NCBI GenBank assembly: GCA_002069975.1
Contig: MWCJ01000028.1
Location: 1 to 35,567, forward strand
Direction: 5' to 3'
Length of the DNA: 35,567 nt
Source of the DNA: Bacteroidetes bacterium ADurb.Bin217
GTDB lineage: Bacteria; Bacteroidota; Bacteroidia; Bacteroidales; UBA1715
Under the pieces are notes generated by a model. It did no database searches. It worked only from the letters and a program-made list of their open reading frames with translations, and had not been told where the DNA came from. Below, piece after piece: positions 1 through 35,567 of this stretch (the first letter of the stretch is position 1; the number at the start of each line of letters is the position of its first letter). The translations under genes and the position numbers were made by a program.

Positions 1-1103
1 TTAAATTGTTTGTCAAATCTATAATTGGTACATCCGGCTTCAATATTTTTAATATCTTCTTTACTTAATTGTTTTAATCCCGAGGCATCTTTTCGTAAAT
101 TTTTTGATGTCATGTATCGTTTGAGAGTATAATAGATAACATGTCCCTTTTCATCGTTTTTGAAGAGCGGTATAGTACTGTATAAATGCCAATGTTCGCG
201 AATCTCCTTTTCGCACACATACATATCTACCCATCTACCATTTTCTAATCTACCATTTTTTGTAAACGGTGAATATGTGTTACCCAATAAAGTTTGCTTA
301 TCAAGTTTCTCAATATCAATACTATCGGGATTTGTAAAATAGCGTAATTCTTTGATTACCGCATCGCTCACTATCCAAATGCCAATAACAATAATACTAA
401 TAGGCAATAATTTAAGAACTATGTGTTTTTGTTTTTTTACTTGCGAAATTGTAAACAATAAAAACAATAATGCTAAGCCTACAAAACCGGTTATTGAGCT
501 TAATATAATTACAAAAAAGATTAACCAAAATAATGAAATCCATAAAAAAATTAATTCTTTTCGGAGTATGCGAACTCTTGTGTTGTAAAACAAATAATAT
601 CCTATAGCCGCAATTGCAAGAAGTGTATATAAAGAAAACCGAATATATGACATAAAAATACTAACTTCGCGTATATCGGTATAACTATCGGAATTGAATA
701 AAAAATGAATAAAACAAAACATGGTATTAAGTACAATTGAAACAATATATAAAAGCATCAATACATGAAATTGTTTGCGAGTAAGTTGTTTTCTACTACC
801 TAAAACCAAAGCAAAAACTAAAAGGGGAGAATTGTCCCAAATATCTTTGAATGCACGTATGTGCGGGAAATTAGCAACAGCACCAATAAATATAACTACA
901 TAAATTGCTAATAAAAATAAAGGGGTTTTTCTTTGCCACAAGATGTCCCATTTTTGAGAATATTTTTTTTCTGCTATCCAAAGAAGTAATAATAAAATGC
1001 TGGAAATAGTAATAAAAAAATTACCCCACGTAATAAAACTTACCGTAAACATTAAAATAATCCAAAACCAATTATCGTACGAAAGTTTACGAATTATTTG
1101 CAT
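1..1103 (-). CDS. O-antigen ligase/polymerase-like membrane protein, partial (3' end outside window)
   Basis: Open reading frame from ATG at 1103 that is still open at base 1 (about 367 codons visible). It is a polytopic membrane protein: hydrophobic segments lie near residues 13-43, 60-75, 88-100, 117-131, 146-172, 185-222 and 229-246. After the last segment comes a soluble tail containing ENGRWVDMYVCEKEIREHW and LKRYMTSKNLRKDASGLKQL. This tail resembles the conserved block of Bacteroidota O-antigen ligase (Wzy_C/WaaL-like) proteins, where a NGR-Y/W-V-x-I/M-CEEEL block precedes a TLIRYLTSKGLRKDA-like block. The family joins or polymerises glycans on lipid carriers at the periplasmic face of the inner membrane. 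The start lies 12 bases after the stop of the T9SS cargo gene, so the two are probably co-transcribed. The family call rests on remembered motifs, not on a search. Confidence 0.72.
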   Translation of the reverse strand, partial: MQIIRKLSYDNWFWIILMFTVSFITWGNFFITISSILLLLLWIAEKKYSQKWDILWQRKTPLFLLAIYVVIFIGAVANFPHIRAFKDIWDNSPLLVFALVLGSRKQLTRKQFHVLMLLYIVSIVLNTMFCFIHFLFNSDSYTDIREVSIFMSYIRFSLYTLLAIAAIGYYLFYNTRVRILRKELIFLWISLFWLIFFVIILSSITGFVGLALLFLLFTISQVKKQKHIVLKLLPISIIVIGIWIVSDAVIKELRYFTNPDSIDIEKLDKQTLLGNTYSPFTKNGRLENGRWVDMYVCEKEIREHWHLYSTIPLFKNDEKGHVIYYTLKRYMTSKNLRKDASGLKQLSKEDIKNIEAGCTNYRFDKQF

Positions 1104-1115
1104 GGCACTGTAAAA

Positions 1116-2321
1116 TTAATCTTGTCGAAATAATTGAATAAAACCGGAACTTTCATGTCTTTTGTCTCTATTACTTGATTGAATAACATAGTAATAAACA
1201 CCCGACGGACACTTTTGTCCCACATTATCATTGCCAGTCCATGATATTGTTTGGGCTTCTTGGGTATATACCAATCCGCCCCAACTGTTGTATATCCATA
1301 CAGAAAATACATCGACACCATTTGTGTTAAAAAAGAACACATCATTTTCATCATTACCGCCTGGCGTAAAAGTATTGGGCACATGCGCTTTACGGCTTTT
1401 AATATCATTATTTTTTTGAGTATTATCAGTAAAATAATAATCGGTTACCGGAATAATTTGGTGTTTAGAATATGTACATTGTTCTAAATTATAGTATGTA
1501 ACATCATCGTAATTATCAAATTTACTTGTATCTAAAGCAATTTTAAGCTTTACATAATAACCAGGATTGTAGTTTTCGGCAGGAAATGTATATCTATATT
1601 CTATACTATCTACATGAAATTGTGTAAACGGGGTATTTTCGGGTTCGCCGTATTCATTCGTTTTAAACACTTCCCAATAATATGTCCATTTAGAAATATC
1701 GTGAGATTTAAAATTTGAAGTATCTACTGTAAAAACATGTGTAAACGATTGAACAGGAGCCTTGATTTCATCGGTACTTGGGTCATCAATTTCGTATATA
1801 TAATTGTCGGCTTCTACAAAGGGACTATATACGGTAATTGGTTGCGACAAGGTTTTACGTGCATAGTCTGTATCAGCTATTTTTAAAATTACTGATTTTT
1901 CAGTATTATCTGTACCTGTATAGCCAATTTGTAATTGGCTGGAGTCGTTTTCGTGACTTAAAAAAACAACCGAAACTATTGGTCTGTTTTTAATACTATC
2001 GTGAATTGAAGTTAGGGAAAGCACTTGTAATCTTACATCAAAAATACCATCGGTTGTATAAAAATGACTCGTATTTGAAGTGTTGTCTTTGATAACTTGT
2101 GGCGTATTATCACCAAAATCAAATATGTATCTGCAATTACCGGAACATGAAGACGTATTTTTAAATTCTAATTCAGTATTTTTTACCGGAATTCCATTGG
2201 AATATTCAGTATAACATAGTACATATTGTGAATCATCGCGAAGGGAGAAAATAGCTGTAGTCTGACAATACGTATTATAGAACAGCATTTGTAAAACGCA
2301 TACAAAAAGTAGAATTCTCAT
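1116..2321 (-). CDS. T9SS-exported PKD-domain protein with gliding-motility-type (type B) C-terminal sorting domain
   Basis: A protein of 401 residues from ATG at 2321. A longer frame reaches 2384, but its extra 21 residues are not signal-like, while MRILLFVCVLQMLFYNTYCQ after 2321 is a good signal peptide. Residues about 45-110 look like a PKD domain (YIFDFGDNTPQVIKD). The last ~89 residues start with HVPNTFTPGGNDENDVF and contain VDVFSVWIYNSWGGLVY and CPSGVYYYVIQ, the layout of the type-B T9SS sorting domain (gliding motility-associated C-terminal domain family). The protein should be exported by Sec, then moved over the outer membrane by the type IX system. The middle (about 110-310) is unrecognised. 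Its partner in transcription is the O-antigen ligase-like gene. Confidence 0.85.
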   Translation of the reverse strand: MRILLFVCVLQMLFYNTYCQTTAIFSLRDDSQYVLCYTEYSNGIPVKNTELEFKNTSSCSGNCRYIFDFGDNTPQVIKDNTSNTSHFYTTDGIFDVRLQVLSLTSIHDSIKNRPIVSVVFLSHENDSSQLQIGYTGTDNTEKSVILKIADTDYARKTLSQPITVYSPFVEADNYIYEIDDPSTDEIKAPVQSFTHVFTVDTSNFKSHDISKWTYYWEVFKTNEYGEPENTPFTQFHVDSIEYRYTFPAENYNPGYYVKLKIALDTSKFDNYDDVTYYNLEQCTYSKHQIIPVTDYYFTDNTQKNNDIKSRKAHVPNTFTPGGNDENDVFFFNTNGVDVFSVWIYNSWGGLVYTQEAQTISWTGNDNVGQKCPSGVYYYVIQSSNRDKRHESSGFIQLFRQD

Positions 2322-2412
2322 TATGGTAATCCATTGTTTATTCAAACAAAAATAACATAAATTTCTTGTATTTAGTATATACACAAAGTATTTTATGAAA
2401 AAAATGAAAAAA

Positions 2413-2521
2413 ACAACCCGGATATAGGCGATATTTAGAATACTATTAATTAAAGTTTTTTGAAGAGTGCGGATAATTTAAAAGTGTGCATAAACTTTTA
2501 TCTCTTCAATATCCGGGTTGT
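2413..2521. repeat. 109-bp element of nested inverted repeats (leader RNA structure or MITE-like)
   Basis: The outer arms ACAACCCGGATAT (2413-2425) and ATATCCGGGTTGT (2509-2521) are perfect 13-bp inverted repeats. Inside lie TGAAGAG (2461-2467) with CTCTTCA (2502-2508), and inside that TAAAAGT (2479-2485) with ACTTTTA (2494-2500) around an 8-nt loop. The element sits in the 320-bp gap upstream of the T9SS cargo gene, probably within its 5' untranslated RNA. No clear target-site duplication is visible. It could be a structured leader or a small non-autonomous element. Confidence 0.6.
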
Positions 2522-2548
2522 ATTAAAAAAGTATGAGTATTTCAGTTA

Positions 2549-2579
2549 TAAAAATACAATTTTATCAAAAAGATGTCAA
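2549..2579 (-). promoter_or_regulatory. possible promoter for the T9SS cargo / O-antigen ligase pair
   Basis: Read on the minus strand, TTG (2579-2577) is followed after 20 bases by TATTTTTA (2556-2549), close to the Bacteroidota -33 TTTG / -7 TAnnTTTG pattern but with the last base off. Transcription from here would carry the nested inverted repeat at 2413-2521 in its leader. Weak on sequence alone. Confidence 0.3.
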
Positions 2580-2644
2580 GAATTTACCCTATTATTTAAT
2601 TAACAATTGCAATAATTTTTCTAAATGTACTGAATTTCAAGTAA

Positions 2645-3280
2645 TTATTTTTTTGTAGTTGATTTTGAAAAACGTTCGTTCATTATTTTAAGAATAGTAT
2701 CGGTAATATTAAGGTGTTCCTTGGCATATAACACACTGCTATTGAAGGCATTATTTAATACTATTTCGTATTTATTATCTGCATTATGAAATTGTATGGC
2801 AACTTGAACACTATCGAGTAATTCTTTCATAAGAAGTTGTTCTTTGTTGGCAAGTTCTTGTTGTTTAGATTGTTGCCATTCCATTAATTTTTGTTGACGC
2901 ATTTGTAATTCTTGTTCTTTCATTTGTGCATCGCGACTTGTTATCAGTCCTTTTTGTACTTGCATTTGCAATTGATACACTTCTTGTTCAAATGCTTGTC
3001 CTTGTTGTTGAAGCTTACTGTCTTCTTGTTTTACCAGAGTTTGGTATTGCCCCTCTATTTTTTTGTAATACAAATAGTTGCGCATAAGCGAATCTACTAT
3101 TATATAAGCTACCGGAAAAGGTTTAATAACAATATTGCCACTTGAATCTTTTACTGCAATTTGTAATGGCTCGCTCGATTGTTGTTTCGAATTCGATTGG
3201 TTGTTTTTTGCAACGAGAATAAATAACACTACAATTGCAAATCCGAATACAATATGTAGTATAGTGTTAGAGTGTTTCAT
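2645..3280 (-). CDS. OmpH/Skp-like periplasmic chaperone family protein
   Basis: 211 residues. A hydrophobic N-terminal segment (about residues 8-24, ILHIVFGFAIVVLFILV) acts as signal anchor or signal peptide. There follows a short globular part with PFPVAYIIVDSLM and a long Gln/Glu/Lys-rich coiled coil (about residues 75-165: KLQQQGQAFEQEVYQLQMQV onwards), then a small C-terminal fold. This order matches the OmpH/Skp family, whose members hold unfolded outer-membrane proteins in the periplasm. Many Bacteroidota carry several paralogues, and retention of a membrane anchor is common in them. It is the last gene of an aspS-tadA-ompH run, 11 bases after tadA. No strong intrinsic terminator is seen downstream. 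Confidence 0.72.
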   Translation of the reverse strand: MKHSNTILHIVFGFAIVVLFILVAKNNQSNSKQQSSEPLQIAVKDSSGNIVIKPFPVAYIIVDSLMRNYLYYKKIEGQYQTLVKQEDSKLQQQGQAFEQEVYQLQMQVQKGLITSRDAQMKEQELQMRQQKLMEWQQSKQQELANKEQLLMKELLDSVQVAIQFHNADNKYEIVLNNAFNSSVLYAKEHLNITDTILKIMNERFSKSTTKK

Positions 3281-3291
3281 GGGTACAATTT

Positions 3292-3741
3292 TTATCGTTT
3301 TTGTTTAAAAAAATTCTGTATAATTTCTTCGCATTCTTGTTGTAGGATTCCTCCTATTATTTCAGTTTTAGGATGCAAAATTTGATTGCGTAACGAAGAA
3401 ATCCCCCGTTTAGTATCGCTGGCACCATACACTATAGTTCCTATTTGCACCCAATACGATGCTCCGCCGCACATAGCACATGGTTCTAATGTTACATATA
3501 ATGTAGCTTTTTGCAAATATTTTCCTCCCAAATATTCTGTAGCCGATGTAAATGCCTGCATTTCGGCATGAGCAGTTGGGTCGTTGAGTGTTTCGGTTAA
3601 ATTATGAGCTCGTGCTATTATTTGATTGTTGTATACAATTACTGCTCCCACAGGTACTTCGTCTTTTTCTAAAGCCATATGAGCTTGCTGTAATGCCTGC
3701 TTCATAAAGTATTCGTGACTATGGGGTTGACCGAGCGACAT
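3292..3741 (-). CDS. tadA: tRNA-specific adenosine deaminase (TadA-like) nucleoside deaminase
   Basis: 149 residues, the usual length of TadA. The zinc-binding and catalytic signature is complete: H58-A59-E60 (DPTAHAEMQAF) and P87-C88-x-x-C91 (TLEPCAMCGGA). The N-terminal FMKQALQQAHMALEKDEVPV followed by GAVIV is also typical. TadA deaminates the wobble adenosine of tRNA-Arg(ACG) to inosine. Family members acting on free bases such as guanine deaminase share the fold, but length and N-terminal helix favour TadA. It lies 3 bases downstream of aspS, so both are very likely translated from one message; two translation genes fit together. Confidence 0.88.
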   Translation of the reverse strand: MSLGQPHSHEYFMKQALQQAHMALEKDEVPVGAVIVYNNQIIARAHNLTETLNDPTAHAEMQAFTSATEYLGGKYLQKATLYVTLEPCAMCGGASYWVQIGTIVYGASDTKRGISSLRNQILHPKTEIIGGILQQECEEIIQNFFKQKR

Positions 3742-3744
3742 CTG

Positions 3745-5496
3745 TTATTTTTTTCGAATCTGCAAACAAAGTTCTTCTAATTGAGCCTGCGAAATTTCGG
3801 TAGGACATTCTGCCATAAGGTCTTTTGCAGCATTATTTTTGGGGAACGCTATTACATCACGAATGGAATCAGCTCCCGAAAGTATAGTTACAAATCTATC
3901 AAAACCAAATGCCAATCCACCATGCGGAGGTGCTCCATATGTAAATGCTCCCATCAAAAAGCCAAATTGAGCCTGTGCTTGTTCGGGAGTGAATCCTAAA
4001 AGCGAAAACATTTTTGCTTGTAATTCTGAATTATGTATACGAATTGACCCACCACCAATTTCACTTCCGTTTACCACAAAATCATATGCATTGGCACGAA
4101 CGGCTTGCGGATTTGTATCGAGTAAAGGAATATCTTCGGGTTTAGGCGATGTAAACGGATGATGTTTTGCATATAATCGTTGCGATTCTTCGTCCCATTC
4201 AAATAGAGGAAAATCTACCACCCACAATGGGGCAAATACATCTTTAGGACGGAATCCTAACCGATTACCTAATTCTAATCGTAATTCGCACAATGCATTA
4301 AGAGTTGTTGCTTGATCGCCTGAAATTATTAAAAGTAAGTCGCCTGCGTGTGCTTCACATTCTTGGCACAATTGCTCTAAATCTTGTGATGAATAAAATT
4401 TATCAATCGATGATTTAATCGTACCATCTTCGTTGTATTTAATATACATAAGACCTTTCGCTCCTATTTGAGGTCTTTTAACCCATTCGGTAAGTTCGTC
4501 AATTTCTTTGCGGGTATAGGCAGCACAGTTGGGAGCAACTATAGCTCCTACATATTGAGCATCGTCTATTACTTTAAAATCTTTTCCCTTCATGAGCGTT
4601 GTAAGTTCATAAATAGTCATGCCAAATCGAATATCGGGTTTGTCGCAGCCATAATATTTCATAGCATCGGCATAGGTCATTTGAGGGAAATCGCCTTCGA
4701 AGGTAACTCCTTTGGCTTCGGTAAAAATGAATTTTGCCAACCCTTCGAACATCGCAATGATGTCTTGTTGTTCAACAAACGACATTTCGCAGTCAATCTG
4801 TGTAAACTCGGGCTGTCGGTCGGCACGTAAATCTTCGTCACGAAAACATTTTACAATTTGGAAATATTTGTCAATACCGCCAACCATGAGTAATTGTTTA
4901 AACAACTGTGGCGATTGCGGCAAAGCATAAAATTGCCCTGGCCATACACGTGAAGGCACCACAAAATCGCGGGCTCCTTCGGGAGTTGATCCAATCAATA
5001 CCGGAGTTTCAATTTCTAAAAAACCTTGCGTATCAAGATATTTTCGAATAGCTTGAGCCATTCGATGACGAAGTTCTAAATTAGAACGAATAGGATTACG
5101 TCGAATATCCAAATAGCGATATTTCATACGCATTTCTTCGCCACCATCGGTATCGTCTTCTATTGTAAATGGTGGCAATTGAGCCTTGTTTAAAATAGTA
5201 ATGGTATGAGCAGTAATTTCGATTTCACCAGTAGGATTATGCTTATTTTTACTTTCACGTTCTATTACAATTCCTTGAATTTGAATAACATACTCACGTC
5301 CAAGTTCATTCAATTGTTCTTGCATAAAGGCATTCTGAGAGCCATCTGCAACTATTTGAGTTATACCGTATCTGTCGCGTAAATCAACAAAGGTCATTCC
5401 ACCCAATTTTCTTGTACGTTGAACCCATCCACTAAGGGTTACAGATTTGCCAACATCAGAAATTCGTAATTCGCCGCAAGTATGAGTTCTATACAT
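3745..5496 (-). CDS. aspS: aspartyl-tRNA synthetase
   Basis: 583 residues from ATG at 5496 ([11 protein letters not shown]). The open frame extends to 5565, but the additional residues are not conserved in kind and overlap the promoter region. Domains: OB-fold anticodon-binding domain (about 1-110, [20 protein letters not shown]), class II catalytic core with motif 2 ([18 protein letters not shown], about 218-235), a bacterial GAD-type insertion (about 290-405) and motif 3 ([10 protein letters not shown], about 527-536). It charges tRNA-Asp with aspartate in the cytoplasm. First gene of the aspS-tadA-ompH run. Length and motif order are normal for the bacterial type. Confidence 0.97.
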
Positions 5497-5524
5497 AGTA
5501 GTATTATTTACAAAATTTGAAGCA

Positions 5525-5532
5525 CAAAAATA
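5525..5532 (-). promoter_or_regulatory. aspS: -7 box of probable aspS promoter
   Basis: On the minus strand TATTTTTG (5532-5525) matches the Bacteroidota -7 consensus TAnnTTTG and would start RNA about 20 bases before the aspS ATG. No good TTTG -33 element is seen at 19 bases, only TTTA-like sequence. It is divergent from the tRNA promoter at 5597-5626. Confidence 0.35.
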
Positions 5533-5596
5533 GAGAAAAAATTGTAGAAATAAATACGAGCCCAAATAAAGTATAGAAAAATATTTTTATAAATTC

Positions 5597-5626
5597 TTGT
5601 TTTAATTCAACAATTATGTATTTTTG
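5597..5626 (+). promoter_or_regulatory. promoter of the CAU tRNA gene
   Basis: TTG at 5597-5599, a 19-base spacer, then TATTTTTG at 5619-5626, a good fit to the Bacteroidota -33/-7 promoter. The tRNA 5' end is 30 bases downstream. Between them AAATAAC (5635-5641) and GTTATTT (5648-5654) form a 7-bp hairpin touching the tRNA 5' end, possibly used in precursor processing. Confidence 0.5.
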
Positions 5627-5655
5627 CAGTCCCAAAATAACAAAAATGTTATTTC

Positions 5656-5732
5656 GGGCCCATAGCTCAGCTGGTTAGAGCACCTGACTCATAATCAGGG
5701 GGTCGCAGGTTCAAGCCCTGCTGGGCCCACCA
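5656..5732 (+). tRNA. tRNA with CAU anticodon (Ile2 favoured, elongator Met possible)
   Basis: The cloverleaf is complete. Acceptor stem GGGCCCA pairs with TGGGCCC, D arm GCTC-AGCTGGTTA-GAGC, anticodon arm CCTGA-CTCATAA-TCAGG with anticodon CAT, variable loop GGGTC, T arm GCAGG-TTCAAGC-CCTGC, discriminator A and encoded CCA (5730-5732). CAU may mean initiator Met, elongator Met or the lysidine-modified Ile2. The loop CTCATAA excludes a typical initiator. C4-G69 and C5-G68 in the acceptor stem are seen in E. coli tRNA-Ile2 and would favour TilS recognition, but this is not decisive. Its 3' part is repeated twice downstream. Confidence 0.93.
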
Positions 5733-5960
5733 AAAAGAAGACTTACATAAATAATGTGAGTCTTTTTTTTTTGAACATAATTCAGCTTCTTAGAGCATCC
5801 CGATGCATATCGGGAGGGTCGCAGGTTCAAGCCCTGCTGGGCCCACCAAAAAGAAGACTTACATAAATAATGTGAGTCTTTTTTTTTGAACATAATTCAG
5901 CTTCTTAGAGCATCCCGATGCATATCGGGAGAGTCGCAGGTTCAAGCCCTGCTGGGCCCA
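5703..5960 (+). repeat. tandem array of tRNA 3'-end copies (116 bp, 115 bp, partial unit)
   Basis: The 27 bases forming the T arm and 3' acceptor strand of the tRNA (5703-5729) recur exactly at 5819-5845 and 5934-5960. The first two units also share CCA, a terminator hairpin and a degenerate tRNA-like 5' half (TTCAGCTTCTTAGAGC, then a 6-bp TCCCGA/TCGGGA stem). The pseudo-copies keep a perfect T arm but their acceptor 5' strand no longer pairs. The two units differ by one T in the poly-T run and by GGGTC versus GAGTC near the junction. The last copy lacks CCA. Confidence 0.85.
5738..5772 (+). terminator. intrinsic terminator after the tRNA
   Basis: AAGACTTACAT (5738-5748) pairs with ATGTGAGTCTT (5754-5764) with one G-T pair, 5-nt loop, followed by a T run. 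The same hairpin is repeated at 5854-5887 as part of the tandem unit. Confidence 0.8.
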
Positions 5961-5969
5961 ATCATTATC

Positions 5970-6005
5970 AAGGACTTACGAAAGCAGAAATCGTAAGTCC
6001 TTTTT
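5970..6005 (+). terminator. second, unrelated intrinsic terminator closing the tRNA array
   Basis: AAGGACTTACGA (5970-5981) and TCGTAAGTCCTT (5991-6002) form a perfect 12-bp stem with a 9-nt loop and a short T run. From here to 6170 (165 bases) I see no gene or further structure. Confidence 0.75.
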
Positions 6006-6145
6006 ATTTGCACATGAGATTGGTATAATAATTGCTCTGCGGACATCCTCTTTTTCAATATGTTAACCTACCATTTTTTGTGATTTTGTGATTTTCTTTG
6101 ATTGCTAAGAAAACAGTCAATAATTTTAAAATATTATAAAATAAA

Positions 6146-6197
6146 TTTGGATTTCATTATATTTATGTTTTATATTTGTTAGTGAATATTCACTAAC
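6146..6197 (+). promoter_or_regulatory. promoter and 20-bp palindromic operator of the tetR gene
   Basis: TTTG (6146-6149), 21-base spacer, TATATTTG (6171-6178). GTTAGTGAATATTCACTAAC (6178-6197) is a perfect 20-bp palindrome that begins at the last base of the -7 box and covers the expected transcription start. A TetR dimer bound there would block its own promoter. A close copy lies at the start of the TolC-like gene (7545-7564). Confidence 0.75.
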
Positions 6198-6211
6198 TTA
6201 TTTTTTGTAAA

Positions 6212-6799
6212 ATGAATTCAGAAATAACAGAACGCCAAAAGGAGATTATAAATGTATCGCTTGAGATAATTGCAGAAAGTGGAATCCAATCTCTAACAAT
6301 AAAAAATCTTGCAAAAAAAATTGGGTTTGCAGAATCAGCTATCTATCGTCATTACGAAAATAAAATTCAGATTCTTTTGGGAATATTAGAATTTTTCAAA
6401 CAAAATTCAGAGTATTTTTTTACGAGTCAATTAGATTCAAATGAGCCTACTTCAGCTAAAATTGAGCATTTGTTTCTTAATTATTTCAAGAAGTTTACTG
6501 CAACACCATCACTTGTCGCAGTAATTTTTTCTGAAGAAATTTTTCGTAACGAGGTAGAACTTACCGATAAAGTTAAAGAAATAATGAATAAAAATATTTC
6601 GAGCCTTACCACTATAATAGAAACGGGGCAACGTAATGGCGAAATTAGAGCTGATATTGATGCTTCACATTTAGCATTGATGATTATGGGATCGTTGAGA
6701 ATGTTTGTGAAGCAATGGCACATGTCTCATTACGAGTTTAATTTAATAGAAAGAGGTTCGGAGTTTATAACTTCTATAAAAATTTTAATTAATAAGTAA
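6212..6799 (+). CDS. TetR/AcrR family transcriptional regulator
   Basis: 195 residues, the usual size. The N-terminal helix-turn-helix (about residues 8-55) reads SLTIKNLAKKIGFAESAIYR followed by HYENKIQIL, a clear TetR_N signature. The C-terminal part (about 75-195) is the helical ligand-binding and dimerisation domain, whose ligand cannot be read. It is first in a cluster ending in an RND pump and is preceded by a perfect palindromic operator, with a second operator copy in front of the pump genes. The likely role is a drug-responsive repressor of itself and of the efflux operon. The cupin gene starts 11 bases downstream. Confidence 0.9.
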   Translation: MNSEITERQKEIINVSLEIIAESGIQSLTIKNLAKKIGFAESAIYRHYENKIQILLGILEFFKQNSEYFFTSQLDSNEPTSAKIEHLFLNYFKKFTATPSLVAVIFSEEIFRNEVELTDKVKEIMNKNISSLTTIIETGQRNGEIRADIDASHLALMIMGSLRMFVKQWHMSHYEFNLIERGSEFITSIKILINK

Positions 6800-6810
6800 A
6801 ACCTAAAATT

Positions 6811-7149
6811 ATGAAAATTGCTATTGTTAAAGAAACACCCATTGTGGAAACGCCACACAAACTGGATGTTCGCAAATTGTATGATAATGATACTGCTCAA
6901 GCAATGCACATTACCTTGCAGCCAGGCGAAGCTCTCAAGCCTCACATTACTCCAGTAGATGTATTCTTTTATATTTTAGAAGGAGCTCCCGAAGTGTTGG
7001 TTGGTGATGAGAAAATTCAGGTGCATGCCGATAGTTTGGTCGAAAGTCCTAAGAATATTGTTCACTGCTTATACAACAATTCAACTACAGTTGCTAGAAT
7101 TTTAGTTGTAAAAGCTCCAAGACCTACTACTCAAAACAAACTATTGTAA
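6811..7149 (+). CDS. small cupin-domain protein
   Basis: 112 residues. The segment from LQPGEALKPHITPVDVFFYI through LEGAPEVLVGDEKIQVHADS to SPKNIVHCLYNNS follows the two conserved cupin motifs of a single-domain beta-barrel. The first motif keeps only one clear His (KPHITP) and the second has VHCL, so metal binding is possible but reduced. No signal peptide. It is probably cytoplasmic. It lies between the TetR gene and the DsrE-family gene with gaps of 11 and 20 bases, so all three should share a message. Function is unknown; a small-molecule or sulfur-related role next to DsrE is a guess. Confidence 0.75.
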   Translation: MKIAIVKETPIVETPHKLDVRKLYDNDTAQAMHITLQPGEALKPHITPVDVFFYILEGAPEVLVGDEKIQVHADSLVESPKNIVHCLYNNSTTVARILVVKAPRPTTQNKLL

Positions 7150-7169
7150 TTTTAATTAATACATAGAAT

Positions 7170-7489
7170 ATGAAAATTGGAGTTATTATTGAAACTAAAG
7201 GTTGGAGAAAGCCTGGAACGCATTCAGATTTGCAGGTACTGCGAAAAAGAAGCAGAATGAAGTAAAAGTTTTTCTTATAGGAGAAGCTGTTGAATGTGAA
7301 GGTTTAACTGATTCTACATTTAATGTTGACGAACTATTGAAAAAATTTGTAAATGAAGGTGGTGAGTTGCTAGTTTGTGCAAGTTCATTAAAATCAAGAA
7401 ATATGAGTGGTTCTCAAACACACCCTATTTCGAGCATGGTAGAACTTTTGGATTTAGTGATATGGGCTGATAAAACAATTACTTTTTAG
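7170..7489 (+). pseudogene. DsrE-family protein gene with apparent frameshift near codon 11
   Basis: From ATG at 7170 the frame reads MKIGVIIETK, the normal first strand of DsrE-like proteins. The rest of the family (EKAWNAFRFAGTA, then KVFLIGEAVECEGL, GGELLVCASSLKSRNM) continues in another frame from about 7202 to the stop at 7489. One missing base around 7200-7204 would explain it. Translation could start at TTG 7202 to give 95 residues, but the first beta strand would then be lost. No canonical slippery heptamer is present at the junction. The family contains small sulfur-relay and peroxiredoxin-like proteins; a Cys in VCASS could be the active one. A sequencing or assembly error is as likely as a real mutation. 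Confidence 0.7.
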
Positions 7490-7500
7490 TTAATTAACCA

Positions 7501-7533
7501 ATAGCAACGTTCTGTGAACAATGCTATTTTTTT
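7501..7533 (+). terminator. intrinsic terminator between dsrE-like and TolC-like genes
   Basis: ATAGCA (7501-7506) pairs with TGCTAT (7522-7527), with an inner GTTC/GAAC stem around TGT, then a T run to 7533. It separates the regulator unit from the pump unit, so the latter probably has its own promoter, although no good -7 box is visible in the 10 bases before the ATG. Confidence 0.6.
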
Positions 7534-7542
7534 GAAATAAAT

Positions 7543-8868
7543 ATGTTAGTGAATACTCACTCTCGAAAATCATTACTATTGTTATTTTTTTCAATAGTAT
7601 TTCATATAACTGTAAATGCCCAAACATGGACTTTACAGCAGTGTATCGACACAGCACAAGTGCATAATAAAAGCCTTCAGATAAGTCGGAATAATATGGC
7701 TATTGGCGAACAAAAGCAAAAAGAAGCGACATCAAATTTATTGCCTAAAGTTAATATTGTGGGCGATTACAAGTATTTTACCGATTTGCCGTATCAGCTT
7801 ATGCCAATGTCTACCTTTAATCCAACAGCACCCGAGTGGCAGTTTAGAGAAGCTCAATTTGGTGTGCCTCATAATATGAGTGCTACAATTCAGGTGGCTC
7901 TCCCGCTCTACAATCCTCAGATATATGGCGGTATCAGAACATCTAAAATTGCTGCTGAGATTTCCGAATTGCAATACCAAAAATCAGAAGAACAGGTATA
8001 TTTTGAGATTTCAAATTTGTATTACAACGCTCAAATTATAAATCATCAGTTGGAATATATTGATAACAATATAGAAAATACCGCTAAACTCTTGGCAAAT
8101 TTACAACTCTTGCATCAACAATTAATGGTTAAGCGAACCGATGTGCAGAAAGTAGAACTTCAACTTGAATTACTAAAGACACAGAGAGATTTGGCTGCGA
8201 ATAATGCCGAACAGGTAATGAATGCTTTGAAATTATCGATGGGACTGCCATCTTCTATTACTATTTTAATAGACAACAATATTTTATTTGATACTACCAC
8301 CGAATATACTTCGGCAACAACGATTGATTTGCAGCTTATCGGTTCGCAAAATCGCCTTTTGAATAGCGAATTGACAACCTTGAAACAATCGAGACTGCCA
8401 ACGGTTTCATTGTATGGAAGCTACGGGCAAACAGGATTTGGTTACGATAAGCAACCAAATGACTTTTTGAAATTTTTTCCAACAAGTTTTGTGGGCTTGC
8501 AATTATCTTATCCACTTTTTAACGGAACGGTAACCTACCATAAAATTAATCAGAAGAAGATAGAAATAGAGAATAACCAATTACAGATAAGCTTGATAAC
8601 AGATCAGAATAACATACTAATAGAAAATGCTAGCCGTCGTAGAACGGTAACGCAAAAAACAATTGCTAATTCAATGTTACAAATAGAACTAGCTAAAAAT
8701 ATATACGAACAAACACTTTTGCAGCAAAAACTCGGAACCGCAAATCTAAGCGATGTTCTATTGGCAGATAATACTTTGCGAGAATCACAACAAAATAACC
8801 TGTCGGCAATTATAGAATTTATGAAAGCTGATTTGGAATTGAAAAAAATAACGGGAAATATAAAATAA
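7543..8868 (+). CDS. TolC-family outer-membrane efflux protein
   Basis: 441 residues with signal peptide (residues 1-26, core SLLLLFFSIVFHITVNAQ). The mature protein starts with WTLQQCIDTAQVHNKSLQIS, the usual first repeat of TolC-like proteins, and shows the long helical stretches of two internal repeats (for example LLHQQLMVKRTDVQKVELQL and the later AKNIYEQTLLQQKLGTANLS). Trimeric members form the outer-membrane duct for tripartite pumps. The next genes encode DUF2798, adaptor and RND permease at short spacing, so this is the duct of that pump. The ATG lies inside a TetR operator copy; an in-frame GTG at 7549 is a possible alternative start. Confidence 0.92.
   Translation: MLVNTHSRKSLLLLFFSIVFHITVNAQTWTLQQCIDTAQVHNKSLQISRNNMAIGEQKQKEATSNLLPKVNIVGDYKYFTDLPYQLMPMSTFNPTAPEWQFREAQFGVPHNMSATIQVALPLYNPQIYGGIRTSKIAAEISELQYQKSEEQVYFEISNLYYNAQIINHQLEYIDNNIENTAKLLANLQLLHQQLMVKRTDVQKVELQLELLKTQRDLAANNAEQVMNALKLSMGLPSSITILIDNNILFDTTTEYTSATTIDLQLIGSQNRLLNSELTTLKQSRLPTVSLYGSYGQTGFGYDKQPNDFLKFFPTSFVGLQLSYPLFNGTVTYHKINQKKIEIENNQLQISLITDQNNILIENASRRRTVTQKTIANSMLQIELAKNIYEQTLLQQKLGTANLSDVLLADNTLRESQQNNLSAIIEFMKADLELKKITGNIK
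7545..7564 (+). promoter_or_regulatory. second TetR operator, overlapping the start codon of the TolC-like gene
   Basis: GTTAGTGAATACTCACTCTC matches the palindrome at 6178-6197 in 17 of 20 positions. The left half is perfect. It begins at the third base of the ATG (7543-7545), so repressor bound here would lie over the first codons of the efflux operon. Confidence 0.65.
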
Positions 8869-8886
8869 TAACAAAAAACTTAGTAT

Positions 8887-9114
8887 ATGAAAATTGCAAA
8901 AAAATACGAAATGTATGTAACACTAACAACTATGGTATTAATAATGACTTGCGTGGTAACATTTGTGAGTGTTGGTGTGAATTTTGGCTTTAACCCTGGA
9001 TTTATAACAAAATGGATAAAAATGTGGGCACTGGGTTTCTCTGTAGCTATTCCAGTAGTATTTGTGCTAATGCCTATTATAAAACGAAATGTTGCAAAAA
9101 TTGTTCGTGAGTAA
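8887..9114 (+). CDS. DUF2798-family small membrane protein
   Basis: 75 residues with two hydrophobic segments (about residues 10-32 and 46-65). The pattern GVNFGFNPGFITKWIKMWAL and then GFSVAIPVVFVLMPIIKR agrees with DUF2798, small two-helix membrane proteins of unknown function. It lies between the outer-membrane duct and adaptor genes with 18- and 12-base gaps, so it is expressed with the pump. A helper role in the complex is possible but not shown. Confidence 0.75.
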   Translation: MKIAKKYEMYVTLTTMVLIMTCVVTFVSVGVNFGFNPGFITKWIKMWALGFSVAIPVVFVLMPIIKRNVAKIVRE

Positions 9115-9126
9115 TCACATAAAAAT

Positions 9127-10182
9127 ATGAAAAAGAAAATTATTTACATAATTATTGGTTTAGCACTTGTTGCTGTGGTGGTGATTCGCTTGAAAACCAA
9201 CAAAGAAACTACGCAAAACAGAGTGTATCAGTACGATAAAGCTACATGCATTAGTGTACAGGTCGATACTTTGGAACTAGAACTCTCAAATACAGAACAT
9301 TCTTTTACTGGTACTTTCGAGCCGAACAAAGAAACCAAGATAAGTGCCGAAATTCAAGGCAAAATCAGAACCTTGCTGGTAGATGTTGGCAGCATTGTAA
9401 ATGTTGGTCAGGCTCTTATTCAATTAGATAACTCGTTGCTAAAATTACAGCTTCAATCGGTTGAAGTTCAGATTGAAGGATTGGAGGTAGATGTAAAAAG
9501 AAATACCGTGCTTGCCAATGCAGATGCTATTCAAGGGGTACAGCTCGAAAAAACTCAGTTGGCGTTAAAATCGGCTCAAGTGCAGAAGGCTACCCTTATT
9601 GAACAAATTGACAAAACCACTATCAAATCATCATTCAATGGAATTGTTACTGCAAAAATGACGGAGGAAGGTGCTTTTGCTGCTCCAGGAATGCCGTTGT
9701 TGCAAATTACCGATATTTCAAAACTTAAATTCACCATTAATGTGCCTGAACAAAAAATCAGTCAGTTTGTAATTGGGCAATCTACCCAACTCACCGTCGA
9801 TGCATTTCCCGAAATTGTATTAAAGGGAGAGGTTTCTATGATTGGCAGCAAAGCAAATATGGGAAATAGTTTCCCCGTTCAATTTTTAGTTAGTAATACA
9901 CCCGATTTGAAAATTAAATCGGGTATGTCAGGTAGTGTGCTTGTTGCAAAAACGAACGAACAGAAACAAATAATTATACCAGCATCGTCAATTGTTGGCA
10001 CTAATATTAAACCACAAGTTTATAAAGTACAAGACGGTAAAGCAACACTCAGCGATATAAGTATATCGAAACGTATTGGAAGTAAAGTGGTTGTATCGAA
10101 AGGATTAACCAATGGCGACGTGATTGTCACTAACGGGTTCATAAATCTTTTCGACGGTGCTAATGTTTCAATTAAAAACTAA
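9127..10182 (+). CDS. RND efflux periplasmic adaptor (HlyD/AcrA family)
   Basis: 351 residues. One N-terminal hydrophobic segment (about 4-21) anchors or exports the protein. It is followed by the split barrel-sandwich domain (about 75-100 SAEIQGKIRTLLVDVGSIVN, and 160-190 IKSSFNGIVTAKMTEEGAFA), an alpha-hairpin of only about 60 residues between them, and a beta-barrel (about 200-270). The C-terminal part (about 275-351, IIIPASSIVG onwards) is the membrane-proximal domain. Such proteins bridge RND pumps and TolC ducts. The gene is 6 bases before the permease gene. Confidence 0.93.
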   Translation: MKKKIIYIIIGLALVAVVVIRLKTNKETTQNRVYQYDKATCISVQVDTLELELSNTEHSFTGTFEPNKETKISAEIQGKIRTLLVDVGSIVNVGQALIQLDNSLLKLQLQSVEVQIEGLEVDVKRNTVLANADAIQGVQLEKTQLALKSAQVQKATLIEQIDKTTIKSSFNGIVTAKMTEEGAFAAPGMPLLQITDISKLKFTINVPEQKISQFVIGQSTQLTVDAFPEIVLKGEVSMIGSKANMGNSFPVQFLVSNTPDLKIKSGMSGSVLVAKTNEQKQIIIPASSIVGTNIKPQVYKVQDGKATLSDISISKRIGSKVVVSKGLTNGDVIVTNGFINLFDGANVSIKN

Positions 10183-10188
10183 GAAACC

Positions 10189-13100
10189 ATGAATATTACA
10201 GAAATTGCCATAAAACGCCCATCACTCATCATAGTTCTTTTTAGCGTATTTACGCTTTTGGGAATTATAGGCTATAAAAATCTGAGCTACGAGTTATTGC
10301 CCGACTTCAACCAGCCTGTGGTTGTTATAAAAACTTTGTATCCAGGTGCAGAACCACAGGAAGTGGAAACATCGGTTTCGCGAAAAATTGAAGATGCTCT
10401 TTCCAATTTGGAAGGTGTCGATTACCTCGAAACAAAGTCGATGCCCAACGCATCGGTTATTATTGCCAACCTCAAATACGGAACCGATGTTGACAAAGCT
10501 ATGCAAGATGCCCAACGCTATATTGACAACATAAAGAAAGATTTGCCTGCCGACATTTTAAGTCCAGTAATGAGCAAGGTTTCACCCAACGATTTGCCAA
10601 TTATCTCTATCAGCGCAACGAGCAACTTGTCCGAAACTGAGTTTTATCAGAAAATGAAAGATGATTTTCTACCTCAAATACAACAATTGAAAGGTGTGGC
10701 AGAAATTACATTGCTTGGTGGCGAAGAGCGTGAGATTCAAGTGAAAGTGAACCAAGAAAAATTGGTGTATTACAAAATTTCCCTCAGTCAGGTAGTAGAT
10801 GCAATAAATCGTTCAGGATTAGACCTTCCTGCTGGAAAAGTACAATCGCAGAAAGAAAACAATTCGGTACGAATTACTGGTAAATTTACGGCAATAGAAG
10901 ATATAATGAATGTGCAAGTGGCAATGCCTATGCCCAACAGCCCAGTGTATGTAAAGGATATTGCCAATGTTATCGATGGCGTTAAGGAAGTAGCTTCGGT
11001 AAGTCGATACAATGGAGCAAACGGTATAGGGCTGATGCTCAAAAAACAAGGCGATGCCAATGCTGTTGAGGTTTCAAAATTGGTGCAAGAGAAGTTGAAA
11101 CAGATTGAAGCTCAAAACACAAATGCCGATGTAAAATTTACCATAGCCGACGATTCAACCGACAAAACGATAGCCGCAGTAAATTCGGTGGTGTTCGATT
11201 TGTTTTTGGCAGTAATACTGGTTTCTATTGTAATGCTTTTGTTCTTGAGAAGTTACCGCAATTCTCTGATTGTATTGGTTTCCATACCAACTTCGCTAGT
11301 TACAGCTTTTGCTGTAATGTGGCTTTTGGGCTACACTTTGAATCTTATGACTTTGCTTGCAATGTCTCTCATTATCGGAATACTGGTCGATGATGCCATT
11401 GTGGTGCTCGAAAATATTCAACGCCATTTGGACAAAGGAAAAGAAAAAAGCACTGCCGCAATGGATGGACGTATGGAAATAGGTTTTTCGGCTCTATCTA
11501 TTACATTGGTTGATGTGGTTGTGTTTTTACCCATTCTATTCTTACAGGTTTTTGTTGCCGATATGCTGAAACAATTTTCAGTTGTAGTAATTACTTCTAC
11601 GCTAACAAGTTTGTTGGTTGGGTTTACCCTCACCCCTTGGCTTGCTTCACGAATAGGAAAAAAAGAAGATTTGCAACCAACCAATATAATGAACCGTTTT
11701 TTGCTTTGGTTCGAACATCAGTTAAACACGTTTATTGAATGGTATGGCAGACAGCTTGTTTGGGTGCTAAGCCATAAACTGATATTTACTGGTATAGTTT
11801 TGTTGCTTTTTGTAATGACTTTAGGAATAATGAAGCAAGGCATCATCGGCAAAGAAATGATGTCTACTGGCGACCAAGGGAAGTTTCGCTTAAACTTGGA
11901 ATTCGACAAAACAATTACTGTTCAGCAGAATAATATTGTATCACAGCAGATTGAAAATTATATCCTGCAACAACCCGAAGTTTCTACTCTATTTAGTAAC
12001 ATTGCTGGACCAAGTACTGGAATAGGAAGTCTTGGTGTGGGAGCTGCCAATAAATCGGAATTTACCATACAGCTGAAATCAGAAAAAGAAAGAAGCGTGA
12101 AAACCGAAGAGTTTATGAAGCGTCTTCTAAAGCAGCTCCGCACCGATTTTTCGGGAATCAATTTCTCGGTGGCTGTCATAGGTTTGCTACCTAAAGGAGC
12201 TCCAATCAAAATAACATTGAGCGGAGGCGATATAGATTTGGTAATGAAAACTTCGCAAGAACTGAAATCGGTAATCGAAACAATACCTGGAGCCGATAAC
12301 GTGCAATTGTCGGTTGTAGAAGGAAATCCTGAGTATAAAGTAATACCTGACAAAGAAAAAATGCAGCGACTTGGTCTTACCACCGCATTTGTTGGTATGA
12401 ATCTAAGAACGGCATTAACAGGTAACGACGATGCTTCGTTAACCCAGAACGGCACTGAATACCCCGTGCGTATTTGGCTCGATGAGTTTAATCGTAAGAA
12501 TTTTGAAGACGTTACGCATCTTACCATTGTTAATCCCATGAATACACCGATTGAAGTTTCGCAGTTTGCCACCGTAGTGCAAGACAACTCGCCTTCTTTG
12601 CTCGAAAGACTCGACAGGCAAGCATCGGTAACACTTACTGCCGAATCATTTGGTCGCCCTTCGGGAACACTTGCAGGAGAAGCAATAACCTATCTAAAAT
12701 CAAAACCTCTGCCCGAAGGCATTAAGCTAAGCTGGGGAGCTGATATTAAAACACAAAACGAAAGTTTTGGAGCTTTGGGGTCTGTGTTACTTATTTCATT
12801 TATCCTTATTTATCTAATAATGATAGCATTGTACGATAGTTATATTTACCCGTTTGTTGCTTTGTTTGGAATTCCCGTTGCTGCGATTGGTGCATTTTTA
12901 GCATTAAATTTATCATTAAATCACTTAACCCTATTTGCACAACTTGGACTTATTATGCTCATGGGACTGGTAACCAAAAATGCCATTCTGATTGTCGATT
13001 TCACCAATCAACTCAAAGCCGAAGGCAAACATTTCAAAGAAGCATTAATACTTGCAGGCAAGGAACGGCTCCGTCCTATTTTAATGACAACTTTGGCTAT

Positions 13101-13290
13101 GGCAATAGGAATGCTGCCAATTGCTTTGGGCAAAGGAACTGCAAGCGAATGGAAGAATGGTTTAGCGTGGGTTATTATCGGAGGCTTACTTTCATCATTA
13201 ATTTTGACTGTTTTCCTAGTTCCTTTGGTTTATTATGTGGTAGATAGCATAAAAGAACGATTTGCAAAAAAGAAAGGAGTTGCAAAATGA
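10189..13290 (+). CDS. RND multidrug efflux permease (AcrB/MexB-like)
   Basis: 1033 residues, full length. The N terminus (ITEIAIKRPSLIIVLFSVFT) is the first transmembrane helix. The proton-relay helix contains LVDDAIVVLENIQRH near residue 400. Further helices lie at about 335-480, 525-550 and 865-1020, with two large periplasmic loops between, including PGAEPQEVETSVSRKIEDAL in the first porter domain. This is the hydrophobic/amphiphilic efflux type rather than the metal type. It exports toxic compounds using the proton gradient, with the adaptor and TolC-like protein encoded upstream. Its stop overlaps the ATG of a truncated gene (ATGA at 13287-13290), so the operon once had another gene. 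Confidence 0.95.
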   Translation: MNITEIAIKRPSLIIVLFSVFTLLGIIGYKNLSYELLPDFNQPVVVIKTLYPGAEPQEVETSVSRKIEDALSNLEGVDYLETKSMPNASVIIANLKYGTDVDKAMQDAQRYIDNIKKDLPADILSPVMSKVSPNDLPIISISATSNLSETEFYQKMKDDFLPQIQQLKGVAEITLLGGEEREIQVKVNQEKLVYYKISLSQVVDAINRSGLDLPAGKVQSQKENNSVRITGKFTAIEDIMNVQVAMPMPNSPVYVKDIANVIDGVKEVASVSRYNGANGIGLMLKKQGDANAVEVSKLVQEKLKQIEAQNTNADVKFTIADDSTDKTIAAVNSVVFDLFLAVILVSIVMLLFLRSYRNSLIVLVSIPTSLVTAFAVMWLLGYTLNLMTLLAMSLIIGILVDDAIVVLENIQRHLDKGKEKSTAAMDGRMEIGFSALSITLVDVVVFLPILFLQVFVADMLKQFSVVVITSTLTSLLVGFTLTPWLASRIGKKEDLQPTNIMNRFLLWFEHQLNTFIEWYGRQLVWVLSHKLIFTGIVLLLFVMTLGIMKQGIIGKEMMSTGDQGKFRLNLEFDKTITVQQNNIVSQQIENYILQQPEVSTLFSNIAGPSTGIGSLGVGAANKSEFTIQLKSEKERSVKTEEFMKRLLKQLRTDFSGINFSVAVIGLLPKGAPIKITLSGGDIDLVMKTSQELKSVIETIPGADNVQLSVVEGNPEYKVIPDKEKMQRLGLTTAFVGMNLRTALTGNDDASLTQNGTEYPVRIWLDEFNRKNFEDVTHLTIVNPMNTPIEVSQFATVVQDNSPSLLERLDRQASVTLTAESFGRPSGTLAGEAITYLKSKPLPEGIKLSWGADIKTQNESFGALGSVLLISFILIYLIMIALYDSYIYPFVALFGIPVAAIGAFLALNLSLNHLTLFAQLGLIMLMGLVTKNAILIVDFTNQLKAEGKHFKEALILAGKERLRPILMTTLAMAIGMLPIALGKGTASEWKNGLAWVIIGGLLSSLILTVFLVPLVYYVVDSIKERFAKKKGVAK

Positions 13291-13361
13291 GAAACCTAAC
13301 TCAACTAACAAGTTTTTTCTTTCTTCTTTTATTACTCACGTATAATACACCCCAAAATTAG
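13287..13361 (+). pseudogene. remnant of a further efflux-operon gene (N-terminal signal only)
   Basis: ATG overlaps the stop of the RND gene by 4 bases. Only 24 codons remain: MRNLTQLTSFFFLLLLLTYN, then residues encoded by IS-derived DNA and TAG at 13359. The 20 native residues look like the start of an exported protein. What it was cannot be told. It is cut by the IS3-family fragment that starts at about 13341. Confidence 0.55.
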
Positions 13362-13464
13362 GACAGGAAAAATAAGTGTAAATTTGTAAATTACAAACTG
13401 TCAAAAAATGGATTTAAAAAAAAGACGAACATTTAGTTCAGAATTCAAAGCTAAAGTAGCCATT
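13341..13464 (+). mobile_element. left-end fragment of an IS3-family insertion sequence
   Basis: The stretch CACCCCAAAATTAGGACAGG (13349-13368) looks like an IS3-family terminal repeat. It is followed at 13408 by an ATG for MDLKKRRTFSSEFKAKVAI, the start of an IS3-type OrfA transposase with its helix-turn-helix onset. Similarity stops at about 13464, after which the frame runs 17 unrelated codons to TGA at 13516. OrfB and the right end are missing, so the element is dead and was probably trimmed by a deletion. Confidence 0.7.
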
Positions 13465-13520
13465 AAACCCGGACTTATACCCACTCTCATTTACATATAC
13501 CGAATTTATCATACATGAAA

Positions 13521-15596
13521 TTATTCATTACTCAGAATCTTAAATTCTACTCGGCGATTGAGTGCTCGTCCTTCTTCGGTTGCGTTATCAGCTACTGGTA
13601 TATCAAATGCATAGCCTTTGTATTGCAAGCGAGTCATAGGTATCGATTTTGCCAAATAATTTACTACCGACTGTGCACGACTTTCCGATAATTTCTGGTT
13701 GAAAGTGCGTGAACCTGAATTGTCGGTATGCCCCCCTATTTCTATAATCATATTAGGATTGTCTGTCAATATTTTTATAAGATTATCGAGTTCGGTATAC
13801 GATTTTGGGTCGAGTTTGGCACTTCCGTATTCAAAAAATACGTTACGTAACACAATTTTCGAGTCTTTTTTTATCTGCATTAATTTAATATCCAATTCTA
13901 TTTCTTGGTATTCGGTAGTAGCTGGAATATTGAAATTTTCGGAATGGAACAAATATCCTTCTTTTTTCACAGCCAAGCCATAATCTTTACCCGACGGCAG
14001 AGGTATAAGGAATTTACCGGTAGCTGCATTCGAATTAAGTACCGAAATTACTTTGCCTGTAGCATTGTCGGTAATTTCTATTTGTGCTTCAAGGAATGTG
14101 CGTTCTTGAGCAAATGCATCGGTTACTATACCTTTTACAATTGTAAGTCGCGATGTGCGAATTTCAACCGATTTTTCTATTACAACTTCTTGTTTTATTG
14201 GGTTAGCAAAAACTGCTATCAAGTTATTTTCGGTAGTCATGCTCACTTTTTTCTCAGGACCTAAAAAGGTTATTGCATACACATCATGTTTGCCAAATCC
14301 ACCATCTTTGCTCGACGAATAGTATCCGTTACGTCCGCTTCCGGCAAGTACAAAAAAACGTTCATCGCCGGGAGTATTTATAGGATATCCTACATTTACA
14401 GGTTCCGACCATGTTCCATCGTCTTTCAATTCCGATTTAAACACATCATATCCTCCCATAGTTTTATGTCCGTCCGACGAAAAATACATGGTTCTACCAT
14501 CAGGATGCATAAATACATCAACCTCATCATATTGTGTATTAATAGTTGGACCTAAATTTACTGGTTTACCCCATTTCCCTTTTTCGTTGAGGGTGCAACT
14601 AAACAAATCGTGTTGTCCGTAATTGGTAACTTTATCTTTGTTAGTACTCGAAAAATACACCGTTCTGCCATCGAACGAAAAACTTGCTGCCGATTCATGC
14701 CACGGAGAATTTACTGCATCAAAAAATTCCGGATCTGTCCAAACATCACCTTTCTTTTCGGTATACAAAATATCCCCACCTTTTTTTCCATAGTATGTAA
14801 ACATTTTTTGACCATCGGGCGAAATACCAATAGTAGCATCATTTTCTTTGGTATTCAATGGTTTACCCATATCTTGTACTTGCGACCATTGTGTGCCGGT
14901 GCGGTACGACACCCATATATTTTCGTCAAATTCGTTATCGCTTCCTTTTTTGTCATTATAGGGATTCTCTCGTTTCGATGTAATAACCAACATAGATTGG
15001 TCGGCAGTAATTAATGGAGAATAATCTGAAAATTCGGAATTTATAGCAGCCCCCATATTGTCTATAAAAGCACGTACCGTATCTTTCATAAATTCTTTGG
15101 CATTGTTACATTCTTCTATTTTACGTGTCAGAAGCATGCCTATCATTCTCATATCTTCGGGACTTAAGAGCGAACGATATTTTTGAAATGATTCTATGGC
15201 TAAATCAAACTGATAATTAGCATGATATGCTACTCCAAGTTGGTATTGTATGTCTTGTGCTATTTGTGGATTCAAACTTTGAGCTTTAAGTAAATAAGGA
15301 ATAGCTCTTCCTTTGTTCGATGAATTTGCATAACATACCCCAATTTTGTAATTTAATTCATCATTATTTGGGTTAAATTCTTGAGCTTTAATAAAAAACT
15401 GCAATGCCATGCGATAATCCGGATAAGCCAAAGTATAATACTTATTTCCTTCTTCAAAATTCTTAACAGCTTCTTTAAATCCGGTAGGATTATCTTTAAA
15501 ATTAGCTTTTTTAAATTCTATACTTTGGGTTGTTTGAGCAAGTGTTACAAAACTTGTAAGCAAAACAAACAATATGGTATGTGCTATATATTTCAT
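13521..15596 (-). CDS. PorE-like TPR / beta-propeller / OmpA-C outer-membrane protein
   Basis: 691 residues. Signal peptide (MKYIAHTILFVLLTSFVTLA), TPR-like repeats (about 35-160, AYPDYRMALQFFIKAQEFNP), and a PD40/WD40-type propeller with repeated GRTVYFSSTNKD-like blades (about 195-445). Then follow a carboxypeptidase-regulatory-like beta domain (about 480-570) and an OmpA C-terminal peptidoglycan-binding domain (about 580-691) with IEIGGHTDNSGSRTFNQKLS and ESRAQSVVNYL. The same order occurs in PorE of the type IX secretion system, which tethers the machine to peptidoglycan. Several paralogues of this architecture exist in one genome, so a T9SS role is likely but not certain. It follows the TPR gene by 28 bases. 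Confidence 0.82.
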   Translation of the reverse strand: MKYIAHTILFVLLTSFVTLAQTTQSIEFKKANFKDNPTGFKEAVKNFEEGNKYYTLAYPDYRMALQFFIKAQEFNPNNDELNYKIGVCYANSSNKGRAIPYLLKAQSLNPQIAQDIQYQLGVAYHANYQFDLAIESFQKYRSLLSPEDMRMIGMLLTRKIEECNNAKEFMKDTVRAFIDNMGAAINSEFSDYSPLITADQSMLVITSKRENPYNDKKGSDNEFDENIWVSYRTGTQWSQVQDMGKPLNTKENDATIGISPDGQKMFTYYGKKGGDILYTEKKGDVWTDPEFFDAVNSPWHESAASFSFDGRTVYFSSTNKDKVTNYGQHDLFSCTLNEKGKWGKPVNLGPTINTQYDEVDVFMHPDGRTMYFSSDGHKTMGGYDVFKSELKDDGTWSEPVNVGYPINTPGDERFFVLAGSGRNGYYSSSKDGGFGKHDVYAITFLGPEKKVSMTTENNLIAVFANPIKQEVVIEKSVEIRTSRLTIVKGIVTDAFAQERTFLEAQIEITDNATGKVISVLNSNAATGKFLIPLPSGKDYGLAVKKEGYLFHSENFNIPATTEYQEIELDIKLMQIKKDSKIVLRNVFFEYGSAKLDPKSYTELDNLIKILTDNPNMIIEIGGHTDNSGSRTFNQKLSESRAQSVVNYLAKSIPMTRLQYKGYAFDIPVADNATEEGRALNRRVEFKILSNE

Positions 15597-15624
15597 AGGT
15601 ATGATTTTTATAAATTAGTTTGAA

Positions 15625-16683
15625 TTAATTACATCCCGATGTTAATGCTGCCGGCACATCTACTCCGTGTTGACGAGCAAGCATCATATCTTTACAAGTT
15701 TCATCGAATTTTCGCAACATTTCTTGGGCAGCACCTCTGTTATAATATGCAAGTCCAAATGCAGGGTCTATTTGAATAGCACGATTATACATTTCTACTG
15801 CTTCGTTATAGCGTTTCATTTTGGCATACATAATTCCCAAATTATTGTATGCAAATGCATATTTAGGATTAATTTCGAGAGCTTTTTTAAAATCAGCAAA
15901 CGCTTCTTTATATTTACCTTGGGTAAATTTTGCTTCTCCTCTATTATTGTATGCTCCGTAAAAATTAGGTTTCCATTTTATAGCAAGGTCAAAATTTCTA
16001 ATTGCCCCATCAATATCACCTGATTTTAGGAGTACCGAACCTAAATTGTCGTATGTATTAGCCATTTCCGGATTTAATCGCAAAGCTTGTTCATAATCGC
16101 CTACAGCTCTGTCAATATCGCCCATCATTCGGCGAGCACTTCCGCGGTCGTTATAGGCAAATGCATAATTTGGATTACGCTGTATTGCATTGGTATAGGC
16201 AGTTACGGCACCTTTGTAGTCTTTAATAAAAAACATGCACACACCTTGGTAATAATATGCTTCGGGGGTTTCATATTGCAAAAGAATTGCTTTAGTAATA
16301 TCTCGAAGACAAGTCATAAAATCGTTTTTACCAAAATATACCATTGCTCGCGAATACCACACTTGTGCTAAAGTAGAATCAACGCTCAACACATAATTGT
16401 ATGCCGATATAGCACCTTCGGTATCGTTTGTAAATGTTTTGGCAGCCCCCAAATTTATATATGCTTTTATAAATTGAGGATTATGCCGAATTGCCAATTC
16501 AAATTGCTGAACAGCCAAACTGTATTGTTCAGTATTTAAATATTGTATTCCGTTGTTGTAAGCCAATTCGGCTTCTTGATTTTGCTCTACTACTATGGTA
16601 GAAATAGTGTCGATTTGTGCAGTAATTATTGATTGTATGCCACACATAATACAACACAATACTATCAGTTTTTTGATTTTCAT
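15625..16683 (-). CDS. exported tetratricopeptide-repeat protein
   Basis: 352 residues with a signal peptide (about 1-22, LIVLCCIMCGIQSIITAQ). From about residue 37 to 345 the protein is an array of roughly nine TPR units of 34 residues, for example AYINLGAAKTFTNDTEGAIS, FAYNDRGSARRMMGDIDRAV and FAYNNLGIMYAKMKRYNEAV. Such solenoids bind other proteins; the partner is probably periplasmic. It is the first gene of a pair with the PorE-like protein, which also carries TPRs. On the minus strand TACCTTTG (16720-16713) upstream fits a -7 box. No enzyme signature is seen. Confidence 0.85.
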   Translation of the reverse strand: MKIKKLIVLCCIMCGIQSIITAQIDTISTIVVEQNQEAELAYNNGIQYLNTEQYSLAVQQFELAIRHNPQFIKAYINLGAAKTFTNDTEGAISAYNYVLSVDSTLAQVWYSRAMVYFGKNDFMTCLRDITKAILLQYETPEAYYYQGVCMFFIKDYKGAVTAYTNAIQRNPNYAFAYNDRGSARRMMGDIDRAVGDYEQALRLNPEMANTYDNLGSVLLKSGDIDGAIRNFDLAIKWKPNFYGAYNNRGEAKFTQGKYKEAFADFKKALEINPKYAFAYNNLGIMYAKMKRYNEAVEMYNRAIQIDPAFGLAYYNRGAAQEMLRKFDETCKDMMLARQHGVDVPAALTSGCN

Positions 16684-16996
16684 AAGATTACTTTTTTGTT
16701 CGGTATAATGTTCAAAGGTATATAAAATATTTGATATTAAAATGCGACTTAGGTATAATTTTTTATGTAATTGTATGTAGTATCCTCACGCCTTATTATC
16801 TTAAACCAAAACTATACGTTTTTTTGGTTGTCAATTGCAAAATCTATAATCCTAAGAAATCCGGCACGCATTTTTTTATGTTTTTTTGTCATAAATGCTA
16901 AAAAATTACTATTATTGTATGTTGTACCAATTGTAGAATCTTGAAATTGGTATATATGAATATACATTGAATCTATTATTTTTAAAATTTTTCTCT
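16684..16996. other. 313-bp divergent intergenic region
   Basis: It separates the TPR gene (minus) from the GH3 gene (plus). A -7-like TACCTTTG on the minus strand (16720-16713) is the only regulatory element I can support. No hairpin terminator, small ORF or RNA gene is recognisable. Confidence 0.4.
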
Positions 16997-18730
16997 ATGT
17001 TACAAAAAGTTTTTTTAGCTCTTTTCGCAGTATTATCGTGTAATATGTCATTTTCTAACAATCCCCCAAAAACATCTAAAAATCCTATAGCTATGGATAC
17101 TTCGTGGAAACAATTGAGCTTGCGTGAAAAAATTGGTCAAACTATGATGGTAACTACCGATTTATATGCACAAAAGAAAATTGGCAATGGAAATCTTAGT
17201 GACTTTTTTGCAACATATCCTATTGGAGGTTTTTTTGTAGCTCAATGGCATTTTACGTATCAAAAACCCGATGATTTAGTATTCGAAGAATTTATTCCCC
17301 GTATAATGCGAGAATACGATGCTGCGTCAAAATACCCTTTGTTTTTCAGCGAAGATTTCGAACGTGGTGCCGGATATAATTACAATACCTGCACAAAACT
17401 TCCGGTGCTTATGACAGTAGGTGCCGCTAACAATAAAGATTTAGCATATGCATACGGCAATATTGTAAGTGCCGAATCGCGTTCTATGGGTTTTAATTGG
17501 CTGTTGCATCCGGTTGCCGATTTAAATATGAATCCGTTACACCCTTTGGTAATTGAACGTGCTCTAAGCGACAATGCCGAACGAGCGTTGCCTCTGTTGC
17601 AAAGTCAATTGCGTGCTATGAAAGATAATAATGTAATATCTACCATTAAACATTTTCCGGGTGATGGTGCAACTATTTGCGACCAACATTTAATTACTTC
17701 GGCTAACAATTTATCAATGGAAGAATGGAAAAAAACATTTGGCAAAATATTTCAAACACTTATAAACGAAGGAGCTCCAACTATTATGGTAGGTCATTTA
17801 CAATTTCCTGCATATCAAAAAGAAACAATTGACGGAGAAATACCACCGGCAACTCTTTCGCGCGAAATTATGCAACAACTCTTAAAAAAAGAAATGGGTT
17901 TTAAGGGTGTGATTGTGTCAGATGCTATGAATATGGGAGGAGCTTCGGGTTTTTACGACAATGCTTTAGAAGCTTCGGTTCAATGCTTTGTTGCCGGTGC
18001 CGATATGATTTTATGGCCTTCGTTGGCATACATGGATACTGTAGAAGCACGAATTTTGCGTGGCGAAATTCCAATGGAACGTCTCAACGATGCTGTAGAG
18101 CGAATTTGGGCTCTTCGCGAATCGTATGGCTTACTTGCAAAAAAGAGTGTAATAGCCCAACCGCTTGCAGCAAATCATAAAGAGTATGTAAATACACACA
18201 TGACCGATTTATCGAACAAAGCAGTAACGCTTATTCAAGATAAAAATACCGACATACCATTATCGCCGGCTAAAACTAAAAAAATATTTATGGTTAACAT
18301 TAGCCATAACGATAAACGTGCAGTATTGCAAACCATGAAAAAAGAATTAGAAAATCGCGGATTCGAAGTTCGTTTAGAACATGATTTTCATTTATACAAT
18401 TGGGAATGGCGTTGGGATTCCTTAGCTCAATACGATAAATTTATTGTATGTTTTGAAAACAAATATTTTGATCCTATAGGTTCACCATTGCTTAAAGATA
18501 AAGAAGCTTATTGCTTATGGAGTATCAAAAATTTACCCAAACATAAAGTTATAGCAGTATCCTTCAGCAATCCGTATTACAATACATTTTATTTAAAAAC
18601 AGCACCATTGTTACTCAATGCATATAGCAGCGACGAATACATGCAAAAAGCTGTAGTGAAAGTACTTATGGGCGAAGTTAAACCTACGGCACAAAGTCCG
18701 GTCAATTTGTATCATCAAAATATGAAATAA
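16997..18730 (+). CDS. secreted glycoside hydrolase family 3 protein (beta-N-acetylhexosaminidase-like)
   Basis: 577 residues from ATG at 16997, where MLQKVFLALFAVLSCNMSFS is a signal peptide; a TTG ten codons earlier (16967) would spoil it. The GH3 N-terminal barrel is clear: LREKIGQTMMVTTDLY, FFSEDFERGAGYNYN, ISTIKHFPGDGATICDQHL (near residue 220) and GVIVSDAMNMGG, whose Asp (about residue 312) is the expected nucleophile. The KHFPG-DG-x4-D-x-H motif is NagZ-like. From about residue 390 there is a C-terminal GH3 domain (SNKAVTLIQDKNTDIPL). It probably removes beta-linked N-acetylglucosamine or other sugars in the periplasm or outside. Two exported unknowns follow 5 and 23 bases apart. Confidence 0.9.
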   Translation: MLQKVFLALFAVLSCNMSFSNNPPKTSKNPIAMDTSWKQLSLREKIGQTMMVTTDLYAQKKIGNGNLSDFFATYPIGGFFVAQWHFTYQKPDDLVFEEFIPRIMREYDAASKYPLFFSEDFERGAGYNYNTCTKLPVLMTVGAANNKDLAYAYGNIVSAESRSMGFNWLLHPVADLNMNPLHPLVIERALSDNAERALPLLQSQLRAMKDNNVISTIKHFPGDGATICDQHLITSANNLSMEEWKKTFGKIFQTLINEGAPTIMVGHLQFPAYQKETIDGEIPPATLSREIMQQLLKKEMGFKGVIVSDAMNMGGASGFYDNALEASVQCFVAGADMILWPSLAYMDTVEARILRGEIPMERLNDAVERIWALRESYGLLAKKSVIAQPLAANHKEYVNTHMTDLSNKAVTLIQDKNTDIPLSPAKTKKIFMVNISHNDKRAVLQTMKKELENRGFEVRLEHDFHLYNWEWRWDSLAQYDKFIVCFENKYFDPIGSPLLKDKEAYCLWSIKNLPKHKVIAVSFSNPYYNTFYLKTAPLLLNAYSSDEYMQKAVVKVLMGEVKPTAQSPVNLYHQNMK

Positions 18731-18735
18731 TTCGT

Positions 18736-19227
18736 ATGATTAAAAGCATACTCTGTATAGTATTTATGTGTGCAAGCATACAAATGCAAGCACAGCCGCA
18801 AGCCCGAACAGGTGCGACAAAAAATACAGTGTATGCTACAGTAGGTTCTACCGTAACTTTTATGGCTATGGCTCTTAATTTTGAGCGAAATCTAATAATT
18901 AACCCCGCTTTTCAGTTTTTGGTACGTGGAGGATTTGGCAGATACTCACAAATATGGTCAGACGAAGGCAAGTTTATGCATGCTTCTATTGTAACCCTCC
19001 ATGGGAAGACGTATAATCTTATAGAAACAGCTTGGGGAGTTACCAGATTTCGGTCAAATTACGGATTTTCCAAACAAATTGATGGTGAATATGTAGATGT
19101 GCCGTTTCGCTGGTATCCATCGGGATATATTGGGTATCGATATAAAAATCCTCGCAAGCATTTTATGTTGCGAGCAGGAATTGGGTGGCCCGACCAATTA
19201 AGTGTAGGATTAGGCTTTTCTTTTTAA
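18736..19227 (+). CDS. exported protein of unknown function, probable small beta-barrel
   Basis: 163 residues with signal peptide (MIKSILCIVFMCASIQMQAQ). The mature part is rich in aromatic and glycine residues in alternating pattern (FQFLVRGGFGRYSQIW, WYPSGYIGYRYKNP, FMLRAGIGWPDQLSVGLGFSF) and ends in Phe, which are marks of an outer-membrane beta-barrel. Family not recognised. It starts 5 bases after the GH3 stop, so it is translated with it. Its job may be tied to cell-envelope glycan handling, but this is only context. Confidence 0.6.
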   Translation: MIKSILCIVFMCASIQMQAQPQARTGATKNTVYATVGSTVTFMAMALNFERNLIINPAFQFLVRGGFGRYSQIWSDEGKFMHASIVTLHGKTYNLIETAWGVTRFRSNYGFSKQIDGEYVDVPFRWYPSGYIGYRYKNPRKHFMLRAGIGWPDQLSVGLGFSF

Positions 19228-19250
19228 TACATAGTAACATATACAAACAA

Positions 19251-20537
19251 ATGTCAAAAAAAATATTCGGAATTCTTTGTGCAATGTTTGGTACATTTTC
19301 ATTGTTTGGTACTAACGATATTACCCAATTAGACAAAACAATGCGCGATTTTGGTTCGTTGTTTCTTCCTAATTATTCGAGCTCAATTTCTATTACTGAG
19401 TATATGATTACCCTTGAAGAAATGCGTGCTTTTGCTCCGTCTAACTTTGATTCTGTATATGTTCAAAAAACTTATACTCAACAAACCGACAAAGCCAAAC
19501 GAGTGTTTGAGCATACCCGTCAACAAACACAACATTTCACCAAAGTGATTGGTTACGATACTATAACTCGCACTATTGGAGCACACAAATATTTTTTGGC
19601 AGGAATTATATTTTCGACACAAAGCCCCTTGCAAGACGTTCAAGAAAAACGACGATTGTTTGCAAAATTTGTAATTGTAGGCAACACCTTACGATTGTGG
19701 GGAAAAGTTCAAATTATGACAGATTTAGAATTTTATCAAACTGAATTATATGAAATATATGACGATAGACAATCCGAATGTTTTAACGTGCTTGTTTCTA
19801 AAGGAATAGCCTATACCGATTCTAACTATGGATTTGTTCCATACCAAAAAAAACAATTATGGGGCCTACAACGATTCGACAAAACTATAGTAGTACCTGC
19901 TCAATTCGATTCGCTCTATTCGTTCAGAAATGGTGTAGCTTTGGTAAAAAAAGGAAAAGAATACAACCTTTTAAAACCCGATGGCACCTATGTACTATCA
20001 TCGTGGAACAGACATATTTATTGCACCCACAACGACAGCACATATACCTATTGGCAATGGCAATCAAACAATTCATATACTCCTATAGAACTTCCTGTTG
20101 CAGCACCTACAATTCGTAAAAACAATCAATTTTCCGAACAATATTTTGGCACCAAATCTATTATAAGCAGACCTATTGAAGAACCCTGTAATCCTCGTAA
20201 TTTTGAAATATTTAATTCGCAAACCAATTCACGCATAGCTGTGTTTAACAATTATGATAGATTTGAACGATGCGGCGACTACTTTTTTGGTATTCAACAA
20301 GACACATCAATTGTAGTAGACACTTCGGGAACTATCCTTTTTTCGTCGCAACATACATGTAAACCACATGTTCCGGGATATATTATTGTGTTTAACCGAA
20401 CTACCCGATTATTCGGCGTGTACTGTCCATATACCAAGCAATATATTGAACCCGAACATTGGTTTATACTACCCGTAGAACGCGACAAATTTTTTATATC
20501 TTGTAATTCGTTGTGTGCTATACAATATATACAGTAA
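19251..20537 (+). CDS. exported protein of unknown function with WG-repeat-like segment
   Basis: 428 residues from ATG at 19251 (MSKKIFGILCAMFGTFSLFG is a signal peptide); the upstream extension of the frame overlaps the previous gene and is not signal-like. The middle (about residues 205-255: KKQLWGLQRFDKTIVVPAQF, then DSLYSFRNGVALVKKGKEYN) resembles WG-repeat beta units, and a later stretch (GYIIVFNRTTRLFGVYCPYT) looks like another one. No catalytic motif is seen. Third gene of the GH3 unit, 23 bases after its neighbour. No terminator follows; intergenic repeats begin within 30 bases. Confidence 0.6.
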   Translation: MSKKIFGILCAMFGTFSLFGTNDITQLDKTMRDFGSLFLPNYSSSISITEYMITLEEMRAFAPSNFDSVYVQKTYTQQTDKAKRVFEHTRQQTQHFTKVIGYDTITRTIGAHKYFLAGIIFSTQSPLQDVQEKRRLFAKFVIVGNTLRLWGKVQIMTDLEFYQTELYEIYDDRQSECFNVLVSKGIAYTDSNYGFVPYQKKQLWGLQRFDKTIVVPAQFDSLYSFRNGVALVKKGKEYNLLKPDGTYVLSSWNRHIYCTHNDSTYTYWQWQSNNSYTPIELPVAAPTIRKNNQFSEQYFGTKSIISRPIEEPCNPRNFEIFNSQTNSRIAVFNNYDRFERCGDYFFGIQQDTSIVVDTSGTILFSSQHTCKPHVPGYIIVFNRTTRLFGVYCPYTKQYIEPEHWFILPVERDKFFISCNSLCAIQYIQ

Positions 20538-20692
20538 AACTTTTCTGAAATATTCCCATAGAGATATTGCTGGTGTTTGAAAAATTGGAATGACATTATT
20601 TCCTTCCACCCACTACGGGATAGGACTCCTGTGGATATTTGGTGTTCTACCGATATGGTACCCATAACAGGGTAATTCGATTATAATTCATG

Positions 20693-20906
20693 GTTTTGAG
20701 GTACAACATTGCTCCGTTAGGTGCAAAAGCTCGGTAGAAATCGTTTAATCCGGGATTATTGCCGTGCCGTGAGGTGCGGAACAAACGTATTCAATGTCGG
20801 AATGTCTTAGTGTCTGATTGTCTAAAGGTCATAGAAATAAGCCCTTAGAGATTTCTCACTTCACGTTGTTACGCTCGAAATGACATATGATTGTTGTTGG
20901 TAGGGA
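20693..20906. repeat. long intergenic repeat, copy 1 (214-bp identical core)
   Basis: Identical base for base to 22611-22824. The similarity continues upstream with mismatches to about 20550 (against about 22475). The right part contains AGAGATTTCTCACTTCACG, then ACGCTCGAAATGACA, which is the reverse complement style of the GTCATTYCGA...AATCTCT sequence at the left end of the second copy. The unit therefore has related inverted ends. No ORF is preserved. It lies between the WG-like gene and the nuclease gene. Confidence 0.9.
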
Positions 20907-20941
20907 AGGGAAAAGCGGCTTCGCCGCTTTTCCCTTCCCTA
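20901..20941. repeat. perfect 19-bp-stem hairpin with TTC loop
   Basis: TAGGGAAGGGAAAAGCGGC (20901-20919) and its exact complement (20923-20941) enclose three bases. It starts at the end of repeat copy 1 and is absent from copy 2, so it was inserted or lost after duplication. It could stop transcription in both directions, though there is no T run beyond the stem. Confidence 0.8.
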
Positions 20942-20959
20942 AATAGCTTCTATGTAACA

Positions 20960-21001
20960 GTCATTCCGACTGAAAGGAGGAATCTCTCTGGAGATATTGC
21001 T
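20960..21001. repeat. fragment of the left end of the same intergenic repeat family
   Basis: GTCATTCCGACTGAAAGGAG and the following bases match the left end of copy 2: 24 identical bases from CCGACTGAAAGGAGGAATCT at 20966, versus 22454. A third, truncated member of the family, next to copy 1 and just downstream of the nuclease stop. Confidence 0.75.
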
Positions 21002-21045
21002 GAATTAACAAAATTTTTATTATACACACTCTATTTGCATTAAAC

Positions 21046-22203
21046 TCATTCCCCCTCCTCCAATTGTTTCAATTCTTTTGCAATAAAGTTCTCGAGTTCG
21101 GCTTTGCTTGGCAGTTGTACCAAGTATTTCGAAACAAATACTTCGTTCGAAAGGCCTGTGGTAGTGTATTCTACTAACGAATCGTTTTTGTCGGCACATA
21201 AAATTATTCCTACAGGAGGATTGTCGCCTTCGGTTTTTTCGTTTTTCGCAAAATAGTTTAAATACATATTCATTTGTCCTGCATCGGCATGGTCGAAACT
21301 GCCAATTTTAAGGTCAATTAAAATATGGCATTTAAGTATGCGGTGGTAAAATACTAGGTCAATGCGGTAATGCTTATTGTCGAAAGTTATTCGTTTTTGC
21401 CGAGCTTCGAAACAAAAACCTCTGCCCAATTCTGTTAAAAAGGTTTGCAAATGGTTTATAATAGCTTGCTCTAAATCGGTTTCGGTATATTGGGGTTTTT
21501 CTTCTAAACCTATAAATTCAAGAAAAAATGGATTTTTTATTATTTCTGCAATTGTTGGCTTATCGGCTTTAAAGTTTTTTACAACTTGTTCTTTATCGTT
21601 AGATAATCCCGTACGTTCGTACAACATAGTGTTAATTGCTCTGCCAAGTTCACGTGCACTCCAATTGTTTTTTATTGCTTGTACTTCGTAAAAAGAGCGT
21701 TTAAGCGTGTCGTCGATATTTATTAATTCAACAAAATGCGAAAAGTGTAATGTACTCAATAATACTTCAGGCTCAAATGATAGTTCGTTTTTTTGAATTG
21801 TAGAAGATATTCCCGACACTGTTGGGAATATTTTTGAGAGACTTTCAAATTGATGTTCCAATTTTCCCGACACTGTCGGGAAAATTCCATTGGACTGATT
21901 ATTAGTATTTTGTAATTTTATCGACACTGCCGATAATATGTGAGGATAGGTTATATAAAATTCTCGAAATCTATACAACTGTGTATTAGATATACCTTTA
22001 ATGTGTTTTAAACGAGAAGCAAGAGAATTAATAGTATTTGCTCCATATTCGGCTCTATCGGCTCCATTTTGCTCGTATTCAACAATGTAATATCCTATTA
22101 AAATATTACGCATAGTAAGTAAATTATTTACTTGCCGAACTGCAACAAGTTGTAATTCGTTATGTACAACTTCTATTTGTGCTACTAATTGCTCGAAATT
22201 CAT
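21046..22203 (-). CDS. DUF1016 / YhcG-type PDDEXK nuclease
   Basis: 385 residues. The N-terminal helical DUF1016 domain (about 1-115) includes LLTMRNILIGYYIVEYEQNG and the conserved AEYGANTINSLASRL. The C-terminal nuclease-like domain (about 225-375) includes RIDLVFYHRILKCHILIDLK, in which D and the D-x-K strand fit a PDDEXK core, then GQMNMYLNYFAKNEKTEGDN and PPVGIILCADK. The linker (about 100-150) is unusual: it contains IFPTVSGKLEHQ and IFPTVSGIS, encoded by palindromic DNA. The family is found in accessory and defence-like settings and is thought to be a nuclease; substrate unknown. It overlaps a small upstream ORF by 4 bases and sits between long repeats. Confidence 0.88.
   Translation of the reverse strand: MNFEQLVAQIEVVHNELQLVAVRQVNNLLTMRNILIGYYIVEYEQNGADRAEYGANTINSLASRLKHIKGISNTQLYRFREFYITYPHILSAVSIKLQNTNNQSNGIFPTVSGKLEHQFESLSKIFPTVSGISSTIQKNELSFEPEVLLSTLHFSHFVELINIDDTLKRSFYEVQAIKNNWSARELGRAINTMLYERTGLSNDKEQVVKNFKADKPTIAEIIKNPFFLEFIGLEEKPQYTETDLEQAIINHLQTFLTELGRGFCFEARQKRITFDNKHYRIDLVFYHRILKCHILIDLKIGSFDHADAGQMNMYLNYFAKNEKTEGDNPPVGIILCADKNDSLVEYTTTGLSNEVFVSKYLVQLPSKAELENFIAKELKQLEEGE
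21807..21936. repeat. three hairpin repeats inside the DUF1016 coding region
   Basis: Three related inverted repeats with the shared core CGACACTG: arms at 21807-21814/21824-21831 (8 bp), at 21860-21872/21874-21886 (13 bp, perfect, one central base) and at 21918-21923/21931-21936 (6 bp). They keep the reading frame and encode similar peptides (IFPTVSG twice and a weaker ILSAVS). They lie in the linker between the two domains, the place where extra residues do least harm. Confidence 0.85.
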
Positions 22204-22412
22204 TGTACTGCTTGTTTTAGTTGGTTCAACAACATAGTACTTTTTTCGAACGAAGCATGAGACATTTCCATTAATTCTGATATTAATTTTCCTTCATTTT
22301 TTCTAATTTGAAGAAGTTCTTCTCTTGGAATTACTTGACTATTCAATATATTTTCTGCATTACTCATCTTATGAAAAACATGTATTCCTGGTATCATTTT
22401 TTCCTTACACAT
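22200..22412 (-). CDS. small helical protein of unknown function coupled to the DUF1016 gene
   Basis: 70 residues, or 55 if translation starts at the ATG at 22367 (MSNAENILNSQV). Its TGA overlaps the ATG of the nuclease gene (ATGA at 22203-22200), so the two are translationally coupled. It is charged and probably helical (LLQIRKNEGKLISELMEMSH), with no membrane segment or known motif. The pairing of a tiny gene with a nuclease resembles toxin-antitoxin or immunity layouts, but that is inference. It could also be the broken 5' part of a longer gene. Confidence 0.5.
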   Translation of the reverse strand: MCKEKMIPGIHVFHKMSNAENILNSQVIPREELLQIRKNEGKLISELMEMSHASFEKSTMLLNQLKQAVQ

Positions 22413-22610
22413 AAGACAAATATATATAAATTTTAATGGTTTTCATATAACATCCGACTGAAAGGAGGAATCTCTCTAGAAATATTACTAGTGTTTGTAA
22501 AATGGAAATACCATTATTTCCTTCCACCCACTACGGGGCAGAACTTCTATGGAAATTCGGTGCTCTACCGATATGGTACCCCTACCGGGGCAATTCGATT
22601 ATAATTCAAA

Positions 22611-22824
22611 GTTTTGAGGTACAACATTGCTCCGTTAGGTGCAAAAGCTCGGTAGAAATCGTTTAATCCGGGATTATTGCCGTGCCGTGAGGTGCGGAAC
22701 AAACGTATTCAATGTCGGAATGTCTTAGTGTCTGATTGTCTAAAGGTCATAGAAATAAGCCCTTAGAGATTTCTCACTTCACGTTGTTACGCTCGAAATG
22801 ACATATGATTGTTGTTGGTAGGGA
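22611..22824. repeat. long intergenic repeat, copy 2 (214-bp identical core)
   Basis: Exact match to 20693-20906 at an offset of 1918 bases and in the same direction; diverged similarity extends left to about 22475, and a left end (GACTGAAAGGAGGAATCTCT, 22457-22476) is kept. Together the copies bracket the nuclease and its small partner gene. After 22824 the copies diverge: here there is no 19-bp hairpin. Confidence 0.9.
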
Positions 22825-22878
22825 GGGTATTCTATGTATTCAGCACTGATACATAACATGTGTTATGCACTGGTGGTT

Positions 22879-23493
22879 TTATTTTTTATTATATTTGTTA
22901 TCATAATATTCGTCATTCCATCTGTAATATACACTCAAATTTCTTTCCCAGTTTAATTCTATTTGTCTCTTTATTTTATTAAATAATCTTTCTGCAGTAA
23001 TGTTATCATTTTCTCTATACATTTTTTGAATTTTTGGAATTCTACTGGAAACATATTTATCAGGAGATTTTGGAATTTGATATTTACCTGCCCAAATTAA
23101 ATAAGTCTGTAATCTCTCAATTAAATCAGAATCAATTGAGTCTAATGACTTAAAATTGCATTTTAGCATCTCAACAATTCCATGTCCCCCATGTGTTCCC
23201 CATTTATATATTTTTAGTTCATCTGTATCTATAAAATCAGGTTTAATTGAGACAATAAGTCCTTTGATTATATTTTCAAATGATAAGCTTAGCAAAAGCA
23301 TATAAGAATCTATTAATCCCATGACCATATCAGTTAATTCATCTGGAATTTCATGCTTTCCATGTAAATGATTAACCAATTCTTTATGGATTATATTTGC
23401 TGGAATCAAGTGTCTTTCTGCTTTTTGAACACACGAATAAGCATCATGAAGTAATACAAAATATAAATCTTCAATATTTTGTTTAGTTTCCAT
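22879..23493 (-). CDS. protein of unknown function, helical, cytoplasmic
   Basis: 204 residues, no signal peptide. Mostly helical by composition; notable pieces are RHLIPANIIHKELVNHLHGK, a long hydrophobic helix (about 58-88, MGLIDSYMLLLSLSFENIIK) followed by KWGTHGGHGIVEML. The general build recalls HEPN-like helical proteins, but I cannot point to the R-x4-6-H motif, so no function is claimed. It is a lone gene beside the long repeats and the nuclease, and its base composition is a little more AT-rich than its neighbours. Probably accessory. Confidence 0.55.
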   Translation of the reverse strand: METKQNIEDLYFVLLHDAYSCVQKAERHLIPANIIHKELVNHLHGKHEIPDELTDMVMGLIDSYMLLLSLSFENIIKGLIVSIKPDFIDTDELKIYKWGTHGGHGIVEMLKCNFKSLDSIDSDLIERLQTYLIWAGKYQIPKSPDKYVSSRIPKIQKMYRENDNITAERLFNKIKRQIELNWERNLSVYYRWNDEYYDNKYNKK

Positions 23494-23684
23494 ACTTATA
23501 TGTTAAATCAAGTACGAGTGCCATTTCTTTACCGATTGTGCGTAACTCCTTTATATATTTTAATCTATCCTACATATCAACATTCCCTTAATATGTAATT
23601 TTTCTTCAACCCCCAAATATATACAAAAATACCTATACCGCAAATGAAATAATACATACTTTTTCCAAAAAAATTTCGAAACTC
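23494..23684. other. intergenic spacer before the ilv promoter
   Basis: About 190 bases between the start of the unknown gene (minus) and the ilv promoter (plus). AT-rich; I see no ORF, strong hairpin or RNA gene. Confidence 0.4.
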
Positions 23685-23714
23685 TTGACTTTGAAAAATT
23701 ATGACGTATATTTG
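23685..23714 (+). promoter_or_regulatory. promoter of the ilv operon
   Basis: TTG (23685-23687), a 19-base spacer and TATATTTG (23707-23714): a near-perfect Bacteroidota promoter. RNA should begin about 23720, ten bases before the leader peptide ATG, leaving a 230-base leader before ilvD. Confidence 0.65.
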
Positions 23715-23731
23715 CTCAACAGAAAATTAAA

Positions 23732-23797
23732 ATGAATAGAATAATTAACATAGTGCTTGTCGTGGTAGTCATTTCTTCAATACAGAGAAAGGTGTAA
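23732..23797 (+). CDS. ilv operon leader peptide (attenuation)
   Basis: A 21-codon ORF, ATG to TAA. Its sequence begins MNRIINIVLVVVVIS: of 21 residues, 12 are Ile, Val or Leu (five Ile, six Val, one Leu), with a run from codon 7 to 14. It lies 156 bases before ilvD, is followed by a mutually exclusive antiterminator/terminator pair and follows a good promoter. This is the layout of ilv leader peptides: ribosomes stall at Ile/Val codons when the charged tRNAs are scarce. No homology is claimed; the call is from composition and position. Confidence 0.85.
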   Translation: MNRIINIVLVVVVISSIQRKV

Positions 23798-23838
23798 CTG
23801 CGTAAGTATATGTAAAAAAATATGTAAAGCACCATTCT
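23786..23838 (+). promoter_or_regulatory. antiterminator pairing of the ilv attenuator
   Basis: AGAAAGGTG (23786-23794, last sense codons and stop region of the leader peptide) can pair with CACCATTCT (23830-23838) in 8 of 9 positions. The second segment includes most of the 5' arm of the terminator, so both structures cannot form together. A ribosome stalled in the Ile/Val run leaves 23786-23794 free; one that reaches the stop codon covers it. Confidence 0.65.
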
Positions 23839-23862
23839 CTTATGAGTTTGGTGCTTTTTTTT
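23826..23862 (+). terminator. attenuator terminator of the ilv operon
   Basis: AAAGCACCA (23826-23834) pairs with TGGTGCTTT (23849-23857) around a 14-nt loop, followed by T to 23862. It lies between the leader peptide and ilvD, so it must be read through for the operon to be expressed. Confidence 0.85.
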
Positions 23863-23952
23863 GCAAAAAAATGTACATTTGGCAACTAATATTGAATTTC
23901 AACAATGTAACGTGAATTAATAATTCATAATTAAAAATTAATAATTAAAATT

Positions 23953-25782
23953 ATGGGATTTCCACTAAGAAGCGAATCATCGACACAGGGTCGACTTATG
24001 GCAGGAGCACGAAGTTTATGGCGTGCCAATGGTATGAAAGAAGAGCAAATAGGCAAACCAATTATTGCTATTGCCAATTCATTTACGCAATTTGTTCCGG
24101 GACACGTGCATTTGCATGATATAGGTCAAAAAGTAAAACAGTTGATTGAAGCTCAAGGGTTTTTTGCAGCCGAATTCAACACCATTGCTATTGACGACGG
24201 TATTGCCATGGGTCATACCGGTATGTTGTATTCATTGCCTTCGCGCGAGTTAATTGCCGATAGTGTGGAATTTATGTGCAATGCTCACAAAGCCGATGCT
24301 TTGGTATGTATAAGCAATTGCGACAAAATTACTCCGGGTATGCTCATAGCTGCTATGCGTTTGAATATTCCTACCATTTTCATTTCGGGTGGTCCTATGG
24401 AAGCGGGCGATGTAGATGGCGAAAAACTTGACTTGGTTGATGCTATGGTTATGGCGTTAGATTCTGATGTGTCTGATTCAAAATTAGATGCAGTTGAAAA
24501 AAATGCATGTCCTACCTGTGGATCGTGTTCGGGTATGTTTACCGCAAATTCTATGAATTGCCTCAACGAAGCTATAGGATTGGCATTGCCGGGCAACGGT
24601 ACTATCGTTGCCACGCATGTAAATCGCACGAAATTGTTTGAACAAGCAGCACAAAAAATTGTAGAAAATACCAAAAAATATTACTTCGATGGCGACACTT
24701 CTGTATTGCCTCGTTCTATAGCTACTCGCAGTGCGTTTATGAATGCTATGAAACTCGATATTGCTATGGGTGGTTCTACAAATACTGTATTGCACTTGTT
24801 GGCAATTGCATACGAAGCAGAAGTACCATTTAGCATGAAAGATATGGACGAACTTTCGCGACAAATTCCTTGTTTGAGCAAAGTTGCTCCGAATTCTAAA
24901 AAATACCACATAGAAGATGTAAACCGCGCCGGCGGTATTCTTGGCATTCTTGGCGAACTTGACCGTAAAGGATTACTTGATACTTCAGTTTCTAGAGCCG
25001 ATGGGTTAACCCTCAAACAAGCACTTGACACGTACGACATTATGCGACCAACTGCCAATGCCAAAGCTATAGAGATATACAAAAGTGCTCCGGGCTACAA
25101 AGCAAATTTGGTAATGGGTTCGCAACAAAATATGTATAAAGAATTTGATACCGACCGCACAAACGGGTGTATTCGTAGTGTAGACCATGCCTATACACAA
25201 GATGGTGGCTTGGCAGTATTGTTCGGTAATATTGCAGAAAACGGTTGTATTGTAAAAACTGCCGGTGTTGATGAGTCAATTTTCCGTTTCGAAGGAACTG
25301 CTCGTGTATTCCATTCACAAGAAGCAGCCGTAGATTCTATTGTAAAAGGATTTATAAAATCGGGCGATGTTGTAGTGATCATATACGAAGGACCAAAAGG
25401 TGGTCCGGGCATGCAAGAAATGTTGTATCCTACGTCATACCTTAAATCTATGCATTTAGGTAAAGAATGTGCATTAATTACCGACGGACGATTCTCGGGT
25501 GGAACTTCAGGCTTATCGGTTGGTCACGTATCGCCCGAAGCAGCAAGTGGCGGTGCTATAGGTTTGGTTCGTGATGGTGATAAAATATTGTTTGATATAC
25601 CAAATCGCAAAGTTGAATTGTTAGTGAGCCAAGATGAGCTATCTGAACGCCGCAAACAAGAACTTGCAAAAGGAAAAGATGCATTTAAACCAAATCGCAA
25701 ACGCGAAGTGAGTGCTGCTCTAAGAGTATATGCAGCACATGTATCGTCGGCAGATTTGGGTGGTGTAAGAATAATTGAGTAA
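23953..25782 (+). CDS. ilvD: dihydroxy-acid dehydratase
   Basis: 609 residues, normal length. IlvD removes water from 2,3-dihydroxy-3-methylbutanoate or -pentanoate to give the 2-keto acids of valine and isoleucine, using an Fe-S cluster and Mg. Cluster ligands are visible: [11 protein letters not shown] (near residue 122) and [20 protein letters not shown] (about 186-205), besides an N-terminal [17 protein letters not shown] block and [20 protein letters not shown] near residue 515-535. First structural gene after the attenuator, so it is governed by Ile/Val supply. The aminotransferase gene starts 90 bases downstream. Confidence 0.97.
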
Positions 25783-25802
25783 AAAGATTGAAAGTTACAA
25801 GG

Positions 25803-25856
25803 TTGTAAAGAAAAAATCCCCCTTTACAAACTTACAAACTTACAAACTTTACAAAC
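25803..25856. repeat. short hairpin with four TTACAAAC repeats
   Basis: TTACAAAC occurs at 25824, 25832, 25840 and 25849. The first copy, within CTTTACAA (25822-25829), is complementary to TTGTAAAG (25803-25810). It fills the ilvD-aminotransferase gap. It may act as an RNA stability or processing element, or simply be replication slippage. Confidence 0.6.
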
Positions 25857-25872
25857 TTTATAACTAATTACA

Positions 25873-27225
25873 ATGAGAATGTCAAAAAGATACGATGCCT
25901 TTGTAACATGGGCATCGGGAATTAAGGTTCCAATAAACAAAAAAATACTTGATCAAATGGCTGCATGGTCAACAAGTATGAATGTAAAAGTAAACAAATC
26001 TACCTTGCTTTCGTGGCGTGTGCTTGAAACCAACAGTATGTTTGCCGACAGAATTTCTGACGTGCCGAAATCGTTTATTCGCGAAATCTTAAAAGTTGCC
26101 ATTTCTCCAAATATTATATCGTTTGCCGGAGGTTTGCCCAATCGCGATTTGTTTCCGGTACAAGCACTCAAAGAAGCTTCGAACAGAGTATTTGATGCCG
26201 ATGCCGGCGATGCCTTGCAATATAGCACTACCGAAGGATATTTGGCATTGCGTAAATATATTTCGGAACGCTACAAAACAATAAAAGGCTTGAATATAGA
26301 ACCAAAAAATATTCTAATAACTACCGGTTCACAGCAAGGCTTGGATTTACTTGGCAAAACTTTTCTCAACGAAAACGACCGTGTAATAATAGAAAAACCC
26401 GGATATTTGGGTGCTATACAATTGTTCTCTATATACAAAGCTCGATTTTCACCTGTTACCCTTAATTCCGATGGATTAGATTTGGCTGAATTGACCAAAG
26501 CATCGAGTTTGCGAAACACAAAATTGATGTATACAGTACCAAATTTTCAGAACCCTACGGGCATAACATACAGCGACAAAAATCGTGAAGCTATTGCCGA
26601 AATTTTGCGAGGCAAACCACTTATGCTTATCGAAGATGATCCGTATGGTGATTTACGTTATACCGGTTCGCATCAGTCGTCGTTTATGCATTATTTACCC
26701 GAACAAACTATTTTGCTGGGTTCGTTTTCCAAAACAGTGGTTCCATCGTTCCGAATGGGATGGATAGTTGCCCCCGACGAAATTATGGAAAAACTCATCA
26801 TAGCAAAACAAGCATCAGATTTACATACCAATTATTTTACACAAAAATTGCTGGTAGAATACCTGCTCAACAACGATTTGAACGAACATATTAATAAAAT
26901 CAAAGAAGTATATGGTCGTCAATGTATGGCAATGATAGAAAGTTTGAAACGTCATTTCCCCGAAAATGTAGAATATACACTACCCGAAGGTGGAATGTTT
27001 TTGTGGGTAACATTGCCCCAAGGAATTTCGGCTATGGAATTATTTCAAGAAGCTATAAAACAAGATGTTGCGTTTGTACCCGGTGATCCTTTTTACACAA
27101 GTTCGAAAGAAATTGTAAGTACATTACGTCTAAATTTTTCATGCGTTGATGAACAAACTATCGAAAAAGGAATTGCTCGATTAGGTGCAACAATTCGCGA
27201 ATTTATGGAAAAACAAAAACAATAA
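25873..27225 (+). CDS. PLP-dependent aminotransferase, fold type I (2-aminoadipate/branched-chain-like)
   Basis: 450 residues. The core matches class I/II aminotransferases of the LysN/2-aminoadipate type: SFAGGLPNRDLFPVQALKEA, LQYSTTEGYLALRKYISERY, ITTGSQQGLDLLGKTFL, VPNFQNPTG, IEDDPYGDLRY and GSFSKTVVPSFRMGW, whose Lys (about residue 287) binds PLP. The first 55 residues are additional to the usual start (FADRISDVPKSFIREILKVA), and an in-frame ATG at 26038 would give 395 residues. In this operon it could do the last step to valine/isoleucine/leucine, transamination of keto acids with glutamate, but the family also handles aromatic and aminoadipate substrates. Confidence 0.85.
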   Translation: MRMSKRYDAFVTWASGIKVPINKKILDQMAAWSTSMNVKVNKSTLLSWRVLETNSMFADRISDVPKSFIREILKVAISPNIISFAGGLPNRDLFPVQALKEASNRVFDADAGDALQYSTTEGYLALRKYISERYKTIKGLNIEPKNILITTGSQQGLDLLGKTFLNENDRVIIEKPGYLGAIQLFSIYKARFSPVTLNSDGLDLAELTKASSLRNTKLMYTVPNFQNPTGITYSDKNREAIAEILRGKPLMLIEDDPYGDLRYTGSHQSSFMHYLPEQTILLGSFSKTVVPSFRMGWIVAPDEIMEKLIIAKQASDLHTNYFTQKLLVEYLLNNDLNEHINKIKEVYGRQCMAMIESLKRHFPENVEYTLPEGGMFLWVTLPQGISAMELFQEAIKQDVAFVPGDPFYTSSKEIVSTLRLNFSCVDEQTIEKGIARLGATIREFMEKQKQ

Positions 27226-27363
27226 TATCATGGAACCACTAAAGAATCATACCAAACGAGTCTGCGAATAAGATACACATATATTCCGCTATAGAATTAT
27301 AGGAATAGAAAATATCAAATTCTAAGAAAAATAATATACATACGATAATTATACAATACAGAT

Positions 27364-29064
27364 ATGAACAAACAAACGACACAAATTACAGGCTCCGAGG
27401 CGTTATTACGCATATTGACCGAAGAAGGAGTTGATACCATATTTGGATATCCGGGTGGAGCCATTATGCCGATTTACGATAAATTATACGATTTCAGCGA
27501 CAAATTGAAACACTACCTTACTCGCCACGAACAAGGTGCGGTACATGCGGCACAAGGCTATGCACGTGCTACGGGCAAAGTAGGTGTATGTTTTGCCACC
27601 TCGGGTCCGGGTGCAACCAATTTGGTTACCGGTATTGCCGATGCTATGCTCGATTCTACACCAATAGTTGCTATTACTGCACAAGTAATTTCGCCACTTT
27701 TAGGAACCGATGCGTTTCAAGAAATAGATGTAATAGGAATAACAATGCCTATTACCAAATGGAATTATCAAGTAACCTCTGCCGACGAAATTCCCGAAGC
27801 TCTTGCCAAAGCATTTTATATTGCACAAACAGGGCGTCCGGGTCCGGTATTAATAGATATTACCAAAGATGCACAATTGCAAATGCTCGACTTTTCATAC
27901 AGCAAATGCACCTACATGCGAGGGTTTTATCCATATCCAAAACTTGATGAAAATGCGGTGATACAAGCAGCAAAATTGATAAACGAAGCTAAAAAACCAT
28001 TGATTTTGGCAGGACAAGGAATAAATATTTCTCGTGCTCAAAAAGAATTGAAAGAATTTTCTGAAAAAACAGGCATTCCGGTAGCTACTACTATTTTAGG
28101 ATTGAATGATATAGGTTCTGACCATCCTAATTATGTAGGTATGCTTGGCATGCACGGAAATTATGCACCAAACATAAAAACCAACGAAGCCGATGTAATA
28201 ATAGCTGTAGGAATGCGATTTGACGACCGTGTTACCGGAAATGTATCGAAATATGCAAAACAAGCACGCGTAATTCACATAGAGGTTGACAAGGCAGAAA
28301 TTGGCAAAATAATACAACCGGAAGTTGCTATTCATTCTGATGCTAAAATTGCATTGAAATCATTGATACAAGCGGTGCAAAAAAATTCACACGAAGCTTG
28401 GATGCAGGAATTTAAACAAGCTCATGATGTTGAAATACAGAAAATTATAACCAAAGACACACAGCCTTCCGATGGTGAAATAAAAATGGGTGAGGTTATA
28501 AAGATGATTTCTGACAAAACCAAAGGTCAAGCAATTGTAGTAACCGACGTAGGGCAGCATCAAATGGCAACGTGTAGATATTACGATTTTAAAGAAGGTT
28601 CAGAAATTATTACATCTGGGGGATTAGGTACTATGGGATTTGGATTGCCGGCTTCTATGGGTGCTAAAGTTTCGAGTCCTCATAAAGACACGGTAGTATT
28701 TATAGGTGATGGTGGATTTCAGATGACTATTCAAGAATTAGGAACCATAGCTGCCAACAATATTGGGGTAAAAATTATTATACTTAACAATAATTTCCTT
28801 GGTATGGTTCGTCAGTGGCAAGAACGTTTCTTCGATGCTCGTTATTCATTTGTAGACATACAAAGTCCCGATTTTATAACTATTGCCAAAGGATATGGAA
28901 TAAATGGTGTAAAAGTTACCGAACGCAAAGATTTGCAAGCAGCTATAGATGCAATGTTTGCCAAAGAAGAACCATTTTTACTCGAAGTAAAAGTTGAGAA
29001 AAAAGAAAATATACTTCCTATGATAGAACCGGGATTGGGAGTTGCAGATATTAAATTAGAATAA
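27364..29064 (+). CDS. ilvB: acetolactate synthase large (catalytic) subunit
   Basis: 566 residues. The three thiamine-diphosphate enzyme domains are complete: N-terminal PYR domain with [17 protein letters not shown] and the catalytic Glu in [20 protein letters not shown] (about residue 56), central domain (about 195-330), and PP domain with the Mg/ThDP motif [19 protein letters not shown] ending in the usual [12 protein letters not shown] (about 455-485). It condenses two pyruvates, or pyruvate with 2-oxobutanoate. The regulatory subunit follows 21 bases later. The 138-base gap before it shows no clear element. Confidence 0.97.
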
Positions 29065-29085
29065 ACGATATAAAACACAGATACT

Positions 29086-29631
29086 ATGGACAAACAATTA
29101 TATACCATTGCGGTCTTTACCGAAAACCATATTGGACTGCTCAACAAAATAACTATTGTATTTACTCGACGTAAAATTAATATCGAAAGCCTTACTGTGT
29201 CTGAATCGCAGATAGAGGGAATTCATAGTTTTACCATTGTTGTAAAATCTACTAAAGAGTCGGTAATGAAAGTTGTAAATCAAATAGATAAATTGGTAGA
29301 GGTAATCAAAGCCTTTTATTACGACGAAGACCAACTGATTTCGCAAGAAGTAGCCTTGTACAAAATGCCAATTTCTGCAATTTCTCAAGGGGTAAATATG
29401 GGACAATTTATACGCGAGAACAACGCACGAATCCTAGATATGCATACCGAATTTTTTGTAATTGAAAAAACAGGTACAACCGAACAAACACAAGAATTAC
29501 TCGAAAAATTGAAACCATTCGGTATATTGGAATTTGTGCGATCGGGACGAGTAATTGTAACAAAACCAATGAAACCGCTTACCCAATATATGGAAGAAAA
29601 GCATGCAGCACATGTGTATGTGAAACCGTAA
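29086..29631 (+). CDS. ilvN: acetolactate synthase small (regulatory) subunit
   Basis: 181 residues. N-terminal ACT domain (about 1-75: YTIAVFTENHIGLLNKITIV, RRKINIESLTVSESQIEGIH) followed by a second ACT-like C-terminal domain typical of IlvN/IlvH. It binds branched-chain amino acids and tunes the catalytic subunit encoded directly upstream. Usual length for the phylum. Last gene of the operon: a good terminator follows at 29681, and ilvC is not in the window. Confidence 0.95.
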   Translation: MDKQLYTIAVFTENHIGLLNKITIVFTRRKINIESLTVSESQIEGIHSFTIVVKSTKESVMKVVNQIDKLVEVIKAFYYDEDQLISQEVALYKMPISAISQGVNMGQFIRENNARILDMHTEFFVIEKTGTTEQTQELLEKLKPFGILEFVRSGRVIVTKPMKPLTQYMEEKHAAHVYVKP

Positions 29632-29680
29632 ATAATTATGAGTTTTGAGTTCTTAGTTTATAGTTAATTGTAAACATATA

Positions 29681-29712
29681 TAGGCAATCCTTTGTGGTTG
29701 CCTATTTTTTTT
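29681..29712 (+). terminator. intrinsic terminator of the ilv operon
   Basis: TAGGCAA (29681-29687) and TTGCCTA (29698-29704) form a perfect 7-bp stem with a 10-nt loop, followed by eight T. Confidence 0.85.
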
Positions 29713-30050
29713 CACCACAGATTTTCACAGATTTTATTTTTTTTTACAGTCCTCCACTTTGGAAAATACAAATGCAAAGAAAGTAATGTCTTATTGCCGG
29801 AAAAGTGTCTAATGGAAGCCGAGGAACAGCTTTAAATTCTTTTATTTAATGCTTTTTGACACATAAATAAACCGATATTTGTAATTGAAATTTCGAAAAC
29901 GAGTTGCAATTACTCATTACACTACCATACAATCTATACAAATATATTGTCTGAAAACCTGTTCATATTTAGTTCATTATTTTATAGTACAAGTTTCACG
30001 GATTTTTTCGAACTTTGAATGATTTTTTAGTATGTATCCAAATTTTACCT
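29713..30050. other. intergenic region between ilvN and parC
   Basis: About 340 bases, AT-rich. It must hold the parC promoter, but I find no good -33/-7 pair. No ORF of note, RNA gene or strong hairpin is visible. Confidence 0.4.
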
Positions 30051-32783
30051 ATGGACGAAGTTCAAGATAATACAATACAAGCCAAACAAGATTCCGATAT
30101 TCAACATATTAAATATATATCGGGGCAATTTGAGGATTGGTTTTTGGACTATGCTTCGTATGTAATTATGGAACGTGCAGTACCGTATATTAACGATGGC
30201 TTAAAACCGGTACAACGTCGTATATTACATTCTATGAAACGTATGGACGATGGCAGATATAACAAAGTTGCCAATATTATAGGACATACTATGCAATTCC
30301 ACCCACATGGCGACTCATCAATAGGCGAAGCTTTAGTAGGATTGGGACAAAAAGAATTGTTAATAGATACTCAAGGTAACTGGGGTAATATATACACCGG
30401 CGATAGTGCAGCTGCACCTCGGTATATTGAAGCTCGGCTATCGAAATTTGCAAACGAGGTAGTATTTAATGCAAAAACTACTATTTGGAAATCTTCATAC
30501 GATGGAAGAAACAAAGAACCAATAACTCTTCCTGTAAAATTTCCATTACTTCTTGCTCAAGGAGTTGAAGGTATTGCTGTGGGCATGGCATGTAAAATTA
30601 TGCCTCATAATTTTAACGAACTTATAGATGCAAGCATAAAATATTTGCAAGGAAAACCATTTGAATTATATCCGGATTTCCCAACAGGCGGATACATAGA
30701 TGTGTCGAAATATAATGAAGGATTACGCGGTGGTGCGGTAAAAGTGCGTGCTAAAATTGTTAAAATAGACAATAAGACACTTGCTATAACCGAAATCCCT
30801 TATGGAAAAACAACTACAGCGGTTATAGATTCTATAATTAAAGCAAATGAAAAAGGCACTATAAAAGTTAAAAAAATAGATGACAATACTGCAGCAAATG
30901 TAGAAATACTCATACATCTTCCTCCAAATGTATCGCCCGACGAAACCATAGATGCCTTATATGTATTTACCGAATGCGAAATTTCTATATCACCCAATGC
31001 AAGTGTTATTATTGAAAAATCGCCTGAATTTATAGGTGTTTCGGATATTCTTCGAATTTCAACAGATAAAACAGTAGAATTGCTCCGAAGAGAACTCGAA
31101 ATTCGCATGGAGGAACTCAAAGAAGATTGGATGAAGACCTCGCTCGAGAAAATTTTTATTGAAAAAGAAGTATACGAACTTATTAAACCTTGTAAAACAG
31201 AAGAAGAAATATTAACTACTATTTTTAAAGGTTTAGAGCCGCATGTTAAAAAATTCTGGCGTCCGGTAACTCGCGAAGATTGTGTTATACTTTCTAATAT
31301 TCCTATCAAACGCATTTCTAAATTCAGCTCGTACAAAGCCGATGAGTATATTAAAGAAATTGAAATTGAAATAGAAGAGGTGAAAAATCATCTTGCACAT
31401 ATTGTTGAATTTGCAATTAATTATTTCACCCAAATACAAAAAAAATACGGCAAAGGTAAAGAACGTAAAACCGAAATTCGGAATTTTGAACAAATAGAAG
31501 CTACCCAAGTTGTAATAGCAAATACTAAATTATATGCAAATTTAGAAGATGGCTTTGTTGGCACATCGCTCAAAAAAGATACTTTTATTTGCGATTGTTC
31601 TGATATTGATGATATTATTGTGTTTATGCAAGACGGCAAATACAAAATATCAAAAGTATGCGACAAGGCATTTTTTGGAAAAAATATAATACATATTGCA
31701 GTTTTTCGCAAAAACGATGAACGTACAATTTACAATGTAGCATACAGAGATGGCAAATCGGGTATAACCTACATGAAACGATTTGCTGTAACGGGCATTA
31801 CACGCGACAAAGTTTATGATGTTTCCAAAGGAACTCCTAATTCTAAAATCATGTACTTCAGTGCCAATCCTAATGGCGAAGCCGAGATTATTAAAGTATA
31901 CCTCCGTCAAAATCCTCGCTTGCGAAAAACTATTTTTGAGGTAGATTTTAGCACTCAAGTTATTAAAGGACGAAATTCGCAAGGCAATATTTTAACCAAA
32001 CATCCGTGTTTTAAAATTATTAAAATAGAAGAAGGTGTTTCTACATTAGGAGGTAGAAAAATATATTTCAATTTCGAAACCAAACGACTTAACGATGGTG
32101 GATATGGCGAATATTTAGGTGAGTTTAAAGGTTCAGACAAAATATTGGTAATAACCAACGATGGTAAATATACACTCACCACCTTTGATTTGAGCAATCA
32201 CTACGAATACGATATTTTGAAAATCGAAAAATTTGATGATTCAAAAATATGGACAGCGGTATTTTTCGATGGCGAACAAGACAATTATTATATTAAACGA
32301 TTCGAAATAGAGGAAACCGGTAAATTCATAAGTGTGATAGGCGACCACGAAAAATCATATTTAGTTGCAATAAACGATGATACCTATCCGCAATTACAGA
32401 TTCAATTTGGAGGCAAACATTCTTCGCGCGAAATAGAATTAGTAGATGTAGATGAATTTATAGGAGTAAAAGGAGTAAAAGCTCGTGGCAAGCGTATTAC
32501 AACGTTTACGGTTAAAACTATGACATTTATTGAGCCTCTCGAAAAAGTTGTATCAAGCGACGAAGAAATAGACCCTGAGTTAGAGATTGGCGAAGAATCT
32601 GATGAAGACATAATAGAATTAGATCAGGACTCTACCATAGAAGATTTGGAGGAAGATGAAACTACCGATGAAAATACTACGATAGAAGAAACTACAATAC
32701 AAAAAACTCCTTCAAAACCGGTAAAAAAAGACGAACCTCCTCAATCAAATTCAGGAACACCAAGTCAGATGTCGTTATTCTAA
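30051..32783 (+). CDS. parC: DNA topoisomerase IV subunit A
   Basis: 910 residues from ATG at 30051 (MDEVQDNTIQ); a TTG twelve codons upstream is less likely. The breakage-reunion domain contains DGLKPVQRRILHSMKR, the quinolone region HPHGDSSIGEAL (Ser89 and Glu93 at the positions of known resistance sites) and APRYIEARL with the DNA-linking Tyr125. The C-terminal beta-pinwheel has no clear GyrA box, which favours ParC over GyrA. An acidic tail of about 70 residues (DEEIDPELEIGEESDEDIIE and on) closes the protein. It decatenates chromosomes with ParE, which is not in the window. The stop overlaps that of the convergent methyltransferase gene. Confidence 0.9.
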   Translation: MDEVQDNTIQAKQDSDIQHIKYISGQFEDWFLDYASYVIMERAVPYINDGLKPVQRRILHSMKRMDDGRYNKVANIIGHTMQFHPHGDSSIGEALVGLGQKELLIDTQGNWGNIYTGDSAAAPRYIEARLSKFANEVVFNAKTTIWKSSYDGRNKEPITLPVKFPLLLAQGVEGIAVGMACKIMPHNFNELIDASIKYLQGKPFELYPDFPTGGYIDVSKYNEGLRGGAVKVRAKIVKIDNKTLAITEIPYGKTTTAVIDSIIKANEKGTIKVKKIDDNTAANVEILIHLPPNVSPDETIDALYVFTECEISISPNASVIIEKSPEFIGVSDILRISTDKTVELLRRELEIRMEELKEDWMKTSLEKIFIEKEVYELIKPCKTEEEILTTIFKGLEPHVKKFWRPVTREDCVILSNIPIKRISKFSSYKADEYIKEIEIEIEEVKNHLAHIVEFAINYFTQIQKKYGKGKERKTEIRNFEQIEATQVVIANTKLYANLEDGFVGTSLKKDTFICDCSDIDDIIVFMQDGKYKISKVCDKAFFGKNIIHIAVFRKNDERTIYNVAYRDGKSGITYMKRFAVTGITRDKVYDVSKGTPNSKIMYFSANPNGEAEIIKVYLRQNPRLRKTIFEVDFSTQVIKGRNSQGNILTKHPCFKIIKIEEGVSTLGGRKIYFNFETKRLNDGGYGEYLGEFKGSDKILVITNDGKYTLTTFDLSNHYEYDILKIEKFDDSKIWTAVFFDGEQDNYYIKRFEIEETGKFISVIGDHEKSYLVAINDDTYPQLQIQFGGKHSSREIELVDVDEFIGVKGVKARGKRITTFTVKTMTFIEPLEKVVSSDEEIDPELEIGEESDEDIIELDQDSTIEDLEEDETTDENTTIEETTIQKTPSKPVKKDEPPQSNSGTPSQMSLF

Positions 32784-33667
32784 CGAGAACTTTTGGTAAT
32801 TGGAATATTTGTAAATCTACCAATAACTCCTAAAGGTAATTTTTTACCAAAAGAATCTTGCAAATATAATTCACCAACTTCTTTAGGAGCTTTATATGAA
32901 CTAAATATAGTATGTAGAAGATTCTCAATAATCATTGCAGAAAACCCTAACGAATATGTGTTAAGAATAAAAAAATACTGTTTCGTATCTAAAATTTTTT
33001 GCACATCTTTCAGTAAAGCATTTATATCACGTTCAAGTTTCCAATCTTCACCGTTTGTTCCTCTGCCAAAAGCAGGAGGATCCATTATTATACCTTGATA
33101 CACATTACCACGCTTAATTTCGCGAGCTACAAATTTTCGTGCATCTTCAATTATCCATCGAATATCACGAAGCCCGCTGTCTTCCATATTCTGACGAGTC
33201 CAATTTACAACTTGTTTTATTGCATCTAAGTGTGTTACATCGGCACCGGCTGCTCGTGCAGCTACCGATGCTATGCCGGTATATCCAAATAAATTCAACA
33301 CTTTCAATCCTGGGCGTGAAGAACATACTGCATGCATATAATCCCAATTTACTGCCTGTTCGGGAAATATACCAACATGTTTAAATGAAGTAAATTTCAA
33401 ATTACAGGTTAATTGTAATGCATGATATTGAATCCTCCAAGAATCGGCACATGGTTTAAATTGTATCCATTCGCCGCTATTACTTGAATTTGCTTGAAAA
33501 CGAACGGTAGCTTTGTGCATCCATTCACTTTCACTCATAGATTTATCCCATACTGCTTGGGGTTCGGGACGAATTGTAACATACGTTCCAAAACGTTCTA
33601 ATTTTTCAAAATTACCCGAATCGAGTAATTCATAGTCTTTCCAATGCGTAGGTGTAAAATATATCAT
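32780..33667 (-). CDS. class I SAM-dependent methyltransferase (RlmI/RlmK-like)
   Basis: 295 residues from ATG at 33667 (MIYFTPTHWKDYELLDSG). The frame stays open to 33970, but that stretch is antisense to the bactofilin gene. Residues about 90-250 form the methyltransferase fold: motif I VLNLFGYTGIASVAARAAGA, acidic LDAIKQVVNWTRQNM, and the catalytic-type motif DPPAFGRGTNGEDWKLERD. This pattern resembles enzymes that methylate 23S rRNA cytosine or guanine, but the N-terminal PUA domain of RlmI is absent. Substrate therefore open. TAG (32782-32780) overlaps the parC TAA. Confidence 0.82.
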   Translation of the reverse strand: MIYFTPTHWKDYELLDSGNFEKLERFGTYVTIRPEPQAVWDKSMSESEWMHKATVRFQANSSNSGEWIQFKPCADSWRIQYHALQLTCNLKFTSFKHVGIFPEQAVNWDYMHAVCSSRPGLKVLNLFGYTGIASVAARAAGADVTHLDAIKQVVNWTRQNMEDSGLRDIRWIIEDARKFVAREIKRGNVYQGIIMDPPAFGRGTNGEDWKLERDINALLKDVQKILDTKQYFFILNTYSLGFSAMIIENLLHTIFSSYKAPKEVGELYLQDSFGKKLPLGVIGRFTNIPITKSSR

Positions 33668-33712
33668 GTTCGTTGTAAATTGAATACAAAAATACCAAAA
33701 CAAATATATATT

Positions 33713-33742
33713 TTTGTATTTCGTGTAACATTTGTATATTTG
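33713..33742 (+). promoter_or_regulatory. promoter of the bactofilin-atpZ unit
   Basis: TTTG (33713-33716), an 18-base spacer, TATATTTG (33735-33742). RNA would begin near 33749, about 16 bases before the ATG. On the other strand TATATTTG (33708-33701) could serve the methyltransferase gene. Confidence 0.6.
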
Positions 33743-33764
33743 TATAATTAAAAAAAGAAAAATT

Positions 33765-34160
33765 ATGGCAAAAATAAACGAAACCTCATCATTTTTGACA
33801 AACATGATAACTGCGGGAACCAGCATAACCGGAGATATTTCATGTAATAGCGATATTCGCATTGAAGGTAGCCTTAAAGGAAATTTAGTAGCTAAAGGTA
33901 AATTGGTGATAGGTAGTACCGGCGAAATTAAAGGTGAAGTTTCGTGCCAAAATTGTGATATTGAAGGCATTCTCGATGGAAAAATTACTATTCAAGAATT
34001 ACTTTCGTTTAAATCAACCGCAAAAGTTACCGGCGATATAATTACGAATAAACTTGCTATAGAACCCGGAGCAATATTTAGCGGCACTTGCACTATGAAA
34101 AACGATACATTTGTTGCCGATCCTGCAAAAAAAATCGAAATAATTGAAAAAAAATCCTAA
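33765..34160 (+). CDS. bactofilin (polymer-forming cytoskeletal protein)
   Basis: 131 residues from ATG at 33765 (MAKINETSSFLTNMITAGTS); the frame reaches 33732, but the promoter lies there. The core (about 15-115) is the right-handed beta-helix of bactofilins with repeated short strands: ITGDISCNSDIRIEGSLKGN, GKLVIGSTGEIKGEVSCQNC, TAKVTGDIITNKLAIEPGAI. The protein polymerises without nucleotide and organises cell-shape or envelope enzymes at the membrane. The next gene overlaps its end by 17 bases. Confidence 0.92.
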   Translation: MAKINETSSFLTNMITAGTSITGDISCNSDIRIEGSLKGNLVAKGKLVIGSTGEIKGEVSCQNCDIEGILDGKITIQELLSFKSTAKVTGDIITNKLAIEPGAIFSGTCTMKNDTFVADPAKKIEIIEKKS

Positions 34161-34374
34161 CTATAGGAACGCTTTAAAATATTCAAACATAGGATTTCAA
34201 ATGCTTGCCATTATTCTAATTGGCGTATTTGGCGGGCAAGCATTAGATGAATATTTTGACCTTACTAATTCCCTTTGTACTATTATTTGCTCTTTGTTGT
34301 CGGTTTTTGCAGCAATATATGTAGCCATAAAAGATTTTATTCGAATAGGTAAACAGAACCAAGACTTACTGTAA
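34144..34374 (+). CDS. AtpZ/AtpI-family ATP synthase accessory membrane protein, TTG start
   Basis: 76 residues. Two hydrophobic segments (about 20-35, LAIILIGVFGGQAL, and 43-63, LCTIICSLLSVFAAIYVAIK) with the family pattern KYSNIGFQM and GVFGGQALDEYF. The first ATG (in QMLAI) would remove the conserved KYSNIGFQ, so the TTG at 34144 is the likely start, giving a 17-base overlap with the bactofilin gene and translational coupling. AtpZ-like proteins help assemble or supply the F1Fo ATP synthase. In this phylum an atp gene often follows; here 34.4-35.6 kb holds repeats and a cassette-like unit instead. Confidence 0.8.
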   Translation: MKKNPNYRNALKYSNIGFQMLAIILIGVFGGQALDEYFDLTNSLCTIICSLLSVFAAIYVAIKDFIRIGKQNQDLL

Positions 34375-34448
34375 GAATAAAAACGCTAAATAATTCTGAA
34401 TTCAAGATGATATAAGAAAAAAAATCGTAAAATATAATTATTGAAAAT

Positions 34449-34610
34449 AGCCTCAGCGAGGCGACAGTAGTATACATCATATACATTCAATTGTAATATC
34501 GCTCCTACGGAGCTTTTGAATTTTTCTATTGCACTCGCACTACCATACTATAGCTCCTACGGAGCTTTATTCCAAATGCTGTTTAATGAATTATTGGTGC
34601 ATATATGGGC
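34449..34610. repeat. direct repeat, copy 1 (at least 162 bp), with hairpin modules
   Basis: Identical to 35406-35567 at an offset of 957 bases. It contains GCCTCAGCGAGGC (34450-34462) and two GCTCCTACGGAGC (34501-34513 and 34553-34565), each a 5-bp stem with a 3-nt loop, and ends in GGTGCATATATGGGC. Copy 2 stops only because the window stops. Confidence 0.92.
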
Positions 34611-35325
34611 ATTAGTGGCAAGTGTAAAAAAAGACAAAAACTATGAAAACAAATTCAGTATTGAAAGAAAAAACATTGACTTTAAATGGATCAGCTTTAG
34701 GACTTGGTATGCTGTTTTCATTAATTGGATTATTGTCAATTATGGTCGGATATGGAATTCAAACAATAAGTATTTTTCTTTCGGGATTATTATTCCTTTT
34801 GATTGGTTTATTTGGAATGATCTCGATTGAATGTTTTGAATTAGACAGTCATAAAAGAACAATAAGATTATTTAAAGAATATTTTATTTTTAAACCTGGC
34901 AAATCGTTTCATTTGGATAACTTTAATACAATAAAAATTATTTTTGAAATTAGTGTTCCAAAACAAAACAAAACAAACACCACATTGACAGCTGCATCAG
35001 CAACATGGAATACGACTCAATTTAAATCCTTCGATATTTATTTGGTTGGGAATGAAAACGAAATTAAAATTAAACATTTTGTTGATGCTAAGAAAGCAAA
35101 TGAATTTTTAAAGAAATTATCAAGTTTAACAGGTCTTCCAATTGAAGAACCTATTAGAAAAATTAAATAACTAAAAAGGAAATAAAAAATAACACCTGAC
35201 ACTAACCGCACCTATTAAGAATAGCGGGTTTGCAGTTATTTCGGCGGTCTTTTTCTCCCGTCGTTTTGGATAATTCGTAACCCAAGGCGGTGCCATTGGG
35301 CTGATTTACACATGGTGTTCAGCCA
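34596..35325. mobile_element. candidate gene-cassette unit: inverted boundaries, one ORF, hairpin-rich tail
   Basis: Left boundary: GGTGC (34596-34600) and GCATTAGTGGCAAGTG (34609-34624), 19 bases before the ATG. Right boundary: CACCTGACACTAACCGCACC (35193-35212), 22 bases after the stop. The right boundary in reverse complement is GGTGCGGTTAGTGTCAGGTG, matching the left one outside an 8-base insertion. The tail 35206-35325 carries hairpins CTATT/AATAG, CCCAAGGC/GCC-TTGGG (35281-35300) and GGCTGA/TCAGCC (35299-35304, 35319-35324). No recombinase is in the window. Confidence 0.5.
34643..35170 (+). CDS. small membrane protein of unknown function (cassette ORF)
   Basis: 175 residues. Two close hydrophobic segments (about 18-40, LGLGMLFSLIGLLSIMVGYG, and 42-63, ISIFLSGLLFLLIGLFGMIS) form a hairpin in the membrane. 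A soluble part (about 65-175) follows with alternating strands and a C-terminal helix (VDAKKANEFLKKLSSLTGLP), the build of PH-like bacterial domains. Family not recognised. Another frame over 34516-34830 is spurious. The gene is alone between inverted boundary sequences and long direct repeats, so it is probably an acquired unit; its cargo role is unknown. Confidence 0.75.
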   Translation: MKTNSVLKEKTLTLNGSALGLGMLFSLIGLLSIMVGYGIQTISIFLSGLLFLLIGLFGMISIECFELDSHKRTIRLFKEYFIFKPGKSFHLDNFNTIKIIFEISVPKQNKTNTTLTAASATWNTTQFKSFDIYLVGNENEIKIKHFVDAKKANEFLKKLSSLTGLPIEEPIRKIK

Positions 35326-35354
35326 AAAAAATGTAAAATATAAATATTGTAAAT

Positions 35355-35367
35355 AGCCTCAGCGAGG
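35355..35367. repeat. extra GCCTCAGCGAGGC hairpin module
   Basis: The same 13-base hairpin as in the long direct repeats, with partly shared flanks (GTAAAATATAAATATTG versus GTAAAATATAATTATTG upstream of copy 1 at 34429). It shows that the module duplicated more than once. Confidence 0.75.
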
Positions 35368-35405
35368 CGGAATTATGGTAGAATTATTTGAAGTATTCAA
35401 AATAA

Positions 35406-35567
35406 AGCCTCAGCGAGGCGACAGTAGTATACATCATATACATTCAATTGTAATATCGCTCCTACGGAGCTTTTGAATTTTTCTATTGCACTCGCACTAC
35501 CATACTATAGCTCCTACGGAGCTTTATTCCAAATGCTGTTTAATGAATTATTGGTGCATATATGGGC
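35406..35567. repeat. direct repeat, copy 2, running off the window
   Basis: Identical to 34449-34610. Hairpins at 35407-35419, 35458-35470 and 35510-35522. The final bases GGTGCATATATGGGC are the left boundary seen before the cassette ORF, so a second unit may start here. Confidence 0.92.

Follow-up and report, generated by a model that had tools for sequence, protein, structure and literature searches.

A probable gene cassette of an integron-like system with non-consensus recombination sites in a Bacteroidota genome

Integrons are among the main routes by which genes, resistance genes included, are captured. A circular integron cassette carries an intact attC, and as integration cuts this site, an inserted cassette begins with sequence that pairs with its own 5' arm. 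Integron attC sites are 57-142 nt long (PMC2727003). Integrons have been listed for Bacteroidota (PMC8618304) and are reported to be rare there; IntegronFinder 2.0 gives Salinibacter only in the phylum, with one integron (PMC9024848), and none of the attC models of PMC8352920 comes from Bacteroidota. The nearest precedent for the locus described here is Polaribacter phage P12002L, which carries CALIN attC sites, one of which was recombined by IntI1 in E. coli (PMC9892861). Archaeal integrons (PMC9668308) are alike in forming arrays in MAGs outside the classical hosts, although they encode an IntI that has the patch III domain, and their insertion points are canonical.

The window analyzed was the whole 35,567-nt stretch of contig MWCJ01000028.1 from Bacteroidetes bacterium ADurb.Bin217. 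Its lone ORF at 34643-35170 (all window features are on the forward strand) is real and encodes 175 residues. As the original prediction had it, the ORF lies between identical repeats, which are exactly 162 nt long (34449-34610 and 35406-35567), and between complementary boundaries: the R'-like box ATTAGTGGCAAGTG at the cassette start (34611-34624) pairs with the R''-like CACCTGACACTAAC of its own 5' arm (35193-35206). The 3' arm of a preceding attC-like site (34570-34610, ending GGTGCATATATGGGC) is identical to 35527-35567, which would be the 3' arm of the window cassette's own site, and these were the only two copies in the part of the genome compared. The contig stops at the presumed crossover point, 35567, short of any continuation of the array. 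On the sequence comparisons given below, we consider it very probable that a single gene cassette of an integron-like system spans 34611-35567.

The ORF product has two N-terminal helices of the membrane-protein type and a β-rich C-terminal domain. It matched no Pfam or NCBIfam family, and its remote homologues place it in a loose group of small membrane proteins. The structure model (pLDDT 82) gave a Foldseek match to 8kei_D (E 4e-4), and the predicted fold resembles EROS/CYBC1. The homologues were considered as carriers of the boundary and rejected, as none has it.

Much of the surrounding sequence is repetitive. A REP-like composite repeat with hairpins GCCTCAGCGAGGC and GCTCCTACGGAGC occupies 34419-34569 and has related copies on contigs C27, C55, C21, C9, C2, and C100 of the same genome; genomic repeat comparison places its right copy at 35325-35526, where it splits the site, and 35325-35523 recurs at other genomic places. 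Within the tail a dispersed hairpin repeat (CCCAAGG..CCATTGGGC..TTCAGCC, 35281-35332) recurs on C21, C113, and C9. The 162-nt flanking repeats, although identical, are thus mostly ordinary dispersed repeats rather than cassette-specific sequence, and the predicted structured tail is present but composite, with unexceptional hairpin folding of the tail as a whole (z -1.4). Only the tail head (35185-35283), single-copy in the genome, is specific to the unit. It had no exact match in genome_contigs and was not found in 14 genomes of the family, about 393 of the order, or 395 of the phylum. Searching these family, order, and phylum genomes for exact or similar copies of the tail, as had been proposed for the phylum, returned chance matches only, mostly inside genes, and an Rfam search gave no match. 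The window unit first looked ordinary owing to these empty exact searches and to the dispersed repeats in its tail and flanks.

The unit could instead be a lone gene of ordinary kind, acquired by an intergenic region rich in repeats, with chance arms and a tail of terminator plus REP-like sequence, and this even if the genome has cassettes at other places. Dispersed repeats make up half of the tail and most of the flanks, the remote homologues of the ORF lack the arms, and the arm match is modest when taken by itself (P of about 0.7-4.7%): an equal match was reached in 22 of 3000 shuffles, which is moderately unusual, and 141 of 3000 random window positions were as good. We nevertheless regard this explanation as quite improbable, given the leader, closure, and site comparisons presented below. 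Short dispersed intergenic palindromes of the REP/BIME kind account for 34419-34569 and 35325-35526 only, and so for palindromes within the 162-nt flanks, but do not explain the closure, leader, or site ends of the unit. The REP-like repeats appear to be secondary inserts, and the window site, being split by them, may now be inactive. On C9 (stretch 4960-5154) a REP-like repeat likewise abuts an attC-like site, C9b, which suggests that such repeats target attC-like sites. On C21 (stretch 5930-6662) a HEPN/MNT-like gene pair is flanked on both sides by the window-tail repeat of 35281-35332.

The flanking identity could also arise by tandem duplication, the contig end looping into a second copy of the 957-bp unit, with the identity produced by repeat recombination rather than insertion. 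The 162-nt identity does include about 40 nt outside the dispersed repeat. However, the genome contains a single TTAGYGGCAAG boundary and none of its contigs continues the unit (copies could be collapsed), and we judge duplication unlikely. The position of the unit after atpZ (34144-34374), where atp genes had been expected, has another explanation: atpB sits on C15, and of the family's four genera, three have atpZ apart from atpB and just one has bactofilin, atpZ, and atpB together. Interruption of an atp operon by the cassette was therefore rejected.

The genome comparison took in about 70% of the genome. When the 60-nt flanks on either side of 665 genes were scored for G+C-weighted complementarity, the window ORF ranked fifth, and the two top-ranked genes were lone ORFs with evident attC-like tails, one of 219 residues on C3 and the other a 429-residue SIR2-like ORF on C11. 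Sequence searches from the C3 and C11 sites led to C9, C37, C8, C24, C46, C42, and C25. Through this flank ranking, the recurrence beside unrelated genes that had been named as support was seen for units of the same anatomy: about 15 attC-like sites (120-180 nt) on more than 10 contigs, each after an unrelated gene (ParDE, MazEF, a PIN-toxin pair, Fic, SIR2-like, and GNAT genes among them). Cassettes with unrelated genes and site sequences lie on C3, C9, C11, C25, C37, C42, C46, C54, C67, and others. Tandem cassettes of unrelated single genes, as in integrons, are found on C37 (ParDE, then Fic, then GNAT, with sites between them), C11 (the SIR2-like ORF, then a second ORF), and C3 (the 219-residue ORF, then another, in two or more units), and MazEF-type pairs sit on C46 and C67, with a PIN-toxin (VapC-like) pair on C54. 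A cassette in this genome starts with (G/A)TTAnnn, contains either a single gene or a small pair of genes, and ends in a long fold-back site that runs from nnnnTAAC to just before the next (G/A)TTA. Nine of 19 cassette or attI-like places lie no farther than 2.5 kb from a contig end; the expected number is 3.5, and the excess fits repeats breaking the assembly, the window's end included.

The motifs CTAACNGCGGGTTTKGC and GTGCGGTTAGYGGCAAG gave 39 and 30 matches; of those inspected, nearly all were within reading frames and none was arranged like a cassette. Three flavobacterial phage loci found with TAACACCGTATATANNNAATTGC were rejected as a coding match. Three flavobacterial phage contigs have small ORFs separated by GTTGCnAACG..TATA motifs, which are possibly short cassette sites.

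The cassettes obey the closure rule of integrons. Beyond the common TTA, cassette starts match their own arms at 71 of 90 positions, other start/arm pairs average 3.2 of 10, and one of 200,000 permutations was as good as the own pairing. As the closure criterion was what led to C3a, C11a, C25, and C42, the independent test is given by C3b (5/10), C11b (7/10), C37a (8/10), and C37b (6/10) only. For the window start, the own arm agrees at 8 of 10 positions beyond TTA and no other cassette's arm at more than 4, which argues against a lone acquired gene with chance arms. Judged from sequence, this complementarity is as expected if the cassettes close into circles.

Two types of fold-back site were distinguished. 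Type 1 sites have the form CACACGCTAAGCCTCATGGCAGTA ... TACTGCCACGAAGGCATAGTGCG, then CGTTA; their covariance model matches 12 places in 2.2 Mb (E down to 2e-31), 5 of which built the model. Compensatory pairs looked for among five type 1 sequences were not seen, and searches of viral, phage, and plasmid sequences found no type 1 site. Type 2 comprises C3a, C11a, C42, C54, a viral contig, and a 462-kb phage (LR756500.1). The type 2 arm sequences differ yet still pair (91.7% of cells), with both-sided, compensatory change in 12 of 18 stem pairs. Covariation scored 0.637 versus 0.208 for shuffled and at most 0.119 for slid alignments, a value that none of 500 shuffles reached, and across the main measures the controls gave 0-1 of 500. 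In type 2, structure rather than sequence is therefore conserved, as in integron sites; the window site is interrupted. The beginning of viral contig IMGVR 3300037861 shares 89% identity over 137 nt with the C3a site, with terminal boxes that differ, and C3a-type sites thus look to be a conserved body with exchangeable ends. In LR756500.1 (399427-405485), an uncultured phage, small ORFs lie between palindromic TAAC..CGTTA sites, one of them type 2.

Both site models fail to match the window, as they would with a lone acquired gene; the interruption of the window site accounts for this. Its putative 5' half (CTAACCGCACCTATTAAGAATAGCGG, 35200-35245) resembles the C3a site, a likeness reached by 2 of 3000 shuffles and 14 of 20,000 random 46-mers of the same genome, which speaks against the lone-gene explanation. 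So does the leader. The window cassette begins TTAGTGGCAAGTGTAAAAAAAGACAAAAAC, and its leader GTGTAAAAAAAGACAAAAAC (34622-34641) is shared only with the first cassettes at two attI-like sites, those on C88 and C75. The leader pattern, written after the three sequences had been aligned and seen, has three occurrences in 2.18 Mb, which are the window, C88, and C75 cassette starts. Of the features that tie the window unit to the cassette system, the leader is the strongest.

At C88, TATAAGGTAGTTA is followed by the cassette leader (TATAAGGTAGTTA/CCAGCAAGCGTAAAAAGACAGAAACGA) upstream of a 486-residue tyrosine recombinase, an arrangement like that of attI next to an integrase gene. Contig C75 terminates in a similar attI-like site, next to a pyruvate oxidoreductase gene, and the attI-like sites at C75 and C11 are without a recombinase. 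A further TATAAGGTAGTTA, then TGCTTCATTCAGG, occurs on C18 (stretch 9659, minus strand) and is a possible attI-like site. The original prediction that no integrase is present therefore holds for the window but not for the genome, which has this candidate recombinase. The enzyme matches the XerA and integron-integrase models, both under cut-off (207 bits for TIGR02249 against a cut-off of 265), and the genome search found no other IntI above cut-off. Compared with IntI4 (2a3v), it is without about 40 residues at the IntI-specific insertion, and it has a 200-residue N-terminal extension with no Pfam match and no PDB sequence match. In this extension (recombinase gene at C88 stretch 6687-8147) there are two similar Trp-rich repeats of about 45 residues, which by eye recall HARP-like domains.

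A viral search with the 486-residue recombinase gave no match; among plasmids, its best relatives come from Chryseobacterium and Persicobacter. These loci were picked by recombinase, not by site, and the recombinase relatives lie 1.4-4 kb from attC-like sites. The Chryseobacterium plasmid has a strong type 2 site (E 1e-11) directly 3' of a RidA gene, 1.4 kb from the recombinase, and the Persicobacter plasmid a strong type 2 site (E 2e-10) ahead of a 478-residue ORF, 3.4 kb from the recombinase. We think it rather likely, from these associations, that the C88 recombinase family moves the cassettes.

The system shares with integrons and CALINs tandem single-gene or toxin-antitoxin-pair cassettes with a fold-back site after each gene, a start complementary to the own 5' arm, typical cargo, and an attI-like site beside a tyrosine recombinase. 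It differs in its boxes, which are (G/A)TTAnnn and nnnTAAC here rather than GTTRRRY and RYYYAAC. Of 15 R' boxes read, C9b (GTTGGGT) alone fits the integron consensus, the window box (ATTAGTG) being among the 14 that fail, and none of 13 R'' boxes fits, which bears out the predicted absence of the usual ends. Moreover, many sites are longer than the 57-142 nt of integron attC (PMC2727003), several attI-like loci are scattered over this genome, and the recombinase lacks the IntI insertion and carries the N-terminal extension. The P12002L CALIN is likewise from a Bacteroidota phage and has small cassettes and sites starting with TTGCTAAC-like arms, but its sites are short, one has a canonical GTTAGGC, and it shows no link to the C88 recombinase or to type 1 or 2 sites.

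The architecture, cargo, and closure are of integron type, and a true integron with a divergent IntI, whose chromosomal arrays or CALINs were overlooked because Bacteroidota attC sites were never modelled, has in its favor the P12002L attC sites, one recombined by IntI1 (PMC9892861). Against it stand the sub-threshold score of the recombinase near the attI-like site, the residues that it lacks relative to IntI4, and the failure of 14 of 15 R' and all 13 R'' boxes; we hold this reading to be doubtful, if conceivable. A system of their own in Bacteroidota and large phages, with an Xer-like recombinase (N-terminal extension, no IntI domain), covarying non-consensus attC-like sites, and several attI-like entry points per genome, is a serious candidate, at slightly under even chances. 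The putative folded recombination sites differ from those of textbook integrons and the enzyme probably does, and what the sequences describe is a system that would work like an integron and falls outside the family as defined by IntI and GTTRRRY/RYYYAAC. The predicted Bacteroidota cassette system unlike classical integrons thus gains support from independent units of the same anatomy, their unrelated genes, and covarying fold-back sites, and the membership of the window unit from the common closure rule, leader, and 5' arm.

In the mechanism that we infer, a free circular cassette would carry a closed attC-like hairpin. A tyrosine recombinase, the best candidate being the C88 enzyme and its relatives, would cut the folded single strand beside TTA and insert the cassette at either an attI-like site (TATAAGGTAGTTA) or a further attC-like site; the resulting arrays could gain and lose genes. 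The window would hold a cassette with a small membrane-protein gene whose site has been split by REP-like repeats, leaving identical repeat-bearing site ends on both sides, where the assembly breaks.

If Bacteroidota and their large phages do have a system of their own, the capture of cassettes as folded single strands would have originated, or persisted, outside the IntI family. As the sites are non-consensus, box-based searches would miss such cassettes; the two covariance models and the consensus make a direct survey possible. The finding raises the question of whether IntI is needed for single-strand cassette recombination, and such a system would explain many of the lone genes of unknown function that lie between chromosomal genes.
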